Shown here: piece after piece, positions 1 to 64,000 of the stretch
Position numbering within the stretch: position 1 is the first letter of the stretch
Layout of the letters: the number at the start of each line of letters is the position of its first letter
Assembly: GCF_028752835.1 (NCBI RefSeq)
Contig: NZ_CP087952.1
Location: 62,001 to 126,000 of the forward strand
DNA: 64,000 nt
Direction of reading: 5' to 3'
Source: Desulfosarcina sp. BuS5
Lineage (GTDB): Bacteria; Desulfobacterota; Desulfobacteria; Desulfobacterales; BuS5
Position numbers and translations under genes: made by a program
The notes under the pieces: generated by a model
The model's database searches: none
Told to the model about the DNA's origin: nothing
Seen by the model: the letters and a program-made list of their open reading frames with translations, nothing else

Positions 1-182
1 TCACCTCATATAGTCAAAACAACTCAAGATAATACATAAGATGACAATTTAAATGCCTTCATTCAGCATTAAAAATTGATCTTATTTGCTTTTAATTCAA
101 AATTAAAGGATTGATTCTATTTTTGATACCCTAATTCACCATTAAAAATTCAAAATTAAGAATTAAAAATTGGTCTTAGCTC

Positions 183-2027
183 ATGTGTGGAATTTTCGGA
201 ATATATTTTTTAAACAAAGATCATCCTGTCAACAAACAGATGGTAATAGATGCCACCACCACCATGGTACACCGAGGCCCTGATGGCTGCGGGTATTTTG
301 TGCATAAAAATGTTGGTTTGGGACATCGCCGCCTAAGCATTATTGACCTTTCTACAGGCAAGCAGCCAATGTTCAATGAAGATGAACGGATTGCCACTGT
401 CTATAATGGAGAAATTTATAATTATAAAGAGATAAAAAAAGAACTTGAAGCAAAAGGGCATATATTTAAAACAGATTGCGATACTGAAGTAATCGTACAT
501 GGATATGAGCAGTGGGGCGCTGATTGTGTTGATAAATTTAACGGTATGTTCGCATTTGCTGTGTGGGATAATAGTGCAAAAAAAATGTGGGTTGTTCGTG
601 ACCGTCTGGGGATAAAGCCCCTGTATTATTATTCAGACAAAGATGTATTTATTTGTGCATCTGAGATAAGGGCAATTTTAAAGACAGGGCTGGTAAAGCC
701 GCAATTAAATGAAAATGTGCTGGATGCCTATTTTTCACTTGGTTATGTTCCAGGGCCTGAAACAATGTTTAAAAATATAAAAAAACTTGCCCCTGGTCAT
801 TGGCTGATGGTGGACACATCCGGGATTAAAGAGCGTGAATACTGGGATTTTAATTTTAATCATATTCAGGAGATGAATTCCAATACAGCTACGCAATATA
901 TAAAGGAACTGCTTGAAGACGCTGTAGCAAAGAGGCTTATGAGTGATGTGCCCCTTGGCGCTTTTTTAAGCGGTGGCCTGGATTCTAGTCTGGTTGTGGC
1001 ATTAATGAGCAATGTTACGGCCGATCCTGTTAATACCTTTACAGTCGGCTATCATGAAGGTGAAAGCGAGGAAAAGTATGCGAAGATTATAGCCGACAAA
1101 TTTAAGACCAGCCATAATCTGTTTTATCTTGAATCCAACGATTTTTTTTCTTCTCTTAAAACACTGGTAAAATTTGCCGAAGAACCAATTGTTGAACCTG
1201 CGGCCATTGCTCTTTACCATATTGCAAAACTTGCCCGCAAAAAAGTAACCGTGCTTCTTTCCGGGGAGGGCAGCGATGAAATTTTTGGAGGCTATTATCT
1301 TTATCAATATATGGCAAGGATTGATAAGGCACATAAAATTTTGCCCAATTTTATTTTTCCATTATTAAAAAGCCTGGGGAATCGTGCCCCAAAAATGAAG
1401 CAACGCAAGTATCTCGACTGGCTTACGCTGCCTTTATCCGGTCGTTATCAAGGGACTTCAAGTTATCTTACAGATTCGCAAAAAAAATTATTATACACTC
1501 CTGATTTTTTTAACTCCAAATCAGATTATCTTGAATCTGTTTTTGAAGGTTATTTTGAGCGTGTTAAAAAAATGGATTCATTATCACAGATGCTTTATGT
1601 TGATACCAAAACCTGGCTTGTTGATGATCTTCTGGTTAAGGCAGATAAAATGACCATGGCAGCCTCTGTGGAACTTAGGGTTCCATTCCTGGATCACAGA
1701 CTGGTGGAAGCTGCAATGGCGCTTCCTGCCAAATATAAAATAAACGGCGGAGAGGGGAAATATATTCTGAAAAAAATTGCAGAGCCTCTTTTGCCCCGTG
1801 AAATTGTATATAGAAAGAAGATGGGATTTCCAGTACCGACAAAAAAATGGTTTCAGGGAGAATTATTAAACAACGTTGCAGAAGTTATTACTAATTTGAA
1901 AGGTTCTTCATTATTTACACGGAAAATCCTTGATAAGATAATATCAGCGCACAATAAGAGGGAAGATAATAGTAAAATATTAATGACGCTTTTAGTGTTT
2001 TCAGAATGGATGCATGAGAATATATGA
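183..2027 (+). CDS. asnB: Asparagine synthase-type glutamine amidotransferase
   Basis: Glutamine-hydrolysing asparagine synthase family, 614 aa. Met-Cys at the N-terminus gives the class II amidotransferase nucleophile Cys2, followed by RGPDG near residue 32. The synthetase domain carries the PPi-loop motif SGGLDSS near residue 263. In this family ammonia released from glutamine amidates an adenylated acid. Its 4-base overlap (ATGA) with the next glycosyltransferase gene and the sigma-54-driven secreted protein beyond suggest an exopolysaccharide/exosortase-type locus rather than simple asparagine supply; that role is inference. The upstream 180 bases are AT-rich with repeated ATTAAAAATT-like words. 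Full length for the family. Confidence 0.9.
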   Translation: MCGIFGIYFLNKDHPVNKQMVIDATTTMVHRGPDGCGYFVHKNVGLGHRRLSIIDLSTGKQPMFNEDERIATVYNGEIYNYKEIKKELEAKGHIFKTDCDTEVIVHGYEQWGADCVDKFNGMFAFAVWDNSAKKMWVVRDRLGIKPLYYYSDKDVFICASEIRAILKTGLVKPQLNENVLDAYFSLGYVPGPETMFKNIKKLAPGHWLMVDTSGIKEREYWDFNFNHIQEMNSNTATQYIKELLEDAVAKRLMSDVPLGAFLSGGLDSSLVVALMSNVTADPVNTFTVGYHEGESEEKYAKIIADKFKTSHNLFYLESNDFFSSLKTLVKFAEEPIVEPAAIALYHIAKLARKKVTVLLSGEGSDEIFGGYYLYQYMARIDKAHKILPNFIFPLLKSLGNRAPKMKQRKYLDWLTLPLSGRYQGTSSYLTDSQKKLLYTPDFFNSKSDYLESVFEGYFERVKKMDSLSQMLYVDTKTWLVDDLLVKADKMTMAASVELRVPFLDHRLVEAAMALPAKYKINGGEGKYILKKIAEPLLPREIVYRKKMGFPVPTKKWFQGELLNNVAEVITNLKGSSLFTRKILDKIISAHNKREDNSKILMTLLVFSEWMHENI

Positions 2028-3250
2028 TGTCAAATTATAAAGGAACAATGGAAACTTCAGATCGGTTTAATATACTTTATTCTCACCGTACAAGGGGTGA
2101 GGATGTTGAGGGGATACACATAAAAGGCATGGCAAACGCTTTTCTTCAGCTTGGACATCATGTCAATTATGTTGCTGTCCCAGGCGCAACCACAAACAAT
2201 GTGGAAAAAAAACTCAAGAAAAACGAAAAAAACGGTGGTGGACGTCAAAGTTTTTGGACGTTTGTTAGTAAATTTTGTCCGCAATTACTTTTTGAATTAA
2301 TGGAGTTAGCCTATAACTTTGTATTATATGCTAATTTGAAAAAAAATGTTCAAAAAAAGCATATTGATTTTATTTACGAACGGTATGCTTTGAACACGTT
2401 TGCAACCGTTTGGTTTGGGAAAAAATATAATATACCTGTTATATTGGAGGTTAATGATGCAACAGGCATAAGGCGGGTTCGCCGGCACAAAGCAGAATTT
2501 TTGGCGCAGCGGATAGAATCGTGGGTGTTCAGGAATTGTGACGCTATTGTAACTATTTCTTCTGAATTCAAACGAATACTTTGTCAAAGGGGAGTTTCAG
2601 AGGAAAAAGTTTCATTTCTCCCCAACGCGGTTGATCCTTTGGTTTTTGATCCTTTTAGATATGATGACAAAGTACGTTCTCAGTTGAAGCTAAAAGGTAA
2701 AACAATTATAGGCTTTATAGGTTCTTTTGCCAAGTGGCATGGTGTTGATATGCTGTTGCGGGTTATGCCGGATGTGATCAAGAAGATCCCCAATGTTTAT
2801 TTTTTGATGGTTGGTTCCGGCGTTTGTCTTCAGGATGTTAAAGATAAAATAAAAAACAGTGGTTTAATCGAAAAAGTGATATTTACGGGAAAAGTTTCGT
2901 CGGAATATGTACCTTGTTATTTAAAGGCGATGGATATCGGTGTTATTCCTGACTCAAATCAATACGGTTCTCCTATGAAGCTTTTTGAGTACATGTCCAT
3001 GAAAGTAGTGCCGGTTGTGCCAAAACTTCCTCCAATTTTAGATGTCATACAAGATGAAGTGACAGGTTTTGTTTTTGATAGAAAAAATGTACAAAGTTTA
3101 AAGGAACAATTAATTCATGCTTGTGAAAATAAAGACCTGCGCAAACAAATAGGAAAAAATGCCAGGGAACAAGTTTTAGAAAAACATCTTTGGATACACA
3201 ATGCACGTTCAGTTTTAAATCTCTATAATCGGATAAAGACCTTCTCATAA
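2024..3250 (+). CDS. Glycosyltransferase, GT-B fold (GT4/GT1-like)
   Basis: A 408-aa glycosyltransferase. The N-terminal acceptor half contains a conserved GxDVEGIHIKGMA-type loop; the C-terminal half has GFIGSFAKWHG (start of the nucleotide-sugar binding domain), PNAVD, and an SPMKLFEYMSM block that matches the donor-binding E-x7-E region. The start overlaps the asnB stop, so the two genes are translationally coupled. Donor and acceptor cannot be told from sequence. The context (amidotransferase upstream, secreted protein downstream) suggests surface polysaccharide synthesis. No signal peptide, so cytoplasmic or peripheral at the membrane. Confidence 0.85.
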   Translation: MMSNYKGTMETSDRFNILYSHRTRGEDVEGIHIKGMANAFLQLGHHVNYVAVPGATTNNVEKKLKKNEKNGGGRQSFWTFVSKFCPQLLFELMELAYNFVLYANLKKNVQKKHIDFIYERYALNTFATVWFGKKYNIPVILEVNDATGIRRVRRHKAEFLAQRIESWVFRNCDAIVTISSEFKRILCQRGVSEEKVSFLPNAVDPLVFDPFRYDDKVRSQLKLKGKTIIGFIGSFAKWHGVDMLLRVMPDVIKKIPNVYFLMVGSGVCLQDVKDKIKNSGLIEKVIFTGKVSSEYVPCYLKAMDIGVIPDSNQYGSPMKLFEYMSMKVVPVVPKLPPILDVIQDEVTGFVFDRKNVQSLKEQLIHACENKDLRKQIGKNAREQVLEKHLWIHNARSVLNLYNRIKTFS

Positions 3251-3259
3251 AATATTTTT

Positions 3260-3489
3260 GTAACCGTTCACGGTTACAAGCGGCATAATTTCCTGTTTAT
3301 AAATTGAATTTCAGGCCATCAGCGTAAGGCGGGACAGCTACTTTAGTGGATTCGTCGCTTACGCTCCTTAATCCACCCTACGGTTCAAGAGCAACGTAAG
3401 TTTGTAGGGTGGATTAAGCGAAGCGAATCCACCGAAACCCGCTGTATTTTTCAACCGTTAACTGTGAACCTATAACCGTGAACGGTTAC
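3260..3489. repeat. Nested inverted-repeat element (MITE/REP-like)
   Basis: The outer arms are GTAACCGTTCACGGTTAC (3260-3277) and its near-perfect reverse complement (3472-3489). Inside is a second long imperfect palindrome (3346-3380 with 3405-3433) built on GTGGATTCG...TTAATCCACCCTA. The inner module occurs again at 33340-33430. No coding potential; probably a non-autonomous mobile or REP-type element between the glycosyltransferase and the secreted protein gene. Confidence 0.75.
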
Positions 3490-3555
3490 ATATTTTTTTA
3501 TCATGTTGAATAATATAGGGCATTGGATGGTCGTCTTTCAACTTATGCTTTTTTT

Positions 3556-3570
3556 TGGCATATTCCTTGC
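3556..3570 (+). promoter_or_regulatory. Sigma-54 (-24/-12) promoter
   Basis: TGGCAT-ATTCC-TTGC matches the sigma-54 consensus with correct GG-to-GC spacing, 52 bases before the chosen start of the secreted protein. The same extended pattern (TGGCATANTNCTTGCGT) recurs at 54764. Sigma-54 promoters of this kind are known to precede exosortase/PEP-CTERM-associated surface protein genes, but this product has no visible PEP-CTERM tail. Confidence 0.75.
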
Positions 3571-3621
3571 GTGTATTTTGAAAAACATGAAATGAAAAAA
3601 TTAATGAGGAGGAAAAATATT

Positions 3622-6600
3622 ATGGATTCAATCAGGTTGAATAAAAAAATTATTATTATTATGTTGTTTTTTGCTATTTCTATTTTTTTAAATAGTAAAA
3701 TAATATACGCTGCAACATATTATATGCCGGATGATTTTGCTAATTTGCGAACAGCAGTCGCAGGTATGAATGGCGGCGACACGCTTATAATTAGAGACGG
3801 CACTTATTCTGGCGACAATAATGCATTATGGCAGTTTGCGGTTCCGCCAAGTGGGACGGCGGATCAGTATACAACGATTAAAGCTGAGCATGATGGGGAA
3901 GCCATTTTTCCAGACAGTTTTTTAAGGATGGCTAATGTTGCAGATCAACATTATGTTAGTTATGAAGGATTAAAATCAGAGTCGAGTGTTAGAATTTCTG
4001 GTGCAGATCATATTAAATTCCTTCGATGTTCTTTTACAATGAATGTATCAGGACTATCAAACGATAATTGTTTTAGTGCTGGGTCTTCTGAGTATATTCT
4101 TTTAGAAGATTGCTGGGCATGGGGTGGAAATCATTACGCATTTTTAATAGGTGGAGATCATATAGTTCTTAGGAGATGCGTAGTAAGAATTGATAGAATT
4201 GATTGCTCTTGGCCAATGGCGGCATTTAGTATGTATTCATCTAATAATACAGTTTTACAAAATTGTATAGTTATTGATAGTGATCATGATGAGTATTGGT
4301 TTAATACTGATGAACGAGGTCCGTCATTTTATGTGCATCATGGCGCTACTAATGTTATTATTGACAGTTGCATTGGCCTTAATAATGATAATTATTTTAC
4401 AGGTGGTTCTCCTGGAGCAGGATGGGATATAAAAAATTCTGTTGCCTGGTCAATAAAAAATCGTGGCATAGGAGCGAGAAGTGATAATGGACTTTCTCCA
4501 GGTGGTTATAATATTAATCATTGTACTATGGGGGGCTTGGTAGGTTATGGAGTAGATTCGTGGGGTGGAACAGCAGGCACAACTGATGTTACTAACAGTA
4601 TTTTTTATAATATTAGTGATACAGCTTTGCACAGTGGAGATATAGCAGGTTCTTCTTCGGATAATAATGTATTATATGCTAACGGACAAAATTATAATGG
4701 TTTTTCAGCATTCCCTAATGATTATTGTTCGGAAAACTCCAACGCCATCGACCCCATAGACGGCACTCCCGGTAACGGCATACCAGCTTTAAAATATCTC
4801 GTTCGTATCGAAGACGGCTCAAATCTTGACGGAACCGCAAGCGATGGAGGCGATAGAGGCGCTACAATTATCAAAAGAATGGGTAAATCAGGGACATTTT
4901 GGGGAGAACCTGGCTATAACCTTTTACAGGACGGAACAAATGGCCAGGCAGATGAAAATCTTTGGCCTTTCCCGAATGAAGATATCATTCGTCAGCACAT
5001 GCGTGCCTATTCTTATGATAATGGCAATCTGAGCGGCGCCCGCGGTTTCTGCACAGGAACTTCCATGGACGGCAGCCCCCAGACACTCACAAAATACATC
5101 TGGGAATACCTCGGCAACCCAATTCCCCCCGAAATTTACGGCAGTCAGCAGCAAAACACCCCCCCTGTAGCAAATGCCGGGGCAGATCCGACAGTAACGG
5201 ACTCGGATAATAACGGCAGCGAGGAAGTAACCCTTGACGCTTCAGGCTCTTATGACTCGGACGGATCAATTGCCGGCTATGTGTGGAGCGAAAACGGGCA
5301 GCAAAAAGCCACAGGAGAATCTCCAACAGTAATTTTAACCACAGGTGTCGCCCACGAGATACAATTGATTGTTATAGATAATCTGGGCGCAACAGGTGAA
5401 GATACAGTTCAAATTACAGTCAATCCTCCTGCCGGAGATAATACTCCCCCGGTTATAAGCGATGTGCAGGCAGGCAATATGTCTACACAATCTGCAACCA
5501 TCACCTGGACAACTGACGAACCATCAAGCAGTAAGGCAGAATATGGCGAGTCAAATAATTATGGACTGGAAGTGACAGATTTATCCCTTGTCACTAACCA
5601 TACGATATCAGTATCCGGGCTTTTGCAGGAAACCGCCTACCATTTTAAAGTTATTTCAAGCGATTCCAGCGGCAATACATCGGAATCCGATGATTTCACC
5701 TTTACCACAGGGGCACAATCCGCTCAAATGAATACCCTGCAGGATTTTGAAGACACTGTTTTGTGGCAGCCTGGCGGCAGTCAGGATCCCACCGGCAATG
5801 GCAGAGGCTGGGCCTTTCTTTCAGCAGGCTCCGGTGACATGCTTGAAATAGATAATATCGGGGCAAACGGTACAAATAATTCCTTAAAACTAACTTTTGC
5901 AAGCTCTAATGATAGTGTCTATTTTCGCTCAAACGACAAAATAACAGACCACATGCCTGAAGCGGAAAATGCCAACCGGATGAGTTTTTATGTCAGGTTC
6001 CCTGAAGGATTTCCCATACAGCCGCTTCCATTCCGGTATGACACCTGGCAGCTTGGAACATTTATTCATGACCCTGATAACTGGGATGATACCCATTCAG
6101 CAACATCAGAAGACGATCATGGCATACACCACTATTACTCACGTTTAACAATCGAGCAGGTCGGTGACGGCTGGGTAAAATATATTGTCAATACCCATCC
6201 TGACCAGGCAAATTACAGCGGCTCTACTGTTCCTCCTGATATTCCCTATTATTTTGACAACTTCGGCAGGTTCTGTTTTCACTTTGGCCCTGAAGCCGGT
6301 GGGCCAAATCCGGGTCGTCCCTTTACAATCTGGATAGATGAAATTAAATTCTATTACGATGACGGTTCTGTCGGCGGCCAGATTCATAACGGCGGCCAGG
6401 ACGATGCAGGCTTCGATGGACAGTTTTTTGCTGATACTACAGGACAGGATAACATTCCCCCTGGCGATGTCACAGCATTCAACGCTGTTTCCGGCAATAG
6501 CCAGGTCGCACTAAGCTGGACGAATCCAGCAGATACAGATTTTGAAGGGGTTATGATTCGTTGCGGCACAGATGATTACCCAGCTAATTATCAGGAAGGC

Positions 6601-7074
6601 ACGTTAGTCTGCGATCAAATTGGCCAACCCGGAAGCAGTGATGCTTTTGTGCACTCTGATGGTGTGCAAAACGGCACAACCTATTATTATTCTGCGTTTA
6701 CATATGATGATAACAGTAATTATTCATCTACAGCCCATGCAAGTGCCACACCGGAGGAAAATCCCGGCGCCAACCAGGCTCCGATTGTGACTATCACAAG
6801 CAGTTATACAGGCGAAGCGAATTCCAGGGTTAATTTTACCAGCTCAGTTGAGGACCCTGATGGGCAGATAATATCATGTCACTGGGATTTCGGCGATGGA
6901 GATGGTAATGATAACTGCAACGCAACAACCCACACCTATTCCAAACCGGGCAGCTATACAGTTACCGCAACATCAACAGACGATGATGGCGCTACTGGCG
7001 CAGACTCGATTAACGTTTTAATAAGTCCTGACGTGACTCCACCGAAAATTGTAAGTGCTGTACCTGTGCAGTAG
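3622..7074 (+). CDS. Secreted multidomain protein: beta-helix, PKD and Fn3 domains
   Basis: About 1,150 aa from the ATG at 3622, chosen because it follows GAGGAGG and directly starts a signal peptide (MDSIRLNKK, hydrophobic core, cut near YAA); the reading frame is open further upstream. Order: right-handed beta-helix-like region rich in N/D/G (about 35-430), PKD domain (about 510-605), fibronectin III (606-704), a jelly-roll-like beta domain (705-916), a second Fn3 (943-1044) and a C-terminal PKD (1052-1136). Likely an extracellular polysaccharide-binding or -cleaving protein, possibly a lyase-like beta-helix; no catalytic residues identified. The first third (to about 4730) is visibly more AT-rich than the rest, suggesting domain shuffling. 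No PEP-CTERM, LPXTG or other sorting tail, so it may be shortened at the C-terminus. Confidence 0.8.
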   Translation: MDSIRLNKKIIIIMLFFAISIFLNSKIIYAATYYMPDDFANLRTAVAGMNGGDTLIIRDGTYSGDNNALWQFAVPPSGTADQYTTIKAEHDGEAIFPDSFLRMANVADQHYVSYEGLKSESSVRISGADHIKFLRCSFTMNVSGLSNDNCFSAGSSEYILLEDCWAWGGNHYAFLIGGDHIVLRRCVVRIDRIDCSWPMAAFSMYSSNNTVLQNCIVIDSDHDEYWFNTDERGPSFYVHHGATNVIIDSCIGLNNDNYFTGGSPGAGWDIKNSVAWSIKNRGIGARSDNGLSPGGYNINHCTMGGLVGYGVDSWGGTAGTTDVTNSIFYNISDTALHSGDIAGSSSDNNVLYANGQNYNGFSAFPNDYCSENSNAIDPIDGTPGNGIPALKYLVRIEDGSNLDGTASDGGDRGATIIKRMGKSGTFWGEPGYNLLQDGTNGQADENLWPFPNEDIIRQHMRAYSYDNGNLSGARGFCTGTSMDGSPQTLTKYIWEYLGNPIPPEIYGSQQQNTPPVANAGADPTVTDSDNNGSEEVTLDASGSYDSDGSIAGYVWSENGQQKATGESPTVILTTGVAHEIQLIVIDNLGATGEDTVQITVNPPAGDNTPPVISDVQAGNMSTQSATITWTTDEPSSSKAEYGESNNYGLEVTDLSLVTNHTISVSGLLQETAYHFKVISSDSSGNTSESDDFTFTTGAQSAQMNTLQDFEDTVLWQPGGSQDPTGNGRGWAFLSAGSGDMLEIDNIGANGTNNSLKLTFASSNDSVYFRSNDKITDHMPEAENANRMSFYVRFPEGFPIQPLPFRYDTWQLGTFIHDPDNWDDTHSATSEDDHGIHHYYSRLTIEQVGDGWVKYIVNTHPDQANYSGSTVPPDIPYYFDNFGRFCFHFGPEAGGPNPGRPFTIWIDEIKFYYDDGSVGGQIHNGGQDDAGFDGQFFADTTGQDNIPPGDVTAFNAVSGNSQVALSWTNPADTDFEGVMIRCGTDDYPANYQEGTLVCDQIGQPGSSDAFVHSDGVQNGTTYYYSAFTYDDNSNYSSTAHASATPEENPGANQAPIVTITSSYTGEANSRVNFTSSVEDPDGQIISCHWDFGDGDGNDNCNATTHTYSKPGSYTVTATSTDDDGATGADSINVLISPDVTPPKIVSAVPVQ

Positions 7075-7099
7075 GTTTTTTTCAAAATAAAATATTAAG

Positions 7100-7139
7100 A
7101 TACCCGGGAGTCTTCAAGACGCTTCCGGGTATTTTTTTT
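7100..7139 (+). terminator. Rho-independent terminator
   Basis: ATACCCGG...CCGGGTAT stem with an inner GTCTT/AAGAC stem, followed by eight T residues, 25 bases after the secreted protein stop. Confidence 0.85.
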
Positions 7140-7140
7140 C

Positions 7141-7536
7141 ATACACATAACGTTCAAAAAAATAGACAGAAGTTATGCTTCGAAGACCTTGCTGGACGCG
7201 GATTTACGCTGAACAGGATTAAAATATAATTCCAGGAAAATTTGTTTAACTGGATTATAATTTTCCAAATTAGGTCTTTTTTGCATGAAACGTCATACAG
7301 AAAGCAAAACCACGCTTGATCATCCTGTATCGTTTTTTTGTCGATCAAAAATTTTTTAAAAAGCCGGAGAAGCTGTTATTGACAATCTTGCGGTAAGGTT
7401 TGTTGTCCCACAGTCAATCGTGAATAGATTAAGTGAAATATATGATTCTTTGATTCTGAAGCTTTTTCGCAGAAAGGCGGAAAAGGACAATTCCCTATAT
7501 TTTTCCTTTTATCAATTAATTGTCTGAAAATCTATA
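7141..7536. other. Intergenic region with a possible HsdS remnant
   Basis: No intact gene seen. From about 7373 to 7527 on the + strand an open stretch reads IDNLAVRFVVPQSIVNRLSE and ends in TGA. It resembles the C-terminal end of type I restriction specificity subunits, but too little is left to be sure. Confidence 0.3.
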
Positions 7537-7765
7537 TTAGAGCAGCTTAACCAGGGTTGCCACAACAGCGGACTGGGCCAAAAGCATGCCGGCCACCCAT
7601 TTTATAATTCCGGCTTTTGTTTCGGCAATTTCTTTTTGCAAGTCGCCTTTGGTCTCAGCAATATCCTTTTGCAGCATCAGGATATCCTGTTTGGTGGCAA
7701 GGTTGCTGTCAATAATTCTTTTTAAAGTTTTGGCCTGGACTTCAGCCTGTTTTTCGGTAAAGTAT
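7537..7765 (-). pseudogene. DUF1640-like coiled-coil protein, 3' fragment
   Basis: The minus-strand fragment reads FTEKQAEVQAKTLKRIID, then repeated ETKGDLQKEIAETKAG heptads and a C-terminal membrane segment (WVAGMLLAQSAVVATLVKLL). This matches the usual layout of small bacterial CCDC90/DUF1640 proteins: coiled coil plus one C-terminal transmembrane helix. The 5' end is cut off by the IS3-like element starting at 7766; the codons upstream of the break are read from the IS and are not genuine. Confidence 0.6.
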
Positions 7766-8252
7766 AATACTCCCCAAAAACTGGACAGTTGTTTAAGGTG
7801 TAAAATGAGTATATCCTGATCAACAAAAAGGAGGCTCATCAATGGGTAAAATTCGAAAAAATTACAGTGCATCATTCAAAGCTAAAGTAGCGCTTGAAAC
7901 GGTTAAAAAGGAAAAGACGATTTCTCAACTATCTAGTGAATATGGAGTTCATTCAAATCAAATAAATCAATGGCGAAAGCGTCTATTAGAAGAATTGCCC
8001 GATATATTTTCAAAAAAGCGTCAAAAAAAAGAAAAAGACGCTGAAGAATTCCAGGCGGAGCTTTACCAGCAAATCGGCCAATTAAAGGTCGAATTGGACT
8101 GGCTAAAAAAAAAATCTAACCTTCTCAATTGATATAAAGCGTCAATACATTGAGCCGAATCATTCTTTGATACCGGTAATGCGCCAGTGTGATCTTTTGG
8201 GAATAAACAGATCAACCTATTACTATCAATCCTGCAAAGATGAGAGCTATAT
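7766..8252 (+). mobile_element. IS3-like element copy A, truncated
   Basis: The left 487 bp of the same element as 8253-10257 and 20110-22114. It starts AATACTCCCC, carries orfA whole and the first ~28 codons of orfB, and stops abruptly where the inverted copy B begins. Its right end is absent. Confidence 0.9.
7842..8132 (+). CDS. IS3-family OrfA, copy A
   Basis: 96-aa DNA-binding subunit of an IS3-family transposase. Helix-turn-helix region VHSNQINQWRKR near residues 36-47 and a leucine-rich C-terminal coil. Same protein as in the two complete copies. The orfB partner here is truncated at about 8252, so this copy cannot transpose by itself. A run of ten A residues near its end is the likely slippage site (see copy C). 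Confidence 0.9.
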   Translation: MGKIRKNYSASFKAKVALETVKKEKTISQLSSEYGVHSNQINQWRKRLLEELPDIFSKKRQKKEKDAEEFQAELYQQIGQLKVELDWLKKKSNLLN

Positions 8253-8370
8253 AAGGTACTCCCCATTGTCAAGACAAAAAACAAGGTTTTTTAAGGTGCG
8301 CTTTTGAGCTATAAATAATCCTGAAAATTAAAAAAATAATAGTAAATAAAAAAAATATGTTTCTGTTTAT

Positions 8371-8520
8371 CATAAAAATGTTCATAAACAACTTAACTAA
8401 TTGATTTAATAAATAATAATACCATTCTAAAATGTTCATAACTTATTGATAAAATGTTTATAACTTTTTTGTATCTCATTAACATACTGTTAAAATTCAA
8501 TATTAATATGTTTATAACTT
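8371..8520 (-). repeat. Iteron-like repeats inside IS copy B
   Basis: Four imperfect copies of GTTATRAACATWTTA (IS strand), the mirror of those at 21847-21996, in the right-hand non-coding part of the element downstream of the passenger gene. Confidence 0.6.
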
Positions 8521-8629
8521 ATGCCGCACGTTGAATAGGGCATTCACCAAAATATATTATTTTTACAACCTCACATTGATCACCATTGCTGATAAATCTT
8601 GCCTGTTACTTCCTTTAATTTGTCCGATC

Positions 8630-8827
8630 TTAACTATCAATTTCGTAATCATCCGGCAAATTCAAAAAATCTTTTTTCGCCAATTGACTCTCAATTAAAT
8701 AACCAATTTGACCATTCCTCTTGAGCTGTGAAATCATCCACTGTGGTAATCTAATTGTCACAAGCTCTCGTTTCAAATGGTCTGGTTTCTTTTTTCGACC
8801 AGCCCCTGCACGTTTTCCTCCTCTCAT
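8630..8827 (-). CDS. IS passenger: small basic RHH-like protein (copy B)
   Basis: 65 aa from the ATG at 8827, preceded by GGAGG. Starts MRGGKRAGAGRKKKPDHLKR and continues with VTIRLPQWMISQLK, a ribbon-helix-helix-like strand and helix, then a short acidic tail (LPDDYEIDS). No IS3-family transposition protein looks like this. It is identical in copy C, so it travels with the element. Possible roles are repressor of the transposase or an antitoxin-like binding protein; both are guesses. Confidence 0.65.
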   Translation of the reverse strand: MRGGKRAGAGRKKKPDHLKRELVTIRLPQWMISQLKRNGQIGYLIESQLAKKDFLNLPDDYEIDS

Positions 8828-9061
8828 TTTTTTACCTCCAAAACATATAGTATGTTGAATTAAGTGCAACGCTATTCAAAAAATCATCCTAAAAATACGC
8901 TATATATTTGATTAGCGTTATGCAATATTCAAACAAACTCTACTACCAACTGATTATGTGTTGGATAGTACGCTTTTATCTTGTTTGCAGCAGGAAACAT
9001 TTTTTATAATATCAATACGACTTAATGGTATTCTAATTAATTATACAAAGTGGTTCTGAAA

Positions 9062-9856
9062 TTACCCTGGAAAAGTTTTAAAATATATCTCTGCCGGGGT
9101 CTGGTAATCCAAAGATTGATGGAGTCGTTCATTATTGTAAAAGCCAAAATATTCTCCAATGTTTTGAATAGCCTCCCTGACGGTCTCATAATTGTGAAGA
9201 TAAACACGTTCATATTTCACGGTACGCCAAAGGCGCTCTACGAAAATGTTATCCAGAGCACGGCCCCGGCCGTCCATGCTGATCTTCACATCGGCTTTTT
9301 TTAAAACGCCGGTAAAGGCATCACTGGTAAACTGACTGCCTTGATCCGTGTTAAAAATCTTAGGTTTTGCAATTTTTAAGGCACCCTGTAAGGCTTTTAT
9401 ACAAAAATCCTTATCCAATGTGGTTGAAAATTCGTAGCTCAGGACATACCGACTAAACCAGTCTATCACTGCTACAAGATAGATAAAACCTGAATTCAAA
9501 CGGATATAGGTAATATCCGTTGACCACACCTGGTCAACTTGCTCAATGGAAACGCCTCGCAGCAAGTATGGATAAATTTTATGCTCTTTTGATGCTTTGC
9601 TCAAATTTGGTTTTGGATATATAGCTTCAAGTCCCATAAGCCGCATCAAACGTCTTATTCGTTTAGGATTAACAGTGTGCCCTTGTCGCTTTAATACGGC
9701 CGTCATTTTTTCAACACCGTAGAACGGATATCGGGTATATTCTTCGTCTATCAATCGCATGAGAGCCAGGTTATAGCTCTCATCTTTGCAGGATTGATAG
9801 TAATAGGTTGATCTGTTTATTCCCAAAAGATCACACTGGCGCATTACCGGTATCAA
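9062..9856 (-). CDS. IS3-family OrfB (DDE integrase), copy B
   Basis: 264-aa catalytic half of an IS3-family transposase. HTH_21-like N-terminus (QCDLLGINRSTYYYQ), then the rve/DDE core: STDITY (first Asp), NTDQGSQF (second Asp) and FVERLWRTVKYE (Glu). A TTG is the only nearby start; the frame is open upstream to the orfA A10 run, so the active form is probably a frameshifted OrfAB fusion. Identical in copy C. Confidence 0.92.
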   Translation of the reverse strand: MIPVMRQCDLLGINRSTYYYQSCKDESYNLALMRLIDEEYTRYPFYGVEKMTAVLKRQGHTVNPKRIRRLMRLMGLEAIYPKPNLSKASKEHKIYPYLLRGVSIEQVDQVWSTDITYIRLNSGFIYLVAVIDWFSRYVLSYEFSTTLDKDFCIKALQGALKIAKPKIFNTDQGSQFTSDAFTGVLKKADVKISMDGRGRALDNIFVERLWRTVKYERVYLHNYETVREAIQNIGEYFGFYNNERLHQSLDYQTPAEIYFKTFPG

Positions 9857-9890
9857 AGAATGATTCGGCTCAATGTATTGACGCTTTATA

Positions 9891-10181
9891 TCAATTGAGA
9901 AGGTTAGATTTTTTTTTTAGCCAGTCCAATTCGACCTTTAATTGGCCGATTTGTTGGTAAAGCTCCGCCTGGAATTCTTCAGCGTCTTTTTCTTTTTTTT
10001 GACGCTTTTTTGAAAATATATCGGGCAATTCTTCTAATAGACGCTTTCGCCATTGATTTATTTGATTTGAATGAACTCCATATTCACTAGATAGTTGAGA
10101 AATCGTCTTTTCCTTTTTAACCGTTTCAAGCGCTACTTTAGCTTTGAATGATGCACTGTAATTTTTTCGAATTTTACCCAT
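9891..10181 (-). CDS. IS3-family OrfA, copy B
   Basis: 96 aa, same protein as copies A and C: HTH N-terminal domain and a basic, leucine-containing C-terminal coil. Good RBS (AAGGAGG) in front. Ends ~35 bases before the orfB TTG, with the A10 slippage run close to its stop codon. Confidence 0.92.
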   Translation of the reverse strand: MGKIRKNYSASFKAKVALETVKKEKTISQLSSEYGVHSNQINQWRKRLLEELPDIFSKKRQKKEKDAEEFQAELYQQIGQLKVELDWLKKKSNLLN

Positions 10182-10257
10182 TAATGAGCCTCCTTTTTGT
10201 TGATCAGGATATACTCATTTTACACCTTAAACAACTGTCCAGTTTTTGGGGAGTATT

Positions 10258-10819
10258 ATACTTTTAATATGGCCCACTCCATCATTTCTACTGCAAGATC
10301 ATATTTGGTTATGCAGTCACACCGTTTACCGCGTTGCCAAGGCATAAGAGTACCGGTTCCCTTGTGATATACTCGAAAAGCAATGGGGAATTTGATAAGT
10401 GCCCCATCACTATAATAGAGGAAAACAATGCAAGTTGCTTTTAAATTGGTTCCAAGTGCATGATCGAACAATATGAAAACACCATGAATCCATTTACAAA
10501 ATTTGGTATGATGTTTCATGGTATCATCTATGATGAAATAGCCATGAGAAATTTTGTATGTGTTGAGTGTCTGAAGCAAATAGAGCATTTGCAATTCATC
10601 TGTACAAATTTTTGCATTCGAAAAAAGATAGGAAAGTGTGCTCACTGCTTTCTCTTTCAGCAACATACAGCTAATTTCAGTAAGATGTAGACGTGACCCT
10701 AATATTAATGCTGTAGCAACCAAGGTAAAGTCATACATCTGGGCATTCGTCAGTGCGGGTTGAAGAAAAGAGAGACCACTTACAACAAAACCAAGCCGTT
10801 TGGCACATGGAATTTTCAT
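10258..10819 (-). pseudogene. DDE transposase (IS4 superfamily-like), N-terminal half
   Basis: The minus-strand fragment begins MKIPCAKRLGF and contains IIDDTMKHH (a likely first catalytic Asp in a DDT context) and YDLAVEMMEWA, both typical of IS4/IS701-type transposases. It is cut at its 3' side by IS copy B, whose end supplies the stop. The downstream catalytic residues are missing, so it is inactive. The family assignment is by motif resemblance only. Confidence 0.6.
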
Positions 10820-10910
10820 TTGTTCTCCTTGATGTATATGTGAGAAAAAAAATGAACCAAACTATTTTGACACGTTTTGTTAATTTTGTCTACTATTATT
10901 TTTCGAAAAC

Positions 10911-11141
10911 TTGAGTTTAATGGGCCTTTCCAACTGGAACGTATATTTAAGGCTGCTTGTTGACGGTAATGTCAGCACCCCGTTTAATATGCGGACAATT
11001 ATGCCCGGGCAATCAAAAAATTCTGAACGTATGGAAATGATTCTGGAGCTTTCCAGGAAACGTTATGGCAGGCCAAGAGAAGAAGTTGAAAAAGAAATAC
11101 AGGAATCATGGGAGATTGATGGAGAAAATCCCGAAGTATAG
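10911..11141 (+). pseudogene. Probable C-terminal fragment of a conjugation-type ATPase
   Basis: 76 codons. GLSNWNVYLRLLVDGNVSTP followed by FNMRTIMPGQSKNSERM resembles the tail of DNA-transfer/TraM-recognition ATPases, where a beta strand leads into a PFxMRT motif. No RBS or N-terminal domain; the 5' part is missing and the upstream 90 bases belong to IS debris. Could also be an unrelated small orphan ORF. Confidence 0.35.
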
Positions 11142-11175
11142 CCGCGAAAATACAAGCCTGCTGAAACCGGCTACA

Positions 11176-12213
11176 TCATTTGTCGGCCAGGCCCTTTCGT
11201 AACGATTCCGCTTCGATATATATCTTCCCGACTGCCGGCACTGCTTTTTTTATTTCCAATTCAATCTTGTCAATCGCAGATTCAACTTCATCTGTGGACA
11301 GGTTGTCCTTAAACTCAACTTCCAGATTTACAAGAATGTCATCCGGCCCCAGGTGCATTGTCATTAATCTGCCGCACTTGCATACTTCCGGTATCCCTGA
11401 TACGGCCTGGTACATTTTGTATCGATCCGCCCTGCTTGCGCTCTCGCCGATAAGCAGCTCTTTTGTTTCTCTTGCCAGAAACAGGGCAACCACCAGAAGG
11501 ATGATGCCGATTATGATACTTGTGATGCCGTCTATTACCGACATCTGAAGATAATGGGCCAGGCTGATGCCGATAAAAGCCGCAAAAAGTCCAACCAAGG
11601 CCGCCGTATCTTCAAAAAGCACAACCATAACTGTCGGATTTTTTGATTTTACCGCCATATTAATGTAACTTTTAGTGCCTGTTCCTGTTTTTATTTTTCT
11701 TGCTTCACGCAAGGCCACAAACCAGGGGTAGGCTTCAAATAGTGCAGATAATCCCAGCACAATTAATGTCAGACGGAAAGACACTATCGGCTGAGGGTGT
11801 AAAATTTTATGGATACCTTCAAAAATCGAAAGAACCGCTCCCACAAAGAAGATGGATACAGCCACAATAAATGCCCAGAAATATAATTCCTTGCTGTAAC
11901 CAAAAGGATGCCGCCCGTCCGGGGCCTTTTTGGATCTGGCAAGACCAAGCAGCATCATTATTTGATTGCCGGAATCCGCCGTGCTGTGAAAAGCCTCGGC
12001 CAGCATTGCCGAACTGCCGGAAACAGAAGCTGCAAAAAACTTCATCATGGTAATGGCAAGATTGCCGATTAAAGCAGCGTAAATTATTTTTTTATGTTTA
12101 TTGTTGTTCACAATTTTTAAAGTTCGTTTAAAAATGTTTTTGGCAATAAAATTATTCATATGGAGATCTATGTTGAATTTTTTAAAATAACATATATTAT
12201 CATTATTCGCCAC
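11176..12213 (-). CDS. Cation diffusion facilitator family transporter
   Basis: 345 aa, inner-membrane divalent metal efflux family. Six hydrophobic segments start near residue 45; HSTAD in TM2 and LFEDTAALVG in TM5 supply the metal-site residues, and the cytoplasmic C-terminal domain follows IGESAS. The HSTAD/EDTAA pattern resembles the SLC30A9-like branch more than FieF, so the metal is uncertain (Zn, Mn or Fe). The first ~20 residues are doubtful: a GTG at 12213 gives the long form and an ATG at 12159 starts MNNFIAKN. Divergent from the alcohol dehydrogenase gene. Confidence 0.85.
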   Translation of the reverse strand: MANNDNICYFKKFNIDLHMNNFIAKNIFKRTLKIVNNNKHKKIIYAALIGNLAITMMKFFAASVSGSSAMLAEAFHSTADSGNQIMMLLGLARSKKAPDGRHPFGYSKELYFWAFIVAVSIFFVGAVLSIFEGIHKILHPQPIVSFRLTLIVLGLSALFEAYPWFVALREARKIKTGTGTKSYINMAVKSKNPTVMVVLFEDTAALVGLFAAFIGISLAHYLQMSVIDGITSIIIGIILLVVALFLARETKELLIGESASRADRYKMYQAVSGIPEVCKCGRLMTMHLGPDDILVNLEVEFKDNLSTDEVESAIDKIELEIKKAVPAVGKIYIEAESLRKGLADK

Positions 12214-12294
12214 CGGTTTTTACGGTGAAATACGGGGCGTCTATTTTGCCTGGGTATTTGATTTTGCTAACCTAAAAATGACACCTATTACTTT

Positions 12295-13260
12295 ATGAAC
12301 TCACTTATTTTAGAAAAAATCGGCTCCTTGAATTATCAAAAAATACCAATCCCCGCTGTGGGTTCTGGTGAGATTCTTTTAAATGTTACCCATTGCGCGG
12401 TATGCAGAACAGACGCCAAGATGTGGAAGATGGGCCAGAGAGATCTTGTTGTGCCGAAAATTTTAGGTCATGAAATATGCGGATATGAAACGGATGGCCG
12501 GAAACGTTTTGTGGTTTGGCCTGGTAAAGCCTGCGGTACTTGTGTTCAATGTAAACAAGGAACGGAAAATCTTTGTGAAATGATGGAAATCACAGGTTTT
12601 CATAAAAATGGGGGTTTTGCGGAATATGTGGCTGTTCCGAAATCAAGCCTGATTCCGATCTCGGATGCATTACCGGGGAATATTGCGGTGATGGCAGAGC
12701 CTCTGGCCTGCGCAATAAATGCCCTTGAAAGGATTAACGTAACGGCAGGAAGCGATGTTTTGATTTACGGTGCAGGGCCGGCAGGGCTTTTAATGGCGCT
12801 GGCAGTTAAAGAAAAAAACGCCAATCCGTTTATTATCGAAATTAACCCGGATAAATTAAAGATATCAAAAAAATTTCAAGATGAAACCGGGATAAAGGCC
12901 GCGAAGGAATTTAACCGGGTGAAATTTGAATTTGCTATTAATGCGGCATCTTCCGTAGATACTTTCTTAAATGGCTTAAAGAGGCTTAAAAGCGGCGGGG
13001 GATTCTGCCTTTTCAGCGGGTTTACGGATTCCGGATCAATTCCCGCAGCTCTGATAAATGAAATCCACTACCGGCAGTTAAAAGTAGCCGGAGCATATGG
13101 ATGCACTCGGGGGCAGATCAAGGAAGCGGTTGAGATATTAACAAAACAGAAAAACAAAGTTGTTTTTCTTATAGAAGAGCATATCAGCCTGGAACAGATC
13201 CCTTCAGTTCTTCCGAAGGTTTTGTCTGGTGCGGTACTAAAATTTGTTGCAGAACTATAA
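12295..13260 (+). CDS. Zinc-dependent alcohol dehydrogenase (MDR superfamily)
   Basis: 321 aa. Catalytic-zinc ligands in HCAVCRTD and GHEICGYE; structural zinc loop CGTCVQCKQGTENLC; Rossmann motif YGAGPAGLL. The substrate is not deducible. It lies 11 bases upstream of a TrpD-like gene, so the two form an operon. A short, compact member of the family (most are 340-370 aa). No convincing RBS is seen before the ATG. Confidence 0.88.
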   Translation: MNSLILEKIGSLNYQKIPIPAVGSGEILLNVTHCAVCRTDAKMWKMGQRDLVVPKILGHEICGYETDGRKRFVVWPGKACGTCVQCKQGTENLCEMMEITGFHKNGGFAEYVAVPKSSLIPISDALPGNIAVMAEPLACAINALERINVTAGSDVLIYGAGPAGLLMALAVKEKNANPFIIEINPDKLKISKKFQDETGIKAAKEFNRVKFEFAINAASSVDTFLNGLKRLKSGGGFCLFSGFTDSGSIPAALINEIHYRQLKVAGAYGCTRGQIKEAVEILTKQKNKVVFLIEEHISLEQIPSVLPKVLSGAVLKFVAEL

Positions 13261-13271
13261 AGGTAAATCTG

Positions 13272-14360
13272 ATGGCATCAGAAACTCAATTACGCGCTTT
13301 TGGGCATAAAATATGTTCAATTGCGGCTGGTGAATTTATGACACGGGAAGAAGCCTGTGAAACATACAAACAGGTAATTTTGAATGAGCAGCCTGAGCTC
13401 CAGCAGGGAGCTTTCCTTATGGCCCATATTTCAAGAGGCCCTTCAATCGTTGAACTTTCAGGAGCATGGGATGCTCTTGATGGATATGATACTTCAAAAT
13501 TGAAAATCAGCATCAAGGGACCGATTTGTGATATTGTGGGAACCGGTTCAGATACCCTGAAGACGGTCAACTGCTCTACTCCGGCTGCATTCATAGCATC
13601 AGCTTGCGGATTGCCTATTGCCAAAAAAGGGGCAAGGCTGGTAACAGGCGTTTCAGGCGCGTCTGATATCATGGATATTTTGGGGATAGACCTGAACGCA
13701 CCTCTTAATCAGGCTGAGAAATGTCTTGAAATGTACGGCATCTGTTATCTTCCCGGCGAAGCTTTCCTTAAATCAGGGTGGGCAAGACTTATAAAAATCA
13801 TGCGGTTTACTTCGGTTTTAAATATCATCGGCCCCCTTACCTGTCCCTGTGAACAAACAGACAGCATTGTGATAGGAGGCTACTCTCAGGAAGTATGTGC
13901 TCAGCTGATTCAAGTGCTTAAAGAGATTAAAATGCCGTCGGCCGTAGCTCCTTTTGGAATGTCCGACAGCACGGAAAAAGATAAAGGCATAGATGAATTT
14001 TCCCTCGCAGGGCCAACCCGGGTGGTGGAATTAAGAGACGGCTCCATTCAGACCTACGAAGTAACTCCTGAAGATTTTGGTCTTAAGACCGTTCCGATTT
14101 CAAAGATTGCCAGCAGCCGTTCTGCTTACGAAAACGCCAGGCGAATCCTTAACGTTCTTAAAGGGAAGTACGATACTCCGGATGCGGATTTTTTCTGCAT
14201 GAATGCAGCTGCCGCTCTTTATATATCGGATATGGCAAAGAGCTATGCCCAGGGATTTGATAAAGCCAAAGAAGCTCTTGCAAGCGGCAAAGCTTTTGAA
14301 AAATTAGAGCGGCTAAGGGAGTTGCAGGGATCATTGCAGACCGGCAATATTGCTGAATAA
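13272..14360 (+). CDS. TrpD-like phosphoribosyltransferase
   Basis: 362 aa, class IV (TrpD/TrpD2) phosphoribosyltransferase fold. PRPP loop GTGSDTLKTVNCSTPAAF corresponds to GTGGD...NxST of TrpD; KKGAR replaces the usual KHGNR; GIDEFSLAGPT retains the metal-binding Asp-Glu. No other trp gene is nearby. The altered loops and the alcohol dehydrogenase partner suggest a paralogue acting on a substrate other than anthranilate. RBS AAAGG lies before the ATG. Confidence 0.8.
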   Translation: MASETQLRAFGHKICSIAAGEFMTREEACETYKQVILNEQPELQQGAFLMAHISRGPSIVELSGAWDALDGYDTSKLKISIKGPICDIVGTGSDTLKTVNCSTPAAFIASACGLPIAKKGARLVTGVSGASDIMDILGIDLNAPLNQAEKCLEMYGICYLPGEAFLKSGWARLIKIMRFTSVLNIIGPLTCPCEQTDSIVIGGYSQEVCAQLIQVLKEIKMPSAVAPFGMSDSTEKDKGIDEFSLAGPTRVVELRDGSIQTYEVTPEDFGLKTVPISKIASSRSAYENARRILNVLKGKYDTPDADFFCMNAAAALYISDMAKSYAQGFDKAKEALASGKAFEKLERLRELQGSLQTGNIAE

Positions 14361-14397
14361 CCCCTATGCCCTGATAGGTACAAAACAAAAACATTTG

Positions 14398-14719
14398 TTA
14401 AAAAACTTTGGCGTCTTTCATTTGTCGTTGACACTTTTGAAACAACAATGGGACACAGATAAACATAGATAGGTTTATTTTTTTATTATTATTGCACTCC
14501 TTGCAGGCCGTGACCAGATTGCCCCTGGTGCTTTTACCTACACGGGCCAGGGGCACAATATAATCCATGGTCATCTTTAGCCGTAATATTCCGTCCACAG
14601 TAATGGCATAGTCCCTTGGCAATTCGTCGTTTCCACCATTGCGTTGCCCTGAGTTCACGCGCTTTGCGTTTCTCTCTTTTAATATCAGCTTCATCAAAAA
14701 ATTGTGTGTAGGGATCCAT
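14398..14719 (-). pseudogene. HNH endonuclease, frameshifted
   Basis: The first frame (from 14719) starts MDPYTQFFDEADIKREKRKA and reaches LCHYCGRNITAK. The matching continuation MDYIVPLARVGKSTRGNLVT and ACKECNNNKK is in another frame, so one base has been lost near 14575. The conserved DHIVP histidine is Tyr (DYIVP), so the active site is also damaged. After NNNKK the sequence decays. Both CxxC zinc pairs remain visible. Confidence 0.75.
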
Positions 14720-14915
14720 TTATTTTTTATTTACTTTCAGCCTGATGCTGTTGAGCCATTTTTTTATCTCTTTAATCAGTATATTATGCAGGAATGGAAT
14801 TAATCATAACATAAGCGATACGATATACCGTTTATTCATAGGCCCGACCATTTTCTGCCATTCCAATATTTAAAGAGGGTATTTATGCTCGGGAACGGTT
14901 ACAAAAATTTTTTAT

Positions 14916-15102
14916 AAAAAATAATAAACATAATTTTGTTCAAATCTTGTCAATAATTGACTCAGTTTGAACAATACTATTTTATATGTTTAATTCTTAA
15001 AGGTTATAATATTTTTTTAATTATAGTTTTAAAATTATTATTATTATTTTTTATAAATAAAATGAAATACTTAAAAAGTTATTATAGTTATTAACAGTCT
15101 TT
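14916..15102 (+). repeat. Direct repeat 1 with nested palindrome
   Basis: About 187 bp, near-identical to 15406-15594. Contains a 39-bp interrupted palindrome (14936-14974): outer arms TTGTTCAAA/TTTGAACAA and inner GTCAAT-A-ATTGAC, followed by an A/T tract. Confidence 0.85.
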
Positions 15103-15162
15103 ATTATATATTATTAATATATAATAAAAATTAATAATGTCCTGTTATTTTTTTTACATGTA

Positions 15163-15290
15163 AAGGGTGTTGCAAAGATTGCTATTATCGGTAGTTAAAA
15201 CAAATAGTTACGCCATAATGAAAAAATGGGGTTTTTCTGGGTTAACTAATTGATTTTATTATCAAAGTTTTTTTACTTTGCAACACCCTT
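15163..15290. mobile_element. MITE-like element, 128 bp
   Basis: Perfect 15-bp terminal inverted repeats AAGGGTGTTGCAAAG / CTTTGCAACACCCTT, flanked on both sides by the 5-bp duplication ATGTA (15158-15162 and 15291-15295). No coding capacity. No matching autonomous element is present in the window. Confidence 0.8.
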
Positions 15291-15405
15291 ATGTAACAGT
15301 ATTAGGGTAAAATTCAGCTAAATTCGTTTGCCCTGGCAATGTACTTAAAAATAAATTGATAGAATTAGAAAAACCGGATAAAATATGGTATAAAAATAAA
15401 TCTTT

Positions 15406-15594
15406 AAAAAAATAATAAGACATAATCTTGTTCAAATCTTGTCAATAATTGACTTAGTTTAAACAATACTATTTTATATGTTTAATTCTTAAAGGTTATA
15501 ATATTTTTTTAATTATAGTTTTAAAATTATTATTATTATTTTTTATAAATAAAATGAAATACTTAAAAAGTTATTATAGTTATTAACAGTCTTT
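15406..15594 (+). repeat. Direct repeat 2 with nested palindrome
   Basis: Second copy of 14916-15102, ending ~100 bases before dnaN. The 39-bp palindrome lies at 15428-15466, with GTCAATAATTGAC intact and the outer right arm changed to TTTAAACAA. Confidence 0.85.
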
Positions 15595-15695
15595 AATAAT
15601 TATTATTTAATATTTCTTAATTAATAATTATAATATTTATAAAAAAAAATTAAATATAATTATATTTCCGATTTATTCGGGTCAGGTTTTTTCTT

Positions 15696-19246
<3,551 letters not shown>

Positions 19247-19259
19247 AAGAAAGGAAGTT

Positions 19260-20111
19260 GTGAAAAAGATCGGATTAGTTGTTAAATCAGATAACAGGGC
19301 TATGGAAAAAGCCGATGAATTTGAAGAATGGCTGATAAAAAAAGATATTAATGTAATAAGAAAAGATATAACTTCACATGCAAATAGTTTTTTTAAAAAA
19401 AAACTATTTGCACCGTCTGATCTTTTTTGTGTTTTTGTTTTGGGAGGGGATGGAACATTTTTAACCGCCGCCCGCTGGATTTCTAATCAGAATATCCCTA
19501 TAATAGGCGTTAAATTTGGAGAAGTCGGTTTTCTTGCAGAACTCTCTGAAAATAACCTTTTCTCTGCGGCTGAAAATATTATAAATGAAAATTTTATAAC
19601 ACAACCAAGGATGCGCCTCCGGGTCCAGGTTATAAGGAATTATCTGGAATATTTTAGTGAAGCTGTTTTAAATGATATTGTTATTAACAAAGGCGCCCTT
19701 GCCAGATTAGCCGATATTAAAACATATATTGATGATTATTATTTAACCACATACAGAGCTGACGGGCTTATAGTTTCAACACCAACAGGTTCAACAGCTT
19801 ATTCTCTTGCAGCAGGCGGGCCTGTAATCCATCCTTCGGTTTCAGGCATACTTATGACCCCTATTTGTCCTTTTACTCTTACTAACAGGCCCCTTATCGT
19901 TCCTGATTCAGTATCTATCAGAATTGAAACAAGCAAAAAATCTTCGGATATAATGTTAACCATAGATGGACAGGAAGGTGTTGAAATAGATAGAGAAGAT
20001 AAAATTATTATAAAAAAATGGCCTTACCCGATCAATATGATAACAATACCAAACCAATTGTATTACAATGTTTTAAAAGCAAAATTACGATGGAGCGGAA
20101 GCAGAGTATAA
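19260..20111 (+). CDS. nadK: NAD kinase
   Basis: 283 aa from the GTG at 19260, which follows AAAGGAAG; the open frame extends upstream into gyrB but has no RBS there. Phosphorylates NAD to NADP. GGDGTFLTA is the diphosphate-binding motif, TPTGSTAYSLAAGGP the second conserved block, and NRPLIVPDS follows. The stop codon is formed at the junction with IS copy C: the pre-insertion sequence reads GTA TGA and the present one GTA TAA, so the protein is unchanged. Part of the AT-rich dnaN-gyrB-nadK set. Confidence 0.92.
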   Translation: MKKIGLVVKSDNRAMEKADEFEEWLIKKDINVIRKDITSHANSFFKKKLFAPSDLFCVFVLGGDGTFLTAARWISNQNIPIIGVKFGEVGFLAELSENNLFSAAENIINENFITQPRMRLRVQVIRNYLEYFSEAVLNDIVINKGALARLADIKTYIDDYYLTTYRADGLIVSTPTGSTAYSLAAGGPVIHPSVSGILMTPICPFTLTNRPLIVPDSVSIRIETSKKSSDIMLTIDGQEGVEIDREDKIIIKKWPYPINMITIPNQLYYNVLKAKLRWSGSRV

Positions 20112-20185
20112 TACTCCCCAAAAACTGGACAGTTGTTTAAGGTGTAAAATGAGTATATCCTGATCAACAAAAAGGAGGCTCATTA

Positions 20186-20476
20186 ATGGGTAAAATTCGA
20201 AAAAATTACAGTGCATCATTCAAAGCTAAAGTAGCGCTTGAAACGGTTAAAAAGGAAAAGACGATTTCTCAACTATCTAGTGAATATGGAGTTCATTCAA
20301 ATCAAATAAATCAATGGCGAAAGCGTCTATTAGAAGAATTGCCCGATATATTTTCAAAAAAGCGTCAAAAAAAAGAAAAAGACGCTGAAGAATTCCAGGC
20401 GGAGCTTTACCAACAAATCGGCCAATTAAAGGTCGAATTGGACTGGCTAAAAAAAAAATCTAACCTTCTCAATTGA
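20186..20476 (+). CDS. IS3-family OrfA, copy C
   Basis: 96-aa HTH subunit (MGKIRKNYSASFKAKVALET..., HTH at VHSNQINQWRKR). RBS AAGGAGG eleven bases upstream. Ten consecutive A residues at 20449-20458 precede its stop. Reading on after skipping one base there gives an uninterrupted path into OrfB (NLTFSIDIKRQYIEPNHSL), which is the expected OrfAB join, so translational or transcriptional slippage is probable. Confidence 0.93.
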   Translation: MGKIRKNYSASFKAKVALETVKKEKTISQLSSEYGVHSNQINQWRKRLLEELPDIFSKKRQKKEKDAEEFQAELYQQIGQLKVELDWLKKKSNLLN

Positions 20477-20510
20477 TATAAAGCGTCAATACATTGAGCC
20501 GAATCATTCT

Positions 20511-21305
20511 TTGATACCGGTAATGCGCCAGTGTGATCTTTTGGGAATAAACAGATCAACCTATTACTATCAATCCTGCAAAGATGAGAGCTATAACCTG
20601 GCTCTCATGCGATTGATAGACGAAGAATATACCCGATATCCGTTCTACGGTGTTGAAAAAATGACGGCCGTATTAAAGCGACAAGGGCACACTGTTAATC
20701 CTAAACGAATAAGACGTTTGATGCGGCTTATGGGACTTGAAGCTATATATCCAAAACCAAATTTGAGCAAAGCATCAAAAGAGCATAAAATTTATCCATA
20801 CTTGCTGCGAGGCGTTTCCATTGAGCAAGTTGACCAGGTGTGGTCAACGGATATTACCTATATCCGTTTGAATTCAGGTTTTATCTATCTTGTAGCAGTG
20901 ATAGACTGGTTTAGTCGGTATGTCCTGAGCTACGAATTTTCAACCACATTGGATAAGGATTTTTGTATAAAAGCCTTACAGGGTGCCTTAAAAATTGCAA
21001 AACCTAAGATTTTTAACACGGATCAAGGCAGTCAGTTTACCAGTGATGCCTTTACCGGCGTTTTAAAAAAAGCCGATGTGAAGATCAGCATGGACGGCCG
21101 GGGCCGTGCTCTGGATAACATTTTCGTAGAGCGCCTTTGGCGTACCGTGAAATATGAACGTGTTTATCTTCACAATTATGAGACCGTCAGGGAGGCTATT
21201 CAAAACATTGGAGAATATTTTGGCTTTTACAATAATGAACGACTCCATCAATCTTTGGATTACCAGACCCCGGCAGAGATATATTTTAAAACTTTTCCAG
21301 GGTAA
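20511..21305 (+). CDS. IS3-family OrfB (DDE integrase), copy C
   Basis: 264 aa counted from a TTG. DDE catalytic residues in VWSTDITYIR, FNTDQGSQFTSD and NIFVERLWRTVKYE. Relative to orfA the frame is +1 (equivalently -2); the -1 frame used by most IS3 elements meets TAA at once after the A-run. Cuts and joins DNA as the OrfAB fusion. Confidence 0.92.
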   Translation: MIPVMRQCDLLGINRSTYYYQSCKDESYNLALMRLIDEEYTRYPFYGVEKMTAVLKRQGHTVNPKRIRRLMRLMGLEAIYPKPNLSKASKEHKIYPYLLRGVSIEQVDQVWSTDITYIRLNSGFIYLVAVIDWFSRYVLSYEFSTTLDKDFCIKALQGALKIAKPKIFNTDQGSQFTSDAFTGVLKKADVKISMDGRGRALDNIFVERLWRTVKYERVYLHNYETVREAIQNIGEYFGFYNNERLHQSLDYQTPAEIYFKTFPG

Positions 21306-21539
21306 TTTCAGAACCACTTTGTATAATTAATTAGAATACCATTAAGTCGTATTGATATTATAAAAAATGTTTCCTGCTGCAAACAAGATAAAAGCGTACT
21401 ATCCAACACATAATCAGTTGGTAGTAGAGTTTGTTTGAATATTGCATAACGCTAATCAAATATATAGCGTATTTTTAGGATGATTTTTTGAATAGCGTTG
21501 CACTTAATTCAACATACTATATGTTTTGGAGGTAAAAAA

Positions 21540-21737
21540 ATGAGAGGAGGAAAACGTGCAGGGGCTGGTCGAAAAAAGAAACCAGACCATTTGAAACGAG
21601 AGCTTGTGACAATTAGATTACCACAGTGGATGATTTCACAGCTCAAGAGGAATGGTCAAATTGGTTATTTAATTGAGAGTCAATTGGCGAAAAAAGATTT
21701 TTTGAATTTGCCGGATGATTACGAAATTGATAGTTAA
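21540..21737 (+). CDS. IS passenger: small basic RHH-like protein (copy C)
   Basis: 65 aa. The ATG at 21540 follows GGAGG with 6-base spacing; an upstream in-frame ATG at 21498 has no RBS. Lys/Arg-rich start, then TIRLPQWMISQLK (ribbon-helix-helix-like). It sits between orfB and the iteron-like repeats, a layout reminiscent of a repressor beside its binding sites. Function unknown. Confidence 0.65.
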   Translation: MRGGKRAGAGRKKKPDHLKRELVTIRLPQWMISQLKRNGQIGYLIESQLAKKDFLNLPDDYEIDS

Positions 21738-21846
21738 GATCGGACAAATTAAAGGAAGTAACAGGCAAGATTTATCAGCAATGGTGATCAATGTGAGGTT
21801 GTAAAAATAATATATTTTGGTGAATGCCCTATTCAACGTGCGGCAT

Positions 21847-21996
21847 AAGTTATAAACATATTAATATTGAATTTTAACAGTATGTTAATGAGATACAAAA
21901 AAGTTATAAACATTTTATCAATAAGTTATGAACATTTTAGAATGGTATTATTATTTATTAAATCAATTAGTTAAGTTGTTTATGAACATTTTTATG
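21847..21996 (+). repeat. Iteron-like repeats inside IS copy C
   Basis: AAGTTATAAACATATTA (21847), AAGTTATAAACATTTTA (21901), AAGTTATGAACATTTTA (21923) and GTTTATGAACATTTTTA (21978). Four similar ~17-bp words in 150 bases of very AT-rich DNA downstream of the RHH-like passenger. Confidence 0.65.
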
Positions 21997-22886
21997 ATAA
22001 ACAGAAACATATTTTTTTTATTTACTATTATTTTTTTAATTTTCAGGATTATTTATAGCTCAAAAGCGCACCTTAAAAAACCTTGTTTTTTGTCTTGACA
22101 ATGGGGAGTACCTTAGAGTATGAAAAATATTGAAAAATAAACCTCAAAATTAAGTTTGATATAACGTACTAATCACGTGGGGCGGCTTTTTGCTATCCCG
22201 TGCATTAGATTGTTATATTCTTAAGATCAGAATCGATTTTCAACTATTTTATTTTTGATCAGGGTAAAGAACTTTGTATTCCACCAGATAATGCTCTTTT
22301 AAACAATCAGGACAAATGCCGTGACTGACGTCAGCTTGTGAATGCTTGTAAATATAAACATCAACCTGCTCCCAGTATCCTTTATCATCCCTGACTTTCT
22401 TGCAAAATGAACAAATGGGAAGTATGCCCCTTAAGGTTTTTACCTCATCGAGAGCCCGTTGGAGATTCAGAATGGTTTTATAGCGCTCCGCTTCTGCTGC
22501 GGTGCGTTCTCTATTTTCGTTTTCCAGTTGTTGGTTTGTTTGAGCCTGCTTTTTTATCCTTTGTTCAATCTCGGCAGTGTATAGAATTTTTCTTAGCATG
22601 AAAAATGCCAAAAGAGTCGTCAATAGCAACGATCCAAATAAGACAATCTATCCTTGCCACATCTTCCGAGATTGATAATAGAAGTCCGACGGCCTAAGTG
22701 AAATTTTCCACTGGCGTTCTGCGAACTCAATATTTTTGCTCCAGAAAATGTCTTTTTGAATTTCCTCCGCTGATATCGGATTAGATTATCTATTATTTTT
22801 GACATCTGTGAAGGCCGGTGGTAAAGAATACGATTTTCTTTATCGGCAGACAAACATATCGTAAAGCGTTAAACAAATCCCTTCTC

Positions 22887-25148
22887 GTGCCAAGATAAAT
22901 CCGAATCGTTGGGATAAGACACAAGGTCTTTGAAACTCGATATTGTTACCAAGTGGGTGCTCGGGAAACGGTTTGTTTCCTTCATCTCTGCAGGGCTTGC
23001 TCTGGCATTGATGTTAAGATAGTCCCACCTGACTAAAGACTAACCAGCAGGTCAGTAGCGAAGTCCACAGGTAAACCCGGTAACGGGAGTCTGGAGCTGG
23101 ACGGAGCAAGATTGCAGGCTCTGTATTGAGCCCCGAAAAATGTATGGTTGTGGTCATTGTGATAATCCTGCTTGCAGGAAAAAGCCGACGCTTTGGAGAC
23201 AGCGGAAGGCAGCAGTCCTGAATATGCTAAGGCAAGTATTCAGGACACCACCGGGGTCTTAGACCAGGGCATGTACTCAAAGGGGTAGCTCGGGAACTTG
23301 GGAGACCCGGATGTTTCCTTGGGTAAAAAGAACGGTAACAGGAAATCCAGCGCAAGCGAAATCCCGGCGTTGCATAGGAATGTCCCGCCTTGCAACGAGT
23401 CTGCCATTGGCAGAAACACAAACATTAAAAGATGGGCGATACAAGGTATCAGGGGAGGATAGCGAAGAGCGAACGAACCTGAGATAAACATTCGGAAGTC
23501 TTAGCAGATCATAGTACCGATGATTAAGAATTGAACTATCTTGATCGGAAAGGTGGGGAAGTGATGCCCAAGCGACCCACTGCAGGGAAGGTGAAGCAGG
23601 GTATAACGTTTTTTTGGCAGGAATTATGGGAGATACACAGATGTCACAAACCATATCAACAAAAAGCCGAGAAATTGCAAGAACGGTCGCTTGCAATTCC
23701 AGACCGATAGAATGGGGACAACCACCGGTGTTAACAGGTGGGTCATCCCTTATCAAAATCGAGCTGCTTGCTCAAAGTAATCCTGAACTGGTATTTACAT
23801 CAGTAGTCCATCGGATAGACTTTGATTTACTGAAACAATCCTTTCGTAAAATTCGGAAAAGCAAATCTGCAGGAGTGGACAAGGTTACGGCAAAGGAGTA
23901 TGCCGAAAATCTTGATCAAAACCTCTATAATCTGTATGAACGACTGCGGAGAGGACAGTACGTTGCGTCTCCTGTAAAGCGTATCTGGATAGACAAGGAA
24001 GGAGGGAAAAAGCGTCCAATTGGCATACCTGTACTTGAGGATAAAATTGTCCAGAAAGCAGCAGCAGCCATATTGAATGTCATATTTGACAGGAATTTTT
24101 ACAATTTTTCCCATGCATTCAGAAAAGGTCGGAGCCAACACATGGCAATCAAAGATTTACGTGAGCAATGCTTGAAGCAGAATATCAGCTGGATAGTAAG
24201 CGCAGATATTACAGGACTATTTGACAATATTAATCACGAGTTACTTAAAGACATGATACGTCGGAGAGTAAGTGACGGCGGAATGATTCGCCTGATAGGG
24301 AAGTGGTTGAATGCAGGCGTAATGGAGGAAGGCAACCTGACGTACTCTGAAACGGGCACTCCACAGGGAGGAGTAATTTCCCCTGTGCTCAGTAATATCT
24401 TTCTTCATTATGTTTTAGATGACTGGTACGTGAAAGAAGTGATCCCCCGGATGAAAGGGAGATGCTCCATCATACGCTGGGCGGATGATTTCATCCTCGG
24501 GTTCGAGTATGAAAAAGACGCATTGCGTGTCATGGATGTATTACCCAGGCGGTTCGAACAGTTCGAGCTGTCACTTCACCCGGAAAAGACAAAACTGATT
24601 CGATTTTCCAAACGCATTAGCGGAAAGGGAAACGGGACGTTTGATTTTTTAGGGTTTACATTTTACTGGTCAAAATCATTAAAAGGGTACATGGTAATAA
24701 AGAAAAAGACGGCAAGAAAGCGTTCAAGCCGTTTTATGAAGAGAATATGGATATGGTGCAAGGATAACCGTCATAAGCCAATGGCCGAGCAGTATGAGAT
24801 TCTTTGCAGTAAACTGCGAGGTTTTTACCAGTACTTTGGAGTAATAAGTAACTACAAAGTGCTGGAAGTTGTGTTTGAATATACTGAGAAAGCATGGCGT
24901 CGATGGTTAAGCCGAAGAAGTCACAAGGGCGAAGTAATGTTCGAGGACTTGCGCACAACATACCCACTGCCATTACCCAGAATAGTCCATAATATTTGAT
25001 GCCGTAAGGGCTGCAAAGTTATACGCCAAACGGGGTGTCGCCTGTTTGGTTGATAATCCGGTAAAAAGGATTTGAACCGAGGAACCGTATGAGGGAAATC
25101 TTCACGTACGGGTCTGTAGGGGGGGCGTCGGGTAACCGATGCTCCTAC
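22887..25148 (+). mobile_element. Group II intron, antisense in the CHASE gene
   Basis: About 2.26 kb on the + strand. The 5' end is probably GTGCC at 22887 and the 3' end CTAC near 25148, deduced from where the interrupted CHASE reading resumes; boundaries are good to a few bases. Domain V is recognisable at about 25084-25112 (CCGTATGAGG...CACGTACGG), followed by a domain VI-like stem. Because it lies opposite to its host gene, splicing cannot restore that gene. Confidence 0.85.
23614..24999 (+). CDS. ltrA: Group II intron reverse transcriptase/maturase
   Basis: Up to 461 aa; the ATG at 23629 (MGDTQMSQT) is an alternative start. RT blocks: KSKSAGVDKVT (RT1), KRPIGIPVLEDKIVQKA (RT2), FSHAFRKGRSQH (RT3), SADITGLFDNINH (RT4), GTPQGGVISPVLSNIFLHYV (RT5), RWADDFILGF (RT6; WADD instead of YADD). 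Then the maturase (X) domain LRGFYQYFGV...AWRRWLSRRS. No HNH endonuclease domain follows, so mobility would depend on nicked or replicating DNA. Confidence 0.93.
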   Translation: MAGIMGDTQMSQTISTKSREIARTVACNSRPIEWGQPPVLTGGSSLIKIELLAQSNPELVFTSVVHRIDFDLLKQSFRKIRKSKSAGVDKVTAKEYAENLDQNLYNLYERLRRGQYVASPVKRIWIDKEGGKKRPIGIPVLEDKIVQKAAAAILNVIFDRNFYNFSHAFRKGRSQHMAIKDLREQCLKQNISWIVSADITGLFDNINHELLKDMIRRRVSDGGMIRLIGKWLNAGVMEEGNLTYSETGTPQGGVISPVLSNIFLHYVLDDWYVKEVIPRMKGRCSIIRWADDFILGFEYEKDALRVMDVLPRRFEQFELSLHPEKTKLIRFSKRISGKGNGTFDFLGFTFYWSKSLKGYMVIKKKTARKRSSRFMKRIWIWCKDNRHKPMAEQYEILCSKLRGFYQYFGVISNYKVLEVVFEYTEKAWRRWLSRRSHKGEVMFEDLRTTYPLPLPRIVHNI

Positions 25149-26067
25149 CTGGAATCGGAAAAGCCTCTCAGCGCGGTTTCTATTGCCTGGCCAATGCGAA
25201 GGACTTCTACAGCAAATCTTTTTCGGCGTTCTTCCGCTGTATTCAAGGGAACATCTTGATGATAGATTGGTAGGAGGAGCAGAATTCCGAACTGATTGCC
25301 GGTTTCCTGTACCAAGGTAATTCTGCCGGTGGTAGATAGCTTTCCCGTATTGAATCCTTTTGTGATGGCCTTTAGCCGTGTGCTATTGGAAGCGATGTCA
25401 AAACCTAAGGCAGGCCTATTGGTTTCCAAGGAATGTATATAATAGACGATGACATATTCCTCTCGGCGTGCAGCTCTAACCAACTCATTTGTTTCTGAAC
25501 GTTCCGTGAATTCAAAATCATCGAACCCATCTTTCCTTGCCGCGGATTCATAAAGGGTACGTTCCTCGTCCTTCACAAGAGGATTCCAAGAAAATACCTG
25601 GATCCCTGGATAGCGGGGCAGAACGCTTTTCACAAGGCCGGTGTACTTCTGACGGGTCACGAGTGATGAATTATCAAAAAAAAATCACCAAGGAACAGGA
25701 GTACCCCGACATAGGCATTTAAGCTGCTTTCTACGGCGTTCGTGTACGTTTTTGCCCAAGATTCGAATTCGCTGCGCTGATTCGTCTGTTCCCAACTGTG
25801 AATGAGCAAAAACATGACGAATGATACCGTGACCCCTAAAACAAGCAGAAATATTATGGGGAAATAGCGTCGCATTGGAATCAAAACACGATGTTTTATC
25901 TCATTTTCTTTTTGCATCTTGACCCTGCATTGTCGCTATGGCGTTAGGGTGGCTTCTATTTCCAGTTTTCACGATAGCTAATGTTCTATTTAAATAGTTT
26001 GATTTTTCATCTTCGATTTTACATATCAACTCATGATGAAAAATACAATAAAGAGGAGGCTTAAATT

Positions 26068-26193
26068 ATGTGCGAACAGCTCTGTCCTGAAGACCTGCTT
26101 AAGAATAATATAGATTCCCTTTTTCGAGTAAATGAAATAATAAATAGCTCACCATGGGTGATAGGCGCAAGCGTTTTGGCGCGCACTGTTTAA
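26068..26193 (+). CDS. Small truncated ORF, unknown
   Basis: 41 codons behind a strong GAGGAGG: MCEQLCPEDLLKNNIDSLFR then VNEIINSS. The N-terminal ~30 residues look genuine (acidic helix-forming start of a longer signalling protein is possible). The rest from about 26150 reads through the remains of a sugar kinase on the other strand, so the original 3' part has been replaced. Confidence 0.4.
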   Translation: MCEQLCPEDLLKNNIDSLFRVNEIINSSPWVIGASVLARTV

Positions 26194-26344
26194 CTTTCGG
26201 CGCTTCGTTTAATAACCAGTGTAATTTGGTTGCACCATAATAGGCTGACAAGGGCAACCCGGTGGCCAGTTGAATATCGGCTTCGTGTGAGCGCAGGGTC
26301 TGCATAAAATCGACAGCGCGAGTGTCCTGCCAGCTCAGAATATT
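26120..26344 (-). pseudogene. FGGY carbohydrate kinase, internal fragment
   Basis: Minus-strand reading SNILSWQDTRAVDFMQTLR, TGLPLSAYYGATKLHWLLNE and SPMVSYLLFHLLEKG matches the WQDTR...TGLxxxxYxxxTKLxWLL core of glycerol/xylulose kinases. Both ends are missing. More GC-rich than its surroundings. Flanked on the right by a GC-rich hairpin (about 26383-26455). Confidence 0.7.
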
Positions 26345-26465
26345 ACTTAAAGCTTTGCCCTGTATGTTTCACGCCAGCACACTGGAGTCGGCGGCGCAGC
26401 CGCCGAGAACGTTGCAAATCAGCCGCCGCTGTAAGCGGTCGGCTGTATTTGCCTTGTTCGGTCAT

Positions 26466-26645
26466 CTAATCTGCATTAAGATTCTTCAAAATCTTCTTTG
26501 CTAATGGTTCTTTGATCTCGATGTGCCGAGGGACAGCTTCCGTAGTTCCATTCTTTGGATTAATCCAAAGTGAATGTGAGGCGCCTTCCCGCTTCAGGTA
26601 GCAACCCGCGATTCTCAACATTCGCTCCAGGTCCCGTCGCTTCAT
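26466..26645 (-). CDS. hicA: HicA-family toxin (mRNA interferase)
   Basis: 59 aa: MKRRDLERMLRIAGCYLKRE, GASHSLWINPKNG, PRHIEIKEPLAKKILKNL. The catalytic His lies in GASHS in the usual HicA position, within a double-stranded-RNA-binding-like fold. Translation starts in a 4-base ATGA overlap with hicB. Type II toxin cleaving mRNA; paired with the antitoxin directly upstream. Confidence 0.85.
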   Translation of the reverse strand: MKRRDLERMLRIAGCYLKREGASHSLWINPKNGTTEAVPRHIEIKEPLAKKILKNLNAD

Positions 26646-26860
26646 CCAATCATCACCGTATCTTGGATAGTGTCATCAGGCAGCCCTCGGAGGATGTCAG
26701 CCTTGCGATCCTCCAAGATCAACTCAATAGCCTGTCGCAAATTAGCCTTGGTTTTCTCTATTGTCTCACCCTGTCCATTGGCACCAGGCACCTCCGGGCA
26801 GATAGCCCAGAAGCCGCCCTCGGGTGCGGCTTCTATGATTGCTGTGAATTCTGCCTTCAT
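26642..26860 (-). CDS. hicB: HicB-family antitoxin
   Basis: 72 aa: MKAEFTAIIEAAPEGGFWAI then CPEVPGANGQGETIEKTKAN and LRQAIELILEDR. Typical partial RNase H-like HicB fold with the Y/W-x-A-x2-PE-x-PG strand. It is the short form without a C-terminal DNA-binding domain. Antitoxin-first order (hicB-hicA), translationally coupled. Confidence 0.88.
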   Translation of the reverse strand: MKAEFTAIIEAAPEGGFWAICPEVPGANGQGETIEKTKANLRQAIELILEDRKADILRGLPDDTIQDTVMIG

Positions 26861-27018
26861 TATGATCTCCTATCGTTTGATGTTGACCGAACACTAAGCT
26901 GAGGAGCCAGGCGTTTAAACCCCAAAAGCTCCGATGAAAGTTAAATTTTCCTGAACCAGGCATTTCCGAAAGGCCGCGCAGTAAGCCTGGTCCCTCTCCA
27001 GCGTTTTGTTCTGCTATT

Positions 27019-27249
27019 CTACTTGCATTTTTTGTAAACAAATTCTGGATCTAAGTCAGCTCCAGATTCCCATTCTATAGTGTCAAATGCCACCCGAACA
27101 CGAGAGAATTCATTTTGATTTTTTAGACTTTGGAAAACTCCAAAATCCAAAAATGGTTTCATATCCAGAATTCCACGTTCCCCATTATCAAAAGTTACTG
27201 AAAGTATATAATTTTTTTTTGGAATTACTTCTTTAACTGCTGGATACAT
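27019..27249 (-). CDS. DUF2442 domain protein
   Basis: 76 aa: MYPAVKEVIPKKNYILSVTF, DNGERGILDMKPFLDFGVF, ending in WESGADLDPEFVY. This is the DUF2442 pattern (strand, GxxxxxDxxPxL, and W-x-x-G-x-D-L-x-P). Eleven bases downstream of a DUF4160 gene; the two families commonly occur as a pair with toxin-antitoxin-like behaviour suspected. Confidence 0.82.
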   Translation of the reverse strand: MYPAVKEVIPKKNYILSVTFDNGERGILDMKPFLDFGVFQSLKNQNEFSRVRVAFDTIEWESGADLDPEFVYKKCK

Positions 27250-27260
27250 TATTTTGCCTC

Positions 27261-27527
27261 CTATTGAAGAGGTTGAATATTAAACGGCTTTTCACCATTC
27301 ATTAGTAGTGTCCAATTAGCCATTAATTCTTCTTGATGAAGCTCTGCCCATGCAATTACAAGTCTCGATTGCTTCTTTGGCAATTTGCCTTGGGTTATTT
27401 CGCATGTTTGAATATCGACAGAGGCTCTATACTCCCCATAGTATACATGGAAATGCGGGGGTGGGTGTTTACTTGGGGCATAATACATTCGTATAATAAT
27501 GCCATAAAACATTGAAATTGTGGGCAT
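27261..27527 (-). CDS. DUF4160 domain protein
   Basis: 88 aa from the ATG at 27527, which follows GAGGAGG. MPTISMFYGIIIRMYYAPSK then HPPPHFHVYYGEYRASVDI is the diagnostic DUF4160 motif (HxPPHxH). First gene of the DUF4160-DUF2442 pair. Biochemical function unknown; the His-rich HPPPHFH could bind metal. Confidence 0.85.
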   Translation of the reverse strand: MPTISMFYGIIIRMYYAPSKHPPPHFHVYYGEYRASVDIQTCEITQGKLPKKQSRLVIAWAELHQEELMANWTLLMNGEKPFNIQPLQ

Positions 27528-27551
27528 AAGTCCTCCTCTGCAATCAAGCAT

Positions 27552-27899
27552 GTTTCATTTTTTGGCTCTTTCGTGTTTCAATATAGCCATAATATATGTA
27601 TACCATAATTACACGCGTTTACCAATTCGGTTTTATTTTGAAAGCAGAACATGGCATATAAGAAAGAACATTGCCCAAAGTAGGTTCAATTTTGCTTTTT
27701 TCCCGTGATATAATAATTTTGTTTTGGACTTCTATTCCTGCCTGCCCCTGTTATTTCCAGCAATCCTTGTTCCAGTAATTGATTTAGAATATTTTTCTTA
27801 AACTTGGTGTCTTTTTGCGCTTTGAGTGTTTTTTATAAATTGCACCTGAAATGCGATAGCTGTTTTGTTTTACAGTCTTTATGTCAATGTTCTAAACAT
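27552..27899. other. Intergenic region with a winged-helix remnant
   Basis: No intact gene. On the minus strand, about 27812-27713, DTKFKKNILNQLLEQGLLEI resembles the C-terminal winged helix of AlbA_2/Fic-type proteins. The rest is AT-rich without a visible signal. Confidence 0.4.
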
Positions 27900-28490
27900 T
27901 TACCCAGAGATTATTCCCTCTTTAATAATAAACTGTCTGTCGGAAACTCTTTTTAACTGCTCTATATCATGTCCGGCAAATATCATGGATGATTCTGTTT
28001 CAGAAATATATTTGATTAGTATTTTTTCAACCTTCAAAGTATTTTTTGTATCAAGATTAGCTGTAGGTTCATCCAAAAGAAGAACTTTAGGATTGTTTGA
28101 TAAGAGACGAAGCAATGCAAGACGCTGGCGTTCACCGCTTGAAAGCCTGCTCACCTTCCATCTAAGAATTGTATGATCAAAACCTAGTATTTGCAACTGA
28201 CTTTTGTCCGGATTATAGAAATGTTCTCCAACAGAATCAAACCACCAACTGCTTTCGGAAGGTAGTAAACCGACTTTTCTTCTCCAAACATGAGCCGGAA
28301 ATTCCCTGTATTCTTTTCCATCCAAAAAAAGACTGCCGGAATGATCGTCAATGTCTGCTATGGCCCTTAGAAAGAGTGTTTTACCTGATCCTGAAGGACC
28401 TGTTATTCCAATAGATTCCGATCTGTATAGAGTAATATCAACAGGGCCGATATTATGAAAATATAAGGAATCTATTTTTAACCGTTCCAA
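27900..28490 (-). CDS. ABC transporter ATP-binding protein (FetA/YbbL-like)
   Basis: 196 aa, short soluble ATPase. Walker A GPSGSGKT, signature LSSGERQRLALLRLL, Walker B VLLLDEPTANLD, H-loop FAGHD. The size and SWWFDSVGEHF Q-loop region resemble E. coli FetA (YbbL). No permease gene is next to it, so the partner is elsewhere or lost. Starts with TTG one base after the mnmG stop, so it is co-transcribed with and probably coupled to mnmG. Confidence 0.85.
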   Translation of the reverse strand: MERLKIDSLYFHNIGPVDITLYRSESIGITGPSGSGKTLFLRAIADIDDHSGSLFLDGKEYREFPAHVWRRKVGLLPSESSWWFDSVGEHFYNPDKSQLQILGFDHTILRWKVSRLSSGERQRLALLRLLSNNPKVLLLDEPTANLDTKNTLKVEKILIKYISETESSMIFAGHDIEQLKRVSDRQFIIKEGIISG

Positions 28491-28491
28491 T

Positions 28492-30369
28492 TTAACCCCG
28501 TTTTTCGTGTCCTTTAATTGCTATCATAAGTACGGAAATTGCAACCGGCGTTATTCCTTCAATGCGGGAGGCCTGTCCCAGGGAGGCCGGCCTTATTTTA
28601 GTTAATTTTGATTTAAGTTCATTCGACAGGCCGTGTACAGCATTGTAATCTATATTATCCGGTATTTTTATTTTTTCCAAATATTTAAATTTGTTAATCT
28701 CTTTCAGTTGTCTCTTTATATATCCTTCATATTTTATCTCTATCTCCACCTGCCTGGTTATTTTGCTGCTTAGCGTATTATTGCTTTTAGCAAGAATCTC
28801 CACGGTGGTGTAATCTAATTCCGCTCTTTTTAAAAGCTGATCAAGATGTATACCATTATTAATGGGCTGGGTTCCCCTGGAAACAAGATAATCATTTATC
28901 TTTTTTTTAGGTTTAACAACTATTCCTTTTATCCGTTTAATCTCTTTTTCTATCTCCTCTTTTCTTGCTTTAATATCTTTCAGGGTATTATCATCTATCA
29001 AGCCTAACTCATGCCCTTTTTCCATTAATCTCAGATCTGCATTATCCTCTCTCATCGTGAGTCTGTATTCGGCTCTGGATGTAAACATCCTGTATGGTTC
29101 TTTGGTTCCTCTTGTTATAAGATCATCAATCATAACACCCATGAAAGCCTGGGAGCGATCTAGGATAAAGTCAGATCTGCCCTGCGTTCTGCAAGCAGCA
29201 TTGATCCCGGCCCACATTCCCTGGGCTGCAGCCTCTTCATAACCCGAAGTGCCGTTGATCTGGCCAGCCATATAAAGACCGGATACAAGTTTTGTTTCAA
29301 GAGTTGTTTTTAGCTGGACAGGATTTACATAATCATACTCTATAGCATAAGCTGGCCGCATTATTTCCGCCTCTTCCAGCCCTTTGACGGATCTTATAAA
29401 TTTTATCTGAACATCCATAGGCAGACTGTTCCCAAGACCACTGGCATAGATTTCATCAGTATCAAGCCCCTCAGGTTCCAGGATCACCTGATGCCTGTCC
29501 CTGTCGGGAAATCTTACTATTTTATCTTCGAATGAGGGGCAATACCGCGCTGCAACACCTTTTATAATACCGCTATGCAATGCGCTCAGGTGCAAGCTGC
29601 TCCGCACAATGTTATGCACATTTCTGTCTGTATGTCCTATATATACAGATACCTGAGGCATTTTAATCTTATCTGAAAAAAAAGAAAACGGAGTCGGATC
29701 ATTTTCTGAATCCTTCCGGGTGAATTGTGAAAAATCTATACTCCCTTTTTTTAATCTGGGAGGAGTACCGGTTTTCATCCTGCCGAGTCGGAACCCTATA
29801 TCTTTTAAATGTGCCGGAAGGCCATAGGAGGCAAACTCACCAGCCCGTCCGGCCTTAAAAGATTTAAAGCCGATATGAACCAGGCCGCATAAAAACGTTC
29901 CAGTTGCCAGAATAACGTTTTCAGCCTGATAACCGAAGCCGGTCTGATCTTCCACTCCTGCGATCCTGCCGTTTTCCACGACAAGTTTGTCAACCATGGC
30001 TTGCTTAACGCTCAGGTTGGCCTGTTTTTCAATAACCGACTTCATGGCCATATGATAGCGAATCTTGTCATTTTGGGTTCTTGAAGACTGCACCGCGGGC
30101 CCTTTTTTTGTGTTGAGGGTTCGATACTGGATGGCGGTTTTATCCGCTGTTTTGGCCATCTCGCCCCCAAGTGCATCTATTTCTTTGACAAGCTGCCCCT
30201 TGGCCATGCCGCCTATGGAGGGGCTGCACGGCATCGCCGCGATTTTGTCCAGATCTATGGCCATCAGCAGAACCCTGCACCCCATCCTTGCCGCGGCCAG
30301 GGCAGCTTCACAACCGGCATGGCCCGCGCCGACAATAATTATATCATATTTTTTATTATATAAATTCAT
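28492..30369 (-). CDS. mnmG: tRNA uridine 5-carboxymethylaminomethyl modification enzyme
   Basis: 625 aa FAD enzyme (GidA) acting with MnmE on wobble U34 of tRNAs. FAD-binding [20 protein letters not shown] near residue 10, [32 protein letters not shown], and the C-terminal helical domain ending [20 protein letters not shown]. Full length. Often near the replication origin in bacteria, as dnaN and gyrB are here. Divergent from the sigma-54 regulator gene. Confidence 0.96.
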
Positions 30370-30618
30370 AAGAATATTATCTATCTGGTTTTTTCATTAA
30401 ATCTAAATTTTTTATCCCAACGCATTGCAAAATAATCTTGTAATTTCATTATAGTTTGATAAAGTTCACCTATCCCATCTTTGTGAAAAAATAGCAAAAA
30501 GTGGTATTTTTTAAGCATACCTTATAACATTATGAAATATTTTAGCAACAAAATTAATGTGTTACAAACTACATTTGCGCAATTTCTCAATTCTTGCGTT
30601 ATTTGATGATAAGCGAGA

Positions 30619-31959
30619 ATGAAAAAAATATTACTTAAAAAAATATCTTCCGAACCTGAAAATCTGGAGCGGATCCTGGATAATCTTCAAGACGGTATAA
30701 TTGCTCATGATCTGGAGCGGCGTATTTTTTATTATAACCGGAAAGCTGAAGAAATAACAGGCTACAGTAGAGATGAAGTCCTTGGAAAAGATTGTCATGA
30801 AGCGCATGGCGGGCCTTTTTGCGGTGAACATTGCCAGTTCTGCAATCCCTCCCAAGAAAAAAAAATAGATACCGATACAGTTGATTATTCCATCACTATA
30901 ACAACTAAAAGCGGAGAAATCCGTCAGCTTGACATGGTATCCACCATGATGAAAGATAAAAACGGTCAGGATTTCGGCGTGCTGGCTTCATTTAAAGATG
31001 TAACCGATATTCTAGATCTGCAAATCAGGCTGGGTGAAATTTCAAACTTTGCCAATATTATCGGCCGGAATTCCAGGATGCTTCAGGTTTTCCAGCAGAT
31101 CAGGGATGTTGCTTCATATGACTCAGCGATACATATTCATGGTGAAACCGGAACCGGCAAGGAGCTTGTGGCGATGGCTATTCATAATAAAAGTCATCGC
31201 AGCGGCGCTCCTTTTGTGGCAATCAACTGCGGGGCTCTTCCTGAGGGCTTGATTGAAAGCGAGCTTTTTGGCCATCTTAAAGGAGCTTTTTCAGGGGCGG
31301 TTCGTGATAAAAAAGGCCGCTTTGAATTAGCTGAGGGCGGCACCATTTTTTTGGACGAGGTTGCAGAATTGCCGAAACATGTCCAGGTAAAATTGCTTCG
31401 TTTTTTGCAGGAAGGAACCCTTGAAAAAGTCGGCAGTGAAAAAACGATTTCTGTAAATACGCGCATAATAAGTGCAAGCAATAAAAACCTTAAAAAGGAG
31501 GTCAAAAAAAATAATTTTCGCGATGACCTGTATTACCGATTAAATGTCATACCAATTGATCTCCCGCCCCTTCGCGAGAGGAAGAGCGACATTCCTCTTT
31601 TGTGCAATCATTTCCTTAAGCAAGTCGCTGAAAAATATAAAAAGGAACGTCTGCATATTTCCAAAGAAGCTATGTATGCAATGATGGATTATAGCTGGCC
31701 CGGTAATGTGAGAGAACTTGAAAATGCCATACAGTTCGCTATTATCAAATGTAAGGGCAATATTATATCTTTTGAAAATCTTCCAATGGAACTGGCTGGT
31801 AGTCAGGTTGATCGCAAAAAGCGCGGTCCCTTTAAAAAACTTGATATTCATGCGGTACAAGCAACCCTGGAAAAGACCGGGGGTAATAAAGCCCGGGCTG
31901 CCAGGCTGCTTGGTGTTGGAAGGGCCACCCTATACCGTTTTTTGAACGACCATTCGTAA
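30619..31959 (+). CDS. Sigma-54-dependent regulator: PAS, AAA+, Fis
   Basis: 446 aa. N-terminal PAS domain (DNLQDGIIAHDLERRIFYYN ... AEEITGYSR) with a cysteine/histidine-rich loop: DCHEAHGGPFCGEHCQFC near residues 59-76. AAA+ motifs: GETGTGKE (Walker A), GAFSGA (sigma-54 contact loop GAFTGA variant with Ser), GGTIFLDEV (Walker B). The C-terminal Fis-type HTH ends KARAARLLGVGRATLYRFL. An enhancer-binding protein activating sigma-54 RNA polymerase. The Cys/His loop suggests metal, heme, Fe-S or redox sensing. It precedes the oxygen-defence genes and a perfect palindrome (32016-32033), its likely targets. Confidence 0.92.
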   Translation: MKKILLKKISSEPENLERILDNLQDGIIAHDLERRIFYYNRKAEEITGYSRDEVLGKDCHEAHGGPFCGEHCQFCNPSQEKKIDTDTVDYSITITTKSGEIRQLDMVSTMMKDKNGQDFGVLASFKDVTDILDLQIRLGEISNFANIIGRNSRMLQVFQQIRDVASYDSAIHIHGETGTGKELVAMAIHNKSHRSGAPFVAINCGALPEGLIESELFGHLKGAFSGAVRDKKGRFELAEGGTIFLDEVAELPKHVQVKLLRFLQEGTLEKVGSEKTISVNTRIISASNKNLKKEVKKNNFRDDLYYRLNVIPIDLPPLRERKSDIPLLCNHFLKQVAEKYKKERLHISKEAMYAMMDYSWPGNVRELENAIQFAIIKCKGNIISFENLPMELAGSQVDRKKRGPFKKLDIHAVQATLEKTGGNKARAARLLGVGRATLYRFLNDHS

Positions 31960-32015
31960 ACAGCGTCTTAAATAAGAATGCTGCTTTCCCCAATTCATAC
32001 GAGAATCTTGTTGCA

Positions 32016-32033
32016 TGAGACACTAATGTCTCA
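32016..32033. promoter_or_regulatory. Perfect palindrome, candidate enhancer-binding site
   Basis: TGAGACA-CTAA-TGTCTCA, 57 bases after the regulator stop and ~210 bases before a weak sigma-54-like promoter. Perfect 7-bp arms with a 4-base spacer and no T-tract fit a Fis-type dimer site better than a terminator. Confidence 0.55.
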
Positions 32034-32243
32034 CAAATAAAAACGAAATATTTTTTAGTAATAATACTATATAATTTTAACTTGTTATAAGCTAAACCCT
32101 ATAAATTTTATTGCGGCTCAGTGACTCATGTTTCAGTGTGTATCAAATATAAATTATTTAATGATCGCCCGGATAGCCGTTATAACTACATAACTATTTG
32201 TAATTTTATATAATTTAAATACAAGCAATCCGTATATTTTATT

Positions 32244-32258
32244 TGGCATGCATATTGA
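32244..32258 (+). promoter_or_regulatory. Weak sigma-54-like promoter
   Basis: TGGCAT-GCATA-TTGA: correct spacing and -24 box, but the -12 box has A instead of the key C. Lies ~65 bases before the small ORF at 32322. Supported mainly by the enhancer-binding protein gene upstream. Confidence 0.35.
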
Positions 32259-32321
32259 AATCTATGAAATACATGAATTATAGAACTTGAAAACTATAAG
32301 CCTTTCCAAGGACAATATACA

Positions 32322-32531
32322 TTGAAATCATGTGACAAAAATCTGAAAGCAATTTTAAAATTAACTGATGCCATGATTGAGCTCGCAGTAAAAGGAGATG
32401 CGGATCGGGAAGATACAGGGTGTGGAATCCTTTATGGAATGCTGCTCGATTCAGCTTATAAACTTAAAAAACATGCCGAAAAAGAGAAACAGGCTCATAT
32501 TAAAAAGGGCTGGTGGAAAGAAGATCAATAA
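32322..32531 (+). CDS. Conserved-looking small helical protein
   Basis: 69 aa, TTG start (ATT GAA context) or a nearby alternative. LKAILKLTDAMIELAVKGD, EDTGCGILYGMLLDSAYKLK, then a Lys-rich KKHAEKEKQAHIKKGWW tail. Mostly helical and charged, one Cys in DTGCG. Not recognised. Located between the regulator and rubrerythrin, so probably co-regulated with the oxygen-defence genes. Confidence 0.55.
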   Translation: MKSCDKNLKAILKLTDAMIELAVKGDADREDTGCGILYGMLLDSAYKLKKHAEKEKQAHIKKGWWKEDQ

Positions 32532-32602
32532 CTCTAATAAACGTAATTAATTCAAGGGCCGGGGACTTATCCCGTGCTCATTTCTTAAGGAGGAATCAAA
32601 AA

Positions 32603-33178
32603 ATGGCAAGCTTAAAAGGAACACGGACAGAAAAAAATATTTTAACTGCCTTTGCAGGTGAGTCCCAGGCAAGGAACCGTTACACTTATTTTGCCGGCCA
32701 GGCCAAAAAAGAAGGTTATGTGCAAATAGGAGCAATATTTGAAGAAACCGCCAATCAGGAAAAAGAGCATGCCAAAAGGCTTTTCAAGTTATTAGAGGGC
32801 GGAGAGGTTGAAATTGGTGCAGCCTTCCCGGCCGGAGTTATTGGAACAACCCTGGAGAACCTCAAGGCTTCCGCTGCAGGAGAAAATTATGAGCATACCG
32901 AAATGTATCCCGGTTTTGCCGTAACAGCCTTAGAGGAAGGGTTTGAAGATGTTGCCCTTATATTTAAATCCATCGCAGTGGCGGAAAAACAACATGAAAA
33001 AAGATACAATGACTTGGCAGCCAACATTGATGCCGGTCTAGTATTTAAAAAGACTGAAAAGGTAGTATGGCGCTGCAGAAATTGCGGGTATTTGCACGAA
33101 GAAAACGAGGCTCCAGGAAAATGTCCGGCCTGCGACCATCCCCAGGCCCATTTTGAGTTGCTGGGTGAAAACTGGTAA
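32603..33178 (+). CDS. rbr: Rubrerythrin
   Basis: 191 aa from the ATG at 32603, behind AAGGAGG; the longer upstream frame is not used. N-terminal ferritin-like di-iron domain: FAGESQARNRY, EETANQEKEHAK, TALEEGFEDVA and AVAEKQHEKRY give the Glu/His ligands. C-terminal rubredoxin domain CRNCGY...CPACDHP. Reduces hydrogen peroxide to water using rubredoxin or NADH-derived electrons in the cytoplasm of anaerobes. First structural gene of the oxygen-defence island. Confidence 0.95.
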   Translation: MASLKGTRTEKNILTAFAGESQARNRYTYFAGQAKKEGYVQIGAIFEETANQEKEHAKRLFKLLEGGEVEIGAAFPAGVIGTTLENLKASAAGENYEHTEMYPGFAVTALEEGFEDVALIFKSIAVAEKQHEKRYNDLAANIDAGLVFKKTEKVVWRCRNCGYLHEENEAPGKCPACDHPQAHFELLGENW

Positions 33179-33187
33179 TCCTTTACT

Positions 33188-33518
33188 TTGTACAAAAAAC
33201 CGGTTTAACCGCGGAGAACGCAGAAATCGCTGGGGTATTACATTAAAATTATAGGGGCACGATGCATCGTACCCCTACTGTGGAAAATTATAACATCAGA
33301 AATTTACAAACTGAATAACTGTTTGATATTGTTAACTTTGGTGGATTCGTCGCTACGCTCCTTAATCCACCCTACAATTTAATATAAAAGTTGGTAGTTT
33401 GTAGGGTGGATTAAGCGAAGCGAATCCACCAAAAAAAATTGATTGTTAATCAATTTTTTACCTATCAGATAGTTATAATGAGTTTGTAAATTTCTGAACA
33501 TTTTAAAAGGAGGATAAC
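33188..33518. other. Intergenic region with palindromes
   Basis: Holds a 24-bp near-palindrome AGGGGCACGATG/CATCGTACCCCT (33253-33276) and the REP-like hairpin described separately (33340-33430). No gene seen. AAAAGGAGG at the end is the desulfoferrodoxin RBS. Confidence 0.7.
33340..33430. repeat. REP-like hairpin, second copy
   Basis: Left arm GGTGGATTCGTCGCTACGCT (continuing to 33375) and right arm 33401-33430 form a long imperfect palindrome. Same sequence as the inner module of the 3260-3489 repeat. Confidence 0.8.
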
Positions 33519-33893
33519 ATGGCTGAAAGACTGGAAGTTTATAAATGTGAGGTTTGTGGAAATATTGTCGAAGTTCTTCAGGGAGAAAAGGGCGAACTTG
33601 CATGCTGCAATCAGCCGATGAAACTTATGGCTGAGAACAGTGTCGATGCCGCCAAAGAAAAACATGTGCCGATGATAGAAAAAATTTCAGGCGGAGTAAA
33701 AGTTACAGTGGGTAGTGTGGCTCATCCCATGGAAGAGAAACACTATATTCAGTGGATAGAGATTGTTGCCGATGGAATGGCTTATCGCCGCTTTCTAAAT
33801 CCAGGTGAAACGCCCGAGGCGACTTTTCAGGTAGAGGCCGAACAGATTACGGCCCGGGAATATTGCAATCTCCACGGGCTATGGAAAAGCTGA
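33519..33893 (+). CDS. dfx: Desulfoferrodoxin (superoxide reductase, two-iron type)
   Basis: 124 aa. N-terminal desulforedoxin-like center I with Cys10, Cys13, Cys29, Cys30 (CEVC...CC). Catalytic center II ligands are His49 (KEKHVP), His69, His75 (AHPMEEKHY), Cys116 and His119 (EYCNLHGLW), exactly spaced as in Desulfovibrio Dfx. Reduces superoxide to hydrogen peroxide, which rubrerythrin can then remove. Good RBS AAAGGAGG. Confidence 0.96.
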
Positions 33894-33935
33894 GGAAAGG
33901 CGGCGCTGTAATTCTTTTATAACAAGGAGTATAAT

Positions 33936-35318
33936 ATGTATTTTAAACAGGTTACTGCCGAAGGGCTAGGCTGCCTCTCTTATTTGATCGGATGCCCGGC
34001 AGCTCAAACAGCATGTGTTGTCGATCCCAAAAGGGATGTGCAGGATTATATCGATATTGCCCGTGAAAACGGTATGCAAATCACACATATTTTTGAAACC
34101 CATATCCATGCCGATCATGTATCAGGGAACATGGAACTTAGATCCAGGACCGGCGCTGATATTTATCTTCTCAAAGATTCTCCTGTCGACTACCAGTTTA
34201 AGGGGGTGGAAGAAGGGGATCGGTTTGAGATAGGTAATGTAAGGCTTGAAATAATCAAAACACCCGGTCATACGCCCCATTCCATTTCAATTCTGGTCAC
34301 GGATAAAACAAGGAGTGATAGTCCCTGGCTGGTTTTGACCGGTGACTGTCTTTTTGTGGGAGATATCGGGCGGCCCGATCTGGCCGGAAAAGAACTGATT
34401 GATGAACAGGTGGCCAATCTTTTTGATTCACTTTATAATAAACTGGGACGTCTCCCTGAAAGCATGGAAGTCTTCCCCGCTCACGGACAAGGTTCCCTTT
34501 GCGGCAAGGGTATGAGTGCCAAATCAAACTCGACCATTGGGTTTGAAAAATTAAACAATTCCTTTTTGAACCTTTCCAAAGATGATTTTGTAAAAACAAT
34601 GTCTGCCACGTTTCCGGAACGGCCTAAAAGTTTTACCCATATCATCGAAACCAATAAAATCGGTCCTCCGCTTCTGGAGCGGTGTCCGGTAACCAGGGAT
34701 CTGTCGCCGTTGCAGGTCAAGGATTATCTGGAACGGGGAGCCGTACTGCTGGATACCAGGGACAACGCTTCTTTCGGAGGAGTGCATATACCAGGCAGCA
34801 TTAATATAGGTTTTGCCAAACAGACCGCTAATTGGATAGGAATGGTAATAGAGCCCGGCGCTGAACTTATCATGGTGACGGCTGATGAGCAAAAATATGA
34901 TGCTATGTGCGTTGAGTTGCACAGAATCGGTTATGACAACATTATCGGTTATCTTTATGGAGGAATTACAAGCTGGCAGGAAGCCGGGTATCCTATTTCG
35001 CAATTGTGGCAGATTTCCACCGCAAAATTAAATGATAAACTTAATGCAGGCCATTACAAGCATTTTTTGGACGTTCGGACGACAGATGAATGGAATCTTT
35101 TTCGCATAAAAGAAGCTGAACATTATCCCCTCGCGGAGCTGTTGAAAAAAGCGCCGGATATTTCAAAAGATGAGGAGATAATTGTAACTTGCGGGGTCGG
35201 TTATCGTGGTAATATTGCCGCAAGCTTTCTTCAAAGTAAGGGCTTTGAGCATGTTCACAGCCTGGCGGGAGGCATGAAGGCCTGGATAAATGCGGGGTGT
35301 CCGATAGTGCAGGAGTAG
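33936..35318 (+). CDS. MBL-fold persulfide dioxygenase-like/rhodanese fusion (CstB-like)
   Basis: 460 aa. N-terminal metallo-beta-lactamase domain (about 1-250) with THIHADHVSGN, TPGHTPHSI and TGDCLFVGDIGRPDL as in ETHE1-type persulfide dioxygenases. Two rhodanese domains follow: the first (about 262-350; VLLDTRDNASFGGVHIPGS) has no cysteine at its active loop, the second (about 365-455; DVRTTDEW, VTCGVGYRGNIAASFL) has the catalytic Cys. Layout matches CstB-type proteins that oxidise persulfides in the cytoplasm. Between superoxide reductase and rubredoxin genes, so sulfane sulfur handling and oxygen defence appear linked here. Confidence 0.9.
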   Translation: MYFKQVTAEGLGCLSYLIGCPAAQTACVVDPKRDVQDYIDIARENGMQITHIFETHIHADHVSGNMELRSRTGADIYLLKDSPVDYQFKGVEEGDRFEIGNVRLEIIKTPGHTPHSISILVTDKTRSDSPWLVLTGDCLFVGDIGRPDLAGKELIDEQVANLFDSLYNKLGRLPESMEVFPAHGQGSLCGKGMSAKSNSTIGFEKLNNSFLNLSKDDFVKTMSATFPERPKSFTHIIETNKIGPPLLERCPVTRDLSPLQVKDYLERGAVLLDTRDNASFGGVHIPGSINIGFAKQTANWIGMVIEPGAELIMVTADEQKYDAMCVELHRIGYDNIIGYLYGGITSWQEAGYPISQLWQISTAKLNDKLNAGHYKHFLDVRTTDEWNLFRIKEAEHYPLAELLKKAPDISKDEEIIVTCGVGYRGNIAASFLQSKGFEHVHSLAGGMKAWINAGCPIVQE

Positions 35319-35397
35319 TAGGCTGTTCTTGAGCTTGATAAATTTTTTATATATGGATCGACAATTTCTAAGCTGAAATTAATTAAAGGGTGATATA

Positions 35398-35577
35398 ATG
35401 GTAAAACCGGAAGAAATGAGGCAGTGCCAGACATCAAATTGTGGATATATTTATAATCCGGATAAGGGCGACAAAAAAGGAAAAATTGCTAAAGGAACCC
35501 GCTTTGAGGATTTGCCCGATGACTGGCACTGCCCGATTTGCGGCGCCAGCAAAAAATCGTTTAAATCTTCAGTCTGA
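35398..35577 (+). CDS. Rubredoxin, CX4C type
   Basis: 59 aa. Iron ligands Cys10 and Cys15 ([13 protein letters not shown]) and Cys45, Cys48 (WHCPICGA). The first pair is spaced CX4C, as in Desulfovibrio Rd2, not the normal CX2C. RBS AAAGGGTG. 27 bases before the flavodiiron gene, so it is probably that enzyme's direct electron donor (rubredoxin:oxygen oxidoreductase pair). Confidence 0.9.
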
Positions 35578-35603
35578 CAAGACTGCAACAAAAGGAGCAA
35601 AAT

Positions 35604-36788
35604 ATGAAACCGCTGGAAACAGGAAAGAATATTTATAATGTTGGCGTTAGAGACTGGAATATTCGTGATTTTCATGGATATTCCGTTTATCAGGGGACAA
35701 CCTACAATGCCTTTTTAATAATAGATGAAAAAGTAGCCCTCATAGATACTGTAAAAAGTGAATTTGCTGATCAGCTTTTGGATAACATTGCCAAAATTAT
35801 TGATCCCAAAAAAATCGATTATGTAATCAGCAACCATACCGAGATGGATCATTCCGGCAGCCTGCCGCGTATTATGCATAAAATAGGAGAAGATAAACCG
35901 CTTTATTGCTCAAAAATGGGCTGTAAAAATCTTTCTCTTCACTTCAGTCAAAAATGGAATTATAAGGCCGTTGAAAATGGCGAAGAATTAAGCCTCGGCA
36001 AAAGAACCCTGGCTTTTCTTGAAACCAGGATGCTCCATTGGCCGGACAGCATGTTTTCCTATTTAAAGGAGGACAAAATCCTCTTTTCCAGCGATGCTTT
36101 CGGACAGCATTATGCCGGATCTGAAAGTTTTGACGATGAAATCGGCGCAGCAATCATGCCACACGCCCGTAAATATTTTGCCAACATTCTTTTGCCTATG
36201 GCGCCACTGATTCTTAAACTTTTAGAAAAAGTTAACGAACTCGGACTGGAAATTGATACTATCTGCCCGGACCACGGTATTGTCTGGAGGAAAGACCCCG
36301 CAAAAATCATTAATGCCTATCTTGACTGGAGCAGTCAGGAACCGCAAAAAAAGGCGGTTGTTATTTACGATACCATGTGGCACAGCACCCAGGCCATGGC
36401 CGAAGCAATAGCTGCCGGCATTGGTGAGGAAGGCGTAAGCGCCAAGCCGATCCACATCAGGAGTTCCCATCGCAGCGAAATCATGACCGAAGTCATGGAT
36501 GCCAAGGGAATAATCGTCGGCTCTCCCACCATTAATAACGGGTTGTTTCCCACTGTCAGTGATTTTTTAACCTACATGAAGGGTCTTAAACCAAAGAACA
36601 AGATTGGAGCAGCCTTTGGGTCTTATGGCTGGAGCGGCGAATCGGTCAAATTGATTAACCGGGAATTAGAGGCCATGAAATTTAAAATCATAGATCCGGG
36701 ACTGAAAATTCAGTTTGTGCCGGACAAGGAAAGCCTTGCAGCTTGTATCGAGTTTGGTAAGAAAATAGGAAAGTCAATAATAGAGTAA
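35604..36788 (+). CDS. fprA: Flavodiiron protein (rubredoxin:oxygen oxidoreductase)
   Basis: 394 aa A-type flavoprotein. Di-iron metallo-beta-lactamase domain: NHTEMDHSGSLP, MLHWPDSMFSY, LFSSDAFGQH and CPDHGIVWR supply ligands. C-terminal flavodoxin domain from about residue 250 (IYDTMWHSTQAMAEAIAAGI, GSPTINNGLFP, AFGSYGWSGE). Reduces O2 (or NO) to water in the cytoplasm with electrons from rubredoxin. Final gene of the oxygen-defence run; RBS AAAGGAG. Confidence 0.95.
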   Translation: MKPLETGKNIYNVGVRDWNIRDFHGYSVYQGTTYNAFLIIDEKVALIDTVKSEFADQLLDNIAKIIDPKKIDYVISNHTEMDHSGSLPRIMHKIGEDKPLYCSKMGCKNLSLHFSQKWNYKAVENGEELSLGKRTLAFLETRMLHWPDSMFSYLKEDKILFSSDAFGQHYAGSESFDDEIGAAIMPHARKYFANILLPMAPLILKLLEKVNELGLEIDTICPDHGIVWRKDPAKIINAYLDWSSQEPQKKAVVIYDTMWHSTQAMAEAIAAGIGEEGVSAKPIHIRSSHRSEIMTEVMDAKGIIVGSPTINNGLFPTVSDFLTYMKGLKPKNKIGAAFGSYGWSGESVKLINRELEAMKFKIIDPGLKIQFVPDKESLAACIEFGKKIGKSIIE

Positions 36789-36802
36789 ATCTGTAATAGA
36801 TT

Positions 36803-37132
36803 TTAACCGAGATAATTTTCCACCAACGCTGCTAACTTTTTTCGGTTAAAAAGGGGCTCCTTTTCGTTAAACTGATAAAATTTTTTGCCATTGACCATAA
36901 TAATGGGAGGATGCCAGGCGAATCTAACAATACAATAAAAGAAATTATCGAGCCATGGTTTAACTTCGAATGTAACGTTTTTATTTTTGAATTCATTTTT
37001 CAACATATCCTGAAGGATGGAGGTGGTCAGGTCGCACTCGTCACAACTGGTTTTAATACTAAAAGGACCGAGCTTGCCGGATCATTTAAATTGGGTAATA
37101 ACGACGGGCTCATGGGTGTTATCATTAATCAT
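36803..37132 (-). pseudogene. Thioredoxin/glutaredoxin-like protein with in-frame TGA
   Basis: 110 codons from the ATG at 37132, which follows AAGGAGG: MINDNTHEPVVITQFK, TGA at 37084-37082, SGKLGPFSIKTSCDECDLTT, then ILQDMLKNEF, WHPPIIMVNGKKFYQF. The CDEC (CxxC) redox motif, the cis-Pro-like HPP and the strand order fit a thioredoxin-fold protein. The RBS and reading on both sides of the TGA look intact. In remembered relatives this position appears to be Trp (TGG), favouring a nonsense mutation or sequencing error over selenocysteine; the call is open. Confidence 0.6.
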
Positions 37133-37396
37133 GATTACCTCCTTATAGCTGTTGTTAATGTATAGCATTTATCTTTTTAAGATAAAAGATTTTAAATTCT
37201 GGATGAGACAAAGTCAAAAAGTTTTTTCCAATATTCGGAAGGTATTAAAAATTGGAAAGGGAAAGGGGTTTTTGTTGTAACATCAAATAGTTAAAGCATT
37301 AGAGTGTTTTTTGAATGCTGAAGATAAACTGGAAAATTAGAAGACATTTGATTTGACAAAATAATTTTCAATACGAATAAGATAACAGGTTGAACT

Positions 37397-37621
37397 ATGA
37401 AATTTGAATATGAAATCACTAAACATCCGACAGAAACATTTAAATCGCTGGTTTATTTTTGCACCGAATCCGGACACTGCAATATTGAAGAAGTTGGCGG
37501 GGATGAGATAAAAATATTGACGGATATTTTGAATGACCGGGGAGCAATTGGATGGGAATTTGTTCAGGCGGTCTTTGCTAAAGATGGGGTACTGATTTTT
37601 TGGCGTCGCAAAATGAAATAG
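37397..37621 (+). CDS. DUF4177-like small protein
   Basis: 74 aa: MKFEYEITKHPTETFKSLVY, ILNDRGAIGWEFVQAVFAK, VLIFWRRKMK. The LNxxGxxGWEFVQ...FxRR ending is the DUF4177 pattern. Small beta-rich cytoplasmic protein of unknown role. No operon partner: IS4 follows 43 bases later. Confidence 0.65.
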   Translation: MKFEYEITKHPTETFKSLVYFCTESGHCNIEEVGGDEIKILTDILNDRGAIGWEFVQAVFAKDGVLIFWRRKMK

Positions 37622-37663
37622 ATAAAATTTTTTTATGCTAACAGTTGGTTATCTATTCTTCTT

Positions 37664-39019
37664 CAGTAGTGTCCGGTTAAGTTTTTGCATATAGCATTTG
37701 CTCTTTGATAATCAGATTATTAGACCATACGTTTTTTTCGTCAGTACGTAATTCGTTCTGGATGGTATTTCTAAGCTGACGAATCCTCTTTATTGATACA
37801 GGTTCATTAAACTGTTCATGGCAGTATATGGCCATAAGCAGGTAGGTTATTAACCCCGCAAGGATTTGAACCATCAGGCCATATCTACTGTGAGCAATCA
37901 AGTGGTACACTTTTAAATGTTTCTTCCACCATTTGAAAAAAGTTTCGATATCCCATCTAAGCTTATAAACGGTTGCAACCTGCTCGGCTGTAAGATCATA
38001 ACGATCAGTTGCCACAAAATATTTGACACCGGCAATTTTATAACCAACCAGTCGAACCGGCTTTCTGGTCTGGTTTACCCCAGGAGTGCCAAGAAGAACC
38101 ACAGCATCATAAAAAATATAGCTGTCGGGATCAACAGGCTGCTCTTTGATAATAGTTCTTGTTGTTTTCGCTTTGATGCGGCAAACAAAATGTTTTTTTT
38201 CATCCTGAAGAAGATCAAAATCCTTATGTGATTGATACCCCCGATCCATGATTCCTGTTTGGCCTTTTGTAAGGATAGACCTGACAAAGGGGCGTTCAGC
38301 GCCATTTCCATTTGTCAGATGAATTTTTATAGGAATCTTGCGATTGACATCAAAGCCGAAATGGCCTTTTGCTTTTTTAGCGCCTTTTCTGTAATCAGCC
38401 CAGTACATGGACAGAACTGCATCAATTAAAGATCCATCAATGGAAACGAGTTCACCGAGATCTGAATAATTTGATGGTAAAGCATTTTGTGCCTGGCTGC
38501 AAAGAGCTTGAAAAACATATTCAAGCTGTTCAAGCCCTCGAGAATTGATAATTTCGGAAAAACTGCTACGACTGATCCCTCCATCTGGAGCGACACATTC
38601 TTTGGCAAAATCGTCTTCTTTAAGGTGTTGAATAAGATCACGAGCTGATTCATGTTCTTGTAGATGGAAAAATATCAGTGCGTGAAGCTGATCTTCAAAA
38701 GTCATTTTCAATGGCCTGTGACCTCGGGATTTAAGCTGTGGCGTGTCAGGAAAAATCTTTTGCAAAGGTTTGAGAAATCGAGCATGAGATTGGGGATTAA
38801 AATTCTTTTTTGGGATATTGAATATGTCCATTTTTGTCTTAACTCCTTGTTATAATTATATTTTATAACAAAACGATAAAAAATTTTTATTTGGTTTGTC
38901 AAGTAAAAAATGAACATTTTTCTAATTTTTTTATCCCATATAACATGCAAAAACCTAACCGGACACTACTGAATTTTTTTATCCCATATAACATGCAAAA
39001 ACCTAACCGGACACTACTG
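37664..39019 (-). mobile_element. IS4-family element with duplicated right end
   Basis: Terminal repeats CAGTAGTGTCCGGTTA at both ends, target duplication ATTCTTCTT (9 bp; 37655-37663 and 39020-39028). The last 48 bp at the right end are present twice in tandem (38924-38971, 38972-39019), exact copies. Inserted just upstream of, or in the start of, the DUF255 gene. Confidence 0.92.
37677..38831 (-). CDS. IS4-family transposase
   Basis: 384 aa DDE transposase. N-terminal DUF4372-like region, DLGELVSIDGSLIDA (first Asp), GIMDRGYQSHKDFD (second Asp), and the Y-x2-R-x3-E-x6-K signature YKLRWDIETFFKWWK. Complete; ends within the left inverted repeat region. Confidence 0.93.
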   Translation of the reverse strand: MDIFNIPKKNFNPQSHARFLKPLQKIFPDTPQLKSRGHRPLKMTFEDQLHALIFFHLQEHESARDLIQHLKEDDFAKECVAPDGGISRSSFSEIINSRGLEQLEYVFQALCSQAQNALPSNYSDLGELVSIDGSLIDAVLSMYWADYRKGAKKAKGHFGFDVNRKIPIKIHLTNGNGAERPFVRSILTKGQTGIMDRGYQSHKDFDLLQDEKKHFVCRIKAKTTRTIIKEQPVDPDSYIFYDAVVLLGTPGVNQTRKPVRLVGYKIAGVKYFVATDRYDLTAEQVATVYKLRWDIETFFKWWKKHLKVYHLIAHSRYGLMVQILAGLITYLLMAIYCHEQFNEPVSIKRIRQLRNTIQNELRTDEKNVWSNNLIIKEQMLYAKT

Positions 39020-39028
39020 ATTCTTCTT

Positions 39029-40096
39029 TTAATTTTGGGAATGGAGGTAAACGTGCAGGCTGTTGATGCAAAACTGAATAAGTATGCTAATCATTTGGCT
39101 GGAGAGAAGAGCCCCTACCTGTTGCAACATGCCTCAAATCCGGTAAACTGGTATCCTTGGGGAGAAGAGGCATTCCAAAGGGCCAGGCAGGAGGAGAAAC
39201 CGATATTTCTCTCTATCGGCTATGCCACCTGTCACTGGTGTCATGTAATGTGGCACATGAATCGTTTGAGGATGAAGACGTAGCCGAGCTTTTAAACAGG
39301 AATTTCATAGCTATTAAGCTTGATCGCGAAGAACGACCGGATGTGGATATGGTTTACATGGCTGTATGCCGGCGCCTTACCGGTAGCGGCGGGTGGCCCC
39401 TTTCCATCTTTATGACAAACGAAGGTAATCCTTATATTGCCACTCCCCTTGCCGGTTTTGCATCCGAAATAGGCCTGGATTCAGCAAAATTTGAGAATCT
39501 CTTGAATAATGCGCGCAGCAAGCTCTTTGATATTCGCAGGAAACGCATCCACCCCCTAAAGGATGACAAAATCCTGACATCATGGAACGGACTTATGATT
39601 GCGGCCCTGGCTAAAGGCTATCAGGCTTTGGGAGACCAGGAATATATTAGGGCCGCCGGAAAAGCAGCCGATTTCATCTTAAAAAATCTCAGGACAAAAG
39701 ATGGTAAACTCTTACATCGTTACAGGCATGGTGATGCTGCCTATTCAGGGTTTCTGGACGATTATGCTTTCTTGGTATGGGGTTTGATTGAACTGCATGA
39801 GGCCACCTTTGAAGTCAGTTATCTTGAGGAGGCGATTGCTTTAAACAGAGCCATGCTTGATATGTTCTGGGACGAACAAAATGGGGGCCTTTATTTTTCC
39901 GGTGCGGAACTTTCTCCCCAACAAGGTGTTGTTATTTCATCCTGCCGGGCTCGATGCGGGCAGACTCGTGGAGCTGGTCCCTTTTGTGGAAAACATGCTC
40001 CCAAGAGATGGACGTCCCACGGCATATGTGTGTAAAAATTTTGCATGTCAGGCTCCTATTACCGATATAAATAAATTAGAGCCAATCCTTAAGTAG
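39029..40096 (+). pseudogene. DUF255 thioredoxin-domain protein (YyaL/SPATA20-like), decayed
   Basis: Signal-peptide remnant, then [20 protein letters not shown] and [10 protein letters not shown]...[11 protein letters not shown] 2-base insertion at about 39247 shifts the frame; it resumes [42 protein letters not shown] large internal deletion follows, then SWNGLMIAALAKGYQALGD and YAFLVWGLIELHEAT. A second shift near 39900 leads to the genuine end AYVCKNFACQAPITD. About half the usual ~700 aa. The IS4 insertion separates it from its promoter. Confidence 0.88.
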
Positions 40097-40256
40097 TGCC
40101 CATACACCACGGCTTGATGTTGAACCGGTGCCCTTGCTTATGAACGGACACGCGTCAGGAGGGTGAAAGAAGTGGAACAGCAGCGAAGGGAAAATCGGAA
40201 TAAAGCTATTTTTATTTTTTCTTTCTTAATTCCCAAAATTATCAAGAAAATAAAAG

Positions 40257-40859
40257 GTGAGAATTGAAGAAAGTCATCTTTTGAAAGAATACAGCATGAT
40301 AAAAATTATGTCTCGTAAAAACAAACCGGATAAAAATTCTTTTTATGCAGTATGCCGTGATTGCGGATCAATAAAAGATGAATCTTTCGATCATAGCCCT
40401 TGTGAGTGTGGGGGAGTTTCCCATGTTGATTCAGCCAGGTGTATACTTTGCGGAAAAAAGAGGGTTCGTGATCGTTATACCCTGATCGCCGCCGGGGGTC
40501 TTAAAGGACCAGCCGATTTTGCCAAGGTTCTGGCACTGGGTGCGGATGCCGTATACAGCGCCGGATTTATCAAATTTGAATTAGGTTGCGTTTACTGCCG
40601 ATCCTGCGAGTCGGGCAGATGCCCCACCGGTATTACAACCCAGGATCCCGCTCTTAGACGCAGGCTGGTAGTAGAACAACGGTCAAAAGAAGTTGAAAAC
40701 CTGATAAAGGTTTCAACAAACGAAATAGCCAGAATCTGCCGCCTGTGCGGCATAAGCAGCGTAGCCGGGCTTGCTGCTCACCACATGAGGTCATTGTCGC
40801 AGGAGGTGTCGGAGATCACACAAATACCGATGGCCCACAAACAATCTCATCAAATGTAA
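40257..40859 (+). CDS. Glutamate synthase C-terminal-barrel-like protein, short
   Basis: 200 aa, GTG start behind AAAAGG. N-terminal zinc-ribbon-like cysteines (CRDCGSIKDESFDHSPCECG ... CILCGKKR), then IAAGGLKGPADFAKVLALGADAVYSAGF, which is the FMN/glutamate-synthase barrel end, and GCVYCRSCESGRCPTGITTQ, the 3Fe-4S/4Fe-4S-like cysteine cluster of GltS. Most of the ~400-aa barrel is missing, so it is either an internal-deletion remnant or a stripped-down Fe-S protein. Confidence 0.55.
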   Translation: MRIEESHLLKEYSMIKIMSRKNKPDKNSFYAVCRDCGSIKDESFDHSPCECGGVSHVDSARCILCGKKRVRDRYTLIAAGGLKGPADFAKVLALGADAVYSAGFIKFELGCVYCRSCESGRCPTGITTQDPALRRRLVVEQRSKEVENLIKVSTNEIARICRLCGISSVAGLAAHHMRSLSQEVSEITQIPMAHKQSHQM

Positions 40860-41153
40860 GGATGAATAATTATGCGCTGGAAACAGTTATTAACTCCTGT
40901 AGCGAATATTGACAGTGAAAACGCCAAGGCCTATATCGAAAAACATAAAGAAGGAAAGTATGTTCTGTTAGATGTGCGTCAGCCATCTGAGTACGAAAAA
41001 TCGCATATTCCCGGAGCCAAGCTCATCCCTTTGCCGCAAATTAACGATCGTTTTGATGAACGTGTCCTTTCGGCAAGCGTGCATGAAAAACAAATTCAAA
41101 TAAGGTAGTATCGGTCATTCAAATCACGTAATATTATATAAGGAGGATGACCG

Positions 41154-41540
41154 ATGAATCTTATGCAGCCTTCAGGCGAGTACAGTCTGGATGAAGTACG
41201 GGAAAAATTTAAACAATGGCGTAACAGCCGGGATAGAGGTAAAGCCATTCCGGAAGCATTATGGGAAGCCGCTGCCTCGTTATACCCTGCCTATTCTCTG
41301 CACCGTATATCAAAAGCCTTGAGCCTCAACCATACCAAGCTAAAGCATTACGTCCAGAATATATCACCAAATCCGTCCGTGCCGACGGCATCTTTCATCG
41401 AACTTGATGTAGCCCAAGCCCCTTTGCCTTTCAAGGGCATTATCGAGATGCAACATCAGAACGGTGCCAGGATGACAATGCAAATTGCGGACAGTTCTGA
41501 CTTGATCAATATAACCCAACAGTTTTGGAGTCAGCCATGA
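41154..41540 (+). CDS. tnpA: IS66 accessory protein TnpA
   Basis: 128 aa. Starts MNLMQPSGEYSLDEVREKFK after AAGGAGG; helical DNA-binding-like region LYPAYSLHRISKALSLNHTK. This is the IS66 TnpA type found upstream of TnpB and required for transposition in studied IS66 elements. Its stop overlaps the tnpB start (ATGA). Confidence 0.85.
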   Translation: MNLMQPSGEYSLDEVREKFKQWRNSRDRGKAIPEALWEAAASLYPAYSLHRISKALSLNHTKLKHYVQNISPNPSVPTASFIELDVAQAPLPFKGIIEMQHQNGARMTMQIADSSDLINITQQFWSQP

Positions 41541-41899
41541 TTCAGATAACTCCGCAAATGCGTATCCTGCTGGCCATAGACCCGGTGGATTTCAGAAAAG
41601 GTATCGACGGTCTAAATGCTGTTTGTCGGCAGGTGCTGCGCTCCGATCCATTTTCAGGGTATGTTTTTATTTTTCGTAATAAAAAGGCAACTGCCATAAA
41701 GATCATTATGTATGATGGCCAAGGATTCTGGATGTGTCAGAAAAGGCTGTCTAAGGGACGTTTCAACTGGTGGCCAAACAAATCCGGTGAGGCGGTCAGG
41801 CCTCTGGCCGTTCATGAACTGCAGCTTCTGATCTGGAACGGTAATCCTGTAAAGGCTCATGTTGCACCATTGTGGCGGCCAATTCCTGTAAAAAAATAA
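41537..41899 (+). CDS. tnpB: IS66 Orf2 (TnpB)
   Basis: 120 aa from the ATG overlapping the tnpA stop. IQITPQMRILLAIDPVDFRK and KGIDGLNAVCRQVL, FIFRNKKATAIKIIMYDGQG are the canonical IS66 Orf2 blocks. Function accessory and unresolved; not a nuclease of the IS200/IS605 TnpB type despite the name. Confidence 0.93.
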   Translation: MIQITPQMRILLAIDPVDFRKGIDGLNAVCRQVLRSDPFSGYVFIFRNKKATAIKIIMYDGQGFWMCQKRLSKGRFNWWPNKSGEAVRPLAVHELQLLIWNGNPVKAHVAPLWRPIPVKK

Positions 41900-41943
41900 A
41901 AAAAAATATTTAATGACTTGCGTTCCAGTAAAAAATGTGATAT

Positions 41944-42825
41944 TTGATGCCCATGTTTACGTATAGAGGCAGAGTCGTTACTGACAAAGATATTATTTTT
42001 ATCAAGGAGCTTATTGCTCAAAATCCGGATGCCAGCCGCCGGGCGCTTTCCAGAAAACTGTGCATAGCCTGGAATTGGGTCCAGGCCAATGGGGCATTGC
42101 GTGATATGGTCTGTCGGGGTATGATGTTAGAACTGCACCGTGCAGGATTCATACGTCTGCCGGACAAAAAATGTAATCCCCATAATCCATTTGTAGAACG
42201 TAGAAAACCTAAAAAAATTCAGATCAATCAAACTTTACTGGAAACAAAATTAGCCAAAATACGGCCGCTTGAATTTTGCCAGGTACGCAGAAGCCCGCAT
42301 GAAAAAATGTTCAACAGCCTGATCGAGTATTACCATTATCTGGGTTACTGCCATTCAGTGGGCGAACAGCTGAAATACATCGTTTATACTGATGGGCGGC
42401 CAATAGCATGTTTTGCCTGGTCTTCTGCAGCGAGGCATATAGGCTGCAGGGACAGGTTTATCGGCTGGGATGCGAAGACGCGTAAAAAAAATCTGCACCT
42501 TTTGGCGTATAATACACGATTTTTAATTCTACCATGGGTGCGCGTACCACATCTGGCCTCCCATCTTCTTGGTCACATGATAAAAATCTTGGCCCTGGAT
42601 TGGCGTAAAATCTACAATCATCCCATCTGGTACCTTGAAACTTTTGTGGACAAAACCCGTTTTGCCGGTACCTGTTACAAGGCTGCGAACTGGAAGTATC
42701 TTGGAGACACCACCGGCAGGGGTAAAAATGATCAAACATTTAAACCGAACCGATCTATAAAGGCTGTTTGGGGATATCCATTAGCCAAAAATTTTCGCAG
42801 CCTTTTACGGGGGGACACACAGTGA
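41944..42825 (+). CDS. DUF4338 (DruA-like) passenger protein
   Basis: 293 aa. IKELIAQNPDASRRALSRKL and CIAWNWVQANGALRDMVCRG form the N-terminal winged-helix-like region; CQVRRSPHEKMFNSLIEYYH, ACFAWSSAARHIGCRDRFIG and ILPWVRVPHLASHLLGHM, ETFVDKTRFAGTCYKAANW are DUF4338 blocks. DUF4338 is also the fold of DruA of the Druantia anti-phage system. It sits between tnpB and tnpC and shares the GTGA overlap with tnpC, so it is an integral part of this element. Its role in transposition or in defence is unknown. Confidence 0.85.
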   Translation: MMPMFTYRGRVVTDKDIIFIKELIAQNPDASRRALSRKLCIAWNWVQANGALRDMVCRGMMLELHRAGFIRLPDKKCNPHNPFVERRKPKKIQINQTLLETKLAKIRPLEFCQVRRSPHEKMFNSLIEYYHYLGYCHSVGEQLKYIVYTDGRPIACFAWSSAARHIGCRDRFIGWDAKTRKKNLHLLAYNTRFLILPWVRVPHLASHLLGHMIKILALDWRKIYNHPIWYLETFVDKTRFAGTCYKAANWKYLGDTTGRGKNDQTFKPNRSIKAVWGYPLAKNFRSLLRGDTQ

Positions 42826-44381
42826 AGACCCCGGAACGTATAGACCTGGACGTCAAGCAGTTAGATGCTCTTTTAAAGCGTGTTAAAGAACTGTTGCCAC
42901 CTGAGGACTATGAACTCATCAAGGCTATGGCTGACACTATCTACCTTTTAAGTCAGTGTGTGGACAATAAAGCCGCCTCCATACGACGGCTGTTGCGCAT
43001 GCTGTTTGGTGCAACTACCGAAAAAACTGGAAAAACAAAGGCTCACCCAAAAAAGAAGAATTCTGTTAAAGCTAAAAAAGGTCATGGCCGCAAACCTGCT
43101 AAAAATTATACCGGGGCAAAAAAAGTCAGAGTCTTCCATGATACTCTTAAACCTGGAGACAACTGCCCTGAATGTTTAAAGGGCAAGGTATATGAATTAA
43201 AGGAGCCGCAGCGAATCATACGCATCACCGGAAACGCTCCATTAAGTGGAACTGTCTATGAAATGCAGCGTTTACGCTGTAATCTCTGTGGAGCAATTTT
43301 CACCGCATCGACACCTGAAAATGTGGGTGAAGACAAATATGATGCAAAAGCCAAGGCCATGATTGCTCTTTTGAAATATGGTACCGGTATGCCATTTAAC
43401 AGACTTAAAGATCTTCAGCAAAGTCTTGGCATACCATTGCCTGCATCGACACAGTTCGAGATTGTCGATCAAATGGCAATGGAACTTACTCCGATTTATC
43501 AGGAATTTATCCGTCAGGGCGCTCAGGGCGATATCATTCATAATGATGACACCACTATGAAGGTTTTGTCCCTGATGAAGGAAAACAAAGAAAATAACCC
43601 GGAACGTAAAGGTATATTTACCACGGGTATACTGTCAAAAACCGATGATCATAAAATTGCACTGTTTTTTACCGGCCGTCAGCATGCCGGAGAAAACTTG
43701 ATGGATTTACTTAAGCGTCGTATTGGTCTGAGCCCACCCATTCAGATGTGTGATGCTCTGTCCAGAAATGTTCCCAAAGAATTCGAAACTCTGCTGGCAA
43801 ATTGTCTTACACATGGACGAAGACAGTTTGTTGACGTACTGCAAAGCTTCCCGGAAGAGTGCAGTTATGTACTCGAAATCCTCGCAGAGGTATATAAAAA
43901 TGATAAGATTACCAAAGAACAGAACATGGAAGCTGAAGAACGGCTGCGGTTTCATCAGGACAACAGCGGTCCGCTGATGAAAAAGCTCAACACCTGGTTT
44001 CACAAACAAATAGACCAACATTTGGTGGAGCCCAACAGCGGGCTGGGCCAGGCTATTGGCTACATGCTCAAACATTGGGAGGCGTTGACCCTTTTTCTCA
44101 GGGAACCAGGTGTACCTTTGGACAACAATATTTGCGAACAGGCTTTGAAAAAGGTCGTTCTGCATCGCAAGAATGCTCTGTTTTATAAAACTGAGCATGG
44201 TGCCATGGTAGGTGATCTGTTCATGAGTCTGATTCATACCTGTAATTTATCCGGTACCAATCCTTTTGATTACCTGACAGCACTGCTGGAACATGCCTCT
44301 GAGTTGTCAGAATCCCCAGATAAATGGATGCCGTGGAATTATAAATCCGCACTGATTGAACCGGACAATCCTGAAGCATAA
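42822..44381 (+). CDS. tnpC: IS66-family transposase TnpC
   Basis: 519 aa from a GTG overlapping the passenger stop (GTGA). N-terminal coiled coil, IS66 linker (RRLLRMLFGATTEKT), zinc-finger CPEC...CNLC, then the DDE core: IIHNDDTTMKVL (first Asp), QMCDALSRNVP with LANCLTHGRRQF (second Asp region), and NNICEQALKKVVLHRKNALF (Glu). Full length for the family. Confidence 0.95.
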   Translation: MKTPERIDLDVKQLDALLKRVKELLPPEDYELIKAMADTIYLLSQCVDNKAASIRRLLRMLFGATTEKTGKTKAHPKKKNSVKAKKGHGRKPAKNYTGAKKVRVFHDTLKPGDNCPECLKGKVYELKEPQRIIRITGNAPLSGTVYEMQRLRCNLCGAIFTASTPENVGEDKYDAKAKAMIALLKYGTGMPFNRLKDLQQSLGIPLPASTQFEIVDQMAMELTPIYQEFIRQGAQGDIIHNDDTTMKVLSLMKENKENNPERKGIFTTGILSKTDDHKIALFFTGRQHAGENLMDLLKRRIGLSPPIQMCDALSRNVPKEFETLLANCLTHGRRQFVDVLQSFPEECSYVLEILAEVYKNDKITKEQNMEAEERLRFHQDNSGPLMKKLNTWFHKQIDQHLVEPNSGLGQAIGYMLKHWEALTLFLREPGVPLDNNICEQALKKVVLHRKNALFYKTEHGAMVGDLFMSLIHTCNLSGTNPFDYLTALLEHASELSESPDKWMPWNYKSALIEPDNPEA

Positions 44382-45156
44382 AATCACTTTTTAATATTTC
44401 CATCCTGATTGATCAGCCGGGTGCCTGCAAAAAACAGGCACCTAACCGCTGACTGCTTACCTACGCCAAATTTTTTTTTGCGCTATGCACGCTTGCCGAA
44501 AGGACACTGATGAACTGGATCCTGAAAAACCTACTATTGTATATTGAGCTATGGGAGGACGCAGCCGGGCTGCCGCGCAATTGCTTTCCGGAAAAGGATT
44601 TAAAGAAGTATATAATCTCAAGGGTGGTATCAATGCCTGGGAGGGTCTCGTTGCAGAAGGTCCTGAAGAAGCTGGAATGCTTTACTTAAAAGGTGATGAA
44701 ACTGCTTCTGAAATAATTCTTCTTGCATATGGGATGGAGGCAGGCCTTGGATCATTGTATTTAAAGCTTGCTGAAATGCTGGATGAGCCTGAAGTAGTCA
44801 GGATTCTGACAAAGCTGGCCGGTATTGAGGATAAACATAAAGAAAAGCTTTATACTGTATATAGCACCCTTAATCCGGGTGTTGGAGATATTGAGGTATT
44901 TGAGGCCGGTATCTCTGCAGATGTCATGGAGGGCGGTCTTACTACAGACGAATTCTTAACGAAGAACAAAGCGGTTATGCAGACCCTGGAAGATGTTCTG
45001 AGTATTGCCATGATGCTTGAGGCACAAGCATTGGATTTCTATTTGAGGTATTCCCGGAGTGTTAAAGAAGAAAAAAGCAAAGCCATTCTTTATAAGATAG
45101 CAGAAGAAGAAAAGGCTCATCTGGCTGTATTGGGTAAACTAATAGATAAATACTTA

Positions 45157-45262
45157 TATAGATTGTCACATAAATAATTTCACTGCGTTATCGGTCGTCG
45201 GAGTATTACAATACGCCTTCCTCCCTCTGGCCTTGTGAAATTTATTATCTGACAATCTATAG
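45157..45262. repeat. Palindromic repeat family, copy 1
   Basis: Ends TATAGATTGTCACATAA / TTATCTGACAATCTATAG; internal arms AATTTCACTGCGTTATCGG and CTGGCCTTGTGAAATT. Overlaps the last codons and stop of the rhodanese/ferritin-like gene. Followed by a second small palindrome, GTTCACATAAAT/ATTTATGTGAC (45266-45288). Confidence 0.85.
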
Positions 45263-45333
45263 ATGTTCACATAAATTATTTATGTGACGAGCTATAGGTT
45301 GAAATAATATTATCTTTTTAAGGAGGTTTAAAA

Positions 45334-45849
45334 ATGGAAGAAAATTCTGGAATAATCACTATGAAAGGGAACCCCTTGACCTTGCTTGGAAAACAACCCA
45401 GGGTTGGAGATCCTGCTCCTGACTTCGAAGTCCTGGACAATAATCTTTCGCCGGTAAGACTTTCATCATTTCGGGGAAAAGTCTGTGTTATCGCTTCGAT
45501 ACCTTCCCTGGATACACCGGTCTGCGACATGGAGACTCGAAGATTTAATGAAGAGGCGGGCAAGCTAGGTTCCGACGTGGCCATACTCACTATCAGCATG
45601 GACCTGCCTTTTGCCCAGAAGCGCTGGTGCGGCACAGCAGGGGTTGATAAAGTAACTACCCTTTCAGACCACTTCAGCGCTTCGTTTGGCGAGGCATATG
45701 GCGTTCTTATCAAGGAGCTGCGTTTGTTAGCGAGGGCAGTGTTTGTTGTGGATAAAGATGGGGTCGTCAATTATGTTCAGATTGTCAAAGAGATAGCAGA
45801 TGAACCTGACTACACCGAAGTTTTAATGGCCCTTAAAAAGCTGCTGTAA
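45334..45849 (+). CDS. tpx: Thiol peroxidase
   Basis: 171 aa 2-Cys atypical peroxiredoxin (Tpx). VGDPAPDFEVLDNNLSPVRL, peroxidatic Cys in SLDTPVCDMETRRF, resolving Cys in QKRWCGTAGVD. Reduces hydrogen peroxide and alkyl hydroperoxides with thioredoxin as donor, in the cytoplasm. RBS AAGGAGG. Sits between the rhodanese/ferritin fusion and a second rubrerythrin, extending the peroxide-defence set. Confidence 0.95.
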   Translation: MEENSGIITMKGNPLTLLGKQPRVGDPAPDFEVLDNNLSPVRLSSFRGKVCVIASIPSLDTPVCDMETRRFNEEAGKLGSDVAILTISMDLPFAQKRWCGTAGVDKVTTLSDHFSASFGEAYGVLIKELRLLARAVFVVDKDGVVNYVQIVKEIADEPDYTEVLMALKKLL

Positions 45850-45949
45850 CCCACGGAAGGTATGCAAAAAACAGGGTATTGAAATAGTGGAAAGATTTAC
45901 GGTTTTTTAGTTCGTGTATTATTTAACAACTTTATGAAGGAGGATCGTT

Positions 45950-46444
45950 ATGAGCAAGACCATAGAGAATCTAAAGGAAGCTTTTGCAGGAGAATCACAG
46001 GCAAACAGAAAGTATCTGGCTTTTGCCAAGCAGGCAGAAAAGGAGGGCTATCCACAGGCGGCGAAACTCTTTCGAGCTGCGGCCGAAGCCGAAACAGTTC
46101 ATGCCCACGCCCATCTGCGCGTCATGGATGGTATTGGCAAAACGGTTGAAAATCTTAAAGAAGCAATCTCCGGTGAAAGATTTGAATTCAAAGAGATGTA
46201 CCCCGCTATGATAGAGACTGCTAAAGAGGAGGGGAAAAAGGCTGCGGAGAGATCTTTTGTCTATGCTAATAAAGTTGAAGCGATCCATGCAGACCTTTAT
46301 CAAAAAGCCCTTGACAATATAGACTCTGCCAAAGAATGCGATTACTATGTCTGCCCCGTGTGCGGGTACACCTGTGAAAACGAGCCGCCTGAAAAATGTC
46401 CTGTATGCGGCGCTCTCGCAAAGGCATTTTCAAAAGTTGAATAA
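45950..46444 (+). CDS. Rubrerythrin (second type)
   Basis: 164 aa, clearly distinct from the gene at 32603. FAGESQANRKYLAFAKQAEK, AAAEAETVHAHAHLRVM, KEMYPAMIETAKEEG and VEAIHADLYQKAL provide the di-iron ligands; C-terminal rubredoxin-like site CPVCGY...CPVCGAL. Peroxide reductase. RBS GAAGGAGG. A complete IS begins 10 bases after its stop. Confidence 0.93.
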   Translation: MSKTIENLKEAFAGESQANRKYLAFAKQAEKEGYPQAAKLFRAAAEAETVHAHAHLRVMDGIGKTVENLKEAISGERFEFKEMYPAMIETAKEEGKKAAERSFVYANKVEAIHADLYQKALDNIDSAKECDYYVCPVCGYTCENEPPEKCPVCGALAKAFSKVE

Positions 46445-46454
46445 ACATAAGGTG

Positions 46455-48814
46455 CAGACCTCGGAAAAAAATAGCATTTTAAGCATAATTTTTTGGACAC
46501 TTTCCTTTTAAATAGGTGACGAACCAACTTCAATCTGTAATATTTTTCCAATCGGAATATAGGCGCTTAATGCATTCAATCTTTTACAAAATTGTTCCTG
46601 CGCTTTTCGGCGGCTTGGTTGTTGAAGAGGCTCCAATCGGACAACCACTCTGTCTGCTTCAGATTTGATCCATCCATGAGACTGAGTGATGGCATAAAAC
46701 AAGTCCACATATTCATTTTCATTCGGGTAATGACACAATAACCAGTCAGTCATATCCTTACGCGCATTCCATAATGAAGCTGTAACAAAATCAAAAAGAT
46801 TTTTTCCTTCATTATCAATCTTCTTAAAGGAATTATAATCCTCAAGAGTAGAAACATCCACCTTTTCAGGCAGTTGTTTTTTCTCATTGAGGAGCTTTGT
46901 GAGCTCTGCCTCTAACTGGCTTATTCCTGATTCTAAACAGGCTTTCAAGCTGTTTTCGCGCCTTGAGCCATCTTTGTTTAAAACTTCCTTAGTCCTTGAA
47001 TTTTTTTTATGCTTTTTATCAAGCTTTTTACGTACGGTCTTAATTTCTTTCTCAATGGATTTGATAGCAGGATTTGCTATAAGCTGTTTATCGCTATCTA
47101 ATGTTTTAAAGCCGGGGTGATAATGAAAAGGATGCCTGTCATGGAGGTGTTTAAATGTATTTTCAGAGGCACCCCAGCGGTTCAATATAGCTTGTGCGCA
47201 TTGAAGAGTAGTTATAGGTCTGCCGTCATCCCATGCAAGACAGCATGTCCGACGGTTGCTGGTCTGATTCCAAAGATAAATTTTCCTGAGTTCAAAGGTT
47301 TTAGTTTTACCATTTTCCTCCAGGGTGAAGGTCTTTTCACCCTCGAAAATGCGGTATTTTTTGTTGTTCATCTCAAAGGATTCGTTAAAACAATCATCAT
47401 CTAACTCCTTGAGTTTTTTTGAATCAACGTGTTTTTCCCAAGTAACAAAGGGAATTTTATCTTCAATAAGAGAGTTAAAAAATGGAGCGCCATACCCTTC
47501 TCTGTCAAAGACCATGATGGGAGGCTCTGTAAGTTCCTTGGCCCATTTTTTTTTCAGTTCGACAATATGAGTTTTAAGATCGCCTTTTCCTTCTTGAATC
47601 TGAAAATCAACAATACGACCACTTTCATCGCATGTAACTATATTTGTTTGTCCCGGCATCATCATTTTGCGCTGTGTATTAAAGGCAAGATGAATTTTTC
47701 GTCTGCCTGTGTATGGAAGCAGATGCCCATCTGCAAACCATATACAGGTACTGACCAATCCGCCTAAAAGCTGTTGCTTAAAAAATAATTTACAAAGAGA
47801 TGTGGAAAATCGTAAATTACAAGCTGCATAGAACCATTGCCAAACATCTCTTTTTGGAGGCAATTTATTGAGGCCCAAAATAAGCCCCGCTTCTTTCTGG
47901 TTAATATTTTTCAGTTGTTCTATGGATTTGATATTATTGGCGACCATCAACAAGAAAACTAAAAATATTTTATAGGCAGAACCAAAATAACCCATTATCA
48001 GCTTAAGCCATTGATTTGTACTAATTAAAACAATTAGATAAGGGAATATCCCTGCAAAACGAGTGAATTTCCAATCATGAAGGCTCTTAAATGGTTGTTC
48101 GTCTTTTGAAACAAGTTGTTCGCCGAATTCAAAATCAAGCTCCTGCTGTTTTTTTTGATTTTCTAATCGTTTAGCTTTTCTCTCTTTAGCGAGAATGACA
48201 GCCTTGGTGCCCTGTATGCGTTTGTGCTGCGTGCTCTTGCGATGTTGTTCAAGATTTTTGCCCATTTTGGGATTATATCCACCCAATAAGCCTTCTGTCC
48301 CAAATTTTTTTTTGCTCTCAATGTAATTGTGTATCGTTTGTCTGCTAATATTAAGGGCACCAGCCAATAAAGATTTATTCGCACCCAATTCAACGGCATC
48401 AACAACAAATATTTTTTTTGCCGGCTTGTCAGAAATATCAACCTTTTTAACAATGATATCGCGGTTTTTAAGGGTAATCATGTGCTTATTTCTTCTGTTA
48501 AAAACCAACGACAAATTTGCGCCAATCATTTTGGTGTTATCGTTTTTTTTCTTTGGTATATCTGGAAATAGTTGTTTTTGCATAATTGATACCTTAATGT
48601 GGTGTACGCAATGTGAATTTTTAATAAGGTATCACAAAAAAATATTTTTTACAAAATAAATTTACATTAAATAAAAGAAATAGTTAAAATAAAATAGGTT
48701 AAACATATGAATGTCCAACATTATGCTTGTCCAATAAATTACTGGAGAATAGTCTAACTACCTGAATAATAAGGCTTTACGTATTTCTATTCACTTTGTA
48801 CGTTCCGAGGTCTG
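46455..48814 (-). mobile_element. Large IS element, family uncertain
   Basis: 2,360 bp bounded by 12-bp inverted repeats CAGACCTCGGAA / TTCCGAGGTCTG. Encodes a single 691-aa transposase. No clear target duplication: one flank ends the rubrerythrin intergenic and the other is a fragment of a different transposase, so it probably inserted in or next to older IS debris. Confidence 0.8.
46508..48583 (-). CDS. Putative DDE transposase, 691 aa
   Basis: Long transposase with an N-terminal HTH (LLAGALNISRQTIHNYI) preceding a linker with basic coiled coil. Candidate catalytic acids: CIWFADGHLLPYTG (first Asp), PPIMVFDREGYGAPFF (second Asp), and a later Glu in the LEPLQQPSRR region or nearby. FADGH and FDREG contexts are typical of DDE enzymes. 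Family not recognised with certainty; ISNCY-like is possible. Lys-rich C-terminal half with a coiled coil. Confidence 0.8.
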   Translation of the reverse strand: MQKQLFPDIPKKKNDNTKMIGANLSLVFNRRNKHMITLKNRDIIVKKVDISDKPAKKIFVVDAVELGANKSLLAGALNISRQTIHNYIESKKKFGTEGLLGGYNPKMGKNLEQHRKSTQHKRIQGTKAVILAKERKAKRLENQKKQQELDFEFGEQLVSKDEQPFKSLHDWKFTRFAGIFPYLIVLISTNQWLKLIMGYFGSAYKIFLVFLLMVANNIKSIEQLKNINQKEAGLILGLNKLPPKRDVWQWFYAACNLRFSTSLCKLFFKQQLLGGLVSTCIWFADGHLLPYTGRRKIHLAFNTQRKMMMPGQTNIVTCDESGRIVDFQIQEGKGDLKTHIVELKKKWAKELTEPPIMVFDREGYGAPFFNSLIEDKIPFVTWEKHVDSKKLKELDDDCFNESFEMNNKKYRIFEGEKTFTLEENGKTKTFELRKIYLWNQTSNRRTCCLAWDDGRPITTLQCAQAILNRWGASENTFKHLHDRHPFHYHPGFKTLDSDKQLIANPAIKSIEKEIKTVRKKLDKKHKKNSRTKEVLNKDGSRRENSLKACLESGISQLEAELTKLLNEKKQLPEKVDVSTLEDYNSFKKIDNEGKNLFDFVTASLWNARKDMTDWLLCHYPNENEYVDLFYAITQSHGWIKSEADRVVVRLEPLQQPSRRKAQEQFCKRLNALSAYIPIGKILQIEVGSSPI

Positions 48815-49293
48815 TTTTCACTGAAGCCGCCTCAAAACTTTGGGACTGTTATCATGCCGAGAACAAGCGGTCATTTTCACAACGAGTCAGAAGACTTGTA
48901 GAGTGGTGCAAGAAAAAGGAGATGCCAGCCGTCATTTCAAAGCCCATCGCAAAGTTACGCAAGAATATTGCTGAATATAAAGTGGCTTATGAACACCCGA
49001 ATGCCCATAGAACCAGTAATATGGTCGACCGGCTGATGCAAAGAATGGATCGTCACCTGTTCAGCGTCCAATATTTTCATGGTTCCATGGCCTCAGTCGA
49101 ACTGAGCATCAGAGGTTGGGTTCTTATCCAGAATTTTGCGCCCTATAATCCACGTACCGTAGAAAAACTACATAGGCTAAAAAGTCCGGCTGAACGGTTA
49201 AACAAGTTCAGGTACCACGATAATTGGCTGCACAACCTTTATGTTTCGGCTTCTTTGAGGGGCTATGGTAGGCCTCCCCTAAATCCGTTATAA
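48815..49293 (+). pseudogene. Transposase C-terminal fragment
   Basis: About 155 codons of unbroken reading ending YGRPPLNPL: SQRVRRLVEWCKKKEMP, HRTSNMVDRLMQRMDRHLFS, YFHGSMASVELSIRGWVLIQ, NFAPYNPRT, SPAERLNKFRYHDNWLHNL. The RLMxxMDRHLF...RGWxLIxNFAP pattern is the end of a DDE transposase. The 5' part is lost where the preceding IS ends. Confidence 0.65.
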
Positions 49294-49801
49294 TGAGAAT
49301 AATTCTTCATCTGAACTTGCAGATATTTCCGCTCAGATGTCTTCCGGCACGGAATATCTTAACGGCTACTCGCATACCATCGCTGCTGCAGCGGAAGAGT
49401 TGAACGACAAACGAATAAATCAGCTTGGTAATATTACCAAGGCCATAACGGAAATTGCGGAGCAGACCAACCTGCTGGCCCTGAATGCAACTATCGAAGC
49501 GGCCCGGGCCGGGGAAACCTGGAAAGGATTTACGGTTATTGCAAATAAAATCAAAGAGATGGCCAAACAGACTGCCGAAGCGCCTATGGAGATGTGGCAG
49601 AAAATAGAATGCATCCAGGGTTCGACCAGGGACACCGTTTCGAAGATTGAACAGATTTCCAAAGTAATCAATCAAGTCAAAGATATTGTAGAAACAATTA
49701 ACATCTCGGTTGAGGAACAATCATCCACCAGCAATGAGATTGCCGAAAATGTGGCGCAAGCCTCAATCGGCATCCAGGAAGTAACCGCAAACTTAGCTTA
49801 A
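49294..49801 (+). pseudogene. Methyl-accepting chemotaxis protein signalling domain, fragment
   Basis: Reads SSSELADISAQMSSGTEY, then NITKAITEIAEQTNLLALNA and TIEAARAGE, the MCP hairpin tip that contacts CheA/CheW. Helix sections before the tip are shortened (deletion after EELN) and the frame stops at TAA just after QEVTANLA, before the normal end. The sensor half is missing. Abuts the transposase fragment, so it was probably beheaded by an IS. Confidence 0.85.
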
Positions 49802-50072
49802 AGCCCCACAGTTGCAGGTGAAGTGGGATAATATTGGGGGGGGATGTACACCAGCCCTGCAATGAGATTGCAGGCAGCAATTTCCGGGTTAAGACGAGCT
49901 CTCTGGGACTTAATGATCTTACTGTTCACAATATAATCCCCAACCAAATTGCATTGGGCAAACTGCAACAAAAAAAAATCAGTAGAGGTACCCATGAGGA
50001 TACCCAAAATACGAAAAATACCACCGAAAAAAACACGCCGACGACAATTGTCCCTGGTGGGGATTTTAGTCC

Positions 50073-50774
50073 CTATCCCCTGACAATACACTCACCCACC
50101 TGTCCGGATGCAATCAATTTTAATCCCTGAAGCTCATCCTCTTTAATCAGCCGGTCAGTAGTATTGAAAAAATCACGATCAAGGACTCTTTCGTCATTAC
50201 ATCTCTGCAGCACATAAAGCCTGGCTCCTTTTATAATGCCCGATATCTTCTCAATGATCTTTTCATCAACAAAAGGCTTAAGGCAGGTTGTCCTGAATTC
50301 ATAATCCAGGCCTGAGCGCATAATAATCTCCGCCGAAGCAAGAATTTTATCAGGTTCCGCTTTTTTCCATATTAAAGGCGAATATTTATCAGGATCGGTC
50401 TTGATATCCATGGCAATATAATCGACCAAAGCAGAATCGATAAGTTTTTTAACAACTACAGGCCTGCTGCCGTTGGTGTCCAGCTTGACCGGATAGCCCA
50501 GCCCCCTGATCTGTTCACATATTCGCAAAAGGTCAGGACATAAGGTCGGTTCACCGCCTGTAATCACAATCCCTTCGATTAATCCCCGCCTGCTTTCAAG
50601 GAATGTAAAGACTTTCGCTTCATGGAGGAACTCATGTCTCTCAGACCTGCCGACCGCAAGATCCGGATTATGGCAATAAGGGCAGGTAAAATTGCATCCC
50701 GCAAAAAAAAGCACAGAACTTATTTTACCAGGATAATCGATGAACGAATTTTTTAATACTCCCCCGAATATCAT
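50073..50774 (-). CDS. nrdG: Anaerobic ribonucleotide reductase activating protein
   Basis: 233 aa radical SAM activase. CxxxCxxC cluster motif FAGCNFTCPYCHNPDLAV, GGEPTLCPDLL and KLDTNGSRP as in radical SAM glycyl-radical activases. Generates the glycyl radical on NrdD in the absence of oxygen. Downstream of nrdD; a palindromic repeat lies between them. The last residues (SGQVGECIVRG) diverge from the family and may be altered. Confidence 0.93.
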   Translation of the reverse strand: MIFGGVLKNSFIDYPGKISSVLFFAGCNFTCPYCHNPDLAVGRSERHEFLHEAKVFTFLESRRGLIEGIVITGGEPTLCPDLLRICEQIRGLGYPVKLDTNGSRPVVVKKLIDSALVDYIAMDIKTDPDKYSPLIWKKAEPDKILASAEIIMRSGLDYEFRTTCLKPFVDEKIIEKISGIIKGARLYVLQRCNDERVLDRDFFNTTDRLIKEDELQGLKLIASGQVGECIVRG

Positions 50775-50805
50775 ATTCCATCATGCAACTTTATATATAA
50801 AGTTC

Positions 50806-50911
50806 CACATGAATAATTTCACTGCGTTATCGGTCGTCGAAGTAGGGGTTCAAAATTTTGAACCCCTACTCCCTCTGGCCTTGTGAAATTAATTTATCTG
50901 AAAATTTATAG
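50806..50911. repeat. Palindromic repeat family, copy 2
   Basis: AATTTCACTGCGTTATCGG arm, unique inner palindrome GGGGTTCAAAATTTTGAACCCC, and CTGGCCTTGTGAAATTAATT arm. Overlaps the 3' end of nrdD: its last 13-14 codons (KFSDKLISQGQRE) are read from the repeat. Confidence 0.85.
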
Positions 50912-52986
50912 GTTTTCCGCATGGTAAATTCCGCCATTTTACCGTTGTTCCACTGCTTCACAGGCCGCAGATACCCTACAACCCTGGAATATACCTCGGT
51001 CTGATCGCCGCACACAGGACATTCTTCATGCCTGCCGTTGATGTACCCGTGCGAAGGACATACACTGAATGTAGGAGTCAGCGTAAAATAGGGCAGCCTG
51101 TAATTTTGCGCAACTTTCCTTACCAGCCCCTTTAATGTATTGATATCACTTATCTGTTCACCAAGAAAAACATGCAGCACCGTGCCTCCGGTATATTTGG
51201 ACTGCAGCTTGTCCTGATGCGTGAGGGTGTCAAAAACATCATCCGTATAATTAACCGGAAGATGGGTTGAATTAGTATAATAAGGCGCGGCTCCCATTTT
51301 GTATTCATCCTCATTGGCGCAGACTATCCCTGGAAACCGATCCTTGTCTATCATTGCGAGACGATAGGTGGTCCCCTCGGCGGGAGTCGCCTCCAGGTTG
51401 AACATTTCTCCGGTTTGATCCTGCACTTCAGCCATTACAGCGCGGATATAATCCATGACTCCAAGGGAAAAGGCCTGTCCCGCGTCACTGGCAATATCAA
51501 GGCCAAGGAGGTTAAGGCAGGCTTCGTTCATGCCGATAATTCCGATGGTGGAGAAATGGTTCTTCCAATAAATCCCGGAACCCTCTTTTACGGCTCTCAG
51601 ATAAAATTTTGAGTAAGGATATAAATTATTTTCCGTAAACTGTTCAAGCACTTTGCGCTTGATCGAAAGGCTCTCAACCGAAGTCATAATATGATTTTTA
51701 AGAATTGCCAGAAAATCTTCTTCATTTCCGGCAACGAATCCTATCCTGGGCAGATTTATTGTTACAACTCCGATGGAACCTGTAAGCGGATTGGCCCCAA
51801 AAAGCCCTCCGCCCCTTCTCAACAGTTCCCTGTTGTCAAGTCGCAGCCGGCAGCACATCGACCTTGCGTCTTCAGGCGACATGTCGGAATTCACAAAATT
51901 GGAAAAATAGGGGATGCCGTACTTGCCGGTCATTCTCCATACTGCATCAAGATTAGGATTATCCCAGTCAAAATCGGCTGTAATATTATAAGTTGGTATG
52001 GGAAAAGTGAAGACCCTGCCCCTGGCGTCGCCTTCCATCATCACCTCGGCAAAGGCCCGGTTCAGCATATCCATTTCCGGCTGAAAACCGGAGTAGGTAT
52101 CATCGGTTTCCAGGCTTCCGATAATTACCGGCTGATCCTTGTGAGTGGACGGCACGCACAGATCCATGGTGATATTTGTAAAAGGGGTTTGGAAACCGAC
52201 CCGCGTAGGAATATTAATATTGAAGATAAACTCCTGCATGGCCTGTTTTACTTCGGTGTAGCTTAAATTATCATGGCGGACAAAAGGCGCTAAAAGGGTA
52301 TCAAAATTGGAAAGTGCCTGGGCTCCTGCGGCTTCCCCCTGTAATGTATAGAAAAAGTTGACCACTTGCCCCAGGGCCGACCTGAGATGCCTGGGTGGAG
52401 CGCTCTCTACCTTGCCTTCAACGCCTTTAAAACCGTTTTTTAAAAGATCGGCAAGATCCCAGCCAACGCAATATACGGAAAGCAGACTCAGGTCATGGAT
52501 ATGAATGTCACCGCTTTTGTGTGCTTTTCTTATCTCGGGGGGATATATCCGGTTAAGCCAGTACTCTGATGTAATTCCGGATGATATGTAATTATTCAAC
52601 CCCTGTAATGAATAACACATATTGCTGTTCTCTTTTACCTTCCAGTCTTCTTTCCGGATATAATGCTCAACCAGATCTATATTGGCCCTGGCGGTAATAT
52701 CCCTGATCCGGGCATGCTGCTCCCTGTAAAGTATATAGGATTTGGCTGTTTTATAATATGGTGAATCAAGGAGGACTCTTTCGACAATATCCTGTATCTC
52801 TTCCACATCCGGAATCGGTCCCAACCGAATCTCATGGGACAGGGTCAGAACCCTGAGGGTCAATTTCCTGGCCTCCCTTTCTTCAAACTCGCCGGTAGCC
52901 TTTCCTGCGCATGCAATAGCCGCTGTAATTTTGGGTGAATCGAACTCGACAATCCTTCCATCCCGTTTTTTTATCTCTTCAAACAT
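50866..52986 (-). CDS. nrdD: Anaerobic (class III) ribonucleoside-triphosphate reductase
   Basis: 706 aa. N-terminal ATP-cone allosteric domain (EIKKRDGRIVEFDSPKITAA), glycyl-radical barrel (DIHIHDLSLLSVYCVGWDL, GSIGVVTINLPRIGF), zinc site CPSHGY...CPVCG and glycyl radical motif RVVGYLRPV near the C-terminus. Makes deoxynucleoside triphosphates without oxygen. Extended by about 14 residues encoded by a repeat element. Two NrdR-box-like sequences lie upstream. Confidence 0.96.
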   Translation of the reverse strand: MFEEIKKRDGRIVEFDSPKITAAIACAGKATGEFEEREARKLTLRVLTLSHEIRLGPIPDVEEIQDIVERVLLDSPYYKTAKSYILYREQHARIRDITARANIDLVEHYIRKEDWKVKENSNMCYSLQGLNNYISSGITSEYWLNRIYPPEIRKAHKSGDIHIHDLSLLSVYCVGWDLADLLKNGFKGVEGKVESAPPRHLRSALGQVVNFFYTLQGEAAGAQALSNFDTLLAPFVRHDNLSYTEVKQAMQEFIFNINIPTRVGFQTPFTNITMDLCVPSTHKDQPVIIGSLETDDTYSGFQPEMDMLNRAFAEVMMEGDARGRVFTFPIPTYNITADFDWDNPNLDAVWRMTGKYGIPYFSNFVNSDMSPEDARSMCCRLRLDNRELLRRGGGLFGANPLTGSIGVVTINLPRIGFVAGNEEDFLAILKNHIMTSVESLSIKRKVLEQFTENNLYPYSKFYLRAVKEGSGIYWKNHFSTIGIIGMNEACLNLLGLDIASDAGQAFSLGVMDYIRAVMAEVQDQTGEMFNLEATPAEGTTYRLAMIDKDRFPGIVCANEDEYKMGAAPYYTNSTHLPVNYTDDVFDTLTHQDKLQSKYTGGTVLHVFLGEQISDINTLKGLVRKVAQNYRLPYFTLTPTFSVCPSHGYINGRHEECPVCGDQTEVYSRVVGYLRPVKQWNNGKMAEFTMRKTYKFSDKLISQGQRE

Positions 52987-53063
52987 AGGTTACTCCAGGA
53001 GCGGCATCACAAGTTGAAATACTGTTAAGTCTTCTCTATTTATTAAAATATTGAAATCAACTT

Positions 53064-53111
53064 ATACAACATATTGTTGCACGTCAACAAAAAAATCGCT
53101 ATATATAGTAT
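53064..53111 (-). promoter_or_regulatory. Tandem NrdR-box-like sites upstream of nrdD
   Basis: CTATATATAG (core at 53099-53108) and ACAACATATTGTTG (53066-53079) resemble the NrdR box (ACACWATATATWGTGT-like). Centres are about 31 bases apart, three helical turns, a spacing known for paired NrdR boxes. Confidence 0.55.
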
Positions 53112-53112
53112 T

Positions 53113-53882
53113 TTTGTCAAAAAAATGTAACTGTCGGAAATAACAAAAAAAATCCACATAACCCTCGTTCCCAGGCTCTGCCTTTTTTAGGTCAGCGGTT
53201 TTACTGCCACCAATCCTTTTAACCCGATATATAGATTGTCAGATAATAACCTGATTTTAAAATTTGGCACAAGGCCGGAGGTGGTAGGGGTTCAAAATCT
53301 TGAATCCCTACTCCGACGACCGATAACGCAGTGAAATTATTTCTGTGAACATCTATACAACAAGATCAAAATGAGTCTCCATTAAAACCCGGGCATGAAT
53401 TTTGATTCTTTGCAGTTGCTACAGAAAATTCAACGAATCAATGACAATTCCGGCTGGCGCGGGCAGGGCAAACAAAGAAAGCCGGTTTATAACACTGCTT
53501 GTTATGAAATATGTTTTACCGCTCTCAATAATTTTATATCTGCTTCTTCCCATAAAAAGTTTTATTTTTCGGGTATCCTTCATTTATGCTACAAAAGTAG
53601 TTAACACTTTTTTTAATGCCGGAATCAATATTTTACCGCAGAGTTCGCAAAGAACGCTGAGATATTACATTCAAAACCAAGCAGTTCCCTCTGCGCTTTC
53701 TGCGTTCTCCGCGGTAAAATTTAATTTTTTATAGAAAATCAGTGTAAACTAAATTTGAAGGATGCCATTTTTCGTATTATATTTTAGTGAGTTTTGGTGC
53801 GTAAGGCAGAGCCTGGGAACGAAGGTAAAATAACTTTTTCATATTGCACCCCAGGTTCTCTTAGTTGGCTGGTCGCAGTATT
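53113..53882. other. Repeat-filled intergenic region, no gene
   Basis: Contains inverted copies of CGTTCCCAGGCTCTGCC (53165-53181 and complement near 53805-53821), palindromic repeat copy 3, and a long imperfect hairpin of ACCGCAGAG...AACGC type (53635-53718). Open frames here are repeat-derived and lack RBS or codon bias. I see no gene. Confidence 0.7.
53229..53357. repeat. Palindromic repeat family, copy 3
   Basis: TATAGATTGTCAGATAA end, CCTGATTTTAAAATTTGGCA arm shared with copy 5, inner AGGGGTTCAAAATCTTGAAT-type palindrome, and the reversed CGATAACGCAGTGAAATT arm shared with copies 1, 2 and 4. Confidence 0.85.
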
Positions 53883-54221
53883 TTAGTGTGCGTGGATAAC
53901 TTGCTCAAGTGTATCTGCTACCCATTTATTGATGCTTTTTCCGGTATGTGCTGCGGCTGCGGCGATATCAGCATGAATATTGGGAGGGATGCGCAGGGTC
54001 AGCTTGCCTGAGTAAGCTTTTTGTGGTTTTTCACCACGTTGCTCGCATACATCCAGATAATGGTTGATGGCATTGTGGAAGTCGGCGGTCAGTTCCTTCA
54101 CTGTTTCCCCATGAAAGCCTATAATATCTCGAACGCCAAGCACACGTCCAAAGAAAACATTGTCAGTGGAGTCGAATTCAATCCGTGCTGTAAAACCCTT
54201 AAAGGAAAATATATTTCTCAT
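53883..54221 (-). CDS. HicB-like antitoxin with RHH tail
   Basis: 112 aa. HicB-type N-terminal domain (FTARIEFDSTDNVFFGRVLG, then ADFHNAINHYLDVCEQRGEKP) and a C-terminal ribbon-helix-helix (LTLRIPPNIHADIAAAAAHT). Long DNA-binding form of HicB. No hicA toxin is seen beside it; the upstream gene at 54258 is different, so the pair may be incomplete or non-canonical. Confidence 0.85.
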   Translation of the reverse strand: MRNIFSFKGFTARIEFDSTDNVFFGRVLGVRDIIGFHGETVKELTADFHNAINHYLDVCEQRGEKPQKAYSGKLTLRIPPNIHADIAAAAAHTGKSINKWVADTLEQVIHAH

Positions 54222-54257
54222 GTCTCGATTCCTATGCCAGGCTCTGCTTTTACTCGT

Positions 54258-54479
54258 TTAACCCGAATAATTACCCGGGATATTAACATAACCCTCAAAA
54301 TCCTTTTCCATCAAAAAACGTGAAATCATTTCACTGACCTTATCAGCGGTGTCCACGCGATAATGCCCCTTTGCATCCCGCCCGACAGCTTTTTTGGCGT
54401 TGCCGACAATTGTCTGAAGCGCTGTGACTGAAATTTCAATATTCGCGTTTATTAATATCATTTCTCCGGTATCGGTCAT
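54258..54479 (-). CDS. Small protein of unknown function
   Basis: 73 aa: MTDTGEMILINANIEISVTA, LQTIVGNAKKAVGRDAKG, YRVDTADKVSEMISRFLMEK, DFEGYVNIPGNYSG. 36 bases upstream of the hicB-like gene in the same direction, so probably its operon partner. It does not match the HicA fold or carry its GxSH motif. Not recognised. Confidence 0.6.
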   Translation of the reverse strand: MTDTGEMILINANIEISVTALQTIVGNAKKAVGRDAKGHYRVDTADKVSEMISRFLMEKDFEGYVNIPGNYSG

Positions 54480-54489
54480 AGAAAATCCT

Positions 54490-54910
54490 TTTTTTATTCA
54501 CCACCGAATGCAGTGTGATTTAATTTTTTTTCATTGCAATATCTATAATCTATTGATAATAAAAATACGTCAACCTTTTTTATCAACATTCCCGACATCC
54601 ATTATATAACATAAAAAATGAAATATTTTTCACACTTACCATGAAAAATATTTATCAAATTATATATTTTTATTCGTAAAAAGAGCCTACGCAGACGTCC
54701 AACGCACCTATAATTTATCGTAAAAGTGAATAATATTAAGGTGTTATGTTTTTTTAAAAAAAATGGCATAATACTTGCGTTAAGAAACGCTTAAATACAC
54801 TTCTTAAATATTAAATATACTTAGATATAGTTAAAATAATATTCCGGTTTGATAATTCCGCTCAATTGTTTATTCGATTAAAAGAGAGGTTGCAGGTGAG
54901 TATTTTAGGC
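54490..54910. other. Intergenic region with orphan promoter
   Basis: AT-rich. Holds a good sigma-54 promoter (54764-54778, listed separately). A GAGAGG-preceded GTG at 54896 begins a reading that is cut after three or four codons by the end of an ISL3-type element. Confidence 0.65.
54764..54778 (+). promoter_or_regulatory. Sigma-54 promoter, orphan
   Basis: TGGCAT-AATAC-TTGC, same as the 3556 promoter at 12 of 15 positions and followed by GT in both. Its natural gene has been replaced by IS remnants. Confidence 0.7.
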
Positions 54911-55498
54911 TCATCGCGGATTAGTGGAAAATCCCTGTTCCGCAAATACGCGGAGTTTACAATTTTCGAAATTTCTGTAACCAAAAGCTGACCTAATGAT
55001 ATTCCTTATGCTATTGTTGAGGCCTTCAACGAAACCATTTGTAATCCTTTCTATAAAATACGTGAGGATTTCTTTCCACCAATTCTTTAACGTACTGACA
55101 AACTTCAAAAGAAACTTATTCCCTGTCCATTTTGCTCTATATATCCAAGCAGTTAGGAATCTTTTCGCCTTGTCTCGGCAGTGCACTTTGTCAAATATAT
55201 GCCTGAAGTCCTCTTTGAGGAGATATAATTCTTTAAGTGATGGACACAGATCAAGCATCGTGCATAAACGTGCTTCTTCAGCCGCTGAAAGCCCAGATCT
55301 GTTTTTAACAAGTATCCAACGCATTCCTTTCAATATGTCTTTTTTATCTTGTGGAAGTCCGCGTTGGATAGTGCGGCGCATTTGGCTTAAGCGCCCATTT
55401 AATTGCTTCATCACATGGAATCTGTCAACCACCAGTTGAGCCTTGGGGAGCTTTTTACGCGTCGCTTGAGCATAAGGCGCCCACATATCAATAGACAC
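54911..55498 (-). pseudogene. ISL3-family transposase, C-terminal part
   Basis: 195 codons: MSIDMWAPYAQATRKKLPKA, QLVVDRFHVMKQLN, RWILVKNRSGLS, ITNGFVEGLNNSIRNIIRSA and FGYRNFENCKLRVFAEQG are the DDE_Tnp_ISL3 core (Asp in SIDMWAPY/VVDRFH; Glu in GFVEGLNN). The N-terminal half is missing beyond 55500. The element's right end survives near 54909 (GGCTCATCGCGGATTAG). Confidence 0.88.
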
Positions 55499-55590
55499 AA
55501 AGCGAATTGCCTTAATTTAAGATTGCTGATTGAAAAAAATCATTATTCCCTATATATTTAAATATTTTAACCAAAAAGATGGTTATTGCT

Positions 55591-56535
55591 ATGAGTAAAG
55601 TTTCAAAATTAAAAAAAGTAGAACTGCCTGGAAAAACAAAGCAGTTGATCGTACTCGTATAATTAAGTATCAGAAAGCTGAGCTGAAACGTACTAAAAAT
55701 GAACGAAATAAATACAAGTCTGAACTCCGGAAAAATAGACAAGAATTAGAACAAGAACGTAAAAAGAACACATTGTCGGTTAATAGTGGTGAAATGGGCT
55801 GAAATGGTTCTTAAGCACTCACCACGGGGGCGAGTTTCAAAGGACTCTGTAGTTTCAAAACTTAGGAATTATCTTGGTAAACTTCCTGAATATAAACAGT
55901 TTATCAAGCGATTTCTTCGTGATGCATCTCCTCTTTTAAAAAGCCGGGAAATTTTTAAAGCTCAAGGCTTGAATATGAAAACCTACAAAGAGTGCAAAGA
56001 ACTTTTAAAAAATATCCCTCAAAGCTCTCAAGTACGTATCGGTTTTATTACCTGGATGGAAAAACAATTAATAGTCGCTGAATCATTGGGCATGGGCAAT
56101 ACTGGAATGCCTATTTGTTCTGATAATATTGAATCCCTGTTTGGACTTGGTAAAACACATGGTACAGGAGAAGTAAAAGATGCAAACCGAATTGCACTTC
56201 GTTTACCGGCTTTTTGCGGATCTGTGAATAGAGAATCCGTTCGGATGGCAATGGGCGTTACAGTAAAGGAACAACAGGAAGTTGAAAATAAGTTGTTGTC
56301 TTTAACTCGGCAGCGCCGAAAAATTTTACCAACCCCCGGAAGCCTTACAGATAGTTTGTCAACTGAGTTTGACTGTGGTTTAACTCTTCTACCGGTGCCA
56401 AAAAATGATGAAAAATCAAAAGATGTAACTGATATTACAGCAAATTTTGAACAATTAGGTGGGCCCGTAAATAAGTTTACAAAACAACCTTATGCGCCCA
56501 ATAATGCCGAATATAATAACCGTGCCGCAGCTTAA
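55591..56535 (+). pseudogene. Transposase remnant, frameshifted and internally deleted
   Basis: Starts MSKVSKLKKVELPG, shifts frame near 55625 into RTRIIKYQKAELKRTKNERN (a basic coiled coil), then meets TGA near 55798. From 55786 an open frame reads VKWAEMVLKHSPRGRVSKDS, FLRDASPLLKSREIFKAQGL, MPICSDNIESLFGLGKTHGT and on to NNRAAA. The central catalytic region seems absent. Likely an IS of an unidentified family; SDNIESLFG could be the final catalytic Glu segment. Confidence 0.5.
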
Positions 56536-56737
56536 TAAGCATTTGTTTAACCACATTCAAATATAAATAATGGGTATTATCAACATGTTAATGCTTTGTT
56601 TATAAATGGAGCAAATTGACATACATAACTTATATTCTGAAGGGGGGGCCAAATCCTGAGCAAGCTAATTATGGGGATTTAGACACCCCAGATTACAGCC
56701 TGTCTGTCGGGCAGGGGAATTCTCTACATAAACGAAG

Positions 56738-57271
56738 TCAACCTGCTCGATGAACATGTCGTTGATCAGCCAAAAGATATTCAAGAAAGGAAGCAACGTT
56801 TTTGGCAACATAATGCACGCCGGCCCGCCGGGCAAGACATGGATCTGCTTTAAAGATCGGCCCTCCGACCACCACCTTTGTTTTGGGCGGCAGATTACGG
56901 CAAATTGCGGTAAGAGCCTCTTCAGTGTCAAATTGTAAAATCGTAAGCCCCAAAAAATCCGGGTCCACCTCACAGCAGGTCTTCATTATTTGTTTCGGTG
57001 TCTGAAGCAGTCCGAGAGGATTAATCCGGATGCCGGCCACTTCTGCGTATAGATGAATCACCTGAAGACCATGCCCAAAGGTGTCGTTCAGGGTTGCCGT
57101 GACCATCAGCGGCGGTTCTTCCCAAATTCCCTCAATATGGTTTTTCTTCTTCCACTCAATCAATTCGTTTGCTGTAGACACCAGTCCTGAACGAGACGGG
57201 AATCCGGTTTTTTTCCAATGGCCAAGAAGATCCATCAGTTTTTTCCGAAGTTTTATTTGAGATTCGTGCAT
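56738..57271 (-). CDS. Cobalamin-binding-domain-like protein
   Basis: 177 aa. MVTATLNDTFGHGLQVIHLY corresponds to the start of a B12-binding Rossmann domain, and LGLTILQFDTEEALTAICRN, PPKTKVVVGGPIFKADPCLA, RRAGVHYVAKNVASFLEYLL to its end (VGGP...GVHYVAxN). The DxHxxG cobalt-ligand motif is degenerate, with no His in the expected place. May bind a corrinoid without base-off coordination or something else. A short upstream helix region is present. No partner methyltransferase nearby. Confidence 0.7.
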   Translation of the reverse strand: MHESQIKLRKKLMDLLGHWKKTGFPSRSGLVSTANELIEWKKKNHIEGIWEEPPLMVTATLNDTFGHGLQVIHLYAEVAGIRINPLGLLQTPKQIMKTCCEVDPDFLGLTILQFDTEEALTAICRNLPPKTKVVVGGPIFKADPCLARRAGVHYVAKNVASFLEYLLADQRHVHRAG

Positions 57272-57389
57272 AATTTATTAAAAAAAATTCAGGCGGTGGC
57301 CCTATGTGTCAGGATATATAGATTTTTAGATAATTATGTTGAAAGCTATTTCGATGACGTTGTTAATGTTGAATTTTTTCCTGTTAGGG

Positions 57390-57655
57390 AACTGGAAGGA
57401 AATAATCTACGCATATCGCGCAGAATTTTTGTTCGTCTTCAAGGCGTGGTAACAGTTGCATAGTGAACTATAGACCGTCACATAAATAATTTCACTGCGT
57501 TATCGGTCGGAGATATACGATTAGTATTATCTCCTCGCTCTAGCCTTGTGAAATTAATTATGCGACAATCTATATACAACTGTTACCGCAACGTAGAAGA
57601 CGGACAAAAGGGCAAGCAGGATGCGTAGATTATTTTCTGTAAGTTCCCTTAAGTC
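57390..57655. repeat. Large imperfect palindrome around repeat copy 4
   Basis: The complement of about 57390-57459 (GCAACTGTTACCACGCCTTG...) resembles 57577-57655 (ACAACTGTTACCGCAACGTA...): two diverged ~70-base arms facing each other. Between them lies palindromic repeat copy 4 (57468-57575). Confidence 0.7.
57468..57575. repeat. Palindromic repeat family, copy 4
   Basis: CTATAGACCGTCACATAA start, AATTTCACTGCGTTATCGG arm, inner palindrome GGAGATA...TATCTCC, CTAGCCTTGTGAAATTAATT arm, and GACAATCTATA end. Confidence 0.85.
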
Positions 57656-57658
57656 CTT

Positions 57659-58447
57659 TCAGTTTTTTAGAAATTGTCGGCTATTATATGCATCCGCAAA
57701 GCGTGCGCCAGTTTTGCTGTTTTTTTTGTAATAATCAATACATTTTTTTGCAATTTTCAGGGTTTCATCTTCACTGAAGATGCCCGGAAGTTCTTCAGCA
57801 AGTCGTGGATGTCTCCCCAGTTTCCCTCCAAGGAGAATCCTGAAACCAGCCTTTTTTTCAGTAATTGTTCCTGTGGGGCATTCTTTTAAACACTGCCCGC
57901 ATTTTATGCAAAGATCATGATCTATCTCAGGCGTGCATTCTTTTTCATTCAGTGTAACTGCATTTTCTTTGCATATTTCAACGCACTGTCCACATAGTGC
58001 GCATTCATTTCCTGTGATTGCCGGAATACTTGCGCCTATGATTCCGATATCCTTAATCTGAGGCTGCGAACATGCATTTGGGCAGTCTGCCAGTGTCACT
58101 CTGAACTCATGGTGAAATTTTATATTATCTCCAATCTTCTGCCTTAGAAATTTCAGGATATCTTCTTTTGCAAGCAGGTTTTCAAGCCTGTTAAAAAGTG
58201 CATTACTTTCAAGAGCACGGTTGGGACATCCGCCTGATCCAAAACATGTATCGATCTGGAACCCTTTTATTTCAGAACTCATATTCGTCAGATATCTTTT
58301 CTGTGCGGTCTTGAGATCTGAAATCGTGACTCCTTTTCTGCCTGCAGCCATGGCTTCATTTTCAACACGGGCCCTGACTTTTTTCCTGACAAAAAAGGGA
58401 ATTTTCTTAATCGCTTTTTCTGCTTCTTCAGTCCATTTCATAGCCAA
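57659..58447 (-). CDS. Siroheme/Fe-S sulfite reductase-like protein with PCP_red domain
   Basis: 262 aa. N-terminal PCP_red-like helix bundle (WTEEAEKAIKKIPFFVRKKV). Then CFGSGGCPNRA and ADCPNACSQPQ, the nitrite/sulfite reductase pattern that holds 4Fe-4S/siroheme, and two ferredoxin 4Fe-4S motifs (CALCGQCVEICKENA, CIKCGQCLKECPTG). Small dissimilatory-type reductases of this shape occur in anaerobes; substrate unknown. Ends the hcp-linked gene group. Confidence 0.85.
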   Translation of the reverse strand: MAMKWTEEAEKAIKKIPFFVRKKVRARVENEAMAAGRKGVTISDLKTAQKRYLTNMSSEIKGFQIDTCFGSGGCPNRALESNALFNRLENLLAKEDILKFLRQKIGDNIKFHHEFRVTLADCPNACSQPQIKDIGIIGASIPAITGNECALCGQCVEICKENAVTLNEKECTPEIDHDLCIKCGQCLKECPTGTITEKKAGFRILLGGKLGRHPRLAEELPGIFSEDETLKIAKKCIDYYKKNSKTGARFADAYNSRQFLKN

Positions 58448-58456
58448 AATTCCAGG

Positions 58457-59194
58457 TTAACCTTCAATTATTTTGCCCCTGTTGCTTATAACCACTTTTT
58501 TAAGCGGAATAGTTGTTTCGGCTTTTTCCATTGCTTTGATCAAGATTCCGGGAAGTCCGGAGCAGCACGGGACTTCCATGGTAAGACACGTTATACTTTT
58601 AATCCTTGCAATTTTAAATATTTCTGCAAATTTTTCAACATAGCTTTCCTTATCATCAAATTTAGGACAGCCTATCATCACCGCCCTGCCTTTAAGGAAA
58701 TCGTTATGAAGTGTAGGGTAGGCAATGGGTACACAGTCTGCTGCCACAAGAAGGTCAGCTCCTTTAAGAAACGGCGCATTAGGAGGAACAAGTCTTATCT
58801 GAACCGGCCAGTGGGAAAGAGCCGACTCTTCAGAGGCAAGTGAAACGGGTTTGTTGGCAGACAGGCAGGTTGTTTCCTTTGAGAAATCCTGAATCTGTGT
58901 TGATGGACATCCACAAGGCAATGTGTCCTGCATGGGCCCTGCTTTTTTTTGCTGCTCAAGATGCTTTTCAACAGCATCTTCATCAAATTCATCAGTTTCG
59001 CGTTCAACTATCTTGAGCGCCCCTTGCGGGCAGTCTCCAATACATGCGCCAAGTCCGTCGCAAAGATTATCCGAGATTACTTTGGCCTTGCCGTCAATAA
59101 TTTTAATGGCACCTTCAGCACATGCTATTACACACTGACCGCATCCATCACAGAGTTCTTCATTAATATCGATTATTTTTCTTTTTACTGTCAT
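58457..59194 (-). CDS. 4Fe-4S ferredoxin-domain protein linked to Hcp
   Basis: 245 aa. Two N-terminal cluster motifs (CDGCGQCVIACAEGA and CDGLGACIGDCPQGA). A C-terminal region has several cysteines (LPCGCPS, TCLSA, VAADCVP, MIGCPKFDD, EVPCCSG) in the pattern often seen in Fe-S proteins encoded beside hybrid cluster protein. Ten bases upstream of the sulfite reductase-like gene. Probably an electron donor for Hcp or for its neighbour. Confidence 0.85.
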   Translation of the reverse strand: MTVKRKIIDINEELCDGCGQCVIACAEGAIKIIDGKAKVISDNLCDGLGACIGDCPQGALKIVERETDEFDEDAVEKHLEQQKKAGPMQDTLPCGCPSTQIQDFSKETTCLSANKPVSLASEESALSHWPVQIRLVPPNAPFLKGADLLVAADCVPIAYPTLHNDFLKGRAVMIGCPKFDDKESYVEKFAEIFKIARIKSITCLTMEVPCCSGLPGILIKAMEKAETTIPLKKVVISNRGKIIEG

Positions 59195-59204
59195 CAGGAT
59201 ACCT

Positions 59205-59942
59205 CTAATTGTTGTTCAATAAAATTTTTCGAGCATGCGCTTTACCGGAATCGGTCATAAATGATTTTGTTATAATTCCTTCGAGCTTTTCAGCGTTGAT
59301 CGGTTTGTCCTTATGGTTATCCTCCATATTTGCTATAAGGTCTGCATCATAAACCGCTTTGAAATTGGCGGTTTCTTCCGGCCTGGGGTGGTGGTGATGC
59401 TCGACGATATCGCATACTTCTTCTATAAGTTCTTCTTTGGCTCCAAGCTTTTCCATTATTGAGCGGGCTATGGGCGGGCCTTCCTGCTCCTGGTATTTTG
59501 GCGCGGTGCTGTTATATTTTTTTTCCGCTTCATGAATTCCGATATCATGAAGGTATGCCGCAGATAAAATAACCGCCAGATTTCCCTGGCCTTCGGCTTT
59601 GCTTATTTTTTCCGCATACCGGGCTACACGTGTAGCATGGCCGATTCTTTTAAAATCGGTTCTAAAATACCGTTTCATTTCAATGGCCACCCTATCCTTT
59701 AACAAATCTTCCTTCTGTGCCAGGAGTTCAGGGGGAAGGTTTCCTATGCATTGTTCGGCAAACTGGCAATATGAAGCGCACCCAAAATCCATTTCAGGAT
59801 TGATGAACTTGTGCCCGCAATGTGGGCATTTGCGGGTTGTGTCATCCTTGAAAAATTCCACCTTTTTACCGCATTCCGGACATTTTGCATCAAAGATAGC
59901 TCCCGGTTTCCAGTACATGGTATCTTGACCTGGGCATTTCAT
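59205..59942 (-). CDS. HD-domain phosphohydrolase with N-terminal zinc ribbon
   Basis: 245 aa. N-terminal zinc ribbons (CPECGKK, CPHCGHKF), CASYCQFAEQC (conserved Cys cluster), then an HD domain: HATRVARYAEKISKAEGQ, AAYLHDIG (HD pair) and VEHHHHPRPE. HD hydrolases cleave phosphate esters or nucleotides. Its place between hcp and Fe-S genes suggests a linked, perhaps regulatory, role in nitrosative stress. Confidence 0.88.
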   Translation of the reverse strand: MKCPGQDTMYWKPGAIFDAKCPECGKKVEFFKDDTTRKCPHCGHKFINPEMDFGCASYCQFAEQCIGNLPPELLAQKEDLLKDRVAIEMKRYFRTDFKRIGHATRVARYAEKISKAEGQGNLAVILSAAYLHDIGIHEAEKKYNSTAPKYQEQEGPPIARSIMEKLGAKEELIEEVCDIVEHHHHPRPEETANFKAVYDADLIANMEDNHKDKPINAEKLEGIITKSFMTDSGKAHARKILLNNN

Positions 59943-60022
59943 GATTTCCCTCCATTTTTCTGATTGATTTTTTGGCAGGATTTAGGGGCAGGCCTGTAAA
60001 TCCTGTCAAAAAACCAATATAT

Positions 60023-61687
60023 CTACTTTCCTGCCATCATTGCCTCAATATCCGCTTCTACCGTGCCTATTGGTTTAATGTCGAATTTTTCAACCAGAAC
60101 CTTGACGACATTCGGCGAAAGAAACGCGGGAAGAGTCGGCCCCAAGCGAATACCTTTAACACCGAGAAATAGAAGAGCCAGAAGAACAGCTACTGCTTTT
60201 TGTTCATACCAGGCAATATCGTATGAAATCGGCAGATCGTTAATATCGTCCAGCTCAAACACTTCTTTCAGCTTCAGAGCAATTACCGCCAAAGAATAAC
60301 TGTCATTGCACTGGCCCGCATCGAGTACTCTCGGGATTCCTCCGATATCACCAAGATCAAGCTTGTTGTAACGATATTTTGCGCATCCGGCCGTAAGAAT
60401 CACAGTCTCCTTGGGCAGATTTTCGGCTATTTCGGTATAGTAGCTTCTGGATTTCTGGCGTCCGTCGCATCCTGCCATAACCACAAAGCGTTTGATTGCT
60501 CCTGATTTTACTGCATCTACTACTTTGTCGGCAAGAGCGAGAACCTGGTTGTGGGCGAATCCGCCGACAATTTTGCCGGTTTCAATTTCAGTTGGAGGAT
60601 CGCATTTTTTTGCCAACTCGACAATCCCGGAAAAATCCTTTGAGCCGCCTTCGGGCCTGTCTTGAATATGTTTTACACCAGGATACCCTGTCATTCCGGT
60701 AGTAAAGATTCTGTTTTGATATGTATTATTCTTTTTCATGGGAATAATACAGTTTGTAGTCATAAGGATAGGGCCGTTAAAGGATTCAAACTCCTTGTTC
60801 TGGTGAAACCAGGCATTACCGTAGTTGCCTACAAAATGATCATACTTTTTAAAGGACGGATAGTAATTGGCAGGAAGCATTTCACCGTGGGTGTATACAT
60901 CTACCCCGGTTCCTTCTGTCTGCTTTAAAAGTTCTTCCATATCCTTAAGATCATGGCCGCTGATCAAAATCCCGGGATTTTTTCCTGCACCGATATTGAC
61001 TTCGGTGATCTCCGGATTTCCGTAAGAAGATGTATTCGCTTCATCCAGCAGCGCCATTGTATTTACTGAAACCTCTCCGGCTTTCATGACAAGGGCGACC
61101 ATATCATCAACAGATAAATCTTTTGTGGTTGAAGCAAGGGCTTCCATGAGAAAATCGTAAATATCTTCTTTTTTACACCCCAAAAGAGCTGCATGATCAG
61201 CATATGCGGCAACACCCTTTAAACCGATGATCAAAAGCTCCCTTAAAGAGCGAACATCTTCATCTTTTGTTGAAAGAACGCCCACGGATTTTGCTTTTTC
61301 ATTAAACTCGGCAGCATTATCTGAAGACCATGTTGCTGAATCATGTAATTTTTCATCAAAATCTTTTCCATTTTTTTCTTTATATGCAGACAAAAATTTC
61401 TCTTTAAGCTCTTCCCTACGTTTTAAAGCCTCTTTGATCATGGCGATAAACCGCTCATTATCCCAGTTTGCGTTGGTGATTGTCGTAAAAAGTCCCTGTG
61501 CAACAAATAACCCGGTTTCCTTATCATGGATGCTGAGCTCTTTTGTCTTTTCACCATAAACGGCTATACCTTTTAACACATAGATTAAAAGATCCTGCAA
61601 GTTTGCGGTTTCTTCCGGTTTTCCGCAAACACCCTTTACAGTACAGCCTTTATTCTTGGCTGTCTCCTGACATTGAAAACAAAACAT
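60023..61687 (-). CDS. hcp: Hybrid cluster protein (hydroxylamine/NO reductase)
   Basis: 554 aa. N-terminal cubane ligands Cys3, Cys6, Cys15, Cys21 ([20 protein letters not shown]). The hybrid 4Fe-2O-2S ligand region is present: [45 protein letters not shown]. Class I Hcp. Reduces NO or hydroxylamine under nitrosative stress; cytoplasmic. RBS AAAGGAGG. First gene of a four-gene group on the minus strand. Confidence 0.95.
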
Positions 61688-61741
61688 AATTGCCTCCTTT
61701 AATTAATGGTTGTTTGTAAATAAACTTTCCTTACAATTATG

Positions 61742-61777
61742 GTTCATCACGGATTAGTGTGGTAATCCATGATGAAC
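61742..61777. repeat. Hairpin, 15-bp arms
   Basis: GTTCATCACGGATTA and TAATCCATGATGAAC, one mismatch, 6-base loop. The left arm resembles the ISL3-type end at 54909. Confidence 0.7.
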
Positions 61778-61927
61778 AGCTATTAGCACTTAGCTTTTAG
61801 CTGTTAGGAATTAACGCTAAAAGCTAATAACTAACAGCTAAAAGCTAATACTTGATGGCATAAGTTTAATTAGTATATGCTCAAGAAATAGAATCTCCAC
61901 AATAATCCGCTATGATCCACAATTATT

Positions 61928-62034
61928 TATAGCGTGTCCCGTAAATCTTGATACTCGTAGAAAGCAACTTGTGACGCATGTTTACTGCCAAAAATTTTCA
62001 TAAACAGTATCAAGACTTCCGAAACGTGCTATAG
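61928..62034. repeat. MITE-like inverted-repeat element
   Basis: TATAGCGTGTCCCGTAAATC and its imperfect complement (...GACTTCCGAAACGTGCTATA) form ~28-bp terminal arms containing AATCTTGATACT-like words. No other copy in the window. Confidence 0.6.
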
Positions 62035-62072
62035 TTTTGATTATAAATTACTGTACCGAGCATTTATTTACC

Positions 62073-62086
62073 TTGACTTATGTCAA
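62073..62086. promoter_or_regulatory. FNR/HcpR-like palindrome
   Basis: TTGAC-TTAT-GTCAA, perfect 5-bp arms with a 4-base spacer, the layout of CRP/FNR-superfamily sites. Lies ~385 bases upstream of hcp, with repeats in between. HcpR of this superfamily is known to control hcp in related bacteria. Confidence 0.45.
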
Positions 62087-62113
62087 AAATTGAAAAAATA
62101 TATTTTTGAATGC

Positions 62114-62235
62114 CTATAGACCGTCAGATAATTACCTGATTTTAAAATTTGGCACAAGGCCAGGGGGAGGAAGGCGTATTATAATACGCCTTCCTCCCCC
62201 TGGCCTTGTGAAATTTATTATCTGACAATCTATAG
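62114..62235. repeat. Palindromic repeat family, copy 5
   Basis: CTATAGACCGTCAGATAATT start, CCTGATTTTAAAATTTGGCA arm, inner palindrome with GAAGGCGTATTATAATACGC, CTGGCCTTGTGAAATTTATT arm, and GACAATCTATAG end. Confidence 0.85.
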
Positions 62236-62545
62236 TTTGTTCCAACGCCGGAGCGTTGGAATAAGATGAAAATTACCAAATATGACCTTGCCGAGTATAG
62301 TTTTGAGAGTTCAAGCTATGAGCTTTCAGTTACGGGCAAGTGTATTTCGATAATAAGTCCGCCACCGGATACATAAATATCGTTAATATCTTCGATGGAA
62401 ATAACAGGCAATAAGGAGTATCGCCGATTGTTTTTCAGGTGCCCTAATTGTGTTTACTGTCCTGATTAGTGGCTATTTGAAAGTGGCTGATTGGTCTGAA
62501 TCCATAATCCATCCTGGTTCCAGCGTGGCGGGAACCAGGATGCAG

Positions 62546-62935
62546 TTATTGAGAAGTTACATAATGATCAGCAATTTTTTTATATTCACTGAGAATAAAT
62601 TTTTTAGGAAAATCTTCTCTTGAATAATATAGAGATGTATGGGTTAGTACGGAATCGCACATTTCTTTGAAAACAGCATCCTTATCGGCAGCGCTTATAA
62701 AATTTCTTTCCCTTTTTTTTTCAAAGACGATCATATCCCCTGTAGCTCCGACAATTTCATCGTAAGTCGCAGCTTCCGCACCGTTATTAGTGAACATTTC
62801 CGGTTTAACGGGAATATCCATCCTTGTAATCAGGGCTACATAATAACGTCCCCCAGCTATCTTTCTTGATGCATCATAAAAATTTAGTGTCAGATTATTT
62901 TCCAGCAATACAGTTTCAATAAGTTTTTCTTCCAT
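62546..62935 (-). CDS. Conserved hypothetical protein
   Basis: 129 aa: MEEKLIETVLLENNLTLNFY, DASRKIAGGRYYVALITRMD, then GDMIVFEKKRERNFISAADK. Mixed alpha/beta, no signal peptide, no metal motif. Not recognised. 41 bases downstream of the UvrD-like gene, so probably the same transcript. Confidence 0.7.
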   Translation of the reverse strand: MEEKLIETVLLENNLTLNFYDASRKIAGGRYYVALITRMDIPVKPEMFTNNGAEAATYDEIVGATGDMIVFEKKRERNFISAADKDAVFKEMCDSVLTHTSLYYSREDFPKKFILSEYKKIADHYVTSQ

Positions 62936-62976
62936 ATTTTTTTATGCCTTAATTGATTATGGTTTTAATTTATATT

Positions 62977-64000
62977 TCAAAATAATTGCATCTGCTTATT
63001 TACGCGTTGCTTCCTGCTTTGCCCGGCCTGTTTTTCACGTTCCTGCAGATGTTCTTCAATATTCCTGACAAAGGGCGAGAGCTTGCGCATGGTCAGGCGG
63101 CCGAAGATGCGGCGTTTTTTTGCCCAGGTGAGAAAGAGCATCTCTTTCGCGCGGGTCATGCCGACAAAAAAGAGTCTTTTTTCCTCTTTAATATCAGGAA
63201 TATGTTCTTCTGATTTTTTATAAGGTATGAGCCCGTCTTCACACCCGGTGATAAAGACAACCGGAAATTCGAGTCCCTTGGCCGCATGCAGGGTCATTAG
63301 GGAGACCTTCTCAATGTGCTGTTCGTAAAGATCCGTATCTGATCCCAGGGTTATTTCAGTTAAAAATTGTTTTGAATCGCACGCAAACTTTTTGGCAAAG
63401 GAGATAACCGCCCGGACCTTGTCCGCCGCAATGGAATCATCAAGGATGGTACCAGCTATACCCGTATGATCGAGTAGATATTCGAGCTTGTTTTCAAGAG
63501 TCATCTTTGCCATGCCCTTTTCAATATCTTTCAGTCTCCCCAGGAAAGAATCGAGCAGCCCCTGCTGTTTTTTTGGCATTTCCTGTACAGGAAAACGGCG
63601 AATATTATAAAGTGTTTCGTGTAGTGTAAAATTGTTGTCAAGCCCCCATCCGGCCAATTTTTCCAAAGTCTTTGCGCCTATGCCGGCAACGCCTGTTTTA
63701 ACTATTTTTTCAAAATCTAAAAAAGTACCCTGCTTTTCCGTAATCTTAAGCCAGGCAAGAAGTTCCGCAACGGTTTTATGTTCATACAGCCTTTCCCGGC
63801 TTGCGACCTGGCATGGAATTCCGGCGGCCTCAAGCTGGTCGGCAATAACCATGCCCTGATTATTGGTTCTGTAGAGTACCGCAAAATCGGAAAAACTTCT
63901 GGGGGAATCTTCGCTGGAAAGGTCTATTTTATCAAAATCTATGCTGTGAAATCCGGTTCCTCCGATCATCTGTTCAATCCGCCGGCCAACATCCACGGCT
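62977..64000 (-). CDS. UvrD/PcrA-family helicase, C-terminal part (runs off edge)
   Basis: At least 339 aa of a superfamily 1 3'-5' DNA helicase. Motif IV region FSDFAVLYRTNNQGMVIADQ, motif V LMTLHAAKGLEFPVVFITGC, motif VI EEKRLFFVGMTRAKEMLFL. The C-terminus is Lys/Arg/Gln-rich and ends QMQLF. The N-terminal part lies beyond the window end. Role in repair or replication restart is expected for the family. Confidence 0.9.
   Translation of the reverse strand, partial: AVDVGRRIEQMIGGTGFHSIDFDKIDLSSEDSPRSFSDFAVLYRTNNQGMVIADQLEAAGIPCQVASRERLYEHKTVAELLAWLKITEKQGTFLDFEKIVKTGVAGIGAKTLEKLAGWGLDNNFTLHETLYNIRRFPVQEMPKKQQGLLDSFLGRLKDIEKGMAKMTLENKLEYLLDHTGIAGTILDDSIAADKVRAVISFAKKFACDSKQFLTEITLGSDTDLYEQHIEKVSLMTLHAAKGLEFPVVFITGCEDGLIPYKKSEEHIPDIKEEKRLFFVGMTRAKEMLFLTWAKKRRIFGRLTMRKLSPFVRNIEEHLQEREKQAGQSRKQRVNKQMQLF

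What the first reader, a model, noticed from the sequence alone, without database searches (positions are those of the whole stretch)
14916..15594. Duplicated nested palindromes in an AT-rich island before dnaN-gyrB-nadK
A 187-bp direct repeat is present twice, each with a 39-bp interrupted palindrome (TTGTTCAAA/TTTGAACAA around GTCAAT-A-ATTGAC). No DnaA box is seen and dnaA is absent, yet the region abuts clamp and gyrase genes, and composition from ~14.9 to 20.1 kb is far more AT-rich than the flanks. It could be an unusual replication origin, an autoregulatory site for gyrase/clamp, or a transferred replication module.
Basis: partly seen in the sequence, partly recalled or inferred. Interest (0 to 1): 0.65.

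Follow-up and report, generated by a model that had tools for sequence, protein, structure and literature searches.

The report
Duplicated, displaced chromosome origin core
The twin AT-rich repeats in front of the DNA clamp gene carry the binding-site core that appears to mark the chromosome's replication start in related bacteria, but in this genome that core is doubled and sits far from the other landmarks of the start region.

Summary
The repeat is real: 14897-15120 and 15387-15613, 94% identical, with no other copy in the genome; a 129-bp mobile-type repeat lies between. As a hairpin the palindrome is near chance for such AT-rich DNA; its meaning comes from comparison.

In relatives of the order (Desulfobacterales by named hits) dnaN is not linked to dnaA; it usually follows an RdgC-like pair, often has parS within 13-41 kb, and in five of seven genomes checked lies within 6 kb of the local GC-skew minimum. 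DnaA-box-like TTATNAACA is enriched there about 17-fold. An inverted box pair with an 8-bp spacer is conserved; all nine exact copies in 22 genomes are on the dnaN contig. Each window repeat carries a drifted version of the pair and an exact copy of a second conserved element.

So the repeat is a duplicated core of the order's dnaN-linked origin (strong). "No DnaA box" holds only for the E. coli consensus. Here the block is cut off from the rdgC pair and parS, and skew does not switch. Either the origin moved with dnaN, or the core is a relic or DnaA-controlled promoter; sequence cannot decide. Horizontal transfer is not supported.

The parts
14897..15120 (+). origin-core repeat, copy 1
   Evidence: unique to this locus in the genome
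15387..15613 (+). origin-core repeat, copy 2, directly upstream of dnaN
14936..14974 (.). 39-bp interrupted palindrome of copy 1; contains inverted box pair TGTCAATAA (14948-14956) - N8 - GTTTGAACA (14965-14973)
   Evidence: sequence; spacing matches the pair conserved in relatives
15428..15466 (.). palindrome of copy 2; inverted box pair TGTCAATAA (15440-15448) - N8 - GTTTAAACA (15457-15465)
14948..14956 (-). DnaA-box-like TTATTGACA
   Evidence: TTATNGACA in relatives' dnaN upstream: 8 observed vs 0.7 in shuffles
15078..15096 (+). second conserved element GTTRTTATA-N-TTATNAACA, copy 1, with exact box TTATTAACA at 15088
   Evidence: 8 of 33 relatives at up to 2 mismatches vs shuffle mean 0.07
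15440..15448 (-). DnaA-box-like TTATTGACA, copy 2
15570..15588 (+). second conserved element, copy 2, with exact box TTATTAACA at 15580
15162..15290 (.). 129-bp MITE-like repeat with inverted ends AAGGGTGTTGCAAAG lying between the two copies; at least 21 further copies (one partial) in the genome
   Evidence: 40 of 92 candidates scored; ends
15696..16814 (+). dnaN, DNA polymerase III beta clamp
   Evidence: Pfam PF00712, PF02767, PF02768
16814..19246 (+). gyrB
   Evidence: Pfam PF00204, PF00986 and others
19236..20111 (+). nadK, NAD kinase; its end abuts an insertion sequence
   Evidence: Pfam PF01513, PF20143; IS begins at about 20105

Best explanation
The repeat unit is the DnaA-binding core of the chromosome origin used by this order, an origin that lies near dnaN and not beside dnaA. 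DnaA would bind the inverted pair of TTATNRACA boxes and the TTATTAACA box near dnaN, the 17% GC DNA around them would serve as the unwinding region, and the same sites would let DnaA control dnaN-gyrB transcription. In this genome the core has been duplicated, a 129-bp mobile-type repeat sits between the copies, and the dnaN-gyrB-nadK block has become separated from the rdgC pair and from parS. Shown: conservation of the core's elements at dnaN in relatives, its duplication here, and the separation from rdgC and parS here. Supported by skew and parS: that the dnaN region is the origin in relatives. Inferred: DnaA binding, unwinding, and that it still fires as the origin in this strain.
For: In 31 relatives' dnaN upstream regions (rows not independent) TTATNAACA occurs 34 times vs 2.0 in shuffles, TTATNGACA 8 vs 0.7, E. 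coli-type TTATNCACA 0 vs 0.8. The inverted pair with 8-bp spacer occurs 12 times in 10 of 31 loci at up to one mismatch; 100 shuffle sets gave 0 for this arrangement and at most 1 for any arrangement. Over 22 whole genomes all 9 exact copies of the pair, from 7 genomes, are on the dnaN contig, 0.3-21 kb from dnaN (dnaN places). Exact parS is on the dnaN contig, 13-41 kb away, in 8 of the 10 relatives that have an exact parS. Local cumulative GC-skew minima lie 0.3, 0.6 and 0.9 kb from the pair in G018, G016, G015 and about 5 kb in G026. dnaA is on another contig in 17 of 18 relatives with both genes located, and about 1.3 Mb away in the 18th. TTWTNAACA is also enriched upstream of dnaA in 21 loci of the order, 26 vs 4.6, as expected for a DnaA box. 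Window: four exact boxes where 0.30 are expected, second element exact in both copies. The pair pattern has two other hits in this genome, at one mismatch: one is inside a histidine-kinase-like ORF (named by eye); the other (423442) was not read.
Against: In this genome skew is mostly positive on both sides of dnaN; a two-arc fit to 40 samples puts the origin at 3.40-3.46 Mb (R2 0.33; 3.64-3.70 Mb 0.32, parS 0.29, dnaA 0.25, dnaN 0.14), though 40 permutations of the data average 0.13 and reach 0.33. parS is about 0.6 Mb from dnaN (if the contig is a circle) and the rdgC pair is at 1.956 Mb. The right-hand box of the window pair has two mismatches in both copies. 21 of 31 relatives lack the pair within 560 bp of dnaN at one mismatch; in some it lies 1.4-2.3 kb upstream, in others none was found. 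In 8 of the 26 relatives with the rdgC-like gene before dnaN the gap is under 100 bp, so no core fits there. Skew minima in G011, G033 and G013 are weak or 6-35 kb from dnaN.
Confidence: 0.6

Rival explanations
1. Relic or promoter only: the core came from the order's origin, but in this strain replication starts elsewhere (near parS, 3.4-3.7 Mb) and the repeats now only let DnaA regulate dnaN-gyrB-nadK.
For: Skew and parS point to 3.4-3.7 Mb; one box of each pair has drifted.
Against: In 3.37-3.70 Mb, read throughout, the only cluster of three or more TTATNRACA in 500 bp is one at 3.6037 Mb with nearly the spacing of the set inside the window's IS copies. Boxes TTATTGACA and TTATTAACA are intact in both window copies. 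About 70% of the genome was not read for clusters.
Confidence: 0.27
2. The palindrome is the operator of an unrelated transcription factor (for example a TetR- or Rex-like repressor) controlling clamp and gyrase, with no replication role.
For: Inverted symmetry, and promoter-like hexamers overlap it (14947-14975), though promoter hits are at chance level (13 vs 11.6).
Against: The left element is an exact lineage-type DnaA box, the spacer is the one conserved at dnaN loci, and exact pairs lie within 1 kb of skew minima in three relatives. Self-complementarity alone is near chance.
Confidence: 0.08
3. Replication module acquired from a plasmid, phage or distant donor.
For: GC far below the flanks; IS copies on both sides.
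Against: dnaN's best relatives are of the same order at up to 63% identity; 14 of 31 relatives have under 30% GC in the last 400 bp before dnaN, the rest 30-57%; no match in 72,556 plasmids; the right IS has its own 5-bp direct repeat, read by eye, so the two IS copies do not look like a shared-target composite transposon. The phage collection was not searched.
Confidence: 0.03
4. Assembly artefact: a misjoin at an IS creates the apparent displacement.
For: Repeat-rich genome; identical 2,011-bp inverted IS copies flank the block; same-genus drafts lack the region.
Against: Two contigs for 4.18 Mb suggest long reads (inference); the repeat copies differ at several positions, so the duplication is not one copy repeated by error.
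Confidence: 0.06

Closest known systems
dnaN-linked oriC of cyanobacteria (Synechococcus), with lineage-specific DnaA box TTTTCCACA
   Same: Origin next to dnaN and not dnaA; box consensus differs from E. coli (PMC2275245, passages read)
   Different: Here the box is TTATNRACA, the neighbours in relatives are an RdgC-like pair and gyrB, and in this genome the core is duplicated and displaced
[quoted passage not shown]
   Same: dnaN and gyrB next to the origin; parS near it in relatives (that parS lies near such origins elsewhere is recalled)
   Different: dnaA is elsewhere in the genome; in the window dnaN is followed by gyrB and nadK
Epsilonproteobacterial oriC (ruvC-dnaA-oriC2-dnaN) with changed DnaA recognition helix
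   Same: Lineage-specific DnaA boxes and changes in helix 5 of DnaA domain IV (PMC5043019, passages read)
   Different: There the box has T at position 5; here position 6 is A or G, and residue 433 is Tyr

Membership tests
bacterial chromosomal origin (oriC) | cluster of DnaA boxes above chance | tested here: met
   4 exact TTATNRACA in 793 bp, shuffle mean 0.30, 0 of 1000 reach 4; consensus taken from relatives, no exact E. coli box
bacterial chromosomal origin (oriC) | AT-rich unwinding region beside the boxes | tested here: met
   17% GC over 14903-15695; unwinding itself not tested
bacterial chromosomal origin (oriC) | position at the GC-skew minimum | tested here: not met
   in this genome skew is mostly positive on both sides; in relatives G016, G015, G018 the local minimum is within 1 kb of the pair
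bacterial chromosomal origin (oriC) | parS nearby | tested here: not met
   about 0.6 Mb away here; 13-41 kb in 8 of 10 relatives with exact parS
bacterial chromosomal origin (oriC) | DnaA binding and replication start shown by experiment | not testable with these tools
   needs footprinting and marker-frequency sequencing
dnaN-linked origin core of this order (defined here) | inverted box pair with 8-bp spacer | tested here: inconclusive
   present with 2 mismatches, spacer exact
dnaN-linked origin core of this order (defined here) | GTTRTTATA-N-TTATNAACA upstream of dnaN | tested here: met
   exact in both copies
dnaN-linked origin core of this order (defined here) | RdgC-like pair upstream | tested here: not met
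   the pair is at 1.956 Mb next to an rnd-like gene (named by eye); its second gene stands before dnaN in 26 of 31 relatives with enough sequence
composite transposon | shared target-site repeat outside the two IS copies | tested here: not met
   right IS has its own repeat GAGTA, read by eye; left IS sits against a truncated IS copy

The most novel reading that the evidence does not exclude
A chromosome origin caught shortly after moving: the active oriC travelled with dnaN-gyrB-nadK about 0.6 Mb away from parS and the old skew switch, and its DnaA-binding core was duplicated, so GC skew and parS still mark the old start. It would make the tie between oriC, parS and strand bias testable in one natural strain.
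Probability: 0.35. Interest if true: 0.72.

Novelty: new variant of a known kind. Interest (0 to 1): 0.5.

Why it matters
It points, from sequence, to where an order of bacteria starts its chromosome and to what its DnaA boxes look like, which tools set to the E. coli box would miss. DnaA in the order also carries Tyr at a DNA-reading position that papers call highly conserved Asp (Asp in 23 of 36 readable outgroups here). If the displaced origin works, it shows that oriC can part from parS in nature, and how long GC skew remembers the old start.

Tried and rejected
Canonical DnaA boxes: no exact one in 14-16 kb. An alternative origin at the pair hit 3463405: inside a histidine-kinase-like ORF, rejected; the hit at 423442 was not read. 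The rdgC locus as left-behind origin: no TTATNRACA box within 1955000-1958500, and the rdgC-like gene overlaps the start of an rnd-like ORF. Box clusters with about 54/22/54 spacing lie inside both window IS copies and recur at further sites, so they were not taken as origins. Composite transposon: rejected. Same-genus genomes G001, G002 and same-family G003: no dnaN found; with DNA of this locus G001 gave four copies of the mobile repeat and one match of about 30 bp, G002 one of 26 bp, G003 none.

Co-evolution of Tyr433 with A at box position 6: I expected outgroups to have C. They do not clearly: upstream of dnaA in 20 outgroup genomes TTWTNAACA is 17 vs 3.5 in shuffles and TTWTNCACA 5 vs 1.8. 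The A6 box is thus wider than the Tyr433 change, and I drop the one-to-one link.

Errors corrected: one search read 15 minus-strand loci in the wrong direction and is replaced. In one search the second element was typed with one base too many (2 of 31, shuffles up to 4) and is replaced. My note says 10 exact pair sites; the table gives 9. The first fit of skew had no constraint on arc length and is replaced. A paper search on DnaA residues in three-letter form gave nothing. 16S position (one match, 2.91 Mb, minus) fits either origin.

Full report
Setting. The window is contig positions 62001-126000 of a 4,066,517-bp contig in a two-contig assembly of 4.18 Mb.

Observation. The repeat is 14897-15120 and 15387-15613 at 93.9% identity; a whole-genome search finds no copy outside this locus. 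The left two thirds of the palindrome, searched with up to three mismatches, has only these sites and one three-mismatch hit elsewhere. Between the copies lies a 129-bp element, 15162-15290, with inverted ends and at least 21 further copies in the genome, one of them partial (40 of 92 candidates were scored). The region is 17% GC. Taken as a hairpin, the palindrome is near chance.

What the sequence contains. Relatives supply the key. I oriented the dnaN upstream regions of the relatives; 31 had more than 600 bp. Upstream of dnaN, TTATNAACA appears 34 times against 2.0 in dinucleotide shuffles; TTATNGACA 8 against 0.7; the E. coli form TTATNCACA 0 against 0.8. A pair of such boxes, inverted and with an 8-bp spacer, occurs 12 times in 10 of 31 loci at up to one mismatch; no other arrangement occurs more than 3 times, and 100 shuffle sets give none of this one and at most 1 of any. 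Eight of the 12 lie about 190-200 bp before the dnaN start. The window palindrome has this layout: TGTCAATAA-N8-GTTTGAACA in copy 1 and GTTTAAACA in copy 2, two mismatches each, all in the right-hand box. A second element, GTTRTTATA-N-TTATNAACA, is found in 8 of 33 relatives at up to two mismatches against a shuffle mean of 0.07, and is exact in both window copies. The rows are related to each other, and both patterns were chosen after seeing these sequences, so the counts are not independent; the whole-genome search below is the better test.

Why these look like origin sequences. First, position: over 22 whole genomes (G000 and 21 relatives, three of them without a dnaN match) the pair pattern at zero mismatches has 9 sites in 7 genomes, all on the contig that carries dnaN, from 0.3 to 21 kb from it; of 25 one-mismatch sites, 6 lie within 2 kb of dnaN and the others do not; the reversed control pattern has 7 sites at up to one mismatch; 8 of 22 genomes have no site at all (dnaN places). 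Second, parS: of 14 genomes searched, 11 have an exact parS; in 8 of the 10 relatives among them it is 13-41 kb from dnaN on the same contig, in G028 and G029 it is on another contig; G013, G033 and G007 have only two-mismatch forms, on the dnaN contig at 21-154 kb, but the reversed control also gave hits at up to two mismatches in six genomes, so those forms weigh little. Third, GC skew: in stretches of 40-160 kb around dnaN, the cumulative minimum is 0.3 kb (G018), 0.6 kb (G016) and 0.9 kb (G015) from the pair, about 5 kb in G026, about 6 kb from dnaN in G033 (weak skew) and about 22 kb in G011 (weak), and in G013 the switch is about 35 kb from dnaN, at the contig ends. These are local minima in seven genomes; whole-genome skew of relatives was not computed. 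Fourth, dnaA is not nearby: of 18 relatives with both genes placed, 17 have them on different contigs and the one-contig genome G013 has them about 1.3 Mb apart. Fifth, TTWTNAACA is enriched upstream of dnaA in 21 loci of the order, G000 included, 26 against 4.6, as expected if it is the box that DnaA binds.

Limits of the rule. The gene before dnaN is the second of an RdgC-like pair (the first passes Pfam's RdgC cut-off narrowly, 25.1 against 25 bits; the second has no Pfam match). It precedes dnaN in 26 of 31 relatives, but in 8 of these the gap is under 100 bp, so the core cannot lie there; in G009, G015 and G004, three of the eight, a pair lies 1.4-2.3 kb before dnaN instead. The last 400 bp before dnaN are below 30% GC in 14 of 31 relatives, not in all.

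The initiator. The DnaA of G000 and of 22 relatives of the order (21, G072) has Tyr at the position of E. coli Asp433 in the recognition helix (RYHAT, once RYHGT). Of 86 outgroup genomes of the phylum I fetched 39, chosen mostly from the best matches; 36 were readable in frame and none has Tyr there (Asp 23, Asn 7, His 2, Thr 2, Ser 1, Gln 1). Papers describe this Asp as highly conserved and as a base-contacting residue (PMC8235120, PMC5043019, PMC7561715; passages only); my outgroups show it is looser in this phylum. The E. coli numbering rests on the motif and the papers, not on a structure computed here. The box change at position 6 is not confined to the order, so I do not claim a one-to-one match.

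This genome. Here the landmarks have come apart. The RdgC-like pair is at 1.956 Mb, overlapping an rnd-like ORF. parS and genes that stand beside it in G016 are at 3.537-3.541 Mb, in reverse order. dnaA is at 3.2525 Mb. Skew is mostly positive for about 100 kb to the left of dnaN and to its right up to about 112 kb of the contig; a two-arc fit on 40 samples prefers 3.40-3.46 Mb (R2 0.33, next 3.64-3.70 Mb at 0.32) against 0.14 for dnaN, but permuted data average 0.13 and reach 0.33, so skew is a weak guide. The block is flanked by identical, inverted 2,011-bp IS copies (8252-10262, 20105-22115), the right one at the end of nadK with its own 5-bp repeat. I take this as a genome reshuffled by IS elements, not as a composite transposon. 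The mechanism of the move is not shown.

Mechanism. Best reading: DnaA binds the inverted pair and the dnaN-proximal box, opens the AT-rich DNA, and also controls dnaN-gyrB. The duplication would double the binding sites; whether it raises initiation, titrates DnaA or is neutral is unknown. Whether this is the strain's working origin I put at about even odds or slightly above; that the repeat is homologous to the order's origin core I hold at about 0.85.

What is known. Origins near dnaN without dnaA, and lineage-specific boxes, are known (Ori-Finder paper PMC2275245, passages; review PMC4285127, passages). I saw no paper on the origin of this order in the listings of eight searches of the open-access library; two searches listed only 20 of 58 and 15 of 281 papers. 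The main texts of PMC5109826 and PMC11887813 hold none of the terms dnaA, dnaN, origin of replication or replication origin. DoriC, which may list predicted origins of such genomes, could not be consulted.

Noticed in passing
window 15162-15290: 129-bp MITE-like element with inverted ends, at least 21 further copies in the genome, also in the same-genus genome G001.
   Followed up: partly
window 8252-10262 and 20105-22115: Identical inverted IS3-type elements (rve transposase; family by recall). Inside each, outside the transposase ORF, are four TTATRAACA motifs spaced 54/22/54, a set seen at further sites in the sampled genome: a possible DnaA sponge carried by an IS, or coincidence.
   Followed up: no
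window 7759-10264: A truncated copy of the same IS lies head-to-head with the left IS, both ending in the same flank: possible footprint of an IS-made rearrangement.
   Followed up: no
window 23019-25154: Group II intron (Rfam) with a reverse-transcriptase-like ORF at 23614-24999 (named by eye).
   Followed up: no
G000 contig 1 at 1973843-1974383 (L159): Six TTATTAACA motifs exactly 108 bp apart, apparently a tandem repeat.
   Followed up: no
dnaA genes of the order (L090, L164-L184, L198): Tyr at the place of Asp433 in DnaA's recognition helix in 23 of 23 DnaA sequences of the order and in none of 36 readable outgroups.
   Followed up: partly
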